Assembly: GCA_028716525.1 (NCBI GenBank)
Contig: JAQUPQ010000001.1
Coordinates: forward strand, 62,001 to 126,000
DNA: 64,000 nucleotides
Source: Terriglobia bacterium
GTDB taxonomy: Bacteria; Acidobacteriota; Terriglobia; JAIQFV01
Direction of reading: 5' to 3'
This document shows, in pieces, positions 1 to 64,000 of this stretch (within the stretch, counting starts at the first letter, position 1; each line of letters begins with the position of its first letter). Made by a program: the position numbers and the translations under genes. The notes beneath the pieces were generated by a model. It was not told the origin of the DNA and did not search any database. It worked only from the letters and a program-made list of their open reading frames with translations.

Positions 1-759
1 GGCCAGACGGTCAGTCCGCAGGTTGACGGCGGTTTCACCCTGGAATTGAGCGACCATCCATTCCACAATGCACTGGTCGAAATCTTCGCCTCCCAAGAAG
101 CTGTCTCCGCAAGTCGAGAGAACCTCAAACACGCCATCATTCAACTCCAGGATGGAAACATCGAAGGTTCCGCCGCCCAGGTCAAAGACCGCGATTCTTT
201 CTGCGGGCTTCTTGCCCAGCCCGTAGGCCAGCGCGGCCGCCGTGGGTTCGTTGATGATGCGAACCACATGGAGTCCGGCAATCTGCCCGGCATCTTTGGT
301 CGCCTGTCTCTGGACTTCGTCAAAATACGCCGGCACAGTGACAATGGCATCGAGTGATGATGTTCCCAAATATTCTTCGGCCGCGGCACACAATTTCTGC
401 AGCACAAAGGCAGAAATTTCGGGCGGACTGTACACCCGGTTTCTCACCCGTATGCGCACATCTCCGGAGGCGGCGGCGGTCAATTCGAACGGAAGGAGAG
501 GACGGGCCTGCTGTACTTCCGGGGAATCGAATTTGCGCCCGATCAACCGTTTAACGGCGTAGACGGTGTCCTTATAATTCGTGATGGCCTGGCGACGGGC
601 AATCTGTCCCACCCATCGTTCGCCCTTTTCACTGAAGGCCACGACTGAGGGTGTCGTCCGGCCGCCCTCCTGGTTGGGGATGACTTGGACGGCGCCCCCT
701 TCCAGAACGGCCATACAGGAATTAGTGGTTCCCAGATCGATACCCACGATCCGATTCAT
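1..759 (-). CDS. dnaK: Chaperone DnaK (Hsp70), N-terminal part, truncated by the window edge
   Basis: ATP-dependent Hsp70 chaperone working with GrpE and DnaJ. The minus-strand frame begins at an ATG (757-759) after a GGGAGAG ribosome site and stays open to base 1, giving 253 residues of the ATPase domain. Visible are the N-terminal phosphate loop [14 protein letters not shown] and the second phosphate motif [12 protein letters not shown]. The C-terminal ATPase subdomain and substrate-binding domain lie outside. It is the third gene of hrcA-grpE-dnaK, 27 nt after grpE. Identity is certain. Confidence 0.97.
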
Positions 760-786
760 CGGAATAAATCTCTCCCGGGTCCGCCG

Positions 787-1509
787 CTATTGGATGTTGA
801 ATTCTTCAGACACATCATCGCCGGCATCCGGCTCTTTTCCCCGCACCGCAACCTTCACCATGGCCGCCCTCATCAACCTTCCATGAAACAAGTAGCCGCG
901 TTGAAATTCCTCCACGACCGTGTGGTCCTCAACGTCGTCGCGCTCTTCGTGAGCCACGGCTTGGTGAAAATTCGGATCGAACTTATGGCCCAGACTTTCA
1001 ATCGGAGAGAGCCCCGTTTTCTTCAAACCTTCCAACAGCTTCTTGTAGACCAGCTCCATGCCGCGCTTGAAACCTTCGAGCGCTTCCGAGGATTCCACCT
1101 GCAGCGCCAGTTCGAATCCATCCAACACCGGCAGGAGGTCACGGACCATTTCAAAATTCGCGAACCGGGCAAACTCCTGGCGCTCCCGGTCGTTGCGTTT
1201 TCGAAAATTCTCGAACTCGGCTTGCTTGCGCAACAGACGATCCCGAAGATCGGCGTTTTCCTCGGTGAGTTTTTTGATCTGCCCCGCCTCCGGGGCAGCC
1301 CCGGATCCCTGATCCGTGGATGCGCCAGCCTGCGCATTCTGGTCAGTTCCTGCGTCCGGATTGCCTTTCACGTCATCTATGACCACGGAGATAAGATGTT
1401 CGTCACCTGCTGCGTTGGCTGACTTGGCGGAATTCGAGGTGGCCTTGGTGGGTACTGTTTGATCTGTGGATTCCTCATCCTTGGAGGGCTTCGGCTTGCC
1501 AAAACGCAT
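787..1509 (-). CDS. grpE: Nucleotide exchange factor GrpE
   Basis: Exchanges ADP for ATP on DnaK. With the start at ATG 1509 the protein has 240 residues: an acidic, low-complexity N-terminus (1-75), a long coiled coil (about 78-115, with FENFRKRNDRERQ) and the compact head ending in the family pattern YLFHGRLMRAAMVKV. A GTG directly upstream (1512) is an equally good start, because AAGGAGT lies about 8 nt before it. The open frame extends further upstream, but that part has no GrpE-like sequence. It sits between hrcA (116 nt gap) and dnaK. Confidence 0.95.
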   Translation of the reverse strand: MRFGKPKPSKDEESTDQTVPTKATSNSAKSANAAGDEHLISVVIDDVKGNPDAGTDQNAQAGASTDQGSGAAPEAGQIKKLTEENADLRDRLLRKQAEFENFRKRNDRERQEFARFANFEMVRDLLPVLDGFELALQVESSEALEGFKRGMELVYKKLLEGLKKTGLSPIESLGHKFDPNFHQAVAHEERDDVEDHTVVEEFQRGYLFHGRLMRAAMVKVAVRGKEPDAGDDVSEEFNIQ

Positions 1510-1625
1510 CACGGGTAAATACTCCTTCAGGGCCCTAAAAAAATTTACGCAATCATGGCCGATTGCGCATATCAACCCATATTATTTGAATGAAAGACCG
1601 GGTGCATTTCCCTATCCCGGCCGAG

Positions 1626-2675
1626 TCAATTCATGTTCAACATTTGGCTGACCATCTTGGCCGTGTACTCGACCAAGGCAATGGCGCGGTCGTACGGCAT
1701 GCGCTTAGGCCCGATAATACCCAACGCGCCGGCCACCTTGCCGTCGGACCAATACGGCGCCGTCACGACCGAGCACTGGGTCAGCTCCTGCTCCGGATTC
1801 TCCGACCCGATCATCACTCGAATTCCCAAATTCTGTCCGGACAGACACTGGTTCACCAACCGCAGAAGCTTGGACTTTTCTTCGAAGGCTTCCAACAACT
1901 CCTTGAGCTTCTCCACTTCAGGAAAGGTGGAGGCATTGGCGATTTTAGAAGCTCCGTCAATGAACACCTCTCCCTCTTCGGAGGCGGAGTCCAGCTCATG
2001 CTGGTGACAGAGGAGAAAAGCGTTTTTTAATAACTCATCACAACGCGCCTTGTCGTCGCGCAACCGGTCCTGTAATTCTTTTCGAATCGTCATCAAACTG
2101 CGGCCGGGAAAACTGGCCATCAAGTAATGGGCAATCTGGTTAAGCTCACTTTGCGTGAAGCTTTCCTGAACCACCAGCAATCGATTCTGGACGATTCCCG
2201 GTTTGGTCACGAGCACCACCAGGATCCGTTTTGGGCCCAAGCGAACGAATTCAAGATGCTGCAGCTCGCCTTGATTGACATTCGTGGCCACCACCATCCC
2301 CACACTGTTCGAAATCTCCGCCAAAAGATGGGAGACATGTTCCAGTGGATGCGCCGCCTGCTCGAATTCCTGAGCGAAGCTGGCCCGGAGCAATCGCTCG
2401 TCATCAGGCCGCATCCTGGCGCCCGGGGTCGTGGAATCCACATACAACCGGTATCCTTTGTCCGTGGGAATCCGTCCGGCGGAGGTATGCGGATGCGTCA
2501 AGTAACCCCAATCCTCTAATTCCGACAAGACATTGCGAATCGTTGCGGGACTTAAACCCATCTGGGTTCTTCGTCGCAGAGTTTCCGAGCCAATGGGCTC
2601 ACCTTGAGCGATGTAAGCGCGCATCAAAGCCATGAATAAATCCTGCGATCGCCGATCCATGATCCGAATGGTCAT
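1626..2675 (-). CDS. hrcA: Heat-inducible transcription repressor HrcA
   Basis: Repressor of class I heat-shock genes. The 349-residue product has the N-terminal winged helix with the family signature around LSPATIRNVLSELEDWGYL, then HTSAGRIPTDKGYR, followed by the GAF-like dimerisation core. Length is typical of HrcA. ATG 2675 is used here; a second ATG at 2660 is possible and neither has a strong ribosome site. First gene of hrcA-grpE-dnaK, so probably autoregulated, but the classical CIRCE operator (TTAGCACTC-N9-GAGTGCTAA) is not found upstream. Confidence 0.95.
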   Translation of the reverse strand: MTIRIMDRRSQDLFMALMRAYIAQGEPIGSETLRRRTQMGLSPATIRNVLSELEDWGYLTHPHTSAGRIPTDKGYRLYVDSTTPGARMRPDDERLLRASFAQEFEQAAHPLEHVSHLLAEISNSVGMVVATNVNQGELQHLEFVRLGPKRILVVLVTKPGIVQNRLLVVQESFTQSELNQIAHYLMASFPGRSLMTIRKELQDRLRDDKARCDELLKNAFLLCHQHELDSASEEGEVFIDGASKIANASTFPEVEKLKELLEAFEEKSKLLRLVNQCLSGQNLGIRVMIGSENPEQELTQCSVVTAPYWSDGKVAGALGIIGPKRMPYDRAIALVEYTAKMVSQMLNMN

Positions 2676-2737
2676 AACATCAAGCTCGAGAATTCGTACG
2701 GCACAATAGTTTCTGAAAGCCGCATGAAATCGATTTA

Positions 2738-2766
2738 ATCTTAAGATGCACCCTCAGGGGTGTCAA
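2738..2766 (-). promoter_or_regulatory. Predicted sigma-70 promoter of hrcA-grpE-dnaK with an embedded inverted repeat
   Basis: On the minus strand TTGACA (2761-2766) is followed after exactly 17 nt by TAAGAT (2738-2743). The -35 hexamer overlaps the stop codon of the upstream lipM-like gene. The palindrome CACCC-N4-GGGTG (2749-2762) lies across the spacer and touches the -35, where a repressor could act. This is a prediction from consensus match only. Confidence 0.6.
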
Positions 2767-3581
2767 GCGCTAACCCCCTGAGAAATCAAATCCTTGAGCC
2801 GCTGCGCCGCTTCCAATTCTGGATGAGTCAAAGGTTCTTCCTGGAAAACAGTTGAGAATTCTTCGGCGAGTCCCTGGAGGAGCGCCTTTTCAATGTCTTG
2901 ACGCTCGATGCTATCCCCACGCAGGGATTTCAACGTAGTGATCTTTTTTAAAAGTGCCTTCTCATCCGCCCGGGTAGCCCCTGCCAACAAAGGAATATCA
3001 CAATCCAGAAGCAATGATCCGTGCTGCAAAAAGCTTCGTTGCAGTCGCCGCTGAGCGCTGCCGATAAGTTTGCGATCACCCACCATGAGTTCGTATCGGG
3101 ACGGGCTATTGAAGCAGGGATCCTTGACCCACACGGGATTTTCCGGAGCATCCAACGCATGGGTGGAAGAATCCGCCAAAACGGCATCAACACCCAACCC
3201 ATGCATTCCCCGGCACAAACCTGAAGCAATACGCCTGTAAGTCACCAACACGGATGTGGAACTGAACGTCTCCTGATCATTTGAAATAATGGCGTAGGTC
3301 AGTTCCTTATCATGAAGAACCGCGCGTCCCCCCGTGGGGCGATAAACGACATCAATTCCATGGCGGGCACAAAAATCCAAATCGGCCGCACGGTCTTTCT
3401 TTTGATGTTGACCCAACGAAAGCGTCGGACAGCTCCATTCGTAAAATCGAACGAGGGTCTGCGGTTGGTCTTGAGACTCAAGCTGCCGCAAAAACCATTC
3501 GTCGATGGCCATATTCAAGGTCCCTGAGCGTGCCGGGTCACTGATGTAACGCCATGTTCTCGCCTGGTGTTGAAGTTTCAT
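2763..3581 (-). CDS. lipM: Lipoate/octanoate protein ligase family, LipM-type octanoyltransferase
   Basis: Predicted to transfer octanoyl groups from acyl carrier protein to a lipoyl-domain protein (lipoate biosynthesis). The 272-residue protein shows the BPL/LplA/LipB fold motifs: RPTGGRAVLH (81-90), the cysteine region PCFNSPSRYEL with Cys156 as candidate acyl-thioester nucleophile, the lysine of DRKLIGSAQRR (Lys171) and LQHGS (185-189). A cysteine at this place fits LipM/LipL rather than LplA. Start chosen at ATG 3581 because the homologous region begins there; AGGA lies just upstream. An open frame runs further 5' without recognisable sequence. LplA-like ligase activity cannot be excluded. 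Confidence 0.85.
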   Translation of the reverse strand: MKLQHQARTWRYISDPARSGTLNMAIDEWFLRQLESQDQPQTLVRFYEWSCPTLSLGQHQKKDRAADLDFCARHGIDVVYRPTGGRAVLHDKELTYAIISNDQETFSSTSVLVTYRRIASGLCRGMHGLGVDAVLADSSTHALDAPENPVWVKDPCFNSPSRYELMVGDRKLIGSAQRRLQRSFLQHGSLLLDCDIPLLAGATRADEKALLKKITTLKSLRGDSIERQDIEKALLQGLAEEFSTVFQEEPLTHPELEAAQRLKDLISQGVSA

Positions 3582-3668
3582 CGGTCCTATGGGTCGAACT
3601 CCGGATCTCCGTCCGATCCATGGCTTTACCTTAACACATAATTTCATTTCAAGAATCGCTTTGGTTTT

Positions 3669-3700
3669 GGTAGCCACGATCCCCCGCGGGAGATCGCGGG
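3669..3700 (+). repeat. GTAG-headed REP-like palindrome A
   Basis: GTAG (3670-3673) heads an imperfect palindrome built on CCACGATCCC and GGGAGATCG. Its first 15 bases match, in inverse orientation, the element at 50764-50856. It lies between the lipM-like gene and the end of the DedA-rhodanese gene. Confidence 0.7.
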
Positions 3701-3732
3701 TCGGAAACCACAGACATAATTCTCGAGACCGG

Positions 3733-4707
3733 TTACGAAAATTGGGGCAGCACAACGAGATCGTCTGACGGGACGGGTTCAACTTCACCCTGAACGTCGG
3801 TCCAGGCTTTGAAGCCCCCGTGGATGACGTAGGCATTGAATCCGTTTTCGCGAAGGATGTGCACCAACCTGGTGCTGGTGGCCTCGTTCCGTCAGGTGCA
3901 GTAGAGATAAATCTCCCGATCTTTGGGAAGTTTGTGCAATTGATCTTCGATGGAGGCGGGCTCCAGCCGAAACGAACCTTTGATGCGCTTGGTTCCGGAA
4001 TCGTAATAGCCGTGACTGCGCACATCGGCGATCAATATTTTTCCATCGGATTCCGGGTCCGCTAATTTTTTAACCAGGGCTTGGACGGTGGTTCGCGGGA
4101 CGGTTCGATACAAACGGTGCTTGTAATAAATTCGGATTCGGTAAATGGCATAACCAATCACGGCAAGAACCAGCAACCCCAGGACGATCTGGCTGACGGT
4201 GTGCAGACTCCTGATGATGTACTCGATCTGTCGGCTGAAGAAATATCCCAAGGCGAAGAAGGGGAGGATGTAGAGGAGTCCGCCCAGAAAATCAAGCGCT
4301 AAAAATTGCTTCAAACGCATTTTCAAACTTCCCGCCAGTGGCGGCGCCATGGTGTTAATGCCCGGAATATATTTGGCGATGACCAGCGTGATCCGCCCGC
4401 GCTTATAAAAGGACTGGGCCGAACGCAAGATGCAGGTTTCAGGATTGGCGGAGACCCGGCACAAAAGCCCCAACACCCACCATCCAGCCTTCCGCCCCAG
4501 GAAATAGAGAAGTGTATCCCCCATCAATCCCGCCACAATCGCGGATAGAATTGTTCCACCGGGGTTCATGGTCCCCAAGGCGCACGCCGCTCCACCGGCG
4601 ATCAAAAAAGGAACTGCGGGAATGGGAATTCCGACTGATTCCAGCAGCATGCTGCCGAAAACGATGAGATAGCCATAGCGACTGAGCAGATGCAATACCG
4701 TATTCAT
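3733..4707 (-). CDS. DedA membrane protein fused to rhodanese, with in-frame UGA (candidate selenocysteine)
   Basis: DedA/SNARE-associated membrane protein (about residues 1-190, several hydrophobic helices, LESVGIPIPAVPFLIAGG near the start) fused to a C-terminal rhodanese (about 205-324; IADVRSHGYYDSG...IKGSFRLEP). By ordinary decoding it stops at UGA 3892-3894 after YLYCT. The same frame then continues with 52 clearly rhodanese-like codons (RNEATSTRLVHILRENGF, VIHGGFKAW) to TAA at 3733-3735. In DedA-rhodanese proteins as I recall them the loop reads YC(T/S)C, so UGA stands at the second Cys position (residue 272). Either this is selenocysteine, supported by the hairpin at 3861-3875, or a very recent nonsense mutation or base error. 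No SelA/B/C/D genes are in the window. Confidence 0.75.
3861..3894 (-). promoter_or_regulatory. Candidate bacterial SECIS element downstream of the in-frame UGA
   Basis: Read on the minus strand, UGA (3892-3894) is followed by 16 nt and then a perfect 6-bp hairpin GCACCA-GGT-TGGTGC (3861-3875). The apical loop begins with G and contains GU, 22 nt after UGA. This fits the known layout of bacterial SECIS elements (short upper stem, small loop with an early G, loop roughly 16-37 nt from UGA). The stem lies inside coding sequence, as bacterial SECIS elements do. Confidence 0.55.
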
Positions 4708-4794
4708 CGGCCGATTGTATCCCGTTGAACGCGAACGGATCTTAATGAACCATTGGGTGATCGATCATAACAATGGGGGTGAAAAATTCATACC

Positions 4795-4844
4795 GAAAAA
4801 AAGAGGCCGACCGGGATGTTCAGAGAACCTTTCCCGAGTCGGCC
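4795..4844 (-). terminator. Rho-independent terminator of the alanine dehydrogenase gene
   Basis: On the minus strand GGCCGAC-t-CGGG pairs with CCCGGTCGGCC (arms 4833-4844 and 4805-4815), followed by CTCTTTTTTT (4796-4804). It lies about 145 nt past the stop codon of ald. Apart from this the 4708-4989 interval holds nothing recognisable. Confidence 0.85.
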
Positions 4845-4989
4845 AAGTTTCTATCGGAGTGATAAATCGGACCACAACGCCCTTTTCTCAGGTGCTGTCC
4901 AATCGATGGGGACGATTCCTCGGGCATCCGCAAAGGACGCAGCACGGGAATAAGAATGAATCGAGCGCTACCGGGGAGTCCCCCGCGCT

Positions 4990-6102
4990 TTACAGCAACG
5001 ACTCAATGTTGGTGTACTTCAAACGTTGAGCCTTCGCTACCGCCTCGTAGGTCAAAAACCCCCGGTGGGTATTGACGCCTTGGCGAAGCGCTGCGCTGGC
5101 TTTCGCGGCTTTGACGAATCCGTGATTGGCCAGCGCTAATCCGTAAGGCAGGGTGGCATTGGTCAGCGCAAAAGTGGATGTTCGCGGCACGGCTCCCGGC
5201 ATGTTCGCGACGCAATAATGCACAACCCCATCCACAAGAAACGTCGGATGGCTGTGCGTGGTGGCATGCGTGGTTTCGATGCAGCCGCCTTGATCCACGG
5301 CCACATCCACGATTACGGCGCCTTTTTTCATTTCGCGAATCATGCGACGGGTAACGAGTTTCGGCGCCGTCGCTCCCGGTATCAACACCGCACCGACGAG
5401 CAAATCCGCTTTCTTGACGCCTTCGGCAATACTGTGGGCATTGGACGCCAAAGTCGCGACCTGGCCGCCAAAGATGTCGTCAATGTAACGCAGTTGATTG
5501 AGGTTCCTGTCGAGGACGGTCACATGGGCGCCCATGCCGACGGCCACCTTGGCCGCATTGATTCCCACAATGCCCCCGCCGATGATCACCACTTGGGCGG
5601 GAGGAACGCCCGGAACGCCGCCCAGCAGAATGCCGCGACCCCCGTTGATCTTCTCCAGGTATTCAGCGCCCACCTGAATCGACATGCGCCCCGCCACTTC
5701 GCTCATGGGTGTCAGCAGCGGCAAGCTTCCGTCGGCTTCGCGAATGGTCTCATAGGCAACGGCGGTTACTTTTCGATCCAAAAGCACCCGCGTCAGCTTG
5801 GGAAGCGGAGCGAGGTGAAAATACGTGAATACAATCTGTCCCTCCCCCATTAATTTATATTCAGCCGGAAGAGGTTCCTTCACTTTCACAATCATGGCGG
5901 AACGCTTCCACACCTCGGTGGCCCTGGGGATCATTTTGGCGCCGGCGGCACGATATTCCGCATCGCTGATGCCGCTGCCCTCCCCGGCATGCGCTTCCAC
6001 CAACACCGTGTGCCGATGATCGACCAGGGCATGCACCCCGGCGGGCACCAGTCCCACACGGTTTTCGTTGTCTTTAATTTCTTTGGGGACACCAACAATC
6101 AT
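4990..6102 (-). CDS. ald: Alanine dehydrogenase
   Basis: NAD-dependent oxidative deamination of L-alanine to pyruvate and ammonium (EC 1.4.1.1), cytosolic. The 370-residue length is standard. Motifs: N-terminal [20 protein letters not shown], the catalytic lysine in VKVKEP (about 75), the histidine in YFHLAP (about 96), and the NAD-binding glycine loop [21 protein letters not shown] (about 172). ATG 6102 is preceded by GGAGG at good spacing. It appears monocistronic, with its own promoter (6137-6165) and terminator (4795-4844). Confidence 0.96.
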
Positions 6103-6136
6103 AATATAAATCCTCCACAGTTAAAAATCGCCGGTG

Positions 6137-6165
6137 AGTATAACACCCGCTAAAATTGAAGTCGA
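6137..6165 (-). promoter_or_regulatory. Predicted sigma-70 promoter of ald
   Basis: Minus-strand TCGACT (6160-6165), 17-nt spacer, TATACT (6137-6142). This places the start of transcription near 6130, about 30 nt before the ald start codon. The structured RNA candidate at 6252-6407 therefore lies upstream of this promoter and is not part of the ald leader. Confidence 0.45.
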
Positions 6166-6251
6166 GGCGAACCGGACCCTCGCGGTCCGCGGAAGCCCAA
6201 AAAATTTTGAAAGGTGTAACCGCTCCCTTGGGGCCGTCGTCGAAAGATACA

Positions 6252-6407
6252 GTGAATGAGGATTCGAAGGGGCGGGGCGAGTCATCGCTCTCTCCATCGA
6301 ACGTTGTGCAGCAGGCTCCGAAAGCCCGCGAACTTTCGGGGTTTACGACGGGTTTTCATTCACCCCTCCTGTTGAATGGGCCCCGGCAGTGCCGGGGCCT
6401 TTTATTT
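6252..6407 (+). ncRNA. Candidate structured small RNA ending at an intrinsic terminator (family unknown)
   Basis: A 112-nt region is closed by a perfect 8-bp long-range stem (GTGAATGA at 6252-6259 with TCATTCAC at 6356-6363). Inside it is a 7-bp hairpin (CCGAAAG 6318-6324 with CTTTCGG 6333-6339). Sixteen bases after the closing stem comes a textbook plus-strand terminator (6379-6407). No plus-strand gene lies nearby, and both neighbours are on the minus strand. I could not match it to 6S, tmRNA, SRP RNA, RNase P RNA or a glycine riboswitch. The 5' end is unknown and may lie before 6252. Confidence 0.4.
6379..6407 (+). terminator. Strong intrinsic terminator, plus strand
   Basis: Perfect 9-bp stem GGCCCCGGC / GCCGGGGCC with loop AGT, followed by TTTTATTT. 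The minus strand has no U-tract after the hairpin, so the direction is plus. It ends the RNA candidate at 6252 rather than any protein gene. Confidence 0.8.
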
Positions 6408-6500
6408 CTGTACTCCAAGATGCAGCCACCCGGCACGGAACACCCGCGGGGTATCGTCGGAGCAACCATGGTGTGCCATCTGTTTTCCGAGCAGCCTTTC

Positions 6501-6528
6501 CCTGGCACCCGACACCTGGCACCCGACA
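6501..6528 (+). repeat. Two perfect tandem copies of a 14-bp unit
   Basis: CCTGGCACCCGACA occurs twice in direct tandem, just downstream (on the minus strand) of the aldehyde dehydrogenase stop codon. No coding role is seen. Confidence 0.8.
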
Positions 6529-6575
6529 CCCCAAGTCTATTCTCGCAAATTCCTCGAACCTGCCAGCCGGAAGCT

Positions 6576-8069
6576 CTAGTTGTTGTCAATCTGAGCGCGC
6601 TGCAGCCGCCCGGAGAAATCCACATACACGGCCTTCCATTCACTGAAAACATCGAGGGCGGCTTGTCCCGCCTCGCGGTGTCCGTTGCCGGTGTTCTTGG
6701 TTCCGCCAAACGGCAAATGAACTTCAGCACCGATGGTGGAGGCATTGACATAGAAGATTCCCGTGTACATGTCCCGCATAGCCGTGAAGGCCCGATTGAC
6801 GTCCTGTGTATACAAGGCCGAGGAAAGGCCATATTCCACGCTGTTGCCGATATCGATGGCTTCTTCGAGGCTGCGGCAGGAAATGACGGAAACCACCGGC
6901 CCGAAAATTTCCTCGCAGGCCACCCGCATCTTTCGATTCACATCCGCAAAGATCGTGGGTTCGTGGAACCAACCCTTTCGGTACGACCCACGGGTCAAGC
7001 GATGCCCGCCGCACAGAAGCTTGGCTCCTTCCTGCCGTCCGATGTCGACGTAACGCACCACCGTCTCCAACTGCTTTTCATTGATGGATGGACCCATCTG
7101 GACGCTTTCATCCAAGCCGTTCCCGACCCGCAATTGCCTGGCGCGATCCACAAATCGATTGAGAAATTTCTTATATACTTTTTGGTGGACGACGATGCGC
7201 GAGGAAGCGGTGCAGCGTTGGCCGGTGGTGCCAAATCCGCCCCACAAGGCGCCATCCACGGCCAGATCGATCCGGGCATCATCCATCACCATAATGACGT
7301 TCTTGCCGCCCATCTCCAAATGACAATGTTTGAACTGGGGCGCGCAGGCTTCGCTGACGCTTCGCCCGACTTCGGTCGACCCGGTGAACGACACCACCTT
7401 CACGTCAGGGTGCTTCATTAAAGGCGTGCCGACCTCGGAGCCCGTGCCGGTCACGAGATTGAGAACACCTTTCGGAAGCCCGCATTCATCCAATGTTCGA
7501 ACCAGATTAATGGCCGAAAGCGGCGTATCGGTCGCCGGTTTGATCACCACGGTATTTCCGCAAACCAAGGCCGGCATGATCTTCCACGAAGGTATGGCCA
7601 TGGGAAAATTCCAGGGCGTAATCATGGCGCCGACGCCCAACGGCATGCGCAGGCTCATTTGAAATTTGTTGGGCAATTCCGAGGGGGTGGTTTGACCGAA
7701 CATGCGTCGACCTTCGCCGGCCATGTAGAAACTCATGTCGATGGCTTCCTGGACGTCGCCGCGGGTCTCCGCCAGGACCTTTCCCATTTCGCGGGTCATA
7801 TCGCGCGCGAACGATTCCTTCGATTCCATCAGCCGGCGCGCCGCCGCAAAAACAATCTCGGCGCGCTTGGGAGCCGGATACAATCTCCAACTCCGGTACG
7901 CTTCACTGGCCGCCGCCACGGCATTGTTCACATCGCGGTGATCCGATTTCTGGAAGATTCCCAATAGCTCACTCGTGTTCGCCGGATTGCGATTTTCAAA
8001 CGTGTCGCCGCCCTGCGCGCCGACCCACTTTCCGCCTATAAAATTTTTGTATTCCTTGACCTTGCCCAT
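6576..8069 (-). CDS. NAD(P)-dependent aldehyde dehydrogenase
   Basis: ALDH superfamily enzyme oxidising an aldehyde to a carboxylate. The 497 residues show all key sites: Asn154 in TPWNFP, Lys177 in VVIKPA, the cofactor loop FTGSTEVG (228-235), general base Glu252 in LEMGGKN, and nucleophile Cys286 in [11 protein letters not shown]. The overall pattern recalls ketoglutaric-semialdehyde dehydrogenases of the YcbD type, but the substrate cannot be fixed from sequence. Monocistronic by context, on the same strand as ald but 473 bp away. Start at ATG 8069. Confidence 0.92.
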
Positions 8070-8551
8070 GAGTCCTCCGCGATCAATCGCTCGCTACAAC
8101 ACGAATGAATATTGAATATATGATGGCCATACGGAATTCCACTGTGCGGGTTCGATGTTGGAAGAAGGAACAGACGATCGCGTCCTTCTCAATACTGCCT
8201 TGCTCACTGACTCTAGCAAATCGATTTTGCAGCGTCAAGGATGGGTCCGGCAACCTGTCTCCTCGGGGGGCTTGTGGGAGCGGCCTTCATTCACTTGATG
8301 AGGGGGATTTTTATCTTGCCTTTGGACGCCGGCTTTGATACCTTGGGCCTCGTCACAAGGGGTCCGCGAAACAGTGATTCTCGGTTTTCTCCGGATCACC
8401 ACTCCAAGTCGTAGCCAACGTTCGTAACCAGAAGCGCAGCCCGAATATCAAAACCTCTGATTGAGTGCAGTACTTTTGTCCAGGGATCTAAGACTCTCCA
8501 AGGGAATGAACGGCAGGGATTGAATCATTATTAATACAGCCAGGAGGACCC
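8070..8551. other. 482-bp intergenic stretch without a recognisable gene
   Basis: It lies between the start of the aldehyde dehydrogenase (minus) and the M23 peptidase (plus), so it should hold divergent promoters. Short open frames here have no family resemblance and no ribosome site. I see no palindrome or repeat of note. Confidence 0.6.
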
Positions 8552-9412
8552 ATGGATAAGCGATTTTATACGTTTATCATCGCCCCCCACGCTACGGCTC
8601 GCCTTCGTAAATTTCGCGTTCCACGATTCGTCGTGATCGGAACGTTGATCACCAGCTTCATCGGAATCATTTCCATTGTGGTGATGACATCGACCTACGT
8701 TCGAATGGTTACCAAAACTTTTGACTACAACGCCATTCGAAATCAAAAAGAAGCGTTGCAGGTCGAAAACATGAATCTGCAGCTGGCTACCACTCAGCTG
8801 AATGAAAAGTTCGCCATGATCGAAGCCCTGGCCAAGAAGTTGAGCGTGACCTCGGGGTTGGATCGCCAGGCGTTGAAACCCAATGCAGGTGGCGTCGGCG
8901 GTTTGAATGAACCCACCAGCCAGATGCTCAATCTCAACTCCGCCAAACAAGACCCCTCCGTGTTGGAACTGCAACTGAGACGCCTGGATCAGTATTATTT
9001 GGAAAAAACCAACCAGATGGCCGCCATGCCGAACCTCTGGCCCGTCCAGGGATACATTACAGGGGGATTCGGGCTGCGTGAAGATCCGCTCGGTGAGGGT
9101 GGAGAGTTTCATGCCGGGGTCGACATTTCGACGCGTTACGGCAACAAGGTGCTGGCTCCCTCCGACGGATTGGTCATCTTTGCGGAACCGCGCGAAGGAT
9201 ACGGCAACGTGATTGTCATCGATCACGGCTTCGGAATTACCACGCGCTACGGACATCTCTCCGCCTTCAACGTGAAGGAAGGCCAACGCGTGCACCGCGG
9301 CGATGTGATTGGTTTCGTCGGATCAACCGGCCGCTCCACCGGCGCTCACTTGCACTACGAAATTCGCCTGCATGATAATCCCGTCAATCCCAAACGCTAC
9401 ATGAAGGGATAG
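8552..9412 (+). CDS. Membrane-anchored M23 family peptidase (LytM-type murein endopeptidase)
   Basis: Predicted zinc peptidase acting on peptidoglycan in the periplasm. The 286 residues comprise a cytoplasmic stub, one transmembrane helix (about 27-50), a coiled-coil-prone linker (about 58-95) and a C-terminal M23 domain. The metal motifs HAGVD (in GEFHAGVDIST) and HLHYE are present, as is GHVIFA-like core sequence (LVIFAEPREGYGNVIVIDHG). ATG 8552 follows CCAGGAGGA at good spacing. With the metal ligands intact it should be an active enzyme rather than a LytM-only activator. Single-gene unit on the plus strand. Confidence 0.93.
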   Translation: MDKRFYTFIIAPHATARLRKFRVPRFVVIGTLITSFIGIISIVVMTSTYVRMVTKTFDYNAIRNQKEALQVENMNLQLATTQLNEKFAMIEALAKKLSVTSGLDRQALKPNAGGVGGLNEPTSQMLNLNSAKQDPSVLELQLRRLDQYYLEKTNQMAAMPNLWPVQGYITGGFGLREDPLGEGGEFHAGVDISTRYGNKVLAPSDGLVIFAEPREGYGNVIVIDHGFGITTRYGHLSAFNVKEGQRVHRGDVIGFVGSTGRSTGAHLHYEIRLHDNPVNPKRYMKG

Positions 9413-9530
9413 GACCGGCCCTTGCAGTCAAATCCTACCTGCTAATTTTCGTTGAGTTAATACTCGGCGTGTACTCTGGAGATCGTCCCCAAGGAACGGA
9501 ATTCCGGGGCGTGCCGCACGCGTTTCGGTG

Positions 9531-9563
9531 GCCAGGATCCCCCGACGGAGAATCGTAGCTACC
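9531..9563 (-). repeat. GTAG-headed REP-like palindrome B
   Basis: In minus orientation GTAG is followed by an imperfect palindrome (CTACGATTCTCC ... GGGGATCCTGG). It sits between the convergent ends of the M23 peptidase and biotin-carrier genes, a usual place for REP elements. Confidence 0.65.
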
Positions 9564-9588
9564 AAAGCAGCTAACTCGAGTTCCGGTT

Positions 9589-10089
9589 TCACCCAATCAC
9601 CATCAACTCCTCACCGGCATTGACGGTCTTCCCTTCCGCCACCTTGATGCTTTTGAGAATCCCCTCGCGCGGCGCCTTCAGTTCATTTTGCATTTTCATG
9701 GCTTCCACCACGATCAGTCCTTGACCGCGTTCAACGTGCTCCTCCTCCGACACCAGCAGCCGCACTATCTTCCCCGGCATGGGCGAGCAGACAGCCACTT
9801 CACCATCGGATTCCGCATGCCGGTGTCGCATGGATTTCAGCTTTCGGGGGTCGAGAAGCTCCAAGGAAATGCGCCGATCACGCCACTGAACTTGAAACTG
9901 GCCGTCGTTAGAGGCCTCCACCACAACGTCGTAAACTTTTCGGTCATGAACAATCGAATAACGCCCAGGAGCCAATTCCACAGCCTGGGATTCGTACACA
10001 ACACTCTCAACCTGGAGAAAGACCCTCTCACCGTCTTCCTTGACTTCCACAGGGAAGAGCTGTTCGCCAAAATAGGCCTCAAACTTCAC
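9589..10089 (-). CDS. Biotin carboxyl carrier protein of an acyl-CoA carboxylase
   Basis: Carries biotin between carboxylase and carboxyltransferase subunits. The 166-residue protein ends in a biotinyl/lipoyl domain (about 95-166) with the attachment motif VVEAMKMQNE; Lys132 is the biotin site. The N-terminal part (1-90) resembles the region before the biotin domain in propionyl/acyl-CoA carboxylase alpha chains. Start is GTG 10089, overlapping the carboxylase stop codon (GTGA), so translation is coupled. The carboxyltransferase subunit is not in the window. Confidence 0.9.
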   Translation of the reverse strand: MKFEAYFGEQLFPVEVKEDGERVFLQVESVVYESQAVELAPGRYSIVHDRKVYDVVVEASNDGQFQVQWRDRRISLELLDPRKLKSMRHRHAESDGEVAVCSPMPGKIVRLLVSEEEHVERGQGLIVVEAMKMQNELKAPREGILKSIKVAEGKTVNAGEELMVIG

Positions 10090-11651
10090 TGGTTTTCTGT
10101 TCCTTCAAGATTTTCTTGACGCCCCGTCCACTTCCATCGGCTGATGGAGGTGACCGCGGTCGCCGGCTGACGGCCCTGCTTTCCATTGCGGAGTACATGC
10201 ATGACGGCTGCTGTCAGTGCGATGACCTGTTCCTCGTTCAGATCTTTCCTGTCATTCAAGGCTTCGACCTGCGACGATTCGCCGGCGGCATCTTTTTCCT
10301 CCAGAAAGCGATCAATAAAACGGGTGTCATACGTTCCGGAGAGAAAGTCAGGATGCTGAAGAATCTTTTGATAAAACGGGATTCCGGTTTTGATGCCCAC
10401 GATTTCGTATTCGGAAAGGGCTCGACTCAGTCGCGCGATGGCTTCAGCTCGATCCTTGCCCCAGGCCGTCACTTTAGCCAGCAAAGGATCGTACTCCAGC
10501 GGAACTTCCCATCCTTCGTAAGCCCCACTGTCCACACGAATGCCGGGACCTGCCGGCCGGCCAATCAAGGTGACCCGGCCGGGTGAGGGATAAAAATTAT
10601 TGTAAGGATCCTCGGCATAAATGCGGCACTCGATGGCCGCACCACGAGGACGAACTTCGTCCTGTGAAATACCCAGGGCTTCACCGGCAGCAATTGAAAA
10701 CTGCTGTTTCACCAGATCGATGCCCGTGACCCACTCCGTGATGGGATGCTCCACCTGCAACCGTGTATTCATTTCCAGAAAATAAAAATTCTTTTGGGCG
10801 TCGACCAGAAATTCGACCGTGCCGGCATTGACATATCGGGAAGCTCGAGCCACCGCCACGGCGGTTTCTCCCATCTTTCGGCGCATGGACGCGTCGATCA
10901 ACGTCGAGGGTGTTTCCTCAATGACCTTTTGATGGCGGCGTTGAATCGAACATTCCCGCTCCCCCAGGTAAATGGTGTGTCCGTGTTTGTCGGCCAGGAT
11001 CTGGATCTCGATGTGCCGGGGTTGGCTGATAAATTTTTCGATGTAGATGGAGTCGTCTTTGAAGGCATTCAGAGCTTCCGATCGGGTGGTGCGCAGGGCT
11101 GATTCCATATCCTGCTCACCCGTAACCAGCCGCATGCCTTTTCCACCGCCTCCGGCCGCGGCTTTGATCATGAGCGGAAATCCAATGCGATGGGCCACCG
11201 CCCAAGCCTCCTCGTCGTTCTTCAGCGGCTGCGTGGTCCCGGGGACAATCGGCACACCCGACGATTCCATGGCGGTCCGGGCCGAAGTTTTTGAGCCCAT
11301 CAACCGCATGGCTTCGGCGGAAGGCCCGATGAAAATGATTCCGTTTTCCTCGCAGGCCTCAGCAAACGATGCGTTCTCCGAAAGAAAACCATAACCGGGA
11401 TGAATGGCTTCAGCGCCCGTCTGTTTGGCTGCGGCAATGATCTTGTCGATCACGAGATAACTCTCAGACGCGGGTGGCGGGCCGATGAGGACCGCTTCGT
11501 CGGCCATTCGCACATGCAACGAGACGCGGTCGCGCTCGGAATACACGGCGACAGATCGGATGCCGGTCTCACGGCACGCTCGAATCACGCGCACCGCGAT
11601 TTCTCCGCGATTGGCAATGAGGATCTTCTTGAACGTCGATTTCTTGATCAC
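10086..11651 (-). CDS. accC: Biotin carboxylase subunit of an acyl-CoA carboxylase
   Basis: ATP-dependent carboxylation of biotin. The 521-residue protein begins with KKILIANRGEIAVRVIRACRE and has the ATP-grasp glycine loop KAAAGGGGKGMR and the catalytic stretch EMNTRLQVEHPITEWVTG. About 60 extra C-terminal residues (ending SRWKWTGRQENL) recall propionyl/methylcrotonyl-type alpha chains, so an acyl-CoA rather than a strictly acetyl-CoA substrate is likely. I chose GTG 11651, which follows GGGGA at good spacing; a longer reading from 11702 has no homologous sequence. Forms an operon with the carrier gene. Confidence 0.92.
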   Translation of the reverse strand: MIKKSTFKKILIANRGEIAVRVIRACRETGIRSVAVYSERDRVSLHVRMADEAVLIGPPPASESYLVIDKIIAAAKQTGAEAIHPGYGFLSENASFAEACEENGIIFIGPSAEAMRLMGSKTSARTAMESSGVPIVPGTTQPLKNDEEAWAVAHRIGFPLMIKAAAGGGGKGMRLVTGEQDMESALRTTRSEALNAFKDDSIYIEKFISQPRHIEIQILADKHGHTIYLGERECSIQRRHQKVIEETPSTLIDASMRRKMGETAVAVARASRYVNAGTVEFLVDAQKNFYFLEMNTRLQVEHPITEWVTGIDLVKQQFSIAAGEALGISQDEVRPRGAAIECRIYAEDPYNNFYPSPGRVTLIGRPAGPGIRVDSGAYEGWEVPLEYDPLLAKVTAWGKDRAEAIARLSRALSEYEIVGIKTGIPFYQKILQHPDFLSGTYDTRFIDRFLEEKDAAGESSQVEALNDRKDLNEEQVIALTAAVMHVLRNGKQGRQPATAVTSISRWKWTGRQENLEGTENQ

Positions 11652-11787
11652 GCAATTTCCCCAGGCTGGAGAAGCGGGCATGGTAGACGGGACGATGCCC
11701 AACTCAATGAACGGTCATTCTAGGGGATTGCAGGGGAAAAGTGAAGACTACGAGGATGATTGCGGACCATACTCGGCCGAATCGTTC

Positions 11788-12879
11788 TCATTGGCCCTGG
11801 AGTGTGCGATTCTGCGTTGCCGGAACGCCCACATCCCGGATCAAGTTCCGAACCGCTGCCTCCATCGTGGTTGATCCATCCAGATAGGGCTGCCAGTCTT
11901 TCTTGAGCAATTCGTAGTACATCGGCCAGGCTCTTGTCCATAGGCCGTTCTTCTCCGCGTAAGGCACATAGGCCTTCAATCTTTGTCGTACAACCTCGCC
12001 GGTGGTGTAAAAAAGAACCGCATGCCACAGATCGCGCCGCGGAAGGATCTTGTTTTGCGTTCGAGCCTCCTGTGAGAGGGCCTCGAACACCGGTCGAACG
12101 AAGCTGTGGGAAGCTTCATGAAAAACCACTTCGAGAGCCGCTTCACCTTGATTGCCCGCTGATGCACTCGACAACGTAATGTGAGTTGGACCAAGCGAGG
12201 TATAGGCGCCCGCAAATGTCGCGTAGACCGTTACGTCCGTTGGAATGGCGGTTTTGGGCCAAGGGGTATGGTAAACCGCCGAGAGTTTTTCTGAAATACC
12301 CTCACCGTATCTCTCAATCAGGGGAATCACAGCCGCAACCCAAGTTCGATTCGCGAGGTCGTGTTTGGGCCACCAGTGGGCACGATAGGCCTTGGATGCG
12401 TTTTCCAACGCCGTCTTCAAATCGGGATTCAACCCGGAAGACGCCAGCGTCGCGTTGTTGCCCGCTCCGGATAAGGCATTGTTGATTACGGTCATTTCCT
12501 CGTCACGCAACAAATCGCGGTTGATCATGTGAGCGGTGTAGTAATCGATGGCTTCCGACCACAGGCGCGATTCATCCGGCGTTAAGGCAATTGTTTGATC
12601 GTCTTCTTTAGATACAGAAACGCCTGAATCTTTGTTCGACTTATCACGACGCTCCAGGGCCTGTTGGTAGAGGAAGTGATGCAGGTTGATCCAAAACCCG
12701 CTGTGAAATTCGAAAAGGCGCTGATTCCCCGGACTTATTTCTGATGAAGATTGTTCGGGGGAGAGGGCGGCCGACGGTGAAATTTTCAGTTCCGCCAAAC
12801 CCGTGGCGGCTAAAAGGGCTGTTCCAAAAATGCAAAGAACGCCAAATCGCCAACCCGGACTTTTTGTTAAGGCCGGCAT
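11788..12879 (-). CDS. Secreted HExxH-motif protein (putative zinc metallopeptidase)
   Basis: 363 residues with an N-terminal hydrophobic signal segment (about 11-29) and no family I can name. HEASH (254-258) fits the zincin HExxH motif and sits in a predicted helix (ALEVVFHEASHSFV). A downstream Glu in LFYTTGEVV (about 295) could be the third ligand. It starts 3 nt after the stop of the secreted Phe-rich protein gene, so the two are surely co-transcribed and may act together outside the cytoplasm. Catalytic activity is inference from the motif. Confidence 0.75.
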   Translation of the reverse strand: MPALTKSPGWRFGVLCIFGTALLAATGLAELKISPSAALSPEQSSSEISPGNQRLFEFHSGFWINLHHFLYQQALERRDKSNKDSGVSVSKEDDQTIALTPDESRLWSEAIDYYTAHMINRDLLRDEEMTVINNALSGAGNNATLASSGLNPDLKTALENASKAYRAHWWPKHDLANRTWVAAVIPLIERYGEGISEKLSAVYHTPWPKTAIPTDVTVYATFAGAYTSLGPTHITLSSASAGNQGEAALEVVFHEASHSFVRPVFEALSQEARTQNKILPRRDLWHAVLFYTTGEVVRQRLKAYVPYAEKNGLWTRAWPMYYELLKKDWQPYLDGSTTMEAAVRNLIRDVGVPATQNRTLQGQ

Positions 12880-12882
12880 GTT

Positions 12883-13404
12883 TCAGTGTGGCCTAAAGCC
12901 GAAATGCCCGAAATTTCGGCCCGATCCGAACGGTCTGAACAGTGGCGAACCGAAGAAAAAACCGCCCTGGTTGAATCGCGCTCCGCCAAAGAGGAAAAAC
13001 CGCGGCGTTGCAAAAAACCGGGGGAACGGAGAATTCCATCGACCGAACGGCCGGGATGGAAATCCCATGGGATCCAGCGGGGCCAGCACGCCTGAATTCC
13101 ATATCGGCCAGGGTTGATCTCCGGCCCGTGTTTTACCCGTCAGCACGTCCACATCATGGGGATCAAAGGGCTTGCGCGGCGGATTCTTCTCAAGGAACCA
13201 TTGTTTGACATCCGGATTAATCTCGGGCTCCGGAGTTGGAGTCATGGAGGCCGGGGGAACAGGCGGATTCCCGGGCTCCACTTGCGGTTGGGCGGGTTTC
13301 TGTGGCGGCTCCGGGCTGGACAGCGCCACACACAATGTTCCCCATCCAAGGAGTATTGCCATTCCCAATCCTATCGCCAATTTCAGAAACCGATTTCTTT
13401 TCAT
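12883..13404 (-). CDS. Secreted proline-rich protein with Phe/Arg/Gly-rich C-terminal tail, unknown function
   Basis: 173 residues from ATG 13404 (GGAGGGA ribosome site; a longer frame to 13467 lacks one). An N-terminal signal segment (about 6-28) leads to a Pro-rich linker (30-65) and a middle region with NPDVKQWFLEKNPPRKPFDP. The last 61 residues contain 17 Phe plus many Arg and Gly (FRPFG, RNFGHFGF). No known domain recognised. It is directly upstream of the HExxH gene. It could be a surface or self-associating protein, or a precursor processed by its neighbour. That is speculation. Confidence 0.75.
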   Translation of the reverse strand: MKRNRFLKLAIGLGMAILLGWGTLCVALSSPEPPQKPAQPQVEPGNPPVPPASMTPTPEPEINPDVKQWFLEKNPPRKPFDPHDVDVLTGKTRAGDQPWPIWNSGVLAPLDPMGFPSRPFGRWNSPFPRFFATPRFFLFGGARFNQGGFFFGSPLFRPFGSGRNFGHFGFRPH

Positions 13405-13525
13405 GGCTCCCTCCACAAGGAGTTGTCGGATTGCTCGGTTCCTTCTATTATAAACCAGTGCGGGCAACTCTCAAATGGAAGAGCGCATGGCTTTGAACTG
13501 AAGGCTGCGGGAGCCCGAAATAATC

Positions 13526-13798
13526 ATGAACGAAGAACAACATTTGGATCACGAAAAACTGGTCGTCGTGAAGAAGGTTCAAAGCGAAATCGAGGCCAAC
13601 ATTATTAAGAGCCTGCTTGATAGTGCGGGCATTCAATGTGTGTTGGTCACTCAAGTGCCGCACAACGTCTATCCGTTTACCATTGACGGCCTGGCCGAAG
13701 TTCGCATCAAGGTCCTGGACACAGACGAGGAGCGCGCTCAAAGCATCATTGAGGCCTACGAAAACGCCGGTCTGGAGGAAGACGATCTGCCGGCATGA
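13526..13798 (+). CDS. DUF2007-like small protein (putative signal-transducing protein)
   Basis: 90 residues. The pattern of a short strand, helix (EANIIKSLLDSAGIQCVL) and a C-terminal ALKVLDTDEERA-type strand-helix (VRIKVLDTDEERAQSIIEAYE) matches the DUF2007/GlnB-like putative signal-transducing family. No enzyme residues are expected. ATG 13526 has GGGAG about 10 nt upstream. It precedes the YihY-like gene by 34 nt on the same strand. The biochemical role of the family is unknown. Confidence 0.75.
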   Translation: MNEEQHLDHEKLVVVKKVQSEIEANIIKSLLDSAGIQCVLVTQVPHNVYPFTIDGLAEVRIKVLDTDEERAQSIIEAYENAGLEEDDLPA

Positions 13799-13832
13799 GG
13801 TGGGTTAAATTTTCATCATTTGAATTTCATGA

Positions 13833-14666
13833 TTGTCTCGATATTCCGACGCCGTCATGAACACTCTCAAACGGGCGTTTCTTTCCTTTTTTAAAAGTGA
13901 CTGCGGAAATCTTTCGGCAGCCATGGCTTTCTACAGCCTTCTTTCCCTCTTTCCCCTGGTCATGATTCTGGTGAGTGTATCCGGCTTTCTCATCCGGGAA
14001 TTCAGCTTGCAGGAACTTATCTTACGTCGAACGATTCACCTGTTTCCGGTGGGAACAGGATTTATTTATGAGAACCTGGTTTCCATTTCACAGAACTTTG
14101 GCCGCGTCCAAATGAGCTCGCTGCTGTTGTTGTGGTGGAGTGCTTCGGGCGTGTTCATGCCTATGGAAACCGCCATGAATCGTGCCTGGCGAGTTCAGCA
14201 GCGACGGAGTTATTGGCGCCGCCACCTTCTGGCCTTGGGAATGGTTATGTTATGCGGAACGCTACTGACCCTTTCATTGGGCGTGGGGGCTTTACGGCAC
14301 CAGTTGGAACTGCGGCATTTGATTCCCCACCGTAATCTAGGGGCCTCGGCATGGGCGGCTGGAGGTTGGCATGCCTTCTTCTGGCTGCTCCCCATCCCCT
14401 TTACGATCGTAACTTTCACGTTCATTTACTGGCTTGTGCCTAACCGCTCGATTCGAATGCGCCGCGTGATCCCTGGTGCGGTGCTGGGGGCCTTGCTCTG
14501 GGAAGTGATTAAATTAATTTTCGGGATTCTCCTTCCGCATTTCAACTATCATCACGTGTACGGTTCGCTGGGCGCCGCCGTGGCCGTCCTGATGTGGGGT
14601 TACATCTCCTCGCTGGTACTTCTCTTCGGTGCCGAGTTCGCGGCAGCGCAAGAGATCCAATCATAG
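13833..14666 (+). CDS. YihY/BrkB family inner-membrane protein
   Basis: 277 residues with about six transmembrane helices. The family signature is at the N-terminus (NLSAAMAFYSLLSLFPLVMIL) and in the C-terminal part (GAVLGALLWEVIKLIFGILLPHFNYHHVYGSLGAAVAVLMW). Formerly called ribonuclease BN; the family is now regarded as a membrane protein of unclear function. ATG 13833 is used; ATG 13857 (MNTLKRAF) is an alternative and neither has a clear ribosome site. Confidence 0.88.
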   Translation: MSRYSDAVMNTLKRAFLSFFKSDCGNLSAAMAFYSLLSLFPLVMILVSVSGFLIREFSLQELILRRTIHLFPVGTGFIYENLVSISQNFGRVQMSSLLLLWWSASGVFMPMETAMNRAWRVQQRRSYWRRHLLALGMVMLCGTLLTLSLGVGALRHQLELRHLIPHRNLGASAWAAGGWHAFFWLLPIPFTIVTFTFIYWLVPNRSIRMRRVIPGAVLGALLWEVIKLIFGILLPHFNYHHVYGSLGAAVAVLMWGYISSLVLLFGAEFAAAQEIQS

Positions 14667-14759
14667 GATAGGCTGACAGACAATTCCCATTAAATTCCAA
14701 ACTCCAAAGTTCATTTGATCTGCAGATTTCGATTTTCATATCGGCTGGTTCCTCCGGCT

Positions 14760-15056
14760 TGAAGAACTGTCTTGCCCCGATAATTTGTGGTGAGCGCTAC
14801 CGGTGCATAGAATTCTGTGCATTGGTAGCGCCGCCCTTTTTTGAGGGCGGCGGTGGGTGGCAAACGGCACATTACTGTATCAGGCAGATTCGCCGGTTAC
14901 CAAAACTGCCACGTTTCGCCGGCGTGAAGAACCGCCTTGCCCCGATGTATCGGGGCGAGCGCTACCCGAACCGCCGCATCCCGCCGGCATTAAAAACTGC
15001 CGGCGCTACCCGAACTGCCACATCCCGCGGCTTGAAAAACGGCCGGCGCTACCAAA
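14760..15056. repeat. Cluster of about five GTAG-headed REP-like palindromes
   Basis: The 440-bp gap between the YihY-like and cdaR-like genes is filled by imperfect copies of one unit. CTAC/GTAG tetrads occur at about 14797, 14825, 14962, 15006 and 15050. Hairpins include CCCCGAT-GT-ATCGGGG (14940-14955) and GCCGCCCT-TTTTTG-AGGGCGGC (14829-14850). Copies share the flank (T)GAAGAAC(C/T)G(C/T)CTTGCCCCGAT. It lies between convergent gene ends. No coding content seen. Confidence 0.8.
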
Positions 15057-15106
15057 GCGAGGAGGATCGGTGAAAAGTTCGGTGGGGATAAAACTATTTT
15101 TTGGAT

Positions 15107-15769
15107 TCACCCCGGGGGGGCGGCTGACATTTGTGGGGGTGGAACGACCTGAACCACGACGCTCTCTTGCGACAATCGAATGGTGGGATCTTCGACGGCC
15201 AGGCTAATGGAGATCTTCCTTTCAGATGAAAAGTCCTCGGGATTGACATAGTCCGTATTGACCTGAGTTATTAGCTTGACGTGTGATTCCGGTCCCTGAA
15301 TTCGAACTTGGGCCGGCTGGGGAAGTAATTCTCCCAGCCCCGCGAGGTTTCCCCGCACGCGCACATTCACCGGCACCATTCGATCCACCGTTTTCTCAAG
15401 GGTCAGTTTAACGTGTGTGGGAACGACGTGGACCACTTCGACTCCGACGGGCACTTGAACATTATTGGCCGCCAACGGATAAGTCCGTTCTCCCATGGAC
15501 ACGCCGCTCAAATCCAGGAAGGCAAGCATATCCGCACTGCTCAATCGCTTCAAAATTTCCGAAGAGGAACGGACCCGGACGTTGACGGAATTCACCACAT
15601 CGCCGACCACCGCCGCGCCCTCCGGAATGTTGCGCAATTCCAGCGGCACAGTGAAGCCCACTTCGCTGACGTCTCCACTGGCGATGGCCCGCCATATAAA
15701 AAACGCCAGAAACAGCGAAAAAAGCTTCAGCCCGATGTTATGCGTGAACAGTTGTCGGATTACTCGCAT
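15107..15769 (-). CDS. YbbR-like/CdaR-type membrane-anchored protein
   Basis: 220 residues: an N-terminal transmembrane helix (about 11-30, NIGLKLFSLFLAFFIWRAIASG) followed by two extracytoplasmic YbbR-type beta repeats (about 33-110 and 115-200) and a Pro-rich tail. In other bacteria such proteins (CdaR) bind and modulate the diadenylate cyclase CdaA, which is the gene 38 nt upstream here. The usual third partner glmM is not next; a REP cluster follows. Start ATG 15769. Confidence 0.85.
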   Translation of the reverse strand: MRVIRQLFTHNIGLKLFSLFLAFFIWRAIASGDVSEVGFTVPLELRNIPEGAAVVGDVVNSVNVRVRSSSEILKRLSSADMLAFLDLSGVSMGERTYPLAANNVQVPVGVEVVHVVPTHVKLTLEKTVDRMVPVNVRVRGNLAGLGELLPQPAQVRIQGPESHVKLITQVNTDYVNPEDFSSERKISISLAVEDPTIRLSQESVVVQVVPPPQMSAAPPG

Positions 15770-15807
15770 GACGATGTCCTAGGCTGCGCCGACAGTCCCA
15801 GCAGCGC

Positions 15808-16665
15808 TCAATCTCCGAGTCGTGGTTTCCCCACGGGCGAAGGGGTCTCCGCCGCGGGAAGCCGCAGCGAGGCGGCGCTGATGGGAAGTTGGAAGAGCTG
15901 ATAAAGCCGGGCCAGCAGGGTTTCTCCGTCGAGGTCGCGTTCGATTCGCCCGCCCACGGCGATACTCATGGCGCCGGTTTCTTCAGAAACCACCACCGCC
16001 ACGGCGTCCGTCTCCTCGGTAATTCCAATGGCCGCGCGGTGGCGCGTTCCCAATTGCTTGCTCAATCGCGGGTCCAGGGTCAACGGCAGGAAACAGGCGG
16101 CCGCTGAAATTTTGTCGTGTTGAACGATCACCGCGCCATCGTGCAAGGGCGTGTGAGGATTGAAAATGGTCATCAACAAATCGTAAGTCAGTTGAGCATT
16201 GACCGCAACGCCGCTCTCGATGTAATTCTTCAAACCGACCTCACGTTCGATCACGAGCAGGCCGCCGATGCGCTGCGAAGCCAGTGTGATGGCCGTGAGC
16301 ACGATTTCGTCATACACATCTGAAATACGCGCCGGTGTGAGAGACCGCCAGAAGGGATTTTTTCCGATGGACATGAGACCTCGGCGGATTTCCACCTGAA
16401 AAATAATAATGATGGCGAGGAAAAAGAAGGGCAGCAGGTTGGTGAGGATCCATTGAACCGTCTCCAAATGCCAGCGCCGGGAAATATAATAAAACACAAT
16501 CACCACCACGATGCCCAAGGCCATCTGAGCGCCCCGGGTTCCGCGCAGCAGCACCAACACCTGGTAAATGATGACCGCCACGATGAGAATATCGAGGGCA
16601 TCGTTCCACGTCATGTGTGAAACGTCGAGCATCCGAAGCCAATCTGTTGCAGCGTGTCCCAGCAT
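15808..16665 (-). CDS. cdaA: Diadenylate cyclase CdaA (c-di-AMP synthase)
   Basis: Makes cyclic di-AMP from two ATP at the membrane. The 285 residues have three N-terminal transmembrane helices (about 23-40, 46-61, 75-92) and a DAC domain with both catalytic motifs: DGA (176-178, LHDGAVIV) and RHR (208-210, GTRHRAA). The C-terminus (about 255-285) is a variable tail. ATG 16665 follows GAGGAG. Placed between folP (15 nt) and the cdaR-like gene, an order known from many bacteria. Confidence 0.95.
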   Translation of the reverse strand: MLGHAATDWLRMLDVSHMTWNDALDILIVAVIIYQVLVLLRGTRGAQMALGIVVVIVFYYISRRWHLETVQWILTNLLPFFFLAIIIIFQVEIRRGLMSIGKNPFWRSLTPARISDVYDEIVLTAITLASQRIGGLLVIEREVGLKNYIESGVAVNAQLTYDLLMTIFNPHTPLHDGAVIVQHDKISAAACFLPLTLDPRLSKQLGTRHRAAIGITEETDAVAVVVSEETGAMSIAVGGRIERDLDGETLLARLYQLFQLPISAASLRLPAAETPSPVGKPRLGD

Positions 16666-16680
16666 GCACTCCTCAAACCT

Positions 16681-17568
16681 TCAGTGGGGGCGTTTATCGT
16701 GCGACGGCAGAATCTTTACCGAATTCGCGGCGTCCACGACTCGTGCCACCTCCACCATTTCCTTGACGTCGTGAACACGGACCACATGAGCCCCATTCCA
16801 AATAGCCACGGCCACGCTGGCGGCCGTTCCCATCAAACGATCCTCCACCGGGCGATCCACCACGGCCCCCAAAAATGACTTGCGGGACGTCCCCACGCAA
16901 ATCGGAAAACCCAACTCCCCCAGAACCGGAAGCCGGGCCAGAAGTTTCATGTTTTCCATCGGATTTTTTCCGAAGCCAATTCCGGGATCAATGACAAGCC
17001 GCTGTGGCGGAATGCCGGCCGCCAGGGCCTTTTGGCAGAACCGATACAACTCGTTTCGGGTGGATTGTACCACAGCCCGACGCGGCTTCAGGTTTCCCCA
17101 CATTCGGGGTTCTCCCCGCATATGCATCAAGATCATCCCGGCGCGGAAGCGGCGCACGGTTTCGAACATGGCCGGGTCCCATCGCCCGGCGCTTACATCA
17201 TTGATGATCTCCGCGCCTTCCTCCAAGGCTGCCACTGCCACCGGAGACTTATACGTATCGATGGAGATGGGAATTGAAATACGCCGACGGATTTTTTTGA
17301 GAACAGGAATGAGGCGTTTCAACTCGACTTCCAATGCCGTCCGCTTCGATCCCGGGCGTGTGGATTCACCCCCCAGGTCAATCACGTCGGCGCCCTGGCG
17401 CTCGATTTCAAGGGCCCGTTCTACGGCGCGGTCTTCATCGAAAAAACGGCCACCATCGGAAAACGAGTCCGGAGTGATATTTAAAACCCCCATGACGAGT
17501 GTCCGCTGTCCCAACTGTAGGGAGCGATCCGGCAAACGCCATAAGCATTTTTTTCTGAAGTGAGTCAC
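16681..17568 (-). CDS. folP: Dihydropteroate synthase
   Basis: Condenses 6-hydroxymethyl-dihydropterin diphosphate with p-aminobenzoate (folate synthesis). The 295-residue protein shows VMGVLNITPDSFSDGG (loop 1), DLGGESTRPGS (loop 2), PISIDTYK, INDVSAG, the HMRG loop, VIDPGIGFGK and the C-terminal VRVHDVKE. All are standard for an active, sulfonamide-target-type enzyme. Start is GTG 17568 with a poor ribosome site. It is followed after 15 nt by cdaA and preceded by ftsH across a 125-nt gap holding a hairpin. Confidence 0.95.
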   Translation of the reverse strand: MTHFRKKCLWRLPDRSLQLGQRTLVMGVLNITPDSFSDGGRFFDEDRAVERALEIERQGADVIDLGGESTRPGSKRTALEVELKRLIPVLKKIRRRISIPISIDTYKSPVAVAALEEGAEIINDVSAGRWDPAMFETVRRFRAGMILMHMRGEPRMWGNLKPRRAVVQSTRNELYRFCQKALAAGIPPQRLVIDPGIGFGKNPMENMKLLARLPVLGELGFPICVGTSRKSFLGAVVDRPVEDRLMGTAASVAVAIWNGAHVVRVHDVKEMVEVARVVDAANSVKILPSHDKRPH

Positions 17569-17633
17569 GCCAGCAGGATAGAGAAGCGGAAGAGCGGAGT
17601 CAAGAATTCACCCCCAACAGAGGCTCCAAAATG

Positions 17634-17666
17634 AATCAGCCACTCCGGAATGTGGAGTGGCTGATT
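17634..17666 (-). terminator. Perfect 13-bp hairpin downstream of ftsH
   Basis: AATCAGCCACTCC pairs with GGAGTGGCTGATT around a 7-nt loop. On the minus strand the hairpin is followed by CATTTTGG, a weak U-tract. It probably attenuates transcription from ftsH into folP rather than stopping it fully. Confidence 0.55.
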
Positions 17667-17693
17667 ATTAAGGAGGCAAACGAATGTCGGGCC

Positions 17694-19628
17694 CTATGCC
17701 GGCGCCGGGCGATTCCCGGGATTGGGATTGAATGCCGGAATAGGTTTCTGTCCGGTCTTGGGTGCTGCGGCCGGAGAAGCCGCTTGTTGCGGCGAAGAAC
17801 TGGTCGGCGGCGTCGATTTTTCTTCCAGCGGCAAGCCGTCAATGATTCTTTGAATCTCGTTGGCGTCCAGGACTTCGCGCTCCAGCAGGGCTTCGGAGAT
17901 ATTGACCAACCTGTCGCGATTGTCGGTCAAGAGCTTCTTGGCGTGCTCATAACCCTGCATGATGATCCGTTTCACTTCCAAATCAATCTTGATGGCCGTG
18001 TCTTCACTGTAATCACGGTGCTGCGCGATTTCACGTCCCAAAAAGATTTGCTCTTCCTTCTTGCCGAACGTCAGCGGTCCGAGATCGCTCATGCCATACT
18101 CGCACACCATACGGCGGGCCAGTTCCGTGGCTTGTTCGATATCGTTTCCGGCGCCCGTGGTGAGGTGTCCCAAAAACATCTCCTCAGCCACACGACCGCC
18201 CATCATGATGGAGATCTGGCCTTCGAGATAGTCTTTGGTGTAAGTGTGTTTATCGTCGACCGGCAGCTGCTGGGTCAATCCCAAGGCCATACCGCGCGGA
18301 ATAATCGTGACTTTGTGGAGCGGATCGGCGCCCGGTGTCATGAACGCCACCAAGGCGTGGCCCGCCTCGTGATAAGCGGTGTTGCGTTTTTCCGCTTCGC
18401 TGATGATGAGCGATTTGCGTTCCACGCCCATCAATACCTTGTCTTTGGCGTTTTCAAAATCTTCCATCACCACCATCTTGCGATTCAGCCGCGCTGCGAC
18501 CAAAGCGGCTTCGTTGACGAGGTTGGCCAAGTCGGCCCCCGAGAAACCCGGAGTCCCGCGCGCCAGGACGGACACATCGACGTCGGAAGCCAGCGGAATC
18601 TTTCGCGTGTGAACTTGCAGAATGCCTTCGCGCCCGCGGACGTCGGGCCGGGCCACGACGACACGGCGATCAAAGCGGCCGGGACGAAGCAAAGCGGGGT
18701 CCAAGACGTCGGGACGGTTTGTAGCAGCAATGATGATGACGCCGTCATTCGATTCAAAACCATCCAATTCGACGAGCAGTTGATTCAACGTTTGTTCTCG
18801 CTCATCGTGTCCGCCGCCCAAACCCGCGCCCCGATGGCGGCCCACAGCATCGATTTCATCAATGAAGATAATGCACGGCGCGTGCTTCTTGCCCTGCTCA
18901 AACAAATCCCGCACGCGGCTCGCCCCCACGCCTACAAACATCTCCACGAAATCGGAACCGGAGATGGAGAAGAACGGCACGTTGGCTTCGCCGGCTATGG
19001 CCCGAGCCAGCAGGGTTTTTCCGGTTCCCGGGGGGCCGACCAGGAGCACACCCTTGGGGATGCGTCCGCCCAACTTCTGGAACTTCTGCGGCTCTTTCAA
19101 AAACTCAATTATTTCCTGCAGTTCTTCCTTGGCCTCTTCGACTCCGGCCACATCTTTGAACGTTACTTTTTTCTGCTGGGAGTTGAGCAGCTTGGCGCGC
19201 GACTTTCCAAAGCTTAACGCCTTGTTGCCGCCACTCTGCATCTGGCGCATCATGAAAATCCAGAAGGCCACCAGGATCAAAATGGGCGCCCACCAGCCTA
19301 ACAACGCGGAAATCCAGGAATTCTGGCTGGATTTCTTGCCGATGATGTTGACGTGCTTGCCGGCCAGAACCTTGATGAGGTCGGGATCGGGAGCCGGAAC
19401 GGTGGTCTTGAACTCACCCTTGTTGTTGTTGAATTTGCCGCTGATTTCGTCGTTGTCGGTAATGGTGACTTCCTGAACCTGGTCGTTGTTCACGGAATTC
19501 AAAAACTCACTGTAGGACAACGGTTGCGGCCGAGGCCGCCCTTGGGAGCTCTGATAGACCTGCCACAACAACACGGCGGTCACAATCATCGCGATCCAAA
19601 TAATTGCTGTCTTCAAACCTGAACTCAA
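17694..19628 (-). CDS. ftsH: ATP-dependent zinc metalloprotease FtsH
   Basis: Membrane-anchored hexameric AAA+ protease for membrane-protein quality control and regulators. The 644 residues contain two transmembrane helices (about 7-24 and 110-127) flanking a periplasmic domain, then the AAA module: Walker A GPPGTGKT (198-205), Walker B FIDEID (255-260), second region of homology around [19 protein letters not shown]. The zinc motif is HEAGH (420-424). The C-terminal 45 residues are Pro/Ala-rich. Start is TTG 19628 after GGGAGG at good spacing. Downstream of tilS-hpt, a widely conserved order. Confidence 0.97.
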
Positions 19629-19696
19629 ACGTCCCTCCCCGAAACACTCTCAAACTCTTAGCCGGGACCCCTCTGGCCCCACAAACAGTTTACCCC

Positions 19697-20263
19697 TTAT
19701 GGCTCATCCAAAGCCAGCACGATATCGGGAGTGCGGGCCGGATGCCCTTCCAACACCGCCAGCGAGGGCAGGTTTTTATACCGCGCTTCAGTCCCCAGCC
19801 CATACCCGACGATATACTGATCCTGGACTGTAAACGCTGCGTATTCCGCCACCGCCGGCGATCGACGCATTTCCGGTTTGTCAATCAAAGCGACGATTTT
19901 AAAAGAACGGGGTTCCTGCATCAAGATATTTCTGGAAAGAAATTCCGCCGTCAGGCCCGTGTCGAGCATCCCCACAATCAACAGGACGTCCCGATCCTTT
20001 AAATCGGGAATGGAAGTGAAGAAAATGCTCTTATATCCGCCCTTCCCCTGCCGGCTCTCGCGCGTGATGGTCTTGATAAACAAACAATCGACCGGTCTTT
20101 GGATGGCGCGAATCAAATCCGCCAGAAACACAAACGAATCTTCCACCGTTCCCAGACACACCAGGTCCTTGTTGTCATAATCGGTGGTGATCAGACGGCC
20201 CAGCTCGCTGATCCGCTCGGCAATTTGCTCGGCGGTGTAAAGAACTTTGATTTCAGTGTCCAT
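19697..20263 (-). CDS. hpt: Hypoxanthine phosphoribosyltransferase-like protein, active-site motifs degenerate
   Basis: 188 residues from ATG 20263, overlapping tilS by 11 nt. The overall fold pattern (LYTAEQIAERISELGRLIT at the start, VVGYGL-type IVGYGLGTEARYKNLPSLAVL at the end) and its place between tilS and ftsH identify a purine salvage HPRT. The PRPP loop, normally VEDIIDTG, reads IVGMLDTG, with Val97-Gly98 replacing the Glu-Asp pair. The pyrophosphate loop, normally LKGS, reads VEDS (40-43). Activity is therefore doubtful and the protein may be regulatory. An open frame up to 20320 adds no homologous sequence. Confidence 0.8.
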   Translation of the reverse strand: MDTEIKVLYTAEQIAERISELGRLITTDYDNKDLVCLGTVEDSFVFLADLIRAIQRPVDCLFIKTITRESRQGKGGYKSIFFTSIPDLKDRDVLLIVGMLDTGLTAEFLSRNILMQEPRSFKIVALIDKPEMRRSPAVAEYAAFTVQDQYIVGYGLGTEARYKNLPSLAVLEGHPARTPDIVLALDEP

Positions 20264-21752
20264 ACTCGTTGACCTCGCGGATGACCAAGATCCGTTCACT
20301 GCCGGGATGCGGGGCGGCATCCGCCGATTCCCGGCAACCGCGCACCCACACGATGTGTTGGCCGGCCAGCAAGACCGGCCACGATTCTCTCAAACTGGCC
20401 GCCACTTTCCGTTCCGAAAGAAGGTCGTTCACTTTAACCCAATGCCGTGCTCCCAGCGGATGGTAACCATCTCCCGCGCGAACATTCCGCACCCGCAGTG
20501 AGCCGGAATCCAATCGCGCCAGAATCCGGTTGTAATCAAAACTCGCCATCAACCCGGCGTCGAATGATTCCGCGTCAAGGGTTTGTCCCCCTGAAACGTC
20601 ACGACTTTCACACAGCCACGCGGATCGATCCTGCAAGCCGGCTTCCCAAACCAGCCCCCGGCCCGCCAGCTCCACTCGACCTGGAATGGGCAACTCCACC
20701 TCAAATTCTACGTTGGACTCCCCCTCTTTCGACGGGTGGAAAAAATGAAGTTCATCGAACACCCGCTCAATGCACAGGCCAAATGGAAGTGTTATGCGGC
20801 TTCCGCTTTGATTCTGCGTCATCAGCTCCTCCACCGCTTCAACATGAACCTCATCAATGCGCAGAAGATCGCCGTTGGCCTCTTCGATGGCAAATCGAAT
20901 AACCCGGCTGCGAATGGATGGATCCAGAGCCAATAATCGGGTGCAAGAGAGGGTCGACCTGGAATGGCTTGCCTCCATCTCACGAGGGATGCCGTGGTCG
21001 GGTACCCTTTGTCCCAAGTCTCGGAAGACTTCACGCGCGACCTGTGTCAAAAATCGATCATCCATCTCGCACAACCGTGCCGTGCGGGCCAATTGCGAAA
21101 TCACCGAGGGATTGAATACCTGAAACTGTGGAAGCATTTCATGGCGGATGCGATTGCGCCAACGACGGATATCCCGGTTGGTGGAGTCTTCGCGCCATTC
21201 CAGACCACGAGATTTCAAATAACCCTCAATCTCCTCCCGCGTCACCTCCAACAGAGGTCGAATGAAACATCCCTCCACCACCGGCCGGATAGATGCCAAA
21301 CCCCTCATTCCTGCCCCACGCATCAGCCGCATCAAGACCGTTTCGGCCTGGTCGTTGGCGGTATGGGCCACCGCAATCTTGGTCGCTTCTCCTGTCTGCA
21401 CCAAGCCCCGCAAGAAACGGTAGCGGCATTCCCGGGCGGCGGCTTCTTCATTCATCTTCTTAACGGCTGCATACTTTCTCACGTCGTCCGCATCGACAAA
21501 ACACTTCAAGCCCGATCGATCAGCCCACGACCGCACGAAATTTTCATCCTCGTCGGACTCTTCCCCGCGCAATCGATGATTGAAATGGGCCACTGAAATC
21601 GCAAATGAAAGTTTCCTGGAAACCTCAAGGAGCAACAAAAGCAGCGCCAGCGAATCGGCCCCGCCCGACACGGCCACCGCGACGCGATCGCCCGCCTGAA
21701 GCATGCGATGACGCTCGAGGGTGAGCCTCACTTTTTCTTCCAAGCGAATCAT
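20253..21752 (-). CDS. tilS: tRNA(Ile)-lysidine synthase
   Basis: Converts C34 of the minor tRNA-Ile to lysidine so that it reads AUA. The 499-residue protein has the PP-loop SGGADS (29-34), the family motif AHFNHRLRGEESDED and the HTANDQAETVLMRLMRGAG segment, then the TilS C-terminal domains with GDGYHPLGARHWVKVNDLL. First gene of the tilS-hpt-ftsH-folP-cdaA-cdaR run. Start ATG 21752; no obvious ribosome site. Confidence 0.95.
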   Translation of the reverse strand: MIRLEEKVRLTLERHRMLQAGDRVAVAVSGGADSLALLLLLLEVSRKLSFAISVAHFNHRLRGEESDEDENFVRSWADRSGLKCFVDADDVRKYAAVKKMNEEAAARECRYRFLRGLVQTGEATKIAVAHTANDQAETVLMRLMRGAGMRGLASIRPVVEGCFIRPLLEVTREEIEGYLKSRGLEWREDSTNRDIRRWRNRIRHEMLPQFQVFNPSVISQLARTARLCEMDDRFLTQVAREVFRDLGQRVPDHGIPREMEASHSRSTLSCTRLLALDPSIRSRVIRFAIEEANGDLLRIDEVHVEAVEELMTQNQSGSRITLPFGLCIERVFDELHFFHPSKEGESNVEFEVELPIPGRVELAGRGLVWEAGLQDRSAWLCESRDVSGGQTLDAESFDAGLMASFDYNRILARLDSGSLRVRNVRAGDGYHPLGARHWVKVNDLLSERKVAASLRESWPVLLAGQHIVWVRGCRESADAAPHPGSERILVIREVNEYGH

Positions 21753-21851
21753 GACAATTGTGATCGGTGCATGTATCCGCGCCGATCATCCTCAGTCCTA
21801 GCGAATCTTACCACGCGGTGGGCCGCGGGGGAAAAGCCGGGCAAAAAACGC

Positions 21852-23165
21852 CTAGCGGTCGTTTGGCGGGGCGTTGTTCTTGACCACCTTTCCGCCTTTC
21901 ATCACAAACTCGACCTGTTTCAGCGCGTTGATGTCCTGAAGCGGATTGCCGGGAACCGCCACCAAATCCGCCAGCTTGCCTTCCTCGATAGAACCGAGAC
22001 GATCGGACCAACCCATTAACTCCGCGGCATTGATGGTCCCGGCTTGAATGGAGGCCAATGGTGTCATCCCGTATTTCACCATCCACGAAAATTCTTCGGC
22101 CTGAGTTCCGTGCGGAAACGGGCCTACATCGGATCCCATCGCAATTTTCAATCCCAGCGCCAGGGCTTTTTCAAAATGTTGGTGGCGCAACTGCTCGACC
22201 AGCCGGCCACGCGCCTGCCCCGCCGGGGTGGTGGATTGCCCGATGTTCCATTCCGTTACGGTGAATGTGGGAACCAAAAAGATCCCTTTCTGCTTCATGA
22301 GCAGCAGGGTGGGCTCGTCGAGATAGTAGCCGTGTTCGATGGAATAAACACCTGCCTCGGCCGATACTTCCGCCCCCAAACCGCCGCCCGCATGCACCGC
22401 AACCTTCTTTCCCAGGCGCGCCGCTTCGGCCACTGCGGCCTTCATTTCATCGAGCGTGAATTGAGGGACGACGTAAACATCGGTCAAGGACCGGACTTGC
22501 TCCGGACCCGTAACATAAATCTTGACGAAGTCCGCCCCCTCCTTGATTTGGAAGCGAATCGCTTTTTTCAATTCGTCGATGCCTTCCACCATCTGGGCAT
22601 TGGGGATCATTCTCACAGCGGGGTTGTAGCCGAAGTAATCTTCGTGTCCGCCCTCCACCGAAATGGCCTGAGTGGAAACCTGCAATCGCGGCCCGGGAAT
22701 TTCTCCGGCATTGATGGCATTGCGAACATCCACGTCGGCAGCCTCGGCCCCTTCCGTCCCCAAATCCCGTTCGCTCGTGAAGCCGGCCATCAAATCGGCC
22801 TCGGCATTTTTCACCGCCATGATGGTTCGTCTGGCAATCGATTCTCGCAACGTTTGCGTATCCTGGGGCCCGGGGTGAAGAAACAGATGCACATGGGTGT
22901 CAAACAAGCCGGGAAGCAGTGTCACGTTTCCCAAATCCATGATGGTTGCCCCGGCCGGGATCTTGATTTCCTTGGCGCTTCCAACGCGTGCAATCTTGTC
23001 AGCCTCGATAAGAACCACAGGATTCTCGACTATCGCCCCGCTTCTGACGTCTAACAATCGAGCACAGCGAATGGCCTGCATGGTTGCGGGTTTCGGGCTT
23101 CCCGTCTGGGCGAAACCCATCGGGGCCATCGAAAGAATAAAAAGGACGCCGATGATGCGTTTCAT
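21852..23165 (-). CDS. Secreted metal-dependent amidohydrolase (imidazolonepropionase/prolidase-like)
   Basis: 437 residues from ATG 23165, which has GGAGG 6 nt upstream; a longer frame lacks support. A cleavable signal peptide (1-20, ending GFAQ) directs it to the periplasm. Metal and catalytic residues of the amidohydrolase superfamily are visible: HxH at 91-93 (FDTHVHLF), the Lys of FVKIYVTG, His in VAVHAGGG and SIEHGYYL, and Asp in AMGSDVGPF. The family includes Xaa-Pro and lactam hydrolases; the substrate is not predictable. Stands alone, divergent from the transglycosylase gene. Confidence 0.88.
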   Translation of the reverse strand: MKRIIGVLFILSMAPMGFAQTGSPKPATMQAIRCARLLDVRSGAIVENPVVLIEADKIARVGSAKEIKIPAGATIMDLGNVTLLPGLFDTHVHLFLHPGPQDTQTLRESIARRTIMAVKNAEADLMAGFTSERDLGTEGAEAADVDVRNAINAGEIPGPRLQVSTQAISVEGGHEDYFGYNPAVRMIPNAQMVEGIDELKKAIRFQIKEGADFVKIYVTGPEQVRSLTDVYVVPQFTLDEMKAAVAEAARLGKKVAVHAGGGLGAEVSAEAGVYSIEHGYYLDEPTLLLMKQKGIFLVPTFTVTEWNIGQSTTPAGQARGRLVEQLRHQHFEKALALGLKIAMGSDVGPFPHGTQAEEFSWMVKYGMTPLASIQAGTINAAELMGWSDRLGSIEEGKLADLVAVPGNPLQDINALKQVEFVMKGGKVVKNNAPPNDR

Positions 23166-23327
23166 AACAATCCTCCAGGAAATTTGGGCACGGCTGGTCT
23201 GACGTTGCAGGATCTGCTTCCACAAGACCTGTTGTTACGAGAATTCGGCAGGATGGTAACATAAATCTGTCCGGAGAATTGGAGGTTGCTTCTCGAAGCG
23301 GCAATCCTTAAAATCGGTTTTTTCAGA

Positions 23328-24032
23328 ATGCATATCCATTACCCTCCCCGTATAACCTTCGGCCTCAGTTTGATGACCGCGTTAGTGGTCTCCATCGTCG
23401 CGCCCTGCCGCATGCAGGCGGAGTATGTTGTCTTTAAGAACGGGTCGCGGCTTCAAATCAGCTTTCACTTAATGGAATCCAATGGAAAGGTAAAGCTCAT
23501 TCTTATGAGTGAAGGATATGCCCTCGTCGACATGAACCGCATCGAGAAATTTGAACAGGAAGATTATGTTCCTCCGCCGCAGGAACAGGAAAGAGTCCCG
23601 GCACTGCCTCCCTTGCCGCTGCCGTCATTTTCGGCGCCTTACTCCAAGATGATCCGGGAAGCTTCCAAAAAAACGGGTCTGCATGAAATGCTGATCGCCA
23701 CGGTCATCGAGGCGGAATCGAATTTTGATCGTTACGCGGTTTCGTCGAAAGGGGCCCGCGGGTTGATGCAGTTGATGCCCGATACCGCGGCGCACATGGG
23801 GGCGCAATCCATTTACGATGCCCGCGAAAACATCCTCGCCGGGGCCAGGTATCTGCGCGATTTGTTGAAAGAGTTCAACAATAATTTGTATCTCGCCCTG
23901 GCGGCCTACAACGCCGGCCCAGAAAAAGTCATTTCATACAACGGAATCCCGCCTTATCGCGAAACGCAGGACTACGTGGCCAAGGTGGCCTCGCGCTTCG
24001 CCCGCCGCCGAGACACCATTCATTTTAAGTAG
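23328..24032 (+). CDS. Secreted lytic transglycosylase (SLT domain)
   Basis: Cleaves peptidoglycan glycan strands. From ATG 23328 the protein has 234 residues: signal segment (about 9-31), a small beta-rich N-terminal region (YVVFKNGSRLQI, like DUF4124-type stubs), a Pro-rich linker (about 80-100) and the catalytic SLT domain. The catalytic Glu is in VIEAESNFDRYAVSSKGARG, followed by LMQLMPDTA and AAYNAGPEKV, all standard. A TTG at 23286 is too close to its GGAGG to be a good start. Confidence 0.9.
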   Translation: MHIHYPPRITFGLSLMTALVVSIVAPCRMQAEYVVFKNGSRLQISFHLMESNGKVKLILMSEGYALVDMNRIEKFEQEDYVPPPQEQERVPALPPLPLPSFSAPYSKMIREASKKTGLHEMLIATVIEAESNFDRYAVSSKGARGLMQLMPDTAAHMGAQSIYDARENILAGARYLRDLLKEFNNNLYLALAAYNAGPEKVISYNGIPPYRETQDYVAKVASRFARRRDTIHFK

Positions 24033-24082
24033 CTGGAATCGAATTTGTGGGATGAGGTGTGGTACCGAGTTGACCGAGAATT

Positions 24083-24970
24083 TCAATTGTGCGGATTGAA
24101 CATTCCCGGAGTGGTCCCGACCGGACCAGACCTTGGCCCCGTGGTGCCGGGCGCAGTCGTTCCCGGTCCAAACGGTGAGACGTTTTGGCCAAACGGCGTG
24201 GGAGAGAGCAGGGTGATGGGAATACCCTGATAGCATCCCGTGCCTCCGTATCGGCCTTGCGGAAGCGCGATGTATTCCATGTCGGTGTAGTGGTCGTAAT
24301 TGTTGCAAGTCATCAGCGCGGTGTCCGTCGATTGGCTCGCCACTCCCACGATCGGCAGGTTGGAAAGCTGCGTCTGGCTCAAAGACGAGGTACTCGCCCC
24401 GGGGCCCATCCCACTACTCAACGAGAATCCGGTGATGGAGCCACCCGGCGTCGAGGCGGTAGCCCCGCCAAAGGGTGACGTTCCCCCGGGCGTCGCGGCT
24501 CCGGCGGCGGTTGAGGTCCCGGTCGCCGAAGGAACGTTGGGCGCAGTCGGCGCCACCTTGGAATCAATGACGGCCCCGTTGGGTCCCAAATGAATAAAAC
24601 GCCAGGTGCCGTCTTTGGTCAAAGGGTCCGTCCATTTCTTCCGTAGAAAACGAATATTGTTGGTGTTCATCAAGGCGTCGACGGAGGTGGGCCACTGATT
24701 GGGGAAGCGTCGGTTGTATGCTTGAATCGCGCGGACATATTGCATGGCGCGAAACTGCATTTCGATTTCTTTTTCGCGTTTCGCCTGGGTCTTGAAATCC
24801 GGGACCGCGGCCGCCATGGCAATGAGCAAACAGGCCGCAAACAGCATCAAAGCCGCCAGGGCATAGCCGGCCTCGGACCTTGCCGCCTTTCGGGAACGGC
24901 ATCTCCGTCCAGCAGGGTCATCATCTTGATGTTTTCTCGTGCGCATCAAGTCTCGTTCCTCAACCTTCAA
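24083..24970 (-). CDS. Pseudopilin-like protein of the type II secretion/pilus operon
   Basis: 295 residues. After a basic leader (about 1-35) comes a hydrophobic helix GYALAALMLFAACLLIAMA like a pilin N-terminus, then a GspG-like region (EMQFRAMQYVRAIQAYNRRFPNQWPTSVDALM... KKWTDPLTKDGTW) and a long Gly/Thr/Ser/Pro-rich tail. The usual Glu at +5 of the mature pilin is absent (Ala), so processing or function may differ, as for minor pseudopilins. The ATG overlaps the pilP stop by 11 nt (alternative ATG at 24946). Last gene of the operon. Confidence 0.75.
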   Translation of the reverse strand: MKVEERDLMRTRKHQDDDPAGRRCRSRKAARSEAGYALAALMLFAACLLIAMAAAVPDFKTQAKREKEIEMQFRAMQYVRAIQAYNRRFPNQWPTSVDALMNTNNIRFLRKKWTDPLTKDGTWRFIHLGPNGAVIDSKVAPTAPNVPSATGTSTAAGAATPGGTSPFGGATASTPGGSITGFSLSSGMGPGASTSSLSQTQLSNLPIVGVASQSTDTALMTCNNYDHYTDMEYIALPQGRYGGTGCYQGIPITLLSPTPFGQNVSPFGPGTTAPGTTGPRSGPVGTTPGMFNPHN

Positions 24971-25586
24971 TCAGGGGAAGGCTCTGTCGATTTCTGTTCT
25001 TCATGTCTTCCACTTCCACCGAATTTACCCCGATCCGAATAATGCGGTATCGATTGGCAACGATATCGCCTTCAGCGGCGATGAAAATATCGTTGCCGTT
25101 TGTCAAAAACACTCTTTTGACTTTCGTGGCGCTGTCGGTGGCGAATCCATAATATTTCAGATCGATCGGCGGAGGGGGAGGTGGTGGTGGCGGTGGTTGA
25201 TGCGCCAGCTCATAATCCCGCTTCTTTATTTGATCCGACGTTAATTTCGGAGGCGGCGGCGGGGGCGGAGCTTCGTATCGGAATAGGTTCCTCTTGGTGG
25301 CCGTGTAATCCACCACCTCATTATGTTCCAACCAATCCACGTGGATCGTGGGATCGACGTTATAAATATTGATGGCCTGTTGCCGGCGACGACGTTCGTA
25401 ATCGGTCGCCGTCTGAGGTCCCCGGGTTGGGGCGGGGGCATTCTGAGCTATGGCCGGGGCGGCCGGAGCCGTGCCTTCGTCGGAAGTGGGCCAGTTGTTT
25501 TTCAGGTACAGACCTGCGAACAGCAAGAGCACCACGCATACGGCCAGCGTATAAGTCTTCTTCTTTTCTTGAAATCCAAGTTCCAA
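24960..25586 (-). CDS. PilP-like pilus/secretion assembly protein with polyproline tracts
   Basis: 208 residues: one N-terminal transmembrane helix (about 12-28), a Pro/Ala-rich linker and a C-terminal beta domain (about 145-208, KYYGFATDSATKVKRVFL) typical of PilP/GspC-like HR domains that contact the secretin. Two runs of 8 and 10 consecutive prolines flank a short helix, so its translation should depend on EF-P. Start is TTG 25586, with GAGG about 6 nt upstream. It follows pilO by 14 nt. Confidence 0.82.
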   Translation of the reverse strand: MELGFQEKKKTYTLAVCVVLLLFAGLYLKNNWPTSDEGTAPAAPAIAQNAPAPTRGPQTATDYERRRRQQAINIYNVDPTIHVDWLEHNEVVDYTATKRNLFRYEAPPPPPPPKLTSDQIKKRDYELAHQPPPPPPPPPPIDLKYYGFATDSATKVKRVFLTNGNDIFIAAEGDIVANRYRIIRIGVNSVEVEDMKNRNRQSLPLIEG

Positions 25587-25600
25587 ACAGCACCTCGCCG

Positions 25601-26152
25601 CTACATCGTCCTAAAATAAGTCAGCAGTGATAGATTCAGCCGCAGCAATCCGGAATTTCCCTGCCCTGTCTGCAGCGCAATGGTATCGATGATGATCAAA
25701 TGATCGGAGCGTTCCAGGGCATTAATAAACTTCACGACGTCGGTGTAGGCGCCCTCCAAGGGTAGATCCACGTGCACTTCCATCAGTCCGGAATCCGGTT
25801 GATTGGTCGTTCGAAATGCGGCCCGTCCTTTCTGGACGGCGTTCTTGGACGCCGCGTCACTCAAGAATTGAATCAATGAAGCGAAACCGTCTTCTCCAAT
25901 CCACAAGTGATTTTCGAAACGGACCTGTTCATTTCCCACCGCATTTTGAAGGTGGTTCTGAATATTCTCCAGTTTGCCGACGTTGAGGCGTTGGGTATTC
26001 AACGCGTCGGTTACTTTTTGATGCTCCTCCGCGCGCGCCGCAAAGGATCGGCTCTCGGGGCCGACGACTGCGAAATAAAACAGCAGATCCAACCCCAGCA
26101 GTCCGCCGCCGACGGCAATCAGTATCCAGTGCAACGTCTTGTTTTTTTTCAT
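25601..26152 (-). CDS. pilO: PilO-type pilus/secretion assembly protein
   Basis: 183 residues with one N-terminal transmembrane helix (about 9-28), a coiled coil (about 38-62) and a ferredoxin-like C-terminal domain (LPLEGAYTDVVKFINALERSDHLIIIDTIAL is characteristic of PilO). Together with PilM, N and P it forms the inner-membrane alignment complex, which links motor and secretin. Start ATG 26152. Placed 52 nt after pilN and 14 nt before the PilP-like gene. Confidence 0.88.
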   Translation of the reverse strand: MKKNKTLHWILIAVGGGLLGLDLLFYFAVVGPESRSFAARAEEHQKVTDALNTQRLNVGKLENIQNHLQNAVGNEQVRFENHLWIGEDGFASLIQFLSDAASKNAVQKGRAAFRTTNQPDSGLMEVHVDLPLEGAYTDVVKFINALERSDHLIIIDTIALQTGQGNSGLLRLNLSLLTYFRTM

Positions 26153-26204
26153 CTCACATCCTGCTGCAAACTAATCCGCAACGCTCGCGAGGCCTCAGGG
26201 GTCA

Positions 26205-26786
26205 TTACGGCACCCGCGGGACATAGTCCATCTGGAGCACCACTTCGCTTTCATTGCTGACACGGTGCGTGGCGGCATCGCGGAAAGATCCTTCCTGGTT
26301 GACCACGAGATTCTGAAAATTCTTGGAGTTGGACAGATTGCGGAGAAAACTCAGGGCATCCTGTGTGGTCCGGCCCATGAACACCATCTGCAAATTCAGG
26401 CGCTGGCCGGAGGATCGTTGTTGAATCTGGGTCACTTGAACGTTGTATGGAATCACCGTTTCCAAATCTCGGAAAAACTGCGTCCAAGGAAAAAGCTTCC
26501 GCTGGATCAAAGTGTTATACATGTTGATGCGATCAATTTCATCCAAGGTGGCCGGTTGCTCCAGTTGGGTCTTCGTGGAGTTTTCATGCGATGCCAGCCG
26601 CTGCAGTTCATCCTGCTTGGAGCTCAAATCCTGGCTCAACGAGCGGGTCTCACTTCGCGTGTGGATGTACTTTCGGCCCAGACCGACGGCACCACCCAGT
26701 CCCAGCAACAACAGAATCGCTCCCAGAAGAAAATACTTCCGAAAGTTGACGAAGGGATTGGTGGCAAGATTTAAATGAAACCGCAT
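26205..26786 (-). CDS. pilN: PilN-type pilus/secretion assembly protein
   Basis: 193 residues. The N-terminal RFHLNLATNPFVNFR corresponds to the conserved INLLP-like motif that binds PilM. A transmembrane helix follows (about 18-38), then a coiled coil (about 42-70) and a ferredoxin-like domain. Partner of PilO in the periplasm. ATG 26786, 57 nt after the PilM gene. Confidence 0.87.
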   Translation of the reverse strand: MRFHLNLATNPFVNFRKYFLLGAILLLLGLGGAVGLGRKYIHTRSETRSLSQDLSSKQDELQRLASHENSTKTQLEQPATLDEIDRINMYNTLIQRKLFPWTQFFRDLETVIPYNVQVTQIQQRSSGQRLNLQMVFMGRTTQDALSFLRNLSNSKNFQNLVVNQEGSFRDAATHRVSNESEVVLQMDYVPRVP

Positions 26787-26843
26787 TCTTATAATTCCAA
26801 TCTCACAAATTCTTCAGGACCGGGATTTTCAGACATCGGGATC

Positions 26844-27815
26844 TCATGCCGCTGCCAGCTCCAGCCCAATCAGGGGCGCAAAAACCTGGTTCACCTGATC
26901 GGTCGAAGCGCCCGACGCCAGACGCGATACCGAACGTTCGGCGCGAATTTCAGCCGTGGGACATTCCGCCAACTTTTGAATCGCCTGGCAAAGCGGCTCA
27001 TTCGGCACGCCCAAACCGGACAGCAGAATTTTTTCAATTCGCCGCTCAAATCGATCTTGAAAGTACGCCAAGGACGGATAGATCTCATCAAAAAGAACCT
27101 CGGCGGTCAGCCCCGCAGAACTTCCCACGGAATAATCGCGTTCCAAAGCCCGGTAGAACCGCAGAAAACCGTCGTGAAAAATCGAGGTCGTAAAACACCG
27201 CGGAGCCAGTCGAAAGAGCAGGGTCGGTTTGGTTTTCCAGTCGGCGGGTTGTTTTTCCATCAATCCGGCCACGCCAAAATGTTCCACCGTGACAAAGCCG
27301 GGATCGAGACCCAGTGCCTCCACGGCACTTTCATATTCCCGCAAAATGGAACGTTGCATGACCGTCAACACCACCTCGTGCTGATCCGGCCCCAAGGTTT
27401 GTATTTGATAGGCCAAAGCGGCTTCTTCCAGCGGAAATGGAATGCTCTTCTTGACCCGGAATTGAAGCAACTGAACCATGTCGCCCGACTGCGTCGGAAC
27501 ATGCTCCAGCGGAATAACAAAAACCCGCGCCACGGTGTCGGGGATCAGGAGGTTGACTTCTTTGCGCAACGAACCGGTCTTTTGAACGACGCTATGGAGG
27601 GCCCGCTGCATGGCCGCCCGGTCCAAAATGTTGGGATTGCTGTGCGAGGGAACCACCACGCCTGAGGCCAACGGCAGGCAGGCCAAATTCTCCACCGCCG
27701 GAGTGACACCGCCACTCACCCGCATGGAGGCCACGTAATCGGCCGAAATGGAAATGGCGTGGCGTGGAAACGCCGGTTCAAAAAATGACTTAAGAATTTC
27801 TGGAACGAATGCCAA
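26844..27815 (-). CDS. pilM: PilM-type actin-like ATPase (GspL-like)
   Basis: 323 residues of the PilM/SHS2 actin-like fold, cytoplasmic scaffold for the assembly ATPase. Visible are the N-terminal strand AISISADYVASMRVS, the RDYSVGSS-type nucleotide region and the conserved FVTVEHFGVAGL segment. Start is TTG 27815, with GGAG about 5 nt upstream; no ATG fits. Between gspE (48 nt) and pilN. Confidence 0.85.
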   Translation of the reverse strand: MAFVPEILKSFFEPAFPRHAISISADYVASMRVSGGVTPAVENLACLPLASGVVVPSHSNPNILDRAAMQRALHSVVQKTGSLRKEVNLLIPDTVARVFVIPLEHVPTQSGDMVQLLQFRVKKSIPFPLEEAALAYQIQTLGPDQHEVVLTVMQRSILREYESAVEALGLDPGFVTVEHFGVAGLMEKQPADWKTKPTLLFRLAPRCFTTSIFHDGFLRFYRALERDYSVGSSAGLTAEVLFDEIYPSLAYFQDRFERRIEKILLSGLGVPNEPLCQAIQKLAECPTAEIRAERSVSRLASGASTDQVNQVFAPLIGLELAAA

Positions 27816-27863
27816 ATGTTCTCCATCCGCCGAAGCTACAGGCCCGGCGACTTCATTGACGGT

Positions 27864-29507
27864 TTACTCAATAAACGTCACTTTGTTGATTTCCTTCAAG
27901 GTTGTGATGCCCGATCGCGCTTTCTCCAAAGCGGACTCCCGCAAAAATGTCATGCCTTCCTCGCGGGCCGCCGATTTGATCTCCGACGAGGGCCGCTTAT
28001 CCAAAATCAATTGCCGGATGCGATCCGATAGATCCAGCAGCTCGTGAATCGCGGTGCGGCCGCGAAATCCTGTGCCGCTGCAATCCAAGCACCCCGCGCC
28101 CTCATAAAAGGTCAGGGATCCCCACTCCTGCGAATCCAAGCCCGATTGTTCCAACACCTCGTTGGGATAGCGCACCGGCCGTTTGCAATTTTCGCAAATC
28201 ACACGGACCAATCGCTGCGCCAGGATGCAGTTCAAGGCGCTCACGAAATTGTAAGGCTCCACGCCCATGTTGATGAATCGCCCGATCACGTCCACCACAT
28301 TGTTGGCGTGAACCGTGGTGAACACCAGGTGGCCGGTGAGCGCCGACTGAATGGCAATCTGGGCCGTTTCGTTGTCGCGAATTTCGCCCACCATGATTTT
28401 ATCGGGATCGTGACGCAAAATCGATCTCAAGCCCCGCGCAAAGGTCAGTCCCTTCTTCTCGTTTACCGGAATCTGGGTGACGCCCTTGAGCTGGTATTCC
28501 ACCGGATCTTCGATGGTGATGATCTTGTCTTCGTCGGATTTGATCTCCATGATGCCGGCGTAGAGGGTGGTGGTTTTTCCGCTGCCCGTCGGCCCGGTCA
28601 CCAGCACCATTCCGTAGGGTTCACGAATGTAGCGTCGAAACTTTTTCAGATCGTTCTCGGAGAATCCCACCACATCCAGCGACAGGGCTTTGAATTTTTC
28701 GCTCATGGATTCCTTGTCAAGAACGCGCAACACCGCGTCTTCGCCATGGATCGAGGGCATGATGGAAACGCGAAAGTCGATGGAGCGGCCTTTGAAGCGC
28801 ACGCGGAAGCGGCCGTCCTGAGGCACGCGGCGCTCACTGATGTCGAGCTCGCTCATCACCTTGATGCGCGAAATGATGGTGGTGTGATGTTCCTTGGCGA
28901 TGGGAGCCATGGCTTGATGCAGCACGCCGTCGATGCGGTACTTCACGATAACTTCGCTCTCGCGCGTTTCGATGTGAATATCGCTGGCGCGCCGCTCCAA
29001 AGCCGTGAAGATGGTGGTGTCCACCAGTCGGATGATGGGACTGACTTCACTGTCGGCCGTCAGCTTTTCGATGCTGATGGACTCTTCGCCGTTCTCGGTT
29101 TCCTTCACCAGATCCAGCGTGAATCCTTCCGTGGCATCTTCCAAGACGCGCTGCGATTGTTCGCTTTTCTTCAGGATGTCGCTGATCTGGGAGGCGGTGG
29201 CGACCTTCACGATCAAATGTCTGTTTAACAACAAGGCCAGCTCGTCAATCTGCAGCAACTCGCTGGGATCGGCAACCGCCACAGCGAGCGAGCTTCCCAC
29301 GGTTTTCAACGGGATAAAGTTATAACGAAACATCAGATCGGCGGGAATTTGCCGGAACAGCTCGTGTTCGATCTGGTAATTCTTCAAATCCACATACTCG
29401 TAGCGATAACGCGCCGCCAACCGGCGGGCGCGTTCCAGCTCGCCCTCGACGGGCACCAAACCGCCCACCGGCAGGTTTTTCGCGTGATTGTAAATATTCG
29501 CCGCCAT
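27864..29507 (-). CDS. gspE: GspE/PilB-type secretion-pilus assembly ATPase
   Basis: 547-residue hexameric ATPase that powers pseudopilus or pilus polymerisation. It has an N-terminal T2SSE_N-like domain (about 1-130), the ASDIHIE box, Walker A GPTGSGKT (305-312), VGEIRDNETA Walker B region, the HTTV-like FTTVHANN histidine box and a four-cysteine zinc site (CENC ... CLDC). With pilT/pilB at 62439-64000 present, this is the second assembly ATPase of the window and probably belongs to a type II-like secretion system. ATG 29507 follows AGGAAG. Confidence 0.92.
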   Translation of the reverse strand: MAANIYNHAKNLPVGGLVPVEGELERARRLAARYRYEYVDLKNYQIEHELFRQIPADLMFRYNFIPLKTVGSSLAVAVADPSELLQIDELALLLNRHLIVKVATASQISDILKKSEQSQRVLEDATEGFTLDLVKETENGEESISIEKLTADSEVSPIIRLVDTTIFTALERRASDIHIETRESEVIVKYRIDGVLHQAMAPIAKEHHTTIISRIKVMSELDISERRVPQDGRFRVRFKGRSIDFRVSIMPSIHGEDAVLRVLDKESMSEKFKALSLDVVGFSENDLKKFRRYIREPYGMVLVTGPTGSGKTTTLYAGIMEIKSDEDKIITIEDPVEYQLKGVTQIPVNEKKGLTFARGLRSILRHDPDKIMVGEIRDNETAQIAIQSALTGHLVFTTVHANNVVDVIGRFINMGVEPYNFVSALNCILAQRLVRVICENCKRPVRYPNEVLEQSGLDSQEWGSLTFYEGAGCLDCSGTGFRGRTAIHELLDLSDRIRQLILDKRPSSEIKSAAREEGMTFLRESALEKARSGITTLKEINKVTFIE

Positions 29508-29603
29508 ACCGCTTCCTCTCCTAACCTTACCGCTTCATGCGACACGGGCTGCTGCTATTATAAACGTCCCCGCGTGCCGGGTCGAACTCCTAAACTTCCT
29601 CAC

Positions 29604-30815
29604 TCAGTGTCCCATCTGGCTCGACAGGGAAAACACGGGCAGATAAAGGGCGATGAGGATAAACGCGATGACCGTGCCCATAAAGACCAGGATGGCCGGT
29701 TCGATCAGGGTGAGCAGGGCGGCCACCCGGGTATTCACTTCCTCATCGAAGAAATCCGCCACGCTGGCGAGCATGTGCTCGAGCGCTCCCGTCGATTCGC
29801 CCACCTCCACCATCTCCACCACCAGCGGGGGGAACATGGCGGTCGCCTCCAAACTTTTGGCAATCGATTTTCCCTCTCTCACGCTTTGTGCGGCGGCCAA
29901 GACGGCATCGCTGATCTTCTGATTCGAAGAGGCCTGGATGGAGGTTTCCAACGCCTGCACCGCCGGAATGCCGCCGGCCAACAACGTCGAAAGGGTCCGG
30001 GCCCACTGCGAAATCGAAAATTTCAACCACACATTTCCGAGAAGGGGTAATTTCAATTTCAAGCCGTCGATGAAACGCTTCCCCGGGGCACTGCGCCACC
30101 ACACCCGCAGAAACAAAGCACCGATAATTAATGCCGGAACGACCACGATCAACGAAGAGCGGATGCCGGAAGACAAACTGATCAGAAACAGCGTGGGGCC
30201 GGGCAGCGTGGCATTCATTCCTTCATACAAATCCTGAAACTTGGGTATGACATAAGTCAGGATGAAGGAGAGCAGCCCCGTCACCAACACAACCAGGACC
30301 AACGGGTACACTAAAGACCCGATAATTTTTTTTCGAACCGCGCTGGAGACCTTCTGATAATTGATATAGCGCTTCAACACTTCTTCGAGGTTGCCGCTCT
30401 TTTCGCCCGCAAACAGAGAAGCCGTATAAACGCGCGAGAAGACACCCTGGGCCTCGAAGGCTTCCGAGAGCATTTTCCCGGATTTGACCTGTTCGCGAAT
30501 ATCTTCCAACAGGTTTCGGAAGACGGGATTTTCGACGCGCGGAATCAGCAGATCGAGAGACTTCAAAATCGGAAGCCCGGCGTGAATCAGCGTGACAAGC
30601 TGCTGATTGAAAATCATGAACTGATCTTCTTTGATTTTGCCCCCGCCGCGGCTCCGGCCGCCGATCGATAGGACCCGGCCGCGCTCTTTGATCCAATACA
30701 CCAAGCAGCCTTGATCGACGAAGCGCATGCGCAGTTCCGCCTCGGTGTTGGCATTGAACACCTCTTCAATGACCAAACCGCTGGGTTGGGCAATCTTGCA
30801 AAGAAATTCAGCCAT
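29604..30815 (-). CDS. gspF: GspF/PilC-type inner-membrane platform protein
   Basis: 403 residues with two T2SSF domains (about 70-193 and 270-395) and three transmembrane helices. Hallmarks: FNQQLVTLIHAGLPILKSLD, GAGEKSG-type LFAGEKSGNLEEVL, and the second copy WARTLSTLLAGGIPAVQALE ... VEVGESTGALEHML. It couples the GspE-like ATPase to pseudopilin assembly. Lies between lolA (43 nt upstream) and gspE (96 nt downstream). A paralogue is encoded at 61171-62376. Confidence 0.92.
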   Translation of the reverse strand: MAEFLCKIAQPSGLVIEEVFNANTEAELRMRFVDQGCLVYWIKERGRVLSIGGRSRGGGKIKEDQFMIFNQQLVTLIHAGLPILKSLDLLIPRVENPVFRNLLEDIREQVKSGKMLSEAFEAQGVFSRVYTASLFAGEKSGNLEEVLKRYINYQKVSSAVRKKIIGSLVYPLVLVVLVTGLLSFILTYVIPKFQDLYEGMNATLPGPTLFLISLSSGIRSSLIVVVPALIIGALFLRVWWRSAPGKRFIDGLKLKLPLLGNVWLKFSISQWARTLSTLLAGGIPAVQALETSIQASSNQKISDAVLAAAQSVREGKSIAKSLEATAMFPPLVVEMVEVGESTGALEHMLASVADFFDEEVNTRVAALLTLIEPAILVFMGTVIAFILIALYLPVFSLSSQMGH

Positions 30816-30858
30816 AATTTAATGATGCCTTGATCGCGGGAGGAAGCCGCGTTCCCCG

Positions 30859-31569
30859 TCACATCTCCGCTTGATCGATCACCTCGGCACCCTTGGGAAT
30901 TCGAAAGACGAATCGTTGCGGGTCGAGGCGGGGGTTCTCGGTCACACCGGAAAACGTGAACTCCATTCGCGTGCGATCCACATTTTCGACATCGATCCGC
31001 ACCAAATGCAAGGTGTTTTTCTCGATTTCCAAATCCAGGGACTGGTAGCCCAGCGATTCATTCTTCGGATGAGCGCGAATTCGATAACTTCCGCTGCTTT
31101 CAGAAACCAGCTCCACGCGCGTAAAAACTTTTCGCCAATGCAATTTTCCCAGAAGCAGGAGTATCGGTGTGCGCCGATCCTCCGAACTCTTCAACGGTTC
31201 CCGGTAAACGCGGTTCTCCGAGGGAATCCAGGTAAACTGCGTCTTTCCGTCGACCAGGAAAATCTTGTGCTCCGGAGACGCATAATCCCAACGCATCTTG
31301 GCGCCTCGCCTCAACCATAAGACGCCGGATTCGACGCGTTGGTCTTTTCCTTGAATAAGTTTCTGAACGAAGTCGGCTTGCAGAGATTCAAGGGAAGCGT
31401 ATTTTTTCTGAACTTGATCCAAAATGGATGCGGCGTCTACGGAATTGGCCGCAACCGTCACTCGACCTCCGCACACGAGCAAGACCACGAGGACCGCGGC
31501 GACAAGACCGACTCTCACAACCGGGAAACGGCGTGCCCTTAGGATCAGTCGTTGATGAAAACCGGCCAT
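30859..31569 (-). CDS. lolA: Periplasmic outer-membrane lipoprotein carrier LolA
   Basis: Carries lipoproteins across the periplasm. 236 residues: long signal segment (about 15-40, VGLVAAVLVVLLVCGG), then the LolA open beta-barrel with ASILDQVQKKYASLESLQADFVQ and MRWDYASPEHKIFLVDGKTQFTWIP, diagnostic for LolA. The Leu-rich helix that plugs the cavity follows. First gene of the lolA-gspF-gspE-pilMNOP unit, perhaps helping secretin/lipoprotein delivery. Start ATG 31569. Indicates a double-membrane cell. Confidence 0.9.
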   Translation of the reverse strand: MAGFHQRLILRARRFPVVRVGLVAAVLVVLLVCGGRVTVAANSVDAASILDQVQKKYASLESLQADFVQKLIQGKDQRVESGVLWLRRGAKMRWDYASPEHKIFLVDGKTQFTWIPSENRVYREPLKSSEDRRTPILLLLGKLHWRKVFTRVELVSESSGSYRIRAHPKNESLGYQSLDLEIEKNTLHLVRIDVENVDRTRMEFTFSGVTENPRLDPQRFVFRIPKGAEVIDQAEM

Positions 31570-31592
31570 CGCTAGAAAGTATCATACTCCGC

Positions 31593-31690
31593 TCAACCTG
31601 CCAACGCGGGCGGGCTACCAAACAGAAACCGATTGGGTAGCATAGCTGAGTTCGCCTCGGCGGACGAAGGCTGCGGCACTTGGCGCAAGC
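31593..31690 (-). repeat. GTAG-headed REP-like elements D
   Basis: CTACC at 31615-31619 closes a palindrome of CCCGCCCGCG type (minus orientation), and a plus-oriented GGTAGC follows near 31637 with a GC-rich imperfect hairpin. It lies in the 254-bp divergent gap between lolA and the small membrane protein gene, which otherwise holds only the promoters expected there. Confidence 0.6.
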
Positions 31691-31823
31691 GCAATCCCAA
31701 GAAAACAAACTTTCTAGCATGTTCGAACGACATATCCAGCGGCAATGAATTTGCCGGCGCTGGACTTGAATTCACTTTTCTACAGTCCTAAAATCAACCT
31801 AACCCCCAGTTCGAGGAGGCACC

Positions 31824-32363
31824 ATGAAAGAGCAAAGCGAACATTTGGAACATGCGCTGCAGCTTGGCCCGGCATTCAAACGAGTTACCGGCTTGGCATT
31901 GATATTGGCTATCTTGGTCATTGCGTCGACACTCCTGGCCGGTCGCTCCTTTTTTTACTCTTTGATGCTCAACGACGAAGCCAATCTCAAAACGACTCAA
32001 CTACAGCTTCAACGCTCGAAAATTCAAGGCTTCGAGCATGAGAAACATTTGCTGGCTTCATTGGGAGTCCAGGGAGATTTGGTTAACAAAGCTCTGACCG
32101 ATTACGCGAATCAACAGAAAGAATTTCAGAGGAGATCATCATACTTTGCCGATCGCGAAAGGTTGTTTCAACACTCGGCCGCCGAATTGACCCATGCAAT
32201 TCTATATGGCGCGAGCGGAATTGTTCTCTCTTTCGGACTGTTCCTGACTTTGATTTACTTCTTCATCCGAAGAGACATATTTCCGGTCCTGGGGATTTTG
32301 AGTTTTGTTCTGTCGTTGACGGCTGTCGGCCTGCCCTATGTCCTCAGGCTATTCGGACGATGA
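31824..32363 (+). CDS. Small membrane protein with coiled coil, unknown function
   Basis: 179 residues: transmembrane helix (about 24-45), a polar, coiled-coil-like periplasmic loop (about 50-115) and two more hydrophobic helices at the C-terminus (about 123-147 and 152-172). No family recognised. ATG 31824 has GAGGAGG at ideal spacing, so it is a real gene. Alone on the plus strand between minus-strand operons, and followed within 10 bp by a REP element. Confidence 0.75.
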   Translation: MKEQSEHLEHALQLGPAFKRVTGLALILAILVIASTLLAGRSFFYSLMLNDEANLKTTQLQLQRSKIQGFEHEKHLLASLGVQGDLVNKALTDYANQQKEFQRRSSYFADRERLFQHSAAELTHAILYGASGIVLSFGLFLTLIYFFIRRDIFPVLGILSFVLSLTAVGLPYVLRLFGR

Positions 32364-32369
32364 TTCAAG

Positions 32370-32409
32370 AAACGCCCCGCCCTGCGGGCGGGCTACCAGT
32401 GCGCTACCC
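32370..32409 (-). repeat. GTAG-headed REP-like element E between convergent genes
   Basis: CGCCCCGCC / GGGCGGG palindrome followed by GGCTACC and a second CGCTACC. It fills the 60-bp gap between two convergent stop codons and may serve as a terminator or boundary. Confidence 0.7.
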
Positions 32410-32423
32410 AATCTCCCGGAATT

Positions 32424-35400
32424 TTATTCTCTGGCCCTACCCCGGCGGCCTTCACCTCCACCTTGCTCGAAGGTGCGACCGACATCCAGGTGCTCATAGT
32501 TCATAATGGCGTTCCACACCAGGGCATAACTCCCGACGGTTTCAGCCCGCCAAAAGGGATGGATGGCAAACAGGACGATATGGCCTTTGCCGACGGGACA
32601 ATCCACCACCGCGGCTTTGTTGGCGACTTCACTGGCACCTACCAGTTGTCCTGACATCAACACCGTTTTTTCATCCGCAAATTTCAGAACCAATCGCGCT
32701 GAACTCATTTGGGATTCGCGAAAAACCTCCCGCTGTCCGGGAGTCATGTTGGCCAGTGTGGCACGGTCGGGTCCGGCCTCGGGGCCGCGTTGGGGTTCCG
32801 CTTGAGCCTCACCACTGGGCGCCGACGTGTTATTCAACGGCGGCGGACCCTGCAGAAGATTTCGATCCAATCCCGGCGTGGCGGCAGAAGCAGAAGCCCC
32901 CGGAAATCCCCCAAAACCGCCACCAAACCCCATGCCGCCGCCCACTTGGAGCAATGGAGATTGGTTGAAATATACGGCGAAAGAATCGTCGGTGTACCCA
33001 TACATGATCGGCGATTTCTTATCGGCGATAGTGGCGCGCAACACGTCGCCGCGCGCGCGCAATTCACGGGCGTTGGCCACACTCACACCGCGGACCAGTC
33101 CGAAATCGATCGGAATTTCGTCGTTTGATCCTTCCAGAATCAAAAGCCCGCCATCGTTGACGAACTTCTGGAGTTTGGCCAGCCCTTCCAAGCCCATGCC
33201 GCCGCGCATGTCGTCGGTTTCATCGGGTCCGCCCAAGTTGGGCGTTCCGTCGGTCTTCTTCCACGGCACAGGAAACTTTCCGACCATGGGAACGCCGTTC
33301 ACAACCGACTGAGGATTGCCGCTGACCTGCGGAAACACGATGACATCGAATTGCTTTCGTAGATCGTCCATCTTCGCCATCTTCTGATCGGAGATGTAAG
33401 TGTAAGGTATCTTGTATTGATCAAATTCGACACGCCACCATCCTTCGTTCTGGGTGTTCAGCCAAGAGTGGAGCAAGGCAATGCGTGGGGCCGCGAGCTC
33501 GTGGGTCTTGACGTTCGGCAGGGTGTCGACCTCAGTGATCTCCATGCCGAGATTTCCGAGTGAATCAAGCCGGGCTTTTAGGCCTGCCGGGTTTCCTTCC
33601 TTCGGAATCAGAAGGGTTCCAGCCGGAAACTTCTTCAAGCTGTTGTCAAACGGCTCCTCGGCTGCCAATATCTTGATGTCTTTTACCGAATATAGATAAG
33701 GCAAGAAATGTGAATCCGCGTGGTATTCCACAATGAAATTCCCGGTTGTCTTGGAGAGGATCTTTCCACCAACAAATCCTTTTGGAGCGAACAACTCCAT
33801 CGACGCATCGAGAATTTTCTTGTCCATTACCTTCGCATGCTTAACGCCTGCCAGCCAGGGCATGGTCCAGCCGGTGTCGTCATACGGCATGGGATCGGTG
33901 GCCCGATATTCCTGCACGCCCAGCAGCATATCGGCCAAATTCGACAGCGGTTGATCCATGCGAATGACATAACTTCCCGCTGCAAATTTTCCGTCCTTCA
34001 ATTCCACGTTGTCTTTCAATACATTGACTTCCAATCCCTGCTTCTGCATCAATCCCATGAACGCCTGCAGGTCGGCTTTGCGTGGTTGGTCCGCAGGAAA
34101 AATCCACGCCGGATAACCGCCGCGTTTCACGCGCTCCACGGCATTCTTGGATTTGATCCAGTAATTTTCCAAAAACGTATCTTTGTGATCGGCCACATAT
34201 TTCAAGGCGATCAACAGCGCCGACTGCTGATAATTAATATTGTTCCGAATCGACCATTGCACACGGGACAGCGGCGGATTGGGTCGATACCATTCGCGCG
34301 AGGTGCTGGAGGACGGCAGCGTTCGTTCCTGGGTGTCGGCGCCGCCGTTGCCGAACGTTTCGTAGAAACGGCCGATGGCGTTCCGTCCGTTGGCGACGTA
34401 GAACATGTAGTTGGGCACCCAGCCATCGTAGAAACCGTGTGTCCACACACCCGGCAGGCCACGCTTCGCCATCTCGGTGATCTCCTGATATGACAACGTC
34501 TGCCACTCATCGATCTGGATGGGATCGAGCGAGGCGTTGTATGGCCCCGTGCCTGTGGAGGTGTAAAGGTACGGCACCGACTCATGGAGATCATGAAGCA
34601 CGGTCCCGTGCCAATAGTCGTGGAACGAGTGCAGAATGTTGTTGCTGAGGTTGAGGGTCAGCACCATGGAATCGCGGTTGTTGTCATGGGCCACATATTT
34701 TCCCCAATACACCAGGGAAGGAGGCTGGCGGTCGGGGTGATCGATCTTGTAATTGTAGACATCCACCATGCGATCGTGTCCATCGGTTTCCAACACCGGC
34801 GTCGCCACAAAGACCAGATTCTTCCGGATCGCCTGCACAAACGGCGTTTCTTCAACCGCCAGGCGATAGCACAGCTCCATCAACATCTCCGGCGAGCCGG
34901 TTTCCGGCGAATGAATTGAGCCCGTGGCGTAGTAAACAGGCTTCCCGAGGGCGACGAGCTTCCCGGCCTCGTCGTCCGTGAGCTTTCGGGGATCGGAAAG
35001 TTTGGCGGTAATACCGCGAAGCTCATCGATCTTCGCGAGGTTTTCCTCACTCGTGACCACAACGGCGATCATTTCGCGGCCTTCTTCGCTTTTTCCGATC
35101 GACAGTACTCTCACGCGCTTCGGCGCCGTGCGCTCCAGCTCGCGCATGTAACCGTTGATCTTGTCAATGTGGGTCAGCTTCTTGGGCGTGCCGATGATGT
35201 AGCCGAGGAACTTTTCAGGACACGTGACCGTCGACGAAGCCGGCAGGTGATCGGTAAGCTCCGTATTGAAGCGCGGCTCCGTAGTGTACTCGCGAATCTT
35301 CTTTCCATATTCCTCGTCGTTCACCGGGGCGGCGGCCACCGCCGATTTCTTGGCCGCCCAGCTGTTGGCAGAAAAACTGACAAAGGCCACAAACACCAAA

Positions 35401-35456
35401 ATCGCGGACCAAGACACAAGACGCAAAACACGAGTCGATCGACGAATGAAATTCAT
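32424..35456 (-). CDS. Secreted M14 zinc carboxypeptidase, large multidomain
   Basis: 1010 residues from ATG 35456 (GGAGG 11 nt upstream). Signal segment (about 11-34), then an M14 peptidase domain (about 85-440) with the zinc motif HSPE (His182, Glu185) and a later histidine in VLHDLHESVPYLYT. Further domains (about 600-1010) include a GATase1-like region (VIVFPQVSGNPQSVV; LQKFVNDGGLLILEGSNDEI), known from this family. A Gly/Phe-rich loop (MGFGGGFGGFPG) interrupts the C-terminal part. Probably peptide utilisation. Downstream of the TonB receptor on the same strand, 218 nt away. Confidence 0.9.
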   Translation of the reverse strand: MNFIRRSTRVLRLVSWSAILVFVAFVSFSANSWAAKKSAVAAAPVNDEEYGKKIREYTTEPRFNTELTDHLPASSTVTCPEKFLGYIIGTPKKLTHIDKINGYMRELERTAPKRVRVLSIGKSEEGREMIAVVVTSEENLAKIDELRGITAKLSDPRKLTDDEAGKLVALGKPVYYATGSIHSPETGSPEMLMELCYRLAVEETPFVQAIRKNLVFVATPVLETDGHDRMVDVYNYKIDHPDRQPPSLVYWGKYVAHDNNRDSMVLTLNLSNNILHSFHDYWHGTVLHDLHESVPYLYTSTGTGPYNASLDPIQIDEWQTLSYQEITEMAKRGLPGVWTHGFYDGWVPNYMFYVANGRNAIGRFYETFGNGGADTQERTLPSSSTSREWYRPNPPLSRVQWSIRNNINYQQSALLIALKYVADHKDTFLENYWIKSKNAVERVKRGGYPAWIFPADQPRKADLQAFMGLMQKQGLEVNVLKDNVELKDGKFAAGSYVIRMDQPLSNLADMLLGVQEYRATDPMPYDDTGWTMPWLAGVKHAKVMDKKILDASMELFAPKGFVGGKILSKTTGNFIVEYHADSHFLPYLYSVKDIKILAAEEPFDNSLKKFPAGTLLIPKEGNPAGLKARLDSLGNLGMEITEVDTLPNVKTHELAAPRIALLHSWLNTQNEGWWRVEFDQYKIPYTYISDQKMAKMDDLRKQFDVIVFPQVSGNPQSVVNGVPMVGKFPVPWKKTDGTPNLGGPDETDDMRGGMGLEGLAKLQKFVNDGGLLILEGSNDEIPIDFGLVRGVSVANARELRARGDVLRATIADKKSPIMYGYTDDSFAVYFNQSPLLQVGGGMGFGGGFGGFPGASASAATPGLDRNLLQGPPPLNNTSAPSGEAQAEPQRGPEAGPDRATLANMTPGQREVFRESQMSSARLVLKFADEKTVLMSGQLVGASEVANKAAVVDCPVGKGHIVLFAIHPFWRAETVGSYALVWNAIMNYEHLDVGRTFEQGGGEGRRGRARE

Positions 35457-35674
35457 GGATTCTAAAACCTCCGATCCGATGAGTGGAATTGAATGAGCTT
35501 GCAAGAGTTCTGCAATTGATAGATTGGATTTCAACGAAAGGACAGGATCAACGAACACCAAAATGTCGCCTGAGCGGCGACAGGCCACACCAACAGAGCG
35601 CCGATGTTCTTCCTTATCGACGAGAGAGTCAAACGGAAAGTTACAGGTGTCGGAAGCCTGCGGGCGTCGATTAC

Positions 35675-38662
35675 TCAGAAGGTAAATCGCAACTGCAAGC
35701 TCACGCGGCGATTGTAGGTATTGGAAGCGCCGCCGCCGGGGCCGAAGTTGGCCGCCAGGCTCCGAAACTGTCCGAAGAACGGCGATGAAAGATCGCCGCT
35801 GGGTGGAGCGAAATTGGCATGGTTCAGGGCGTTGGTTGCAATCACACTGAGTGTGAGATTGTATTTCATGCCCGGAGCGGCGCCACCGCCGCCACCCATC
35901 ATGACCATGGGGCCGCCGCCTCCCCGCGGACCGCCTCCGCCGCCCATGCGCGGAAAACCGCCGCCTCGAGGTCCGCCCCGACCATCAGGACGCCCGGTGG
36001 GGCCTGCGGATTCAGCTTTCTTCCCAAACGACCACGTTCTGAAAAGGCGCAGGCTGACATTCATGGTCGCGGGTCCGCGGCCAAAATTTCTTTCAATGCT
36101 GGGCGAGCCCAATGGAGGATTCAAATTGAAACACCCGAACGCCGGCTCAAAAATCAAATCGGTGCCGGTGCATCCGGCCGCTCCCACGCCCGCCAACAAG
36201 GCCGGACGTCCGGCTGTGACGCCGTCCCCAAACACGTTGCGTCCGGTTGTAATGTTGTAGGGGACCCCGCTCGAAGCGGTGATGAACGGACTGATGGTCA
36301 CCTTCAGCGGCAAAGGCGCACTGAATCCCACCACCATGCGATGACGCACGTCGGCGAAGGAAGAAGGTCCCCATTCCGCCCGCAGATTGTATGGGTTTGC
36401 CGGCTGCCCTTCGTTATCGTCCTTGCCGTAAGAGAGCGCATAAAAACCAAACAGATTGAATTTCTTGAAATTGACGTTGGGATTTACAAATATCTGTTGC
36501 GTCCGGCTCTTCCCGCTCGATTCCGTAAGAAACCGGGCCTGGTGATCCCCGAACGGATAAACCCCATTCAGCGGGGCGTTCACATCGCGCACCCGCTGCA
36601 AATGAACTCCGCGGCTGTTGATGTAATTGATACTGATGCGGGCAGACTTCGTGATTTGCCGTTCGATGCCGATGTTGCCCTGATAGGTCCGCGGGGCTTC
36701 AAATCCCTGCGCGATGAGATCCAGTTGCTGCGGCCTCAAACCGGCCTGTAAGGAACTGACCGAAGGGATAGCGGGAAAGAAATCCGGGTTCACGATCAAG
36801 AACGATTGTTGCGTCACGCCGTTGAAACGCAAGGACTGAAGCGTCACGTTCTCCGAGAGACGGTCATAAAAAATTCCGAACCCGGCCCGCAACACTGTTT
36901 TGGGAGAATTGTTTCCCCTCCCGTCGATTCCCCAGGCGACGGCTAAACGGGGCGACCAATCGCCACGATCGCCAAGATTCGTTTGAGCCTCATATCGGAA
37001 TCCATAGCTGACCGTCAAATTCGGACGAACGCGAAAATCATCGTTGACAAACATTCCCAGATCGAACTGCGAAACATCGGTTGTCGGAGCTCCGCCCGCC
37101 AACGTAAAGAGTGAGGCGCCGCCTCCCAGAGCCCGGATTTGAGCGGCGGAAAATCCTGCCGCTTCGAGCTGCAAGGTCCGTTGATACACCTGGATGGCAG
37201 TCAACACCAGCGGTGGTCCGGCCAAGGGTTGATTGTTTGAGCTCAGCGCCGGTCCCTGCCCTCCAAAAAAGGTGAATGTGCCGTTGAAATTGCTCAACGA
37301 GGTGTCGTCATTAAACGACTGCCGCGCACGACCTCCAAATTTGAAAGTATGATTTCCATGAATGTAAGTAGAAATGTTGGTGACTTCCCAGCGTTTGGAT
37401 ATGTTTTGTGAATCTCCCACCGTGGCTCCCCCGCTGGTGAAAGCGCCTTGCACGCTGATGGCCGGAGCTGCAACGGCGTTGGAATCCACAAAGCTCGAGC
37501 GCATGTATTGGAATCGGGTTTCATTGACCATGCGGGGATTCAAAATGGCGGTTTCTGTGATGCGCAAGGAGTTTTCCGTGGACGCCTGATTGTAGGCCAT
37601 GGAAGCCAGATTGAAATTGCCCACGCCCTGATTATCGGAGCCCACACGCGTGTTCTGGTATCGGAGGGTCAGCGTGTTGTTCGTATTGATGGACAGGTCC
37701 AGGCGCGGTGCAAACGTGGTGCGTGTTTGAGGCGTCACCACCGCCTGATTTACTGTCATGGGATTGAAATTGTTATCCAGGGTGGTCGCCAGAATGAAAG
37801 CGTTCTCGGTGATATCGCGCCGCTCGAAATCAAACCCGAAGGAAGCCTTCTGCTTTTTCACCGGGCCCGTGATATTGACGCCCAGGAATTGTTGTTTGAA
37901 GGGCGGCAGGGTGGATTGAGTGAGCAAGGGGCTTCGGGTGTTCAGATCCTGATTATTAAATTGGAAGAAGGTCTGACCATGAAACACGTCCGTCCCCGGC
38001 TTGGTAAAAATCTCAATGCGTCCAAAGCCCGGGCGGTCATACTCGGAGGAGAAGGGATTGGAATTGATGCGCACTTCGCGGATGGTGTCCTTGGGCGGAA
38101 GCTGTCCGCCCGTGAAGCCGTCGATGTAAATCTGTCCGCCGTTGGGTCCGGCCCCGGGCCCGGCCATCGCTTGCAATTGTTGTTGCAGCTCGTCAGGATC
38201 GTCAGACAAACTCTCCAGCTCTTTCTCTTTCAGCACCAACGCGCTTCCATTGGAATCGGGTTCAACGCTGACCTTGTTGGCTTCGTCTTCTACATTCACC
38301 ACCTGGTTCATGGCCTCAATGGTCAATTGAACGTCCAAAGCGGTCGGATGTATGATTTCGAAATCCTGATATTGCGACACGGAGAAACCTTTGGCGATGA
38401 CGCGCACCAAATATTTGCCTGCCAGAAGTTTTGGAAAATCATAACGGCCCCGGTCGTCGGTGGTTTTGCGCTGCTCACCACCGGGACCGCGCAGCTGCAC
38501 CAGCGCTCCGGGCACCAAGGCTCCGGAAGGATCGGTGACCACACCGTGCAAGCTTGGAAAGGCCGCGCTTTGAGCCGGCGTGACGGCGGCGACATAAGCC
38601 AGAAGAAATCCGAAAAGAAGAAACAGCGAACCGAACTTGACAAAACCATTTATCGATGGCAC
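35675..38662 (-). CDS. Oar-like TonB-dependent outer-membrane receptor with carboxypeptidase-regulatory domain
   Basis: 995 residues. Signal peptide (about 1-33), an Ig-like CarboxypepD_reg domain (about 37-112; GVVTDPSGALVPGALVQLRG), a plug domain (about 130-235; IYIDGFTGGQLPPKDTIREVRIN) and a beta-barrel ending in the outer-membrane signature LQLRFTF. A Gly/Met-rich insertion (about 880-930) lies near the C-terminus. Such receptors are amplified in Acidobacteriota and relatives. Start is GTG 38662 with AGAGG 6 nt upstream. Ligand unknown; the neighbouring carboxypeptidase suggests peptides. Confidence 0.9.
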   Translation of the reverse strand: MPSINGFVKFGSLFLLFGFLLAYVAAVTPAQSAAFPSLHGVVTDPSGALVPGALVQLRGPGGEQRKTTDDRGRYDFPKLLAGKYLVRVIAKGFSVSQYQDFEIIHPTALDVQLTIEAMNQVVNVEDEANKVSVEPDSNGSALVLKEKELESLSDDPDELQQQLQAMAGPGAGPNGGQIYIDGFTGGQLPPKDTIREVRINSNPFSSEYDRPGFGRIEIFTKPGTDVFHGQTFFQFNNQDLNTRSPLLTQSTLPPFKQQFLGVNITGPVKKQKASFGFDFERRDITENAFILATTLDNNFNPMTVNQAVVTPQTRTTFAPRLDLSINTNNTLTLRYQNTRVGSDNQGVGNFNLASMAYNQASTENSLRITETAILNPRMVNETRFQYMRSSFVDSNAVAAPAISVQGAFTSGGATVGDSQNISKRWEVTNISTYIHGNHTFKFGGRARQSFNDDTSLSNFNGTFTFFGGQGPALSSNNQPLAGPPLVLTAIQVYQRTLQLEAAGFSAAQIRALGGGASLFTLAGGAPTTDVSQFDLGMFVNDDFRVRPNLTVSYGFRYEAQTNLGDRGDWSPRLAVAWGIDGRGNNSPKTVLRAGFGIFYDRLSENVTLQSLRFNGVTQQSFLIVNPDFFPAIPSVSSLQAGLRPQQLDLIAQGFEAPRTYQGNIGIERQITKSARISINYINSRGVHLQRVRDVNAPLNGVYPFGDHQARFLTESSGKSRTQQIFVNPNVNFKKFNLFGFYALSYGKDDNEGQPANPYNLRAEWGPSSFADVRHRMVVGFSAPLPLKVTISPFITASSGVPYNITTGRNVFGDGVTAGRPALLAGVGAAGCTGTDLIFEPAFGCFNLNPPLGSPSIERNFGRGPATMNVSLRLFRTWSFGKKAESAGPTGRPDGRGGPRGGGFPRMGGGGGPRGGGGPMVMMGGGGGAAPGMKYNLTLSVIATNALNHANFAPPSGDLSSPFFGQFRSLAANFGPGGGASNTYNRRVSLQLRFTF

Positions 38663-38696
38663 TCGCGACCTCTTTCAAAAATGGAAGATGTGAAAC

Positions 38697-39941
38697 TCAC
38701 GGAATCATGGTCGGGAAATCAAATCCCCCGAATCCCTCCATCAAACCGCCACTCATACCGCGATTACTCAGACCGCCGGATTGCGCCTGGGCCATTTGGA
38801 TCAGCAGGTCGGCATTGGCGACCATCATGATGGCCGTGATTTGATCGTTATGAACGCCTTTGGTGCTGGAAACGACCACGGTTTCTCCCGGCTTCAGCTC
38901 ATCGAGCTTCACCGCAGGCATGCGCTCCAACATTTGCGAGATGTCTCCACGGAGCATCGGTCGACCCCCATTGGGAGACCCGCCATTTCGAGCCGCGCCG
39001 GCCGCCGCAGCTCCCTGCCCGCCGGGTTGGGGCCCTACGCGACCTCCTCCCGCCATCATGGCGGCGAAATCCGGCATGCGTTTGAGCTGGGAATCGGCGG
39101 TCACTTTAATGACCAACGGCTTTCCATTGGCAAGTTCTTTCACGGTGATCTCGTTGGACGCGGCGTTCACCGCAGTCACCGATCCGGCCCTCATTTGGAA
39201 GGTACCGAACACCACTTCGTCAGCGGTTACGGCCAAGCCATCCGGACTCTTTTGACCACGTGCGCGCAGTTGGTCGCCGGCGCTCACTTCACTCAGCGAA
39301 CTCACTATGGCGTCGGCAAATCTTACGGAGTCGGGGGCATAACGCTTAAGTGTAGTTTGATCATTCACTGTGACCGTGGCTTCAGCCAGTCCCTGCAAGG
39401 TCCGGACCTTCACAATAATCTGATTGCCCTTTTTCGACGCGACAATCCCTGAAATTCCTCTTCGAATCCAATCTTGCCGTTCGGCCTCGTTCCGTTTAGC
39501 GATATCGCTGGCCGACATCACGATGAGGCGCCGAATCTCGGTCGAGCCGGGGAGCAACGCCACCAGCACGCGGTCGCCCACCTTCACATCGGCCGCGGCT
39601 ATGGATTCCGCCTTCTTCAGATCTTTTTCACCCGGCGCGACCCTCAATAACACAGAGTTCGCCGAAAGCTTGACGGTGGCTGCAGCCGCGTTATCCGGCT
39701 TCACCTCGAATTCCCCGGTTTCCGATTTGACGACTGTCACCGTCCCCACAAAGGTGGAAGGGGTCTGGCACCAGCTTTGAATCGGCCACAACGCGAAAAT
39801 CATGAGCGCCAACGCAATGTGGATCAGCCTCATGCAACCATCCGCCCATTCGACGCGCCGACCGGCCATTTGGCTTGCTCCAAACTTCTGGGGCCGCGAC
39901 CACGTTCCCGTGGAGAGAGGCGCCTTGGTTCTCTGTTTCAT
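38697..39941 (-). CDS. Secreted DUF5666-like repeat protein
   Basis: 414 residues from ATG 39941 (AAGGA 6 nt upstream). The first 36 residues precede a hydrophobic signal segment, so ATG 39833 (MRLIHIALALMIFALWP) is a serious alternative. The mature part has several small beta-barrel-like repeats (FVGTVTVVKSETGEFEVK; GISGIVASKKGNQIIVKV; MRAGSVTAVNAASNEITVK) resembling DUF5666. A Gly/Ala/Asn-rich linker (about 300-340) and a Gln/Gly/Met-rich tail follow. It is 34 nt upstream of the TonB receptor gene, so they are likely co-transcribed. Function unknown. Confidence 0.78.
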   Translation of the reverse strand: MKQRTKAPLSTGTWSRPQKFGASQMAGRRVEWADGCMRLIHIALALMIFALWPIQSWCQTPSTFVGTVTVVKSETGEFEVKPDNAAAATVKLSANSVLLRVAPGEKDLKKAESIAAADVKVGDRVLVALLPGSTEIRRLIVMSASDIAKRNEAERQDWIRRGISGIVASKKGNQIIVKVRTLQGLAEATVTVNDQTTLKRYAPDSVRFADAIVSSLSEVSAGDQLRARGQKSPDGLAVTADEVVFGTFQMRAGSVTAVNAASNEITVKELANGKPLVIKVTADSQLKRMPDFAAMMAGGGRVGPQPGGQGAAAAGAARNGGSPNGGRPMLRGDISQMLERMPAVKLDELKPGETVVVSSTKGVHNDQITAIMMVANADLLIQMAQAQSGGLSNRGMSGGLMEGFGGFDFPTMIP

Positions 39942-40350
39942 GATCTTTCCTTACCCGGATGCTGGTATTCCAACAAGCGCTTGTCGGGCCAGAGGCGGAC
40001 AGGGTCTTTCACCCGTTCCCAAAGGATTTTCAGCCCCTTGCCGTTCTCAGCCGCCTGCGTGGATGACTCGAATCCCGTAGAATAAATTTAATGCGTTTGG
40101 GGGTGAACCCGATCATCCGTGAATCTCAATCGGAGTATCGGTACAACCACCAACCTTGAAAATCCCCTGTGAGCCATCACAGATATCTCTTTAATCGACG
40201 GATTCCGATCGAGGTAAGTTACAGGGAAATCAGTGTCGCGCCTCGAATTCCTTCTGCCCAACAGTCGACGGAATCCATTCGAAAGGTCAGAATTCCAACC
40301 TCCCGGGTTCCAGGTCTGGCTATGAAGTCTTGGGATTTCGTTGGTTCGAA
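39942..40350. other. 409-bp intergenic stretch
   Basis: It lies upstream of the DUF5666-like gene and downstream of the TPR gene (both minus). The one structure I see is the perfect palindrome CTGTGA-GCCA-TCACAG at 40167-40182, which could be a regulator site of CRP/FNR style but with a 4-nt centre. No gene is recognised. Confidence 0.5.
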
Positions 40351-41229
40351 TTAGGGAGGAGGAATCGGCAGTTGTGTGCTGGCAGAAACGTACACTTCAC
40401 CGCTTTGAGGATCGAGGAGATACGGCGCCCCGGAAGGATCCACCGGGACGGCGCGAAGATAACCGGCACGAACCAATTCAGAAAATCCCTGAGGAAACCG
40501 TCCGGTGGTGTGCTGAAAACGGGTGGCGATCTTTTCCAGCTCATCGATATCGTTCTCCGCCTGGAGCTCCAAAAGATGGGCCACGGCGTTTTCCTTCGCC
40601 CGCTTGTCATCGCTGGTCTCATAAATCTGGCGCCACAGATACATCGAAGTCCTGCGGTCACCGCCGCGCGCCAGCGTGAAAGCCGCCAAGTTTTTCAAAT
40701 ACAAATTGCCCCGTTGATATGGCGCGCCCTCAAGAAAAATCTCGGCCGCCATCTTATAATCTTTGAGTTGCCAATAGTAAATGAACCCCAAACTGAGATA
40801 CAAATTCACGTTCCCGGGATTTGCTTCCAATCCCTTGCGGAGCAATCGAATCGCCGTGGCGCTGTCGCCCGCCCCGATGGGCGGGGGCTCGCTCAAAAAC
40901 ACCGCTCCAAACTGGTACACCGGGATCATCTGGGGATCCAAAGTCGTCGTAATATCCAGCAGGGGATAGAGCAAATCAAACTTGCGGGTGGGATCGTTCA
41001 TCCGCCCGCCACCATAGTATTGAATGGCGCGAATCCAGTAGATATCGGCGACCAGGCTTTCAAATCCCAGCGAGAGCCGCTTGATGGCTTTTCCGGAGGG
41101 GAGAAACAGGATGTCCTCAGTTTGGTGATATTCTCCGATGGTGCCATCGATGTGCCGCTGTGCGGTATACACAGCGCCATATCCCGCCAGCAGCACCACC
41201 AGGAAAATCAATTTACCCGTTCGAACCAT
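40351..41229 (-). CDS. Membrane-anchored TPR protein
   Basis: 292 residues: N-terminal transmembrane helix (about 6-22), a region conserved in bacterial TPR proteins (LSLGFESLVADIYWIRAIQYYGG) and TPR-like helices (about 95-230, AIRLLRKGLEANPGNVNLYLSLGFIYYW). Function unknown. It follows the ABC permease gene by 89 nt on the same strand, so it may belong to the transporter operon as an accessory factor. Pro-rich C-terminus. Confidence 0.78.
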   Translation of the reverse strand: MVRTGKLIFLVVLLAGYGAVYTAQRHIDGTIGEYHQTEDILFLPSGKAIKRLSLGFESLVADIYWIRAIQYYGGGRMNDPTRKFDLLYPLLDITTTLDPQMIPVYQFGAVFLSEPPPIGAGDSATAIRLLRKGLEANPGNVNLYLSLGFIYYWQLKDYKMAAEIFLEGAPYQRGNLYLKNLAAFTLARGGDRRTSMYLWRQIYETSDDKRAKENAVAHLLELQAENDIDELEKIATRFQHTTGRFPQGFSELVRAGYLRAVPVDPSGAPYLLDPQSGEVYVSASTQLPIPPP

Positions 41230-41318
41230 GGGAGTGTTATGGGGCCCCTACCTTGTAAATTGGAGCCGACAGGCCTGCCCGATCTTGAGAGGCTCAAGAT
41301 TTCCTCATACCTCGCACC

Positions 41319-42095
41319 TCACTTCAGATCGCGCCGTCCGAAGATTACCGCCGAAGCGCTCAACAAAATAAATAGATACGCAATGGAATAAATCAAATCA
41401 TAACCCAGCAGCGTCCAGGCAATGGGCCGGCCGTGGGAGACGCCGGCAATCACATTGAAATTTCCGAAATTCGGCAGAAGATAATAAAGACTCGTGGTGA
41501 CCGATTGAATTGCCAAACTGTTGGCGGCCGTGCCGAAGTGCCGGATATCGGCGTTGAATTGTCCGATGAAGTACAGGGCCAGCGTGAACATCGCCGAGAG
41601 CGCCGGGGTTGAAAATGAGGAAAACACCAGCGCGATTCCGGTGATCAACAGCAGCTGCAGGAAAATCAGAAACACGGCGATAAAAAGGCTGGAGTGGATA
41701 CCGCCCGTTCCGCGGCTGATAAACATCAGCACACCCACCAGTCCGACCGCCATGATGACCAGGTTGACTAACAGCGTAAAGCCCAGGCCCAGAAATTTTC
41801 CCAAAATGAATTGGGTGCGGTGAATCGGTTTCGAGAGGATCGAATAGAGGGTTTTCTTGTCGATCTCCTTATGCACCAGATTGATTCCGATAAACACCGC
41901 CATGACGGCGCCGATCACGGACATGGCGCTCAAACCCACATCGATGGTCACTTTGGTTTCGATGTTGATGGAAATCATGCCCAGAAGAATGGAGCTTCCG
42001 ATCATCAGAAGGGCAAAGAGAATGAGGCTGTACAAAATCTTGTCGCGAATGGCCTCCTTGAAGGTGTTCTGAGCGATGGCGAGTATCTTAGTCAT
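41319..42095 (-). CDS. ABC transporter permease (ABC-2 type)
   Basis: 258 residues with six predicted transmembrane helices and the ABC-2 start AQNTFKEAIRDKILYSLILFALLMI. It also has VHKEIDKKTLYSILSKPIHRTQFILGKFLG, common in NosY/ABC-2 permeases. Its ATG overlaps the stop of the ATPase gene by 4 nt (ATGA), so they form one exporter. Substrate unknown. Confidence 0.9.
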   Translation of the reverse strand: MTKILAIAQNTFKEAIRDKILYSLILFALLMIGSSILLGMISINIETKVTIDVGLSAMSVIGAVMAVFIGINLVHKEIDKKTLYSILSKPIHRTQFILGKFLGLGFTLLVNLVIMAVGLVGVLMFISRGTGGIHSSLFIAVFLIFLQLLLITGIALVFSSFSTPALSAMFTLALYFIGQFNADIRHFGTAANSLAIQSVTTSLYYLLPNFGNFNVIAGVSHGRPIAWTLLGYDLIYSIAYLFILLSASAVIFGRRDLK

Positions 42096-43045
42096 AGCGG
42101 TTTGGCGCGTGCGGAGCCGCCCGGAGGAGCAAACAGTTTGACAAAATAGTCTTCGAATGATTCTTTGCCGGGGAGAATTCGAATGACGTGAGCGCCCCGG
42201 CGATGAACGGCCTCCACAGCGCGAAACAGAGCGCCTTGATCAGCCAGAGTGACGCGCAGCAGATTTCCGGCCATCGAGATTTCTTTGCCGATGGCTTGCA
42301 GCTCATTCCTCAATGTTTCATTGAAATGACCCACCATCAATTCCATGGAGCCCGTCTCTTGGGGTACCAGCTCGTCCAATCGGCCACAGCCCAGCAATTT
42401 TCCGGCGTAGAGAATAGCCACGCGGTCGCAGAGCGCTTCCACGTCGGGCAGAATGTGCGACGAAAAGAACACGGTCTTGCCTTGACGGCGCAGTTCGAGG
42501 ATTAATTCCCGAATCTCGCGGCGCCCGATAGGGTCCAGCCCCGACATGGGCTCGTCCAAGAATACGACTTCGGGGTCGTTGATCAGGGCTTGAGCGATGC
42601 CGATACGCTGCAGCATGCCTTTGGAAAATTTTCGGAGCTGCAAACGCCGCGCGGCCGGAAGCCCGACCACATCGAGCAAGGCCGTCACTTTGGAGGGAAT
42701 CGATTGGGCCGGCAAATCAAACAACCGGGCGGAATAGTTCAGAAACTCTTCTGCCGTGAGGTAATCGTAGAAAAAGGGATTCTCGGGCAAATAACCCAAT
42801 TGTTGGTGCACCGAAACATCCGTGAACGACCGGCCGAGAATTTCGGCATGGCCGGAGGTCGGATGAATCAGCCGCATCAGCAATTTCAGGGTGGTGGTTT
42901 TTCCGGCGCCGTTGGGGCCCAGAAAACCAAACGTCTCTCCGGCCTCGACGGTCAAATTCAAGCCGTCTAAAGCCCGCACCTGGCGCTTTCGCCAAAAACC
43001 GACGGGATAGTCCTTCGTAAGGTTTTCAATCTGAATCGCTATCAT
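42092..43045 (-). CDS. ABC transporter ATP-binding protein
   Basis: 317 residues: Walker A GPNGAGKT (43-50), Q-loop region QQLGYLPENPFFYDYLT, signature FSKGMLQRIGIAQAL, Walker B VVFLDEPMSGLDP and H-loop FFSSH. The C-terminal 90 residues form the extra domain seen in exporter ATPases of the CcmA/NosF/DrrA class. First gene of an operon with the permease and TPR protein. A consensus -10 box TATAAT lies at 43139-43144 upstream. Confidence 0.92.
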   Translation of the reverse strand: MIAIQIENLTKDYPVGFWRKRQVRALDGLNLTVEAGETFGFLGPNGAGKTTTLKLLMRLIHPTSGHAEILGRSFTDVSVHQQLGYLPENPFFYDYLTAEEFLNYSARLFDLPAQSIPSKVTALLDVVGLPAARRLQLRKFSKGMLQRIGIAQALINDPEVVFLDEPMSGLDPIGRREIRELILELRRQGKTVFFSSHILPDVEALCDRVAILYAGKLLGCGRLDELVPQETGSMELMVGHFNETLRNELQAIGKEISMAGNLLRVTLADQGALFRAVEAVHRRGAHVIRILPGKESFEDYFVKLFAPPGGSARAKPL

Positions 43046-43373
43046 GGATCAACAGAAGAACAGCCGGGCTATTTGGATATGAGCGTCCGGCATCCATAGG
43101 CTTCGCCCCTCTTCAGCCGCGCCGGGGCCGCCGGAGACATTATATCTAACGTGAAAACCTTTGGAAATGCGTGAACACAATAATGCTGCACATTTCGGAA
43201 GAACCGGCTGGGTCAAAACTAAGAACGCCGCCAAGCCATCGAAGATTTGCCGAGCCTAGAGTTCACAGGCTTTATGATCGTCAGAGTCGCGGCGATGGGC
43301 GGGATCATCAACAAACCAAGAATACGATTTCTCGAAGGAGTTATGTTGCGGCTTGAGGGTGTATGAAATACAT
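43046..43373. other. 328-bp intergenic stretch upstream of the ABC operon
   Basis: It holds a perfect -10 hexamer TATAAT on the minus strand (43139-43144) about 95 nt before the ATPase start; the -35 region is poor. The rest shows no gene, repeat or structure. Confidence 0.45.
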
Positions 43374-43405
43374 AAAAAAACCCGGCCACATTGCCTGTGG
43401 CCGGG
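43374..43405 (-). terminator. Rho-independent terminator of the M48 peptidase gene
   Basis: Minus strand: CCCGGCCACA-GGCAA-TGTGGCCGGG (perfect 10-bp stem) followed directly by TTTTTTT. It lies 21 nt past the stop codon. Confidence 0.95.
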
Positions 43406-43426
43406 ACCAGACCGCTGTGCCATATG

Positions 43427-43981
43427 CTAAGCGGTTACGAAATCCTTGTAATTCAAGTGCGCTTTCTTGGCGATGTTCTTCATGCGCTTTTCGAGAATCT
43501 TGCGTTGCGATTTGGGAATATTGTCTCCCCAAGCGGTCGTGACGCGGGACAAGACCATCAGCAAAGAGCCCGAATTGATCTGAGCTCGATTGAGCATTTT
43601 CAATCCGACTTGATCGGCTTGAAATTCGTCTCCGTCCATGGCTGAGAAGGAGCGAACTATGGGAGAAGAAAATCGTCGTGACAGGTGCGCCAGTTCATGG
43701 GCCAATACGGCCGCAATTTCTTCTTCCGATCCCACCGATTGGAGCAGCTTGCGGGTCACGAAAATTTGCCCCTCGCTGTTGCAGAAGGCGTTCAATTCCG
43801 GATAATTCAAAATCCCGATGTGATAAGGGACGCGAATGCGGGTGGACTGGGTCAATCGATCGGCCAAGGTGTTGAGCGTTTGAAGCGCTTGATGATCATC
43901 CACGTACGTAAAATCCATGGCTCGAGCCGTGGTTGCCAGAGCCGCCAGCGCCACCATCGTGATCAGAACCCTTCGAAACAT
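43427..43981 (-). CDS. Secreted M48-family metallopeptidase, short form
   Basis: 184 residues: signal peptide (1-21, ending ARA), then a minimal M48 domain with HELAH (95-99) and the third ligand Glu in GDEFQADQVG (about 118). Smaller than HtpX or BepA, lacking transmembrane helices and TPRs. Likely periplasmic protein quality control. GGAGG precedes ATG 43981 at good spacing. Single gene with its own terminator. Confidence 0.9.
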   Translation of the reverse strand: MFRRVLITMVALAALATTARAMDFTYVDDHQALQTLNTLADRLTQSTRIRVPYHIGILNYPELNAFCNSEGQIFVTRKLLQSVGSEEEIAAVLAHELAHLSRRFSSPIVRSFSAMDGDEFQADQVGLKMLNRAQINSGSLLMVLSRVTTAWGDNIPKSQRKILEKRMKNIAKKAHLNYKDFVTA

Positions 43982-44281
43982 TGAACACCTCCAAGACGCG
44001 CTAAATTTATCGCGATCTCGCAGATGCGCATGTGGGCTTCATCACAGCTTTTGAAAAAATCGGGTACCGGCGCGAGGGTTGTTTTGAGCTGATTTTAAAG
44101 GGGTTTAGAGAGGATTTCGAAAATGGCTCCGTGACGGCCATCACAGGACTCATGAAGGCCAACGCCGTGAGCGCCCGATTAGAGATGGGAAGGAGTGCAG
44201 GTTACCCGGCGAAACAACAACGCCAAGTGTTGCAGGTCGTCAAACTCCAGGCGAATCAAACAAAAGTTTTTTGGCTGAGCA
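43982..44281. other. 300-bp intergenic stretch
   Basis: It lies between the M48 gene start and the stop of the first pilin-like gene (both minus). A short plus-strand open frame here has no ribosome site, no family resemblance and runs into the pilin gene, so I do not call it. Nothing else recognised. Confidence 0.5.
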
Positions 44282-44788
44282 CTAAAAGTTGTTCTTATAC
44301 AGGGGATCACCCGGATTCAGGCCCGCCGGTAGAGGATTTCCGTTGACTCCATCGGCATACCGTATCGTGCCATCGGATTGGATGAAGAATTCGTATCGTC
44401 CGGCGCGCCCGTTCACGAAGGCCTGAATATTAAAGCCGTTCGGAATCACCTCCAATTTTCCACCTGTCGGAGCCACACTTCCGGGTTTAAAAAAATATCC
44501 GCTAATGGACTTGGTGTCGGCCGTGGCAAACCGCGAATCGAGCAAGGCCCCGCTCGTCACCAAGGTGGGAAGATCGGCCGATTGATTCTGATGATCCGAG
44601 GAATAGACCGTTTCTGAAGTAAAAACGGTGCGCAGCGAGCCAATGGCGCCGGCTTCATTGGCGGTCTGCCGTGATTGCAGGTAGGAGGGGATGGCAATGG
44701 TCGCCAGAATCAATAGAATTCCGACGACAATCATCAACTCATAAAATGTAAAACCACGCTCTTGGGCTAAGAGGCATTTGGACCGCAT
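44282..44788 (-). CDS. Type IV pilin-like protein
   Basis: 168 residues from ATG 44788 (GGTGA about 6 nt upstream; GTG 44800 is possible). Prepilin leader of 12 residues, then Phe+1 with Glu+5 in GFTFYELMIVVGILLILAT, so it is a prepilin peptidase substrate. The C-terminal part is only distantly like the two tandem pilins (shared TANEAGAIGSLRTVFTSETVY region). It overlaps the end of the large MFS-spermidine-synthase gene by 22 nt, so they are co-transcribed. Confidence 0.87.
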   Translation of the reverse strand: MRSKCLLAQERGFTFYELMIVVGILLILATIAIPSYLQSRQTANEAGAIGSLRTVFTSETVYSSDHQNQSADLPTLVTSGALLDSRFATADTKSISGYFFKPGSVAPTGGKLEVIPNGFNIQAFVNGRAGRYEFFIQSDGTIRYADGVNGNPLPAGLNPGDPLYKNNF

Positions 44789-47700
44789 AACGTCACCCAC
44801 TGATGATAAACGGAGGTACTGTTCGGAAACAGGCGACGACCCAAACGAATGAGGTCGCGCGCTTCCTTTTGCCGGGAACTCTCTTCATAGAGCTTGCTCA
44901 ATTCCACAAAGATGGCATCCTCTCGCGTAGGAAAATAGCGTACCAAAAATTCGCATTCCCGAATAGCTTCCTGCCAGCGATGTTGCTTCAAGAAGAGGTC
45001 CGCCAATTGGCGGTGCGCCACATACGAATACCTGTCCACTTGAAGGGCCTGAAGAAACCAGATCTCGGCTGACCGGGCATCTCCTTGGTGCGCATACACG
45101 ATGCCCAGGACGGCATTACCCTGGTACTGTTTGTCGCGCGGCAGGGGGCGGTTAACATACTGCAAGCCGTCGCGTATCGCCTCCGCCTTTTGTCCCATGT
45201 CATCTTCGGTTTGGAACAAATAAAATAGCGCGCGGTTGGATTCAGGACGGGATGTGAAAGCCAGTTTCAAGAATGGCAGAGCTTCGCTCAAACGACGGCG
45301 TTGATTCAAAAACACCCCATATTCTTCAGCGATCGTCGCATCGTCCGGCGCCGCCTGATGCGCCTCCCGGAAACGTCTTTCAGCCTCGGGATAATTCATC
45401 TGAGCCCCGGCCAGTCGGGCACTTGCGAGCAAGAACCGGGCCCCATCCCTGGTCGCTGCTGTGGGGAATTCCGCCTCCGAAGTCGCGGAACGGTTGGCTT
45501 TCTCCCAAAGTCCCAGAAGTTGGGCCGCGGCCTCAGGCATTTGTCGATTCAGAAACGTCTCGGCCATGGGCAACAAATCGTGGGGTGAATTGAAATGAAC
45601 CGCCGCGGGCGGAATCCAAGTTCGCCGCAATTCCTCGAGCAGGTTGGCGTTTAACGCTTCGGTCATTTGAAACATGGCTTGGGGGGCGCGAAACTCCAGC
45701 AAGGGAAGATCGTCGGTGTTGCGTTCGGCCTTCTGGGCCAAGTGGCGCAATTCCCAGTCGGGCAGGAGAAAATACGTCAGAAGACCGGGCGTTTCGTCGA
45801 TTTTCAAATAGGTTTTCAAATCATTCTGGAGTGTGGGAATGCGATCGACCTGGGATTCCAGGTGTGTCACATCCAGCGGCACGGGTTTTCGGGCGCCCAG
45901 CAGAAGGACGTCGCCGGAGGTCGTGCGCCACATCGACATCCACGGAAAACTCTCTCCGAAGGTGCGCAGGATCATTCTCAAGCTTTCGGGATCCAGTTGA
46001 TAGATCTGAACCCACTGGCACATGATGCCGTCGGGATTCAGCCGCGCCACCGCCTCCTCATAGAACTCGGCGGTGTAAAGGTTCCCGATGCCCGCGATCC
46101 AGGGGTTGGAGGGTTCGGAAATGATCAGATCGAAACGATCCCGTGTATTCAGCAAATAATTGCGGGCATCGTCGACCACCACATGAAAACGCGGATCCTG
46201 ATATACCCGGCGATTGATGGAATCAAAAAATGGAGCGGCTTCAAGAACGGCCGGCTCAATCTCCACCACCTGCAAAGACCGGATGGAAGAAATTTGAGCC
46301 ACGGAAGAGGCCGTGGATCCGCTGCCCAATCCGATGATCAGCGCATTTTGCGGGTGCGGGTGCAGGAGAGCCGGCAAATACCCCAGCAACAACTGGGTGC
46401 TCATGTCGCCGGCGTTGGAGGCATCCGTCTTGCCGTTGGTTCTCAAGCCGGCATAATTTTCCGCGGTGTGAACGGAGATATTGGCATTCAAACCTTCGCG
46501 ATAGAAAGCCAGATCCTCGGTTTGTAATTGTCGTTCAAGGGGAAGCGCCCGCTGCTTGTTAAACTGGTCAGCATAGATAAATACTCCGGCGTCCTGAAGA
46601 CGGGGATTGTAGAAGAAGTTGCCGGCCAGCACGAAAATCAGGAACAGACCAAACAAGCCAGCGGCCGCCAGAGTACGGCGATGGCGTTTCCATGAATCCT
46701 CCAGCAAGAGCACCCCACCCACCAGGACGTTCAAGATCACGCCCAGCAGGATGGTGCGCCGGGCTGTCAGCCACGACAACAGAATGAAGCCCGTCAAAAA
46801 GCTTCCAAAAATGCACCCCACGGTATTGGCGGAGTACAACAATCCGATCGATCGGCCCAGCCCGGACACGCGCCGTGTAGCCAGTTTCGCAACCAAGGGA
46901 AGTGTAGACCCGAAGAGGAGGGTCGGCAGGAGCAGCAGAACAAAGCACACGAACAACTGCGCGAAAATCACGGCACCAAAATTTTCGGAAAATGCCCGCC
47001 GCAGCATCAGGAGCATTGAGAATGATTTGAGATAAAGCGGCACGGTCAAGAACGCACCGGCCCCGATCAGCAATTCCACCCACCCGAATAGCGCCACATC
47101 GATCCGCCGCTTCTCGAAAATTCTGGAAAAAAGCAGGCTTCCCAATGCGATCCCAGACAAATAAACGGAAAGTATGAGTGCGAAAGCGTACACGGAACTG
47201 CCAATGACCAAGGTGAGTTCGCGAGTCCAAGCAATTTCATACAAGAGCGACACAAAGCCCGAGACCAAAAAAGCGGCGAGCAGGACACGCACACGCCGCG
47301 GGTGCGAAGATGAATCTTCCCCATTCTCCGTGGGTTCCAAAGCCATGACGGGGACTGGATCCCCGGCTGATTCTTCCGAAGCGCCTTGGTCTTCGATGGA
47401 AGTGATCCGCTTGTGGATTCCCAAGGCCACCCAACCGATCAGCAGATTCAAGGCCACCGTAAGCCACAAAGAAACCCGAACCGGGACGTGAGAAACAAAA
47501 TAAAAACCGGCGACCAGCGTACCCAAGGTCGCTCCGAGCGTGTTGAGTCCATACAACCCCCCCAGCCGCTGGGAAATTTCCGAACGCGAGCGGACAAAGA
47601 AACGGCTCAACACCGGCAGGGTGCCTCCCATGAAAAACGTCGGCACCAACAAAACGGTGAAAGCCGACACAAACCGGATGGCATTCAAAACCCACAAGGA

Positions 47701-48084
47701 GTGAGAAATGGAGGGATAAAAGTGAAAATAGACTGCCTGAAAAATCTTAAGGCCGGTGGGAACAGCCAGCGCCGTCAAACCCACCACAACTTCCAAGGCT
47801 GCGTAACCCAATAACGGATAGGATCGGCGATCAACCCAGCGTCCCCAAAAATAACCGCCCAGCGCCAAACCGCTCATGAAGGCGCAGACCGCCGTGGTGA
47901 TGGCGTACACCGAGTTGCCAAACACCAAACCCAGCAGACGCATCCACAGGATCTCGTAAATCAACCCGGTGGCGCCGGAAAGGAAGAAACAGGCATAGAC
48001 GAGACGATGCGCCCACACACGAGACATCGGACTTGCCACACCACCCCTTTCTTCTACCACAATCGATTCACCTGCCGCTTCCAT
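44767..48084 (-). CDS. Fused MFS-like membrane protein, spermidine synthase-like domain and TPR tail
   Basis: 1105 residues in three parts. First, about 12-14 transmembrane helices in two similar halves (each starting with a FFLSGATGLIYEILWMR-like or FLVSGFVSLLYEIAWTR-like motif). Second, a SpeE-like Rossmann domain (about 560-780) with ALIIGLGSGSTASSVAQ, VEIEPAVLEAA, VVDDARNYL and ISEPSNPW. Third, TPR repeats (about 880-1100). The family is usually annotated as fused MFS/spermidine synthase; real substrate unknown. It lies between pilin genes and overlaps one of them, which suggests a link with pilus or surface biogenesis. Start ATG 48084 (alternative 48027). Confidence 0.85.
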   Translation of the reverse strand: MEAAGESIVVEERGGVASPMSRVWAHRLVYACFFLSGATGLIYEILWMRLLGLVFGNSVYAITTAVCAFMSGLALGGYFWGRWVDRRSYPLLGYAALEVVVGLTALAVPTGLKIFQAVYFHFYPSISHSLWVLNAIRFVSAFTVLLVPTFFMGGTLPVLSRFFVRSRSEISQRLGGLYGLNTLGATLGTLVAGFYFVSHVPVRVSLWLTVALNLLIGWVALGIHKRITSIEDQGASEESAGDPVPVMALEPTENGEDSSSHPRRVRVLLAAFLVSGFVSLLYEIAWTRELTLVIGSSVYAFALILSVYLSGIALGSLLFSRIFEKRRIDVALFGWVELLIGAGAFLTVPLYLKSFSMLLMLRRAFSENFGAVIFAQLFVCFVLLLLPTLLFGSTLPLVAKLATRRVSGLGRSIGLLYSANTVGCIFGSFLTGFILLSWLTARRTILLGVILNVLVGGVLLLEDSWKRHRRTLAAAGLFGLFLIFVLAGNFFYNPRLQDAGVFIYADQFNKQRALPLERQLQTEDLAFYREGLNANISVHTAENYAGLRTNGKTDASNAGDMSTQLLLGYLPALLHPHPQNALIIGLGSGSTASSVAQISSIRSLQVVEIEPAVLEAAPFFDSINRRVYQDPRFHVVVDDARNYLLNTRDRFDLIISEPSNPWIAGIGNLYTAEFYEEAVARLNPDGIMCQWVQIYQLDPESLRMILRTFGESFPWMSMWRTTSGDVLLLGARKPVPLDVTHLESQVDRIPTLQNDLKTYLKIDETPGLLTYFLLPDWELRHLAQKAERNTDDLPLLEFRAPQAMFQMTEALNANLLEELRRTWIPPAAVHFNSPHDLLPMAETFLNRQMPEAAAQLLGLWEKANRSATSEAEFPTAATRDGARFLLASARLAGAQMNYPEAERRFREAHQAAPDDATIAEEYGVFLNQRRRLSEALPFLKLAFTSRPESNRALFYLFQTEDDMGQKAEAIRDGLQYVNRPLPRDKQYQGNAVLGIVYAHQGDARSAEIWFLQALQVDRYSYVAHRQLADLFLKQHRWQEAIRECEFLVRYFPTREDAIFVELSKLYEESSRQKEARDLIRLGRRLFPNSTSVYHQWVTLCGPNAS

Positions 48085-48129
48085 GAATTCACCAACGTCT
48101 TTTTGGAGTGCTCCCGCCGCGGAATAAAA

Positions 48130-48193
48130 CAGGGACAGACACCTTCTTGCGCTTACAACTTCACAACCCTCTAACGTACAGTGTCTGTCCCTG
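48130..48193. repeat. 13-bp inverted repeat of the GGGACAGACAC type
   Basis: CAGGGACAGACAC (48130-48142) and its exact reverse complement (48181-48193) flank a 38-nt spacer, between the pilA1 terminator and the large fused gene. The sequence recalls short repeats found next to RAYT-type transposases; no transposase is present. Confidence 0.8.
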
Positions 48194-48267
48194 GTTTCCC
48201 AAGACCATCACCCCGTCGTTCACGATGTCCTCTTAAACTATCAGATTGCCGGCCAAATTCCACTTTT

Positions 48268-48305
48268 AAAAAAAAAGGCGACAATCTCTGGAGATTATCG
48301 CCTTA
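48268..48305 (-). terminator. Rho-independent terminator of pilA1
   Basis: Minus strand: AAGGCGATAATCTC pairs with GAGATTGTCGCCTT (one G-U), followed by nine Ts. It lies about 20 nt past the stop codon. Confidence 0.93.
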
Positions 48306-48323
48306 AGAACCGAGCTAAAAAAG

Positions 48324-48812
48324 TTACTGACCGACGGGAGCATCAGCAGCCGCGCCCGACGGGAAATTGGTGTGGTATCGCACGACGGCATCGGTTCCCG
48401 TCTCGTAGTCATAACGAGCGGAAGAGCCGTTGATCGTCGTCTGAATTCCGTACGATCCCGGCTGCGCTCCACCCACGGCTTGGCTGGTGGTGGGATCGGT
48501 GATCGTGGCACCATCGGCCGTATACTTTTGACCATGCAAAATGGTTCCGACACCGCCATTAAAACGGCTGTCAACCAATCCCGCACCCGACAATTGAGTC
48601 AACGTGGCAAATTGCTGCGCGTTGGAGGATGCATAGGTGGTCTCACCCGAATTGACCGCGCGCAGATCCCCTACCGCTGCCGATTCGTTCGATGCCTGAC
48701 GCGAGCGGAGAAGACTCGGGACAGCGATCGTGGCAATGATCAAAATTATGGCTACCACAATCAACAACTCCAACAACGAAAACCCTCTTTTACCCTTGTT
48801 CACCTTTTTCAT
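48324..48812 (-). CDS. pilA: Type IV major pilin-like protein, copy 1
   Basis: 162 residues: 10-residue basic leader ending in Gly, then FSLLELLIVVAIILIIATIA with Glu+5, the class III motif for prepilin peptidase and methylation. The head domain is Ser/Thr/Gly-rich, without an obvious disulfide pair. It is about 75-80 % like the pilin 365 bp upstream (49178-49669); both share TDPTTSQAVGG and PGSYGIQT. ATG 48812 has GGAGGAG. Expression is predicted from a sigma-54 promoter (48870-48886), so it is probably under the PilS/PilR pair of this window. Confidence 0.93.
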   Translation of the reverse strand: MKKVNKGKRGFSLLELLIVVAIILIIATIAVPSLLRSRQASNESAAVGDLRAVNSGETTYASSNAQQFATLTQLSGAGLVDSRFNGGVGTILHGQKYTADGATITDPTTSQAVGGAQPGSYGIQTTINGSSARYDYETGTDAVVRYHTNFPSGAAADAPVGQ

Positions 48813-48869
48813 GGAAGATCTCCTCCCTAGCTATACTTGTTTAGACTATAAGCCCCCAAGTCTAAGCTC

Positions 48870-48886
48870 TGCAGGTCAATTGCCAA
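48870..48886 (-). promoter_or_regulatory. Predicted sigma-54 promoter of pilA1
   Basis: Minus strand TTGGCA-ATTGACC-TGCA: GG and GC are separated by exactly 10 nt (-24/-12 pattern). Predicted start near 48859, giving a leader of about 47 nt. An NtrC-family activator (PilR) is encoded at 57922-59292. The rest of the 365-bp gap holds only the pilA2 terminator. Confidence 0.7.
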
Positions 48887-49095
48887 TCTGAGAGTACGGC
48901 TGCTCAAAATTCATTTTTCAAGATCTAAGTTATTGCATCTACAAGCCCGAGAATGTTGTCGATCAGACTTCAATTGGCCTGAAATTGCTGTTAGAAACCC
49001 GGAAAACCCCGCTATTTGACACTTTTGGTGATTTCAACTCACACAATTCGTCAATCCGCAAATGTCTCCGGCAACCTGCGTAGCCTCGCCTGACC

Positions 49096-49133
49096 ATGAA
49101 AACAATAGGCGCCCCGTGAACCCGGGGCGCCTA
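49096..49133 (-). terminator. Rho-independent terminator of pilA2
   Basis: Minus strand: TAGGCGCCCCG and CGGGGCGCCTA form a perfect 11-bp stem with a 6-nt loop, then TTGTTTTC. It separates pilA2 from pilA1, so each copy is its own transcription unit. Confidence 0.9.
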
Positions 49134-49177
49134 AATCCCAGAATATCTGGTTCAAGCATTCCAAGCTGATTCGAGCG

Positions 49178-49669
49178 TTACTGACCGACAGGTGCGGCCG
49201 ATTGAGAACCCGAGGGGAACTTGGTGTTGTATCGAACCACCGCATCCACACCGGTCTCATAATCATACCGAGCGGCTGTGCCGCTGACGTTGGTCTGAAT
49301 CCCATAAGAACCCGGTTGGGCTCCACCCACCGCCTGACTGGTTGTCGGGTCGGTAATCGTTGCTCCATCGGCGACATACTTCTCGCCATGCAGCGTGACA
49401 CTTCCGGCGCCGGCGCTGAATCGGCTGTCAACCAAACCTCCACTGGCCAATTGTGCCAACGTGGCAAAATTCTGACCGTTCGAAGAGGCGTAGGTGGTCT
49501 CTCCCGAATTGAGGGCCCGCAGATCGCCCACCGCAGCCGACTCATTGGTGGCTTGGCGGGATCGTAACAAGCTCGGCACCGCGATCGTTGCAATGATCAA
49601 AATGATCGCGACCACAATCAATAACTCCAACAGCGAAAAACCTTTCTTACTGCGTTTCCTGGTCTTCAT
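49178..49669 (-). CDS. pilA: Type IV major pilin-like protein, copy 2
   Basis: 163 residues with a 10-residue leader and FSLLELLIVVAIILIIATIA (Glu+5). Head domain close to copy 1, with substitutions mainly in NGQNFATLAQLASGG, SAGAGSVTLHGEKYVADG and TNVSGTAARYDYETGVD. Ser/Thr-rich, a possible target for O-glycosylation by the neighbouring membrane enzymes. GGGAGG precedes ATG 49669. It has its own sigma-54 promoter (49739-49756) and terminator (49096-49133). Confidence 0.93.
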   Translation of the reverse strand: MKTRKRSKKGFSLLELLIVVAIILIIATIAVPSLLRSRQATNESAAVGDLRALNSGETTYASSNGQNFATLAQLASGGLVDSRFSAGAGSVTLHGEKYVADGATITDPTTSQAVGGAQPGSYGIQTNVSGTAARYDYETGVDAVVRYNTKFPSGSQSAAPVGQ

Positions 49670-49738
49670 CGAAGATCCTCCCTGTGAGAAACCTTTCCTA
49701 TGTGTAAACTTCCTCCCGCATAATTACAGACATTTAGA

Positions 49739-49756
49739 ATGCAAGTCCTACGCCAA
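49739..49756 (-). promoter_or_regulatory. Predicted sigma-54 promoter of pilA2
   Basis: Minus strand TTGGCGTAGGACTTGCAT: GG-N10-GC, close to the consensus TGGCACG-N4-TTGCA. Start of transcription predicted near 49729, with a 60-nt leader. The remaining upstream gap to 50021 is AT-rich and shows no gene. Confidence 0.8.
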
Positions 49757-50021
49757 ATCCGCAGAGAAATTCCGGGCGTTCAAATTCAAAACCACATCTC
49801 TAACAAACTAAGACCGTTATGGCCTAAAGATGAAGGTTTTTTCTGATTGAGCTGAACAAAAATCTCCTTCCGAACCTTAACCCAAAATTACAAAATCTGT
49901 AAAAAGCAGTTACCTTTTGTGTCATGGCAAAAGTCGGCTGGAAGACCCCACTTCAGTCATGTGAGAGACCGCGCACATAGCCGTAATTCTCTACTGAAGA
50001 TGGTGGCACGATAAGATTCTA

Positions 50022-52271
50022 GTGTCACTGATCGATCAACTAATCGGCCAATGGCCTACGACGTGCATAGAAAAACTGCTTGAATTCGCCCGGCAGGGTG
50101 ATAGACACTTTATTCCTGCTGCCATTCCGACCGGCTATCGGAATTGCGGTGCCATATTCTTCCGAACATTGGGACACTCCATCAAGAACGAGAAGAACAA
50201 TGCAAACGCGGCTTCTCAAAGCACCCCTCCTTCCGGAGTTGTGTCGATCTTGAATCGCCATCGCTACCTGTGTTTGTTTCTGGTCATAGCAGTCCTCCTC
50301 CTTTTTACAGTCACCGACACACAGTTTGACGTCATCATCGACGGCCAAGTTATGTTCAACACGGCTGTCAGCCTTCATGAGTTCGGGGAACTGGGTATTC
50401 CCGCCGAATTTGGCATTCGCGCAGTGCGCACCCAAGGACTCAACCACTACGGGAAATACGGGATCGGCATGTCTCTGGTCGAGCAGCTTCCCCTGCTGTT
50501 GGTCGCACCAACCGAGAGCCTCTTCGGTCAGGGCAGCAGCAATATTCTCTTCCCGATGGAAAACTTGCTCCTCACGGCGTGGGCCGCATTGCTGATGGCA
50601 CTCTGCCTTAAAGAATTGGGCTATTCTTTTCGCACTGGCGCAATGGCCGCGATTCTCTTTGCCTTTTGCACTTTTGCCTGGACGTATATTTCATACGACT
50701 TCAGCGAACCGCTGCAAGAGGTCCTGCCGCTGGCCTCCCTTTGGTTGATTTTGAAAAGCACGGGTAGCCGGGATGAATCCACAACCGATTCACCGCGGTC
50801 TTCGGCCGATGGATCGAGAAGAGCCCACGATCCCAAAGCGCGGGATCGTGGCTACCAAAGCCTCTTCGCCGCCGGATTTCTCCTGGGGTTTGCTGTTCTC
50901 ACCAAATCCATTTTTCTTCTTTGGATCCCCAGTTTCGCAATTTATTTATGGCTTCGTTTGAAATCCGACAATAAACGATACCGACTATTTGGAAGTTTCT
51001 TAGTCCCGCTCCTTCTTTGGGGCGTGGCCATTGCGATTCTAAATTTTCATCGCTTCGGAGGGATCTTTGATTTCGGTTACGGTCGGGAGACTGCGGATGG
51101 TTTTAGGAACCCTCTAGGGAGCGGGCTTTATGGACTGCTCATCAGCATCAACAAAGGTTTGATCTTTTACGCCCCTTTGGCGCTGCTGTTCCCCTGGGCG
51201 CTGGTGAGGTTGTGGAAGCGGCACCGCCCCGAATCGCTGTTTATTTTATTGACCTTCGGGCTTCAAGTCGTACTGATGGCGAAATGGTGGAGTTGGGAAG
51301 GCGGTGAATCCTGGGGCCCACGGCTGCTTCTTCCGGTCGTGCCGCTGATTGTTTTGTCAGTGGCCACGCTCTTGGAAACAGATCAGAAATCCCGGCTTCC
51401 CCTGGCCGTGTGCGGGCTGCTGGGTTTGGGGGTCAATCTTCTCGGGGTCTTGCTGTATTTTCCCGTGTGGCCGGTGGTCGTAAAACTGAATTCGCAACGC
51501 ATTCCTCTCGATATTCAAGGGCGTCAACCGGAGGAGTACGTTGTCCAAAATGGAAAACTCTGGTTCCGGCCCTCGACGGCGACTTATTACCTGTCGGCGT
51601 TGAGCCCTATTCGCGGCCATGCCTGGCTGCTGCGGCTGCGTTATTTCAACGAACCCTTTCCGCTGAACTGGATGAACGATCAATCAGCAGTGACGCCTCC
51701 CACGGTTCACTTTCCGCCCATCGATATCAACTTCAATCTCTTGAAGGAACGATTTTACGTTTCAGAACTAAGATCCGCGCACTTCTGGTTGTGGGAAAAA
51801 CTGACCGGAACTCCCCAAGAAGAAATTTTTTCTTACCCGGTATTTGCAATCGAGCTGGCACGGCAGGGAGACCGTGCCGAAGAACAAGGAAAATTTGATC
51901 GGGCTATCGATTGCTATGCTCGAGCCGCCCGGATGATGCCCAACCACTTCGGGCCCGTGCTCAAGCTGGCTAACGCGCAGTCACGGTTGGGTCGATTGCA
52001 GGACGCGGAAGAAACGTTGACTCGGTTTCTTGTCACCCTGAAACAGCCGGTGAAGGCTTATGCGCCCGACCCGGAGTTGCGGCGGCCTCAGGAGCGCATC
52101 GCCCACTTTCGGCTGGGTCAAATCGAAGAGGCTGCAGGAAATCGCGAAGCCGCCATTGTGGAATACCGGGCTTTCTTATCTTTGGAACCACAGAAGCAAG
52201 ACCGCGCGCTGGTGGAACAACACCTGATAGAGCTTACACATGCCGCAAGCAAGTCAGCGCAAAAACCCTGA
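50022..52271 (+). CDS. GT-C-like multi-spanning membrane protein with C-terminal TPR region
   Basis: 749 residues in the longest reading (GTG 50022). No good ribosome site is seen, and the hydrophobic part begins at about residue 77, so TTG 50250 with GGAG upstream is a serious alternative. About ten transmembrane helices; an acidic FDVIIDGQVMFNTA loop after the first helix and HYGKYGIGMSLVEQLP suggest a GT39/ArnT-like lipid-linked sugar transferase. The C-terminal 130 residues are TPR-like (IDCYARAARMMPNHFGPVLKLANAQSRLGR). A REP pair (50764-50856) is translated in frame as a polar loop. First of three tandem plus-strand genes. Confidence 0.78.
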   Translation: MSLIDQLIGQWPTTCIEKLLEFARQGDRHFIPAAIPTGYRNCGAIFFRTLGHSIKNEKNNANAASQSTPPSGVVSILNRHRYLCLFLVIAVLLLFTVTDTQFDVIIDGQVMFNTAVSLHEFGELGIPAEFGIRAVRTQGLNHYGKYGIGMSLVEQLPLLLVAPTESLFGQGSSNILFPMENLLLTAWAALLMALCLKELGYSFRTGAMAAILFAFCTFAWTYISYDFSEPLQEVLPLASLWLILKSTGSRDESTTDSPRSSADGSRRAHDPKARDRGYQSLFAAGFLLGFAVLTKSIFLLWIPSFAIYLWLRLKSDNKRYRLFGSFLVPLLLWGVAIAILNFHRFGGIFDFGYGRETADGFRNPLGSGLYGLLISINKGLIFYAPLALLFPWALVRLWKRHRPESLFILLTFGLQVVLMAKWWSWEGGESWGPRLLLPVVPLIVLSVATLLETDQKSRLPLAVCGLLGLGVNLLGVLLYFPVWPVVVKLNSQRIPLDIQGRQPEEYVVQNGKLWFRPSTATYYLSALSPIRGHAWLLRLRYFNEPFPLNWMNDQSAVTPPTVHFPPIDINFNLLKERFYVSELRSAHFWLWEKLTGTPQEEIFSYPVFAIELARQGDRAEEQGKFDRAIDCYARAARMMPNHFGPVLKLANAQSRLGRLQDAEETLTRFLVTLKQPVKAYAPDPELRRPQERIAHFRLGQIEEAAGNREAAIVEYRAFLSLEPQKQDRALVEQHLIELTHAASKSAQKP
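50764..50856. repeat. REP-like pair F inside coding sequence
   Basis: GTAGCC (50764-50769) and its inverse GGCTACC (50850-50856) bracket 93 bp that end in the hairpin CCACGATCCC / GGGATCGTGG. The same 15 bases as element A (3669). The host frame is kept; it encodes about 31 polar residues (SRDESTTDSPRSS ... ARDRGYQ) between transmembrane helices. Confidence 0.8.
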
Positions 52272-52287
52272 GGAAGAAGCCGGAACG

Positions 52288-54225
52288 ATGCCATCAAGCT
52301 CAGATCATGTAGGCTCGCCGCGCCAAGGCTTGGCCGCCTCGGACAACGCACCCCCACTCCCCCGCTTCGATTCCGCTTCAATGGGGCTGGAACGGCACAA
52401 CCCACGCCTCCGGGAAGTCCTTCCTGTGATCGGGATTTTGTGCGTCTTTGCGCTATTTGCCTTCATGACCTGGGCCCACTGGGGAAACTTGAGGGTCGAT
52501 TGCGGGCGAGAAATGTATGTGCCGCAAGAACTGGCCAATGGGCGGCTTTTATACCGGGATGTTTGGTATCCCTATGGTCCGTTGGCGCCTTACTGGAATG
52601 CGCTTCTGTTCCGCCTCTTTGGAACAAGTCTTTATGTCCTTTACGCGTCGGGGCTTTGCATCACGCTGGCATTTGCGCTCACTTTTTATGCCGTCAGTTG
52701 TCGAGTGTCATCCGCCTGGGTCGCCTTTGTGGCTGTGATGTGCTTTCTGATGCAAGCCTTCCATCCCGGCCTTTTCAATTATGTTCTTCCTTACGCTTAT
52801 GGCTCCACGCTCGGATCGCTACTGGGTTTGTTGACTCTTCTATTTCTTATGCGTCACACGCGGCGGGAGTCCGGGCAAAATTTATTTTGGGCCGGCACCT
52901 GCGCAGGGCTGACGCTGCTGACCAAATGGGAATTTGGCTTGGCTTGCTACGCAACGCTTGGCGCTGCGATTCTGGCCGACCTTTGGTTGAAGAAGAATCG
53001 TCCGGAATTTGTTTCCAACATAAAGAAGGCTCTTCCTGGAGTTCTCATTCCAATCATTGGATACGGCGTTTTTGTATGGAAACTATCGTTGACCTTTTTC
53101 ATTCGTGATTCCTTCAGTCGGGAATTTTATGTTCAGTGGTCCAGGCGCCAGGGATTTCGCTTCCTTCCCGGGGAGACTTTGCGCTTGATCGCTTTGCTGA
53201 TGCTCTGTTTTCTTGTGTGGATGGTCGTTGCACAGATCATCAAATGGATAATTCAATCTCACATTCATCCCCTCCTCTGGTTCGTCCTCCTCGCAAGCCT
53301 TCTGGCAGCCCTTCACTTGAAGTGGGGCGCGTACTTTCCTTTAGCGATCTTTTATGCTTCGCGGTACTTTCTCGCGCCCAAGGGGATGTTCTGGCTGGCC
53401 GCTGCGGTTTTGGTTCGAACGGCCCTTAGGGCAAAAAAGACTGAAGAGCCATCTCGGGACCTTGAGTTGTTCGTTCTCGTTTTTTATGCGCTCGCTGTCG
53501 GCATTCGAATCCTTGCGAATGTGGAGATGGCGAATTACTCCATCTATTACAACACCGGTCTTTACCTGATCTTTTTCTTGATCCTCTGGGAAATGGGATT
53601 TCGGATGTGGCGATTTCCGGATGAGCGCCGGCGCCAGGCCGTCTCAAATGTCCTCATTGGATTGGCCGGTCTGGGATTGATGACGGCTTATTATCCCTGG
53701 CGAGTAATGCCGACAGCACCCTTTCATTCCACTCGAGGATTAATTTATTCAAAACCGGATGAAGCCGCTATGTTTCCGGCGGTCGTCCAGTTCATGCAGC
53801 TAGAAAAACGAGAAGGAAAGACGGTGCTGATCGTGCCGGAGGAAACTTCCCTTTATTTCTTTGCAGGAGTTGAAGCCCCGACGCGGTGGTATATGATCCA
53901 TCCGTATATTCTGGATCCGGAGTGGAAAGAAAAGGAATACATCCGTGGGTTAGAAGCGCGGAAGGTGGATTACATTCTCTTTTCAAATCGATCTAACGCC
54001 GAATACGGCTTCCCATTCTTCGGAATTGACTATAATCAAGCGGTCTATCAATGGATTCAAGATCAATTTGAAATCACCGGTGAGTTCGGTCATTTTGCTC
54101 GAGAGACCCCCGAGAATTTTGCGATGTTGATTTATCGCCGGCGGGGGGAAACCTCGAAACCACCCGAGCTGGCGATCAAAATGAGCCGACCGGCGACTTT
54201 CGATGAGCCACCGCTCCTGAGGTGA
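52288..54225 (+). CDS. Multi-spanning membrane protein, glycosyltransferase-like
   Basis: 645 residues from ATG 52288. ATG 52240 would overlap the previous gene by 32 nt and is also possible; ribosome sites are weak. About ten transmembrane helices after a polar N-terminus. The first extracytoplasmic loop reads RVDCGREMYVPQELANGRLLYRDVWYPYGPLAPYWNALLF, like the acidic loop of GT-C mannosyl/arabinosyl transferases (GREMYVP with DVWYPYGP). A soluble C-terminal domain follows (about 505-645). Same strand and spacing as its neighbours, so one operon. Probably surface-glycan or protein glycosylation; acceptor unknown. Confidence 0.78.
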   Translation: MPSSSDHVGSPRQGLAASDNAPPLPRFDSASMGLERHNPRLREVLPVIGILCVFALFAFMTWAHWGNLRVDCGREMYVPQELANGRLLYRDVWYPYGPLAPYWNALLFRLFGTSLYVLYASGLCITLAFALTFYAVSCRVSSAWVAFVAVMCFLMQAFHPGLFNYVLPYAYGSTLGSLLGLLTLLFLMRHTRRESGQNLFWAGTCAGLTLLTKWEFGLACYATLGAAILADLWLKKNRPEFVSNIKKALPGVLIPIIGYGVFVWKLSLTFFIRDSFSREFYVQWSRRQGFRFLPGETLRLIALLMLCFLVWMVVAQIIKWIIQSHIHPLLWFVLLASLLAALHLKWGAYFPLAIFYASRYFLAPKGMFWLAAAVLVRTALRAKKTEEPSRDLELFVLVFYALAVGIRILANVEMANYSIYYNTGLYLIFFLILWEMGFRMWRFPDERRRQAVSNVLIGLAGLGLMTAYYPWRVMPTAPFHSTRGLIYSKPDEAAMFPAVVQFMQLEKREGKTVLIVPEETSLYFFAGVEAPTRWYMIHPYILDPEWKEKEYIRGLEARKVDYILFSNRSNAEYGFPFFGIDYNQAVYQWIQDQFEITGEFGHFARETPENFAMLIYRRRGETSKPPELAIKMSRPATFDEPPLLR

Positions 54226-54275
54226 TAATCCCGTGGTGGCCCAAACACTCTGTTCTGTCTAATAAGGAGGAGGCA

Positions 54276-55340
54276 GTGCCGGAGATCGATAACAAAAATC
54301 GAGTGACTGGAGCCGTCTTTTTCGTCCTCACCCTCTCAATTTCCCTCTTCGTATTTTTTATTTTTCTCTCAAAACCGGGAATGAATAACAACCGGAAAGC
54401 CACTCTTTCGGCCATGGTTTACGGATACGCCTACAGGCCGATGGTGTACCGGTCCCTTCTACCCACTGCAGTGCGCTGGACTACCGGGATTGTTCCTCAA
54501 AGCGGTCGCACAATTTTTAAATCTTTCGTTTACCGTCATCCCGCGATCAGGCTTCTTTTTAACCGATTTCATCTTGAAGCCGACTTCCCCACTGAAACTC
54601 TTATCGCATTGATTTTAATGTACGGCTGCTTCCTGGCTTTCCTGCTTGGGATGCAACGCTTGTACGAGACTTTTTATTCAGGGTCTCCGCTGATTCGAAA
54701 TTCAATTCCATCTCTGGCAGCCTTAGGGCTTCCGCCTTTCTTTGCCTACACCAACTATCCCTATGATTTTTGCACGTTATGGTTGACGGCTTTGTGCCTG
54801 ATCTACCTGGCTCAATGCCGTTGGCTCTTGTTCCTCCTGTGTTTCACGCTGGCTTGTGCCAACAAAGAGACGGCAATATTGATGATTCCAATCTTCGGCA
54901 TCTACACTTTCAAGAAAGGACTTCTTCAGCGCGCTCGTTGGGCCCAACTTCTGATTGTGCAGGTAACGATCTATATGCTCATTCGAGCCGCACTGTGGTT
55001 CAAGTTCCAATTGAATCTGGGCTCCATGCTGGAATTTCATCTTTACGATCACAATGTCCCAATGTTTCAGAATTGGCTCACTCAAGGATACAGTTTTGGC
55101 CAGTTGACCGTTGCGCTTGTTGTGGTGGCTCTAATTTGCTATGGCTGGTCTTCGAAGCCGCTGCTCCTGAAGTTGGGCCTGCTCGCCCTTCCACCGCTCC
55201 TCTTGGCGTGCTTGTTTTTTGGATATTTCGACGAGTGGCGGGCCTATTTCGATGTCTACCCTGCCGCCATGCTGTTGACCGTCGAACCCATCGGCAAACT
55301 GTTTGGGGTCAAACTTCGCGAGGAAACCCTGAAGGTATAA
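54276..55340 (+). CDS. Multi-spanning membrane protein, unknown function
   Basis: 354 residues from GTG 54276, which follows AAGGAGGAGG at perfect spacing; the longer ATG reading (54222) overlaps the previous gene. About eight transmembrane helices. Motifs are few: MVYGYAYRPMVYRSLLPTAVRW near the start, and ACANKETAILMIP, a pattern seen in GT-C-like and EpsG-like membrane enzymes. It probably belongs to the same operon as the two genes before it. Could be a transferase or polymerase of surface sugars; not certain. Confidence 0.75.
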   Translation: MPEIDNKNRVTGAVFFVLTLSISLFVFFIFLSKPGMNNNRKATLSAMVYGYAYRPMVYRSLLPTAVRWTTGIVPQSGRTIFKSFVYRHPAIRLLFNRFHLEADFPTETLIALILMYGCFLAFLLGMQRLYETFYSGSPLIRNSIPSLAALGLPPFFAYTNYPYDFCTLWLTALCLIYLAQCRWLLFLLCFTLACANKETAILMIPIFGIYTFKKGLLQRARWAQLLIVQVTIYMLIRAALWFKFQLNLGSMLEFHLYDHNVPMFQNWLTQGYSFGQLTVALVVVALICYGWSSKPLLLKLGLLALPPLLLACLFFGYFDEWRAYFDVYPAAMLLTVEPIGKLFGVKLREETLKV

Positions 55341-55368
55341 TTTGAGCAACGCACCGGCAGCACAAATT

Positions 55369-57333
55369 TCACTGTTTCAAATCCGCTAAAATCTTCCGGC
55401 GCAAAGCGTCGCCACGGGCGTCGTGGAGGGCGCGTTGCCATTGGCGTCGGGCCTCTTCCGATTGGCCCAACATCTTTAGAGTGCTTCCCAAGCGCCAACG
55501 CGCTTCGGCATCGGCCGCATCGATATTCAGCAACTTCTCCCACCTTTCGCGAGCCGAATCCCAGCGGCTGAAATCCATATCCATGCGGGCCAAATTGTAA
55601 AGTGCGGCGGTGGAACGCGGGTCCAGAGACAGTGCTTTTTTGAAATCATCTTCGGCGTTCCAGGAATGTCCCAAACGGTATTCCAGGGCGCCTTGATTCA
55701 CGTAAGCCTCAATCAGATTGCTGTCCAGCCCGATGGCGCGTCGAAAATCAGCGCCGGCGGCGTCGTATTTCGATAATTGCGCTTCGGCCAGCGCCAGATT
55801 GTTGAAGATGACGGCCTTCTGGGGGTTGAGCCCGGCGGCTGTGGTGAATTCCGATTCGGCTTCGACATAACGCTGATGATTCATCAACGCCAGTCCGCGG
55901 TTGTAGTGGGCGCTCCAGGCATTGGGGCGGGATTGCTCGGCCCGTGTCCACAACGCCACCGAGTCTGCCCACACTTGATTCTGGACAATGGTTCCTATCA
56001 GCAACAGGAACAGCACGCCTCCAAACACGGCCGTCCGGCGCGATTCTCGAACTAATGCCGCCACCCCTCTCAAAAGAAACAGCGCCAATAGAAGGCAGAG
56101 TCCGACGGAAGGAAGGTAAAGATAACGATCCTGAACGAGATACTCCTCGTGGAACGCTTTGAGATTCAATATCGGCAACATCGGGCCGATGGCCAGAAGC
56201 GCCGCAAGAATCAAATGGGGTCGTAGGCGCGTTCGGGTTTCTAGGTCGATACGTTTCCAACTGATCCACGCCAACCCCAGCGCGATCAAGAGAAGAAGGA
56301 GCGGTCCCCAGAAAGCAAAAGTGAATAATGACCGGACAAAATAAACGTCGTAAAACAGGCTCAGGTGAAATGGAAAAATAAAATGCCAGAGATAGGCCAG
56401 CAGGGCACGCGGAATTGTGATGAGGGAGATGAAGCCGGTGACTCCTTGATTGAACGGATGATGCCAAGTGATCAGCCCCAAGACTTCATATCGCGCCCAT
56501 AAATACAATCCGGCAATAACAAAATAGGGGCCATTTTCGCGGATCACTATCGTGACACGTTTCCCGAGCGAAGCGGCACGCTCCCCATCGCGCGGGTGCC
56601 ACAACTCCCAGCCCGCGAGGATCAAGGGCAGGCTCAAGGCGTTTTCCTTGCACAAGGTCGAGGCCGCAAAGCAAACCCATGAACCCAGCCTGCTCCCCCA
56701 CGATCCCGTCCTTCGGGCGCGCTGATAAAGCCACAAGGCCGGAAGGAAGAAAACGGCCACCAGCAGATCCGGCACGGCGCTGATCCAGGCCACCGATTCG
56801 GAATGAACGGGATGCACGGCGAACAAAGCGGCCGTCAGAGCCGCGAGTGCGCGGTGCCCTGTAAACTCCAGCACAGTAAAAAAAACCAGCAACACCACAC
56901 CGGCGTGAAGCAATATGCTCAGCAGATGCCAGCCCGGTCCGGCGAGTTGAAACAGACGGTAGCCTAAATCCAGCCACAATGTAAAGAACGGGCGGTAATA
57001 AGGCGGAGGAATGTCCGTCGAAAGGCCCCGTTGAAAAGCCCACACATCCGTCGTAAAGGCTTTGCTCCACACCAACGCTCCGCGCAAGCTCGGGTTGTTC
57101 AAAATTTGTTTCGTGTCGTCAAAGACAAATTCGCCTCGCAGCGAATTCGCATAAGCCAGAAGAGCCAGCAACGCCAGCGCAACCAGAATTTTGTAGACGG
57201 GAACCTCTTCCAGATATGAGAGAGCACTCGAGCCAGTGGGCAAAGGCCCGCGGGTCCTCAACTCCCCCGACAACCCTTGTGGTTTCCCCTTCGCGCCTTG
57301 GCGTCTTGGCGCGAAACCCGGCTCAGTCTTCAA
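55369..57333 (-). CDS. TMTC-like membrane protein with TPR tail (O-mannosyltransferase-like)
   Basis: 654 residues: about ten transmembrane helices with ANSLRGEFVFDDTKQILNNP after the first one (the acidic loop of DUF1736/TMTC proteins), YYRPFFTLWLDLGYRLF and HPVHSESVAWISAVPDLL, all typical. A TPR tail (about 480-640) follows. Eukaryotic TMTC proteins are O-mannosyltransferases; the bacterial role is inferred. Start is TTG 57333, and the first 19 codons lie in a repeat left by a GxxExxY unit, so the N-terminus may be recruited or misassigned. Convergent with the preceding three-gene plus-strand run. Confidence 0.82.
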   Translation of the reverse strand: MKTEPGFAPRRQGAKGKPQGLSGELRTRGPLPTGSSALSYLEEVPVYKILVALALLALLAYANSLRGEFVFDDTKQILNNPSLRGALVWSKAFTTDVWAFQRGLSTDIPPPYYRPFFTLWLDLGYRLFQLAGPGWHLLSILLHAGVVLLVFFTVLEFTGHRALAALTAALFAVHPVHSESVAWISAVPDLLVAVFFLPALWLYQRARRTGSWGSRLGSWVCFAASTLCKENALSLPLILAGWELWHPRDGERAASLGKRVTIVIRENGPYFVIAGLYLWARYEVLGLITWHHPFNQGVTGFISLITIPRALLAYLWHFIFPFHLSLFYDVYFVRSLFTFAFWGPLLLLLIALGLAWISWKRIDLETRTRLRPHLILAALLAIGPMLPILNLKAFHEEYLVQDRYLYLPSVGLCLLLALFLLRGVAALVRESRRTAVFGGVLFLLLIGTIVQNQVWADSVALWTRAEQSRPNAWSAHYNRGLALMNHQRYVEAESEFTTAAGLNPQKAVIFNNLALAEAQLSKYDAAGADFRRAIGLDSNLIEAYVNQGALEYRLGHSWNAEDDFKKALSLDPRSTAALYNLARMDMDFSRWDSARERWEKLLNIDAADAEARWRLGSTLKMLGQSEEARRQWQRALHDARGDALRRKILADLKQ

Positions 57334-57480
57334 GACGATTCACCTGTGGTGTGGTCCGATCCCTGATAAGATTGGTACATTATGGTTTCCCCTTCGCGCC
57401 TTGATGTCTTGGCGTGAAACCCGGCTCAATCCTCGGGACGATTCACCAGCCGAATGATCCCATTCTTGATGAGATCGGTA
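57281..57480. repeat. Imperfect direct duplication (2 x 97 bp) at the GxxExxY locus
   Basis: 57281-57377 and 57384-57480 align over their whole length without gaps. Both contain the quasi-palindrome TTCGCGCCTTG(G/A)(C/T)GTCTTGGCG and then the 3' end of a GxxExxY gene (copy 2 is the live end; copy 1 is a decayed remnant). A related repeat in inverse orientation lies at 57882-57911, on the other side of the gene. Confidence 0.85.
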
Positions 57481-57809
57481 TTGAAGTTGATCAGCAAGCC
57501 CAAGCGTTCATCGGCAAGTTTGAGATAAGTCAGCACCTGTTTCTTGTGAACCGGCGCCACGGCGTCGATCGATTTCAACTCCACAATGACCTTGTGTTCT
57601 ACGAGCAAGTCTGCGCGAAAACCTTCCCCAAGATGAATGTTGTTGTAGACCACGGGAACCGGATGTTGGCGCAAAACATGAAGACCGCGTTTTGTCAGTT
57701 CATAAGCCATCGTCGCTTCGTACACCGATTCCAACAGGCTTGGACCGAGCGTCGTATGAATCTTGTAGGCTGCATCAACAATCTCCCGGGCAACTTCGTT
57801 CTCGGTCAT
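57426..57809 (-). CDS. GxxExxY family protein
   Basis: 127 residues. Family features: EVAREIVDAAYKIHTTLGPSLLESVYE near the N-terminus (the name-giving motif is GLLESVY; here the first Gly is Ser), and the PD-(D/E)xK nuclease-like core FRADLLVEHKVIVELKSID with LLINF. Function unknown; such genes are often multi-copy and linked to repeats, as here (57281-57480 and 57882-57911). Start ATG 57809. Confidence 0.9.
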   Translation of the reverse strand: MTENEVAREIVDAAYKIHTTLGPSLLESVYEATMAYELTKRGLHVLRQHPVPVVYNNIHLGEGFRADLLVEHKVIVELKSIDAVAPVHKKQVLTYLKLADERLGLLINFNTDLIKNGIIRLVNRPED

Positions 57810-57881
57810 GATGAACCTGTCTGCGGGGGAGTGTGGGAAGAGGGCGTGAGATCATTTTCGCATGAATTCGCTTGAAGGAAC

Positions 57882-57911
57882 GGTTTCGCGCCAAGGCGCA
57901 AAGACGCCAAG
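57882..57911 (+). repeat. Inverse flank repeat of the GxxExxY unit
   Basis: GGTTTCGCGCCAAGGCGC followed by AAAGACGCCAAG, the inverse counterpart of the repeat at 57384-57422. With it, the repeat encloses the GxxExxY gene like terminal repeats. Confidence 0.7.
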
Positions 57912-57921
57912 AGCCCGCCCC

Positions 57922-59292
57922 TCATTTCTGCAAATTGTATTTTGTCATGTAGTGTCGGAAGGAGCGATAAGTCATCTTCAGCAATTCGGCCGCTTTGGTT
58001 TGGACGCCGGCGGCTTTGCGCAAAGCCGCTTCCACCAATTTCCGTTCCACCTCGGAAACCTGTTGATCAAAATCGATGCCTTCATCGGGAAAAATGGCTT
58101 CCACTTCCCGAATCTTAATTTCAGGCATCAACACGCGGTCGGGCAGGCGTTCCGTTTTCAAAACTTCGCCTGACTCAAAAGCCACCGCCCGTTCGATGGT
58201 GTTCTCCAATTCCCGAACATTGCCCGGCCAATCGTAGGCTTCCAGCGTTTCGTACAATTCCGGATCCACCGACGTGATGGTCTTGTTCATGGAGGTGGAG
58301 AATCGTTTGACAAAATGGTCGGCTAAAAGGCGAATATCTTCGCGACGGTCCCGGAGCGGAGGGACATCGATGGGAATCACAGAAATGCGGTAATACAGAT
58401 CCTCGCGAAAGCCTTTTTCAGCCACCATCTTCTGGAGGTTGCGATTCGTGGCCGCGATGACACGCACATCAATGGGAATTTCCTCGGTCCCGCCCACCGG
58501 ACGGAAACGTCGATCCTGCAGCACCCGCAGGAGCTTCACCTGCATCGACGGACTCATCTCACCGATCTCGTCAAGAAACACGGTGCCGCGATCCGAAACC
58601 TCGAACAGCCCCTTCTTATTCGAGGACGCTCCCGTAAACGCTCCCTTGAGATAACCGAACAGTTCCGATTCCAACAGGGTTTCAGGAAAAGCGCCGCAAT
58701 TGATGGAGGTAAAGGGCTCGCGGACACGAGGGCTGAGATGATGAATTGCGCGCGCCACCAGTTCCTTCCCCGTTCCGCTTTCCCCGGTGATCAACACCGT
58801 GCTGTTGGTGGGAGCCACGGTGTGGATCAGTTCCTGAAGTAATCGCATGCGCGAACTGCTGCCGATCAGATTCTCGATGGCCGTTAACTTGCCCAACTCG
58901 CGCTTCAAAGTGCGGTTCTCCTCCCGCACTTTGAGCTCCTTCATTTCTTTTTCGATCACCACCTTCAACTCATCAACAAAATTCTCCGTTTTGATGATGT
59001 AGTTATTGGCGCCCATGCGGAGGGCTTGAATGGCGGTGGAGGTGGAAGCAAAAGCGGTCATGAACACAAAGACCACGTCCGACATCATGGTGCGGACTTC
59101 CTTGAGGAGATCCAAACCGGAAATTCCGGGCATTTTGATGTCCGAGACGATTAAATCGAAGGGCTCTTTGGACAGCAAATCCAGCGCGGCGCGCCCGCTC
59201 GACGCGGTTTTGACCTGGTACCCATCCCGCTTGAAGACGATCTCGAGCAGGTCGCAAATCGATTTCTCATCGTCCACTATCAAGAGTTTCAT
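57922..59292 (-). CDS. pilR: Sigma-54-dependent response regulator PilR (NtrC family)
   Basis: 456 residues from ATG 59292, where the receiver domain begins (a longer frame to 59355 overlaps pilS). REC domain with phospho-acceptor Asp51 (DLIVSDIKMPG), AAA+ domain with GESGTGKE and the sigma-54 contact loop GAFTGA, and a C-terminal Fis-type helix-turn-helix (about 415-456). It should activate sigma-54 promoters such as those before the two pilA genes. The cognate sensor pilS is directly upstream, and pilC/T/B next, as in the classical pilBTCSR order. Confidence 0.93.
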   Translation of the reverse strand: MKLLIVDDEKSICDLLEIVFKRDGYQVKTASSGRAALDLLSKEPFDLIVSDIKMPGISGLDLLKEVRTMMSDVVFVFMTAFASTSTAIQALRMGANNYIIKTENFVDELKVVIEKEMKELKVREENRTLKRELGKLTAIENLIGSSSRMRLLQELIHTVAPTNSTVLITGESGTGKELVARAIHHLSPRVREPFTSINCGAFPETLLESELFGYLKGAFTGASSNKKGLFEVSDRGTVFLDEIGEMSPSMQVKLLRVLQDRRFRPVGGTEEIPIDVRVIAATNRNLQKMVAEKGFREDLYYRISVIPIDVPPLRDRREDIRLLADHFVKRFSTSMNKTITSVDPELYETLEAYDWPGNVRELENTIERAVAFESGEVLKTERLPDRVLMPEIKIREVEAIFPDEGIDFDQQVSEVERKLVEAALRKAAGVQTKAAELLKMTYRSFRHYMTKYNLQK

Positions 59293-59351
59293 ATGGGTGC
59301 TTAGGACCTCGGCTCCTAACTGCGATTCGACGGGTTCGCCCCGGGTGGGCG

Positions 59352-61040
59352 TCAACGGCTGACCGGCGCCGTCCGATTCGGCAAGGTAATCTCAAACTCG
59401 GATCCTCGACCGATGGCAGACCTTACCTCAATGCGTCCTTGGTGCGCTTGAATGATTTGATAGACAATGGCCAGCCCCAAACCCGTTCCGTCGGCGAACG
59501 AAGAGTGAAACGGCTCAAAAATCTTGTCGATGCGATCCTCTTCGATGCCCACCCCGGTATCATGAAAATTGATACGCACCTCGCGAGGGCCGGGCTGGGC
59601 CAGAGTGATGGTCAAGGTTCCGCCGCCGGGCATGGCCCGGATGGCATTGTGCGCCAAATTCCAAAAAACCTGTTTGATCAAGTCGGGATCGACCAGACAA
59701 TTCAAGGGCCGGATCTCGGATCGCCGTTCAATCCGATGGTGGGGCGACACTTCGGGATTGTTGTCAAACAGCACCAGGGCGTCATCCAGAAGCTGATTCA
59801 ACTCCACCAGTTTCGGATTATAGGTAATCTGCCGGGAGTAAATCAAAAAGTCGTTGATGATTTTATTGAGGCGCCTGGATTCCTGGAAGAGAATATCCAT
59901 CAGCTTGGACTGATCTCCCCGCAGCGCCACTTCCTCCCGCAAGACGCCCACCGAGCCGGCAATGGACGCCAGCGGGTTTCGAATCTCATGGGCCATACCC
60001 GCGGCCATTTCACCGACGGCAGCCATGCGATCTTTGGCGCGAATCTCGCGCTCCAAACGCTTCAGCTCCGTGAGGTCCTGAAAGTTCACCAGATAGCCGA
60101 TCCGCACCGTCTGATTGTCGAACAGGGGCGAAACGGACAATCCCAGGTATTTCTCGTGGCCCCCGATCAGCGCCAAATGGGATTCCAAGCGCAGGTTGCG
60201 CGGACCCTGTTCCAGTTCCTTCAAACATTCCTGAAAAGATATTTCGGGTAACACTTCCTGAAGAAACCGCCCGACGAGCGAACCCGCTGCCCGGCCCACA
60301 ATTTCTTCCCCGGCAGGATTGATCATGGTGATGCGGCCTTGGAGGTCCGTGGTCAGCAGCCCCCCCCGCATGCTTTGAATGATATTTTCATTCAAGGCCA
60401 CCAGATTGGCCAAGGCGTCGGTTTTATCGATCAGCTCCGCGCCCTTCCGGCGTAAGTTTTCGGCCATATAGCCGCTGAAATAGCCCACCCCAAAAAAAGC
60501 AAAGGTGTTCAGCACAAACAGAGCCAGCATAGGGGACACGGTGAGAAGCGATACGGCAAACGAAGGAATCTTGTCGAAGAAAGTCAGGAGGAGGAGTCCG
60601 CCGTAGAGGGCGCTCGCCACACCGGCCGTAACTAAAGCTCCCCGTTGATACAGCACTGCAGCGGAAAACACGATGGCCAAAAGATACAAAATGGAAAAAT
60701 AACTCTCGTGGGCGCCGGTCAAATAAATGATGGCCGTGATGAGCGCCATATCGACGACGATTTGGGCCACCGCCTGAGGGCGGTAATTACGGCTGAAGTG
60801 TTCCCAAACGCCGAACAGGAGCGCCAGCCCCAGCGCCGCCAACAACACACTCAGGACAGGATAAAAAGGAATGGGAGCCGACGAAATTTTTTCCAAACTG
60901 ATGAGAATGCCCAGAATGACGGTATAGATCACCACGCGCAACTTGAGAAACCAGACCAGCCAGTCACGCGGGTTCATGGTTGTTGTCAGCAGTGCCACTC
61001 TGTGTTTCTCCCTGCGCGCGTCGTGGTGCAGCGGATTCAT
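59352..61040 (-). CDS. pilS: Sensor histidine kinase PilS-like
   Basis: 562 residues: about six transmembrane helices (30-205; the PilS-type membrane sensor), a PAS domain (about 222-330; MRGGLLTTDLQGRITMINPAGEEI), the HisKA box AAGMAHEIRNPLAS with the phospho-accepting His, and a HATPase domain with NLAHNAIRAM (N box), DTGVGI and GTGLGLAI. ATG 61040 has AGGGA upstream; ATG 60977 is an alternative. Partner of PilR, whose gene begins within 60 nt of its stop. Confidence 0.92.
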   Translation of the reverse strand: MNPLHHDARREKHRVALLTTTMNPRDWLVWFLKLRVVIYTVILGILISLEKISSAPIPFYPVLSVLLAALGLALLFGVWEHFSRNYRPQAVAQIVVDMALITAIIYLTGAHESYFSILYLLAIVFSAAVLYQRGALVTAGVASALYGGLLLLTFFDKIPSFAVSLLTVSPMLALFVLNTFAFFGVGYFSGYMAENLRRKGAELIDKTDALANLVALNENIIQSMRGGLLTTDLQGRITMINPAGEEIVGRAAGSLVGRFLQEVLPEISFQECLKELEQGPRNLRLESHLALIGGHEKYLGLSVSPLFDNQTVRIGYLVNFQDLTELKRLEREIRAKDRMAAVGEMAAGMAHEIRNPLASIAGSVGVLREEVALRGDQSKLMDILFQESRRLNKIINDFLIYSRQITYNPKLVELNQLLDDALVLFDNNPEVSPHHRIERRSEIRPLNCLVDPDLIKQVFWNLAHNAIRAMPGGGTLTITLAQPGPREVRINFHDTGVGIEEDRIDKIFEPFHSSFADGTGLGLAIVYQIIQAHQGRIEVRSAIGRGSEFEITLPNRTAPVSR

Positions 61041-61118
61041 CGGCGTCCCTGGAATATCACTATAATTTTAAATCCGGTGAAAAACAATTGAGAAGCGCGG
61101 CCGGATCCGATCCGGCAT

Positions 61119-61148
61119 AAAAAAAGCGCCCCGACGCATCGGAGCGCT
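61119..61148 (-). terminator. Rho-independent terminator after pilC
   Basis: Minus strand: AGCGCTCCGA / TCGGGGCGCT (10 bp with one T-G) followed by TTTTTTT. A second hairpin, GCCGGATC-C-GATCCGGC (61100-61116), follows. It separates pilC from pilS, so the sensor pair has its own transcription start. Confidence 0.88.
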
Positions 61149-61170
61149 GGAAACCCACTTCGTCTCCGTC

Positions 61171-62376
61171 TCAACCTGAAAGTTTATCGATCAAGGTAAA
61201 CAAAGGCAGATACATGGAAATGACAATGCCGCCCACCACCAGCCCCAAGAACATGATCAGCATGGGTTCCAGGGCCGTCAGCAAATCTTTCACCGCAGCG
61301 TCCACTTCATCCTCGTAAAACTCAGCGATCTTGGTCAACATGGCGTCCATGGCGCCGGTCTGCTCACCCACGCCCACCATCTGAGTCACCATGGGAGGAA
61401 AAACCCCGGTTTCCTTCAACGGATCGACAATGGTGCGTCCCTGTTCGATGGCTTTGCGCGTCTTTTGTATGGCGCGTTCCACCACCGCATTGCCCGCCGT
61501 CTTACCCGTGACATCGAGCGCCTCCAACAGCGGCACACCGCTGGTGATCAGTGTCGACAGCGTGCGCGAGAAGCGGGCCACAGAAATTTTCCGGAGCAAA
61601 GCACCCAGCACCGGCATCTTCAACATCACTCGGTCGACCTGGTAACGCCCGTTCTCCGTGGAGTAATAGGACCGGAAGGCAAAAAACAGCATGACCAGGC
61701 CGATCAGGATGAACACGATGTAGCGCGTCATAAAGTGGCTCAGGGCGATGACGATCTGGGTCGGCAGAGGCAAGGGCACGTTCAACACGGCAAACAATGT
61801 CATGAACGTCGGAACGACATACACCAGAATGACGGAGACCACCAGGACGGCAATCGACAGAATGGCACAGGGGTAAATCAAGGCCGATCGAACCGCCCGC
61901 TTCAACTTCACAGATTTCTCGATATAGCTGGAAAGACGTTGCAGAATGGTATCGAGGATGCCGCCGGCTTCGCCTGCAGCGATCATATTGGTGAACAACT
62001 CATCGAACACTTTGGGATGAGCGCGCATGGCCGTCGCCAAGGTCGACCCGCTTTCCACTTCCCCCCGAACTGCCGCCACCACTTTCTTGAAGGACTTATT
62101 CTCGCTCTGCGACGACAGGCTCTCCAAGGCCTGCACCAACGGAAGCCCGGCATCAATCATCACGGAGAATTGGCGCGTGAACACCGCCAACTCGCGCGGT
62201 TTGACCTTGCCGCCCATCGAAGACTTGCCGAACATGGCGCGCTTTTCTTTGATGCTCAGCGGGCTGATTTGCTCGCGGTGCAGCATGGACGCGAGCATTT
62301 GTTTGTTGTCGGCGGTGCGCTCGCCCATGACCAGCGCCCCAGCCTTGGTTCGCGCCCGATAGGAGTAAACCGGCAT
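61171..62376 (-). CDS. pilC: Type IV pilus inner-membrane platform protein PilC
   Basis: 401 residues with two T2SSF domains (about 68-191 and 270-393) and three transmembrane helices. Motifs FTRQFSVMIDAGLPLVQALES, AAGEAGGILDTILQRL, and the second copy FSRTLSTLITSGVPLLEALD ... VGVGEQTGAMDAML. Platform for PilB/PilT. It follows pilT with a 62-nt gap. Paralogue of the GspF-like protein at 29604-30815. Start ATG 62376. Confidence 0.93.
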   Translation of the reverse strand: MPVYSYRARTKAGALVMGERTADNKQMLASMLHREQISPLSIKEKRAMFGKSSMGGKVKPRELAVFTRQFSVMIDAGLPLVQALESLSSQSENKSFKKVVAAVRGEVESGSTLATAMRAHPKVFDELFTNMIAAGEAGGILDTILQRLSSYIEKSVKLKRAVRSALIYPCAILSIAVLVVSVILVYVVPTFMTLFAVLNVPLPLPTQIVIALSHFMTRYIVFILIGLVMLFFAFRSYYSTENGRYQVDRVMLKMPVLGALLRKISVARFSRTLSTLITSGVPLLEALDVTGKTAGNAVVERAIQKTRKAIEQGRTIVDPLKETGVFPPMVTQMVGVGEQTGAMDAMLTKIAEFYEDEVDAAVKDLLTALEPMLIMFLGLVVGGIVISMYLPLFTLIDKLSG

Positions 62377-62438
62377 ACCACCTTCCTTAACTGTGAATTC
62401 CTAAGAGAGCGATGAGAATTCTATCGCCGCCCGCGACG

Positions 62439-63584
62439 TCACCGGGCCGCAACGCCGGGAACGTTTTTTGCGGCGGAGTTGATCCCGTTCGAGGTCTTCC
62501 AAACCGTCGCCGGCAGACCCGTTCCCCGATTGATCATGTCTTGCAATTCTTCCGGATTGGAAGACATGGTCAAAGCCGTTTGCAGGGTGATCTGTTTCTG
62601 AAAATAAAGGGTGGCGAGCGACTGATTGAAGGTCTGCATTCCGTATTTTTCCTGCCCGACCTGCATCGAGGAATAAATCTGGTGAATCTTGTCCTCGCGG
62701 ATCAGGTTTCGAATAGCCGCATTCGGGACCAGAATCTCCATGGCCATGGCGCGACCCACTCCGGAGGCTTTGGGCAGCAACGCCTGAGTCAGAATGCCTT
62801 CCAAAACGAAGGATAACTGAGCTCGAATCTGAGGCTGCTGATGGGCCGGGAAGACATCCACGATGCGGTTGATGGAGGTCACCGCCGAATTCGTGTGCAG
62901 GGTCGCGAAGGTCAGATGGCCCGTTTCGGCGATCCGCAGCGCCGATTCGACGGTCTCCAAGTCGCGCATTTCTCCGATGAGTACCACGTCGGGGTCTTCA
63001 CGCAAGGCCGCCCGCAAGGCGTCGGAGAAGGTATGCGTGTCGCTCTTGAGCTCACGTTGATTGACGATGCAATTCTTGTGCTGATGCAAATATTCGATCG
63101 GGTCTTCAATGGTAACGATGTGTTGATGACGGTCGGTGTTGACCTTGTCGATCATCGCCGCCAGCGTGGTCGACTTACCGCTGCCGGTGGGACCTGTGAC
63201 CAGAATCAATCCGCGCGGCCGGTCGCAGAGTTTGCGCACGATTGGAGGCAGACCGAGTTGTTCAAAATTGCGAATTTCGAATGGAATATTGCGGAAGACT
63301 GCCGCCACGGCTCCGCGCTGAAAGAAAACGTTGGCGCGGAAGCGGGCCATGTCTTTTACGCCGAATGAAAAATCCAATTGCCAATCTTCCTCAAATCGAT
63401 GTTTTTGCTGATCGGTCAGGACACTGTAAGCCAGCTGTTTGGTTTCGGCGGGGGTCAGCGGCTTCATTTCCAAGGGACGAAGAATTCCATCCACGCGAAT
63501 TTGCGGAGGCGTCCCGGTCGTGATATGCAAATCACTCCCGTTGACTTCCAACATCTTCTTGAGGAGTTCACTGAGCGATAACAT
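62439..63584 (-). CDS. pilT: Type IV pilus retraction ATPase PilT
   Basis: 381 residues from ATG 63584 (AAGGGG at good spacing; the TTG-initiated longer reading to 63599 is less likely). Hexameric ATPase for twitching retraction. Motifs: SDLHITTGTPP at the N-terminus, Walker A GPTGSGKS (131-138), Asp box EDPIEYLHQH, Walker B region VVLIGEMRDLET, His box FATLHTN, and the AIRNLIRE element of PilT. The C-terminal tail (about 345-381) is variable. A CRP-like site lies upstream (63755-63770). Confidence 0.95.
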   Translation of the reverse strand: MLSLSELLKKMLEVNGSDLHITTGTPPQIRVDGILRPLEMKPLTPAETKQLAYSVLTDQQKHRFEEDWQLDFSFGVKDMARFRANVFFQRGAVAAVFRNIPFEIRNFEQLGLPPIVRKLCDRPRGLILVTGPTGSGKSTTLAAMIDKVNTDRHQHIVTIEDPIEYLHQHKNCIVNQRELKSDTHTFSDALRAALREDPDVVLIGEMRDLETVESALRIAETGHLTFATLHTNSAVTSINRIVDVFPAHQQPQIRAQLSFVLEGILTQALLPKASGVGRAMAMEILVPNAAIRNLIREDKIHQIYSSMQVGQEKYGMQTFNQSLATLYFQKQITLQTALTMSSNPEELQDMINRGTGLPATVWKTSNGINSAAKNVPGVAAR

Positions 63585-63754
63585 GGCCACCCCTTTCAAA
63601 CATCAAAGAACTCAAAAGGCGCTTCCCTGCTCGCCCCAGCGATGACTCCCCAGAAAACGGACTGCCTCCGCTCGTTCGCACGTTAGGTCTCCCTTCCGAC
63701 GCCCCCAGTCTCTTCTCAAATCATCACGAGAATATTTCAGTCTTTTTTTTGAGA

Positions 63755-63770
63755 TGTGACCCGCGTCACA
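63755..63770 (-). promoter_or_regulatory. CRP-like operator upstream of pilT
   Basis: TGTGA-CCCGCG-TCACA is an exact match to the CRP-family half-sites with 6-nt centre. A -10-like TATTCT on the minus strand (63729-63734) puts the site centre about 40-41 nt upstream of the presumed start, the class II position. It lies 171-186 nt before the pilT start codon and 68 nt after the pilB stop. Confidence 0.45.
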
Positions 63771-63837
63771 CGGCGGAAACAGGCCGAACTACAACACCGG
63801 GGAATGAAATGCCGGGGGAGGGCTTCCGGGCGAGGCG

Positions 63838-64000
63838 CTAACGGACAGTTTCGCGGAGAACTTCTTCCATGGTGGTGATGCCTTCCTTGATTTTGCGAAG
63901 GCCGCTGCCGCGCAGCGTGATCATGCCGTTGTCTATGGCCTTCTTGCGGAGCTCCAGGGCGGAGGCCCCCACCAGCACCAGCTCGCGGATTTCGTCGTTC
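63838..64000 (-). CDS. pilB: Type IV pilus extension ATPase PilB, C-terminal end (partial)
   Basis: The last 53 codons before TAG 63838-63840 read RELVLVGASALELRKKAIDN then MITLRGSGLRKIKEGITTMEEVL. This is the C-terminal region of PilB/GspE ATPases. The rest lies beyond the right edge. Followed by pilT after 253 nt, in pilB-T-C-S-R order. The GspE-like gene at 27864 has the related end EEGMTFLRESALEKARSGITTLKEI. Confidence 0.9.
   Translation of the reverse strand, partial: NDEIRELVLVGASALELRKKAIDNGMITLRGSGLRKIKEGITTMEEVLRETVR

Follow-up and report, generated by a model that had tools for sequence, protein, structure and literature searches.

A DedA-rhodanese fusion with a conserved in-frame UGA codon is a predicted membrane selenoprotein of Acidobacteriota and other bacteria

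The window analyzed here, a 64,000-nucleotide stretch of the genome of a soil acidobacterium, contains on its minus strand (3733..4707) a gene for a fusion of a DedA (VTT) membrane domain with a rhodanese domain; the neighboring genes encode a lipoate ligase-like protein and alanine dehydrogenase. The frame consists of 271 codons, a TGA at codon 272 (3892..3894, minus strand), 52 further codons and a TAA (3733-3735). The translation of 4707-3733 (MNTVLH...YLYCT, the stop, RNEATSTRLVHIL...LPQFS and the terminal stop) has this TGA as its only internal stop, exactly as an earlier note on this DNA had described it. If the UGA is read as selenocysteine (Sec), the product is a protein of 324 residues with the loop YC-T-U-RNEATS. 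Pfam recognizes the VTT/DedA domain in residues 29-155 (4243..4623, minus strand; 46.5 bits against a cut-off of 33.9) and the rhodanese domain (PF00581) in residues 213-303 (3799..4071, minus strand; 43.7 bits against 22.2), the latter match running across the UGA. The AlphaFold2 model, computed with 21 family members as the input (mean pLDDT 81.7, pTM 0.58), predicts that the membrane half is helical and that a rhodanese fold comes after it, and the top PDB matches to the modeled rhodanese part in a Foldseek search are rhodaneses.

The codon at this position shows a pattern that is difficult to reconcile with an accident. An initial set of 21 full-length fusions from 41 related genomes, those with names being Acidobacteriota/Terriglobia metagenome-assembled genomes (MAGs), includes 12 genes with UGA and 9 with TGC or TGT in the same column. 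A scan of GTDB genomes added 80 named loci and, after a duplicate and a truncated copy were dropped, the combined set comprises 99 genes, of which 49 have UGA at the site and 50 have a cysteine codon; none has any other codon, TAA and TAG included, and none contains a second stop. The Cys homologues also bear out the loop that the earlier note had given for this family, YC[T/S]C-x-[N/R]EATS. As judged by record titles, although some MAG labels may be wrong, the UGA versions come from Acidobacteriota, Methylomirabilota (L119, L130) and a MAG labeled Deltaproteobacteria (L121), and Cys versions are found also in MAGs or genomes of Proteobacteria, Verrucomicrobiota and Nitrospirota. The in-frame UGA is not a chance occurrence because the same column is conserved as UGA in 49 of the 99 homologues across genera and phyla. 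In a maximum-likelihood tree of the fusion genes that was built without the site column, the Sec and Cys labels change at least 11 times, and at least 5 of these changes are forced by strongly supported branches; such repeated switching is typical of Sec/Cys exchange rather than of a single nonsense mutation. The fusion proteins of L125 and L128, from MAGs labeled Nitrosospira and Nitrospira, are identical over the tree columns, and a mislabeled or cross-binned contig is the probable source of this identity.

These comparisons bear directly on the possibility that the TGA arose from TGC or TGT by a nonsense mutation or by a sequencing or assembly error, so that the true gene encodes Cys or is a decaying pseudogene. 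One substitution would be enough, and Cys is indeed found at the site in half of the homologues, but the same UGA recurs in 48 further homologues from independent assemblies, some of them 66-68% identical to the window protein, where the 52 downstream codons are intact, and the absence of TAA, TAG and second stops is accompanied by the conservation of a downstream hairpin (see below). An isolated mutation or error, which the earlier note had considered along with decay of the downstream stretch in sister genomes, is thus refuted for the family, and for the window gene itself this explanation is extremely improbable.

The source genome (4.2 Mb in 104 contigs, 96.5% complete) encodes the complete set of sel genes that the earlier note had proposed to look for: a tRNA-Sec (selC; 70.1 bits, anticodon TCA, that is, UCA in the RNA), selA (575.6 bits), selB (391.4 bits) and selD (372.6 bits). 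The active site of SelD is itself encoded with a UGA, within the motif AAGUAAK, the known Sec site of this protein, and this UGA is an internal positive control for Sec decoding in the source genome. The selD gene (L137, G000:C101:2480-3406) also has a strong hairpin after its UGA. Among the genomes of the initial set, selB exceeds the curated cut-off in 12 of the 12 with a UGA fusion versus 5 of the 9 with a Cys fusion, and among the named genomes, in 33 of 37 versus 19 of 41. Combined, these counts amount to 45 of 49 UGA genomes versus 24 of 50 Cys genomes (Fisher P = 2e-6, a value that is only indicative given the shared ancestry of the genomes), or to 47 of 49 versus 25 of 50 when clear SelB fragments are counted as well. 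The two UGA genomes in which selB was not found (L068 and L102) are both draft MAGs. Matches to selB of about 190-198 bits, from open reading frames of close to 400 amino acids, were taken to be EF-Tu and were left out of the SelB counts.

A genome-wide reassignment of UGA to Trp or Gly would also account for the one UGA that is read through in the fusion frame. However, TGA terminates ordinary genes of the window such as hrcA, accC, folP and cdaA, which shows that UGA is not globally reassigned, the tRNA-Sec with the TCA anticodon is present along with selA, selB and selD, and homologues have Cys at the site, never Trp or Gly. The TGA stops of the conserved genes refute this explanation, which we consider even less probable than an error or a nonsense mutation.

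Within the coding sequence, 17 to 31 nucleotides after the UGA, the window gene contains a hairpin of the bacterial SECIS type, with the core GCACC-AGGUU-GGUGC (3861..3875, minus strand), five base pairs, the loop AGGUU, 21 nt and a folding energy of -8.7 to -9.8 kcal/mol. It conforms to the published bSECIS model in all four of the constraints listed in PMC13188914, and no Rfam model matches at the hairpin. Across the family, the element has the form GCRCC-loop-GGYGC at the same distance. All five pairs are retained in 48 of the 49 UGA genes, compared with 2.8 expected when the same peptide is recoded with each gene's own codon usage, versus 5 of the 50 Cys genes, compared with 1.5 expected. 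The difference persists among genes that encode the identical peptide TSARVA, where the five pairs are present in 41 of 42 UGA genes versus 1 of 11 Cys genes. The conserved Ala, Val and Ala residues are encoded in the UGA genes solely by GCC, GTG and GCG, with a single GCA in place of GCG, whereas the codons of the Cys genes vary; the loop of the UGA genes always has a G among its first two bases. Compensatory changes were detected at pair 19-29, where the window clade has A-U for G-C, and at pair 18-30, where L121 has U-A for C-G. The conservation of the hairpin in the UGA genes goes beyond the codon constraint.

Taken together, the sel genes, the column that contains only UGA or Cys, the intact downstream codons and the UGA-linked hairpin support the suggestion of the earlier note that residue 272 is Sec, and we estimate the probability that the UGA is decoded as Sec, and the fusion accordingly is a selenoprotein, at about 0.96. 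The SECIS hairpin 17-31 nucleotides downstream would direct SelB to deliver Sec-tRNA(Sec) at the UGA of codon 272, yielding the full-length protein of 324 residues. In bacteria, Sec insertion and termination compete with each other, and hence the UGA could, alternatively, serve mainly as a regulated stop. The main product would then be a protein of 271 residues, consisting of DedA with part of the rhodanese as a tail, and the long form would be made only under an ample selenium supply, so that the UGA would act as a switch that senses selenium. Such a short product would include the whole DedA half, but it would stop within the active-site loop of the rhodanese and would fail to adopt the rhodanese fold. 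Moreover, full length is the functional form because the entire protein is always produced from the 50 Cys homologues. A regulated stop is therefore an improbable reading, although less so than either an error or reassignment.

The residue that aligns with the catalytic Cys of rhodaneses, including that of the rhodanese domain in NADH persulfide reductase (3nta), is C270 (codon 3898..3900, minus strand), which is invariant in all 99 homologues. The view of the earlier note that the UGA replaces the second Cys of a C-x-C loop stands, with Sec as the second residue of C-x-U, but requires the refinement that the catalytic Cys is the retained C270. The chemistry could then proceed by acceptance of sulfane sulfur (or selenium) or of an oxidized thiol by Cys270, followed by resolution by Sec272, two residues further on, through a Cys-S-Se-Sec bond. 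A domain operating this way would not be a one-Cys sulfurtransferase but a reductase or transferase acting on thiols or persulfides, and a redox role of the fusion protein appears likely.

Selenocysteine-containing rhodaneses are not new in themselves. Of the five rhodanese-like forms of selenoprotein given in a 2026 review, one has the CxU motif (NF041203, rhodanese_LYCAU or ‘rhodanese form 3'); the review lists no DedA/VTT selenoprotein (PMC13188914). The NF041203 model has C-x-U at the same loop, where it aligns with YCTU of the window protein, but covers 126 positions without DedA, whereas the window protein adds the N-terminal DedA domain. All 21 fusion proteins scanned match this model, the window protein with 76.7 bits, below the curated cut-off of 115 bits, and none of the NCBIfam 20.0 models among the matches of the window protein describes a DedA selenofusion. 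TsoB (NF045694), to which 7 of the 21 fusion proteins show weak matches, resembles the fusion in joining a selenorhodanese to another part, but this part is DsbD-like instead of DedA and the motif is UxxxxU (PMC13188914). Apart from the fusion, a stand-alone rhodanese of about 137 residues with an in-frame TGA in YCWGHDUQLSAK was found at two loci (L135:448-861, minus strand, and L133; genomes G034 and G013), and this is possibly a second selenorhodanese with a different motif.

The DedA-rhodanese domain order is also known, from COG0586 members (PMC10127716) including Pseudomonas aeruginosa PA1209 (PMC12893004) and Xanthomonas WP_043095768.1. The two members checked, from Cupriavidus and Xanthomonas, share with the window family the signature C83/C92/K112 but have CxC, that is, Cys rather than Sec. 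C83 and C92 form a pair within the DedA half (C83-x8-C92, CRVSANPETC in the window protein; 4432..4461, minus strand) that, like C270, is invariant in 99 of the 99 fusion genes, and both are lacking in those plain DedA paralogues that can be aligned.

The family has the VTT domain but lacks part of the residue set that characterizes the undecaprenyl phosphate (Und-P) flippases of COG0586, which need two acidic residues in re-entrant helix 1 (YghB E39 and D51) and two arginines in re-entrant helix 2 (YghB R130 and R136) (PMC10127716). With the fusion and YghB numbering matched through plain DedA paralogues rather than by direct alignment, E23 (86 of the 99 fusions) and D64 are common to the fusion and the flippases. 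By contrast, the PGE/PGD motif has lost its second acidic residue, position 32 being A, V, S, I, F or others but never acidic among the residues tallied, the first flippase Arg is replaced by K112 in 99 of 99 fusions, and the second, at position 118, by N, S, A or G. Because residues needed by the Und-P flippases are absent, the DedA half is probably not an ordinary flippase and its cargo probably differs. In the literature, the link of the DedA-rhodanese fusion to Und-P has been called unclear (PMC10127716).

Positively charged residues dominate two segments, with 7 K/R versus 1 D/E in residues 72-106 and 6 versus 0 in residues 188-212; by the positive-inside rule, the rhodanese domain, which follows the last transmembrane helix, would lie on the cytosolic face together with the Cys pair. 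The Cys pair, the altered flippase residues and the shared cytosolic face favor a relay of redox equivalents or sulfane sulfur between the two halves: the selenenylsulfide might be regenerated through C83/C92 of the DedA half, which would face the same side, or passed to this pair, and the transfer might tie the redox or sulfur state to transport or gating by DedA. The relay and its coupling to the cargo or gating are speculative, and short of an even chance. More tentative still is the proposal of a distinct selenoprotein class in which a Sec-rhodanese sits on a redirected DedA with a Cys pair and relays reducing equivalents, or sulfane sulfur or selenium, to or through the DedA transporter.

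Clustering of the genes that flank the fusion loci revealed no conserved redox-partner gene near the fusion; the flanks are clade-specific housekeeping genes, named by eye from their sequences. One Cys clade has an ATP-dependent protease (Lon)-like neighbor, and a CYTH-like gene also occurs downstream of fusion genes. A polyprenyl synthetase-like gene is located upstream in 17 loci of a UGA-bearing Terriglobales clade (for example, L053-L069), possibly reflecting a link to isoprenoid lipids or mere conservation of gene order.

A search of the open-access literature found no paper that combines DedA, rhodanese and selenoprotein and none that pairs VTT with selenoprotein; the deep-Sep paper mentions none of DedA, VTT and rhodanese, and the papers found on DedA-rhodanese fusions do not mention a Sec version. 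Thus, although CxU selenorhodaneses and DedA-rhodanese fusions are each known, we found no earlier description there of the Sec form of the fusion, which is widespread in Acidobacteriota. DedA has reportedly been linked to selenite resistance in the title of a 2005 article by Ledgham et al. (cited in PMC10127716), which is suggestive only.

With the Sec fusion, the bacterial selenoproteome gains a membrane-bound member. Standard annotation would probably end the Sec fusion genes at the UGA and so drop the enzymatic half of the protein. The Cys pair together with the altered flippase residues provides a testable redox hypothesis for the unexplained DedA-rhodanese fusion, and the repeated switching between Sec and Cys within one family, with Cys versions in Proteobacteria, offers a natural setting in which to study the advantage that selenium brings.
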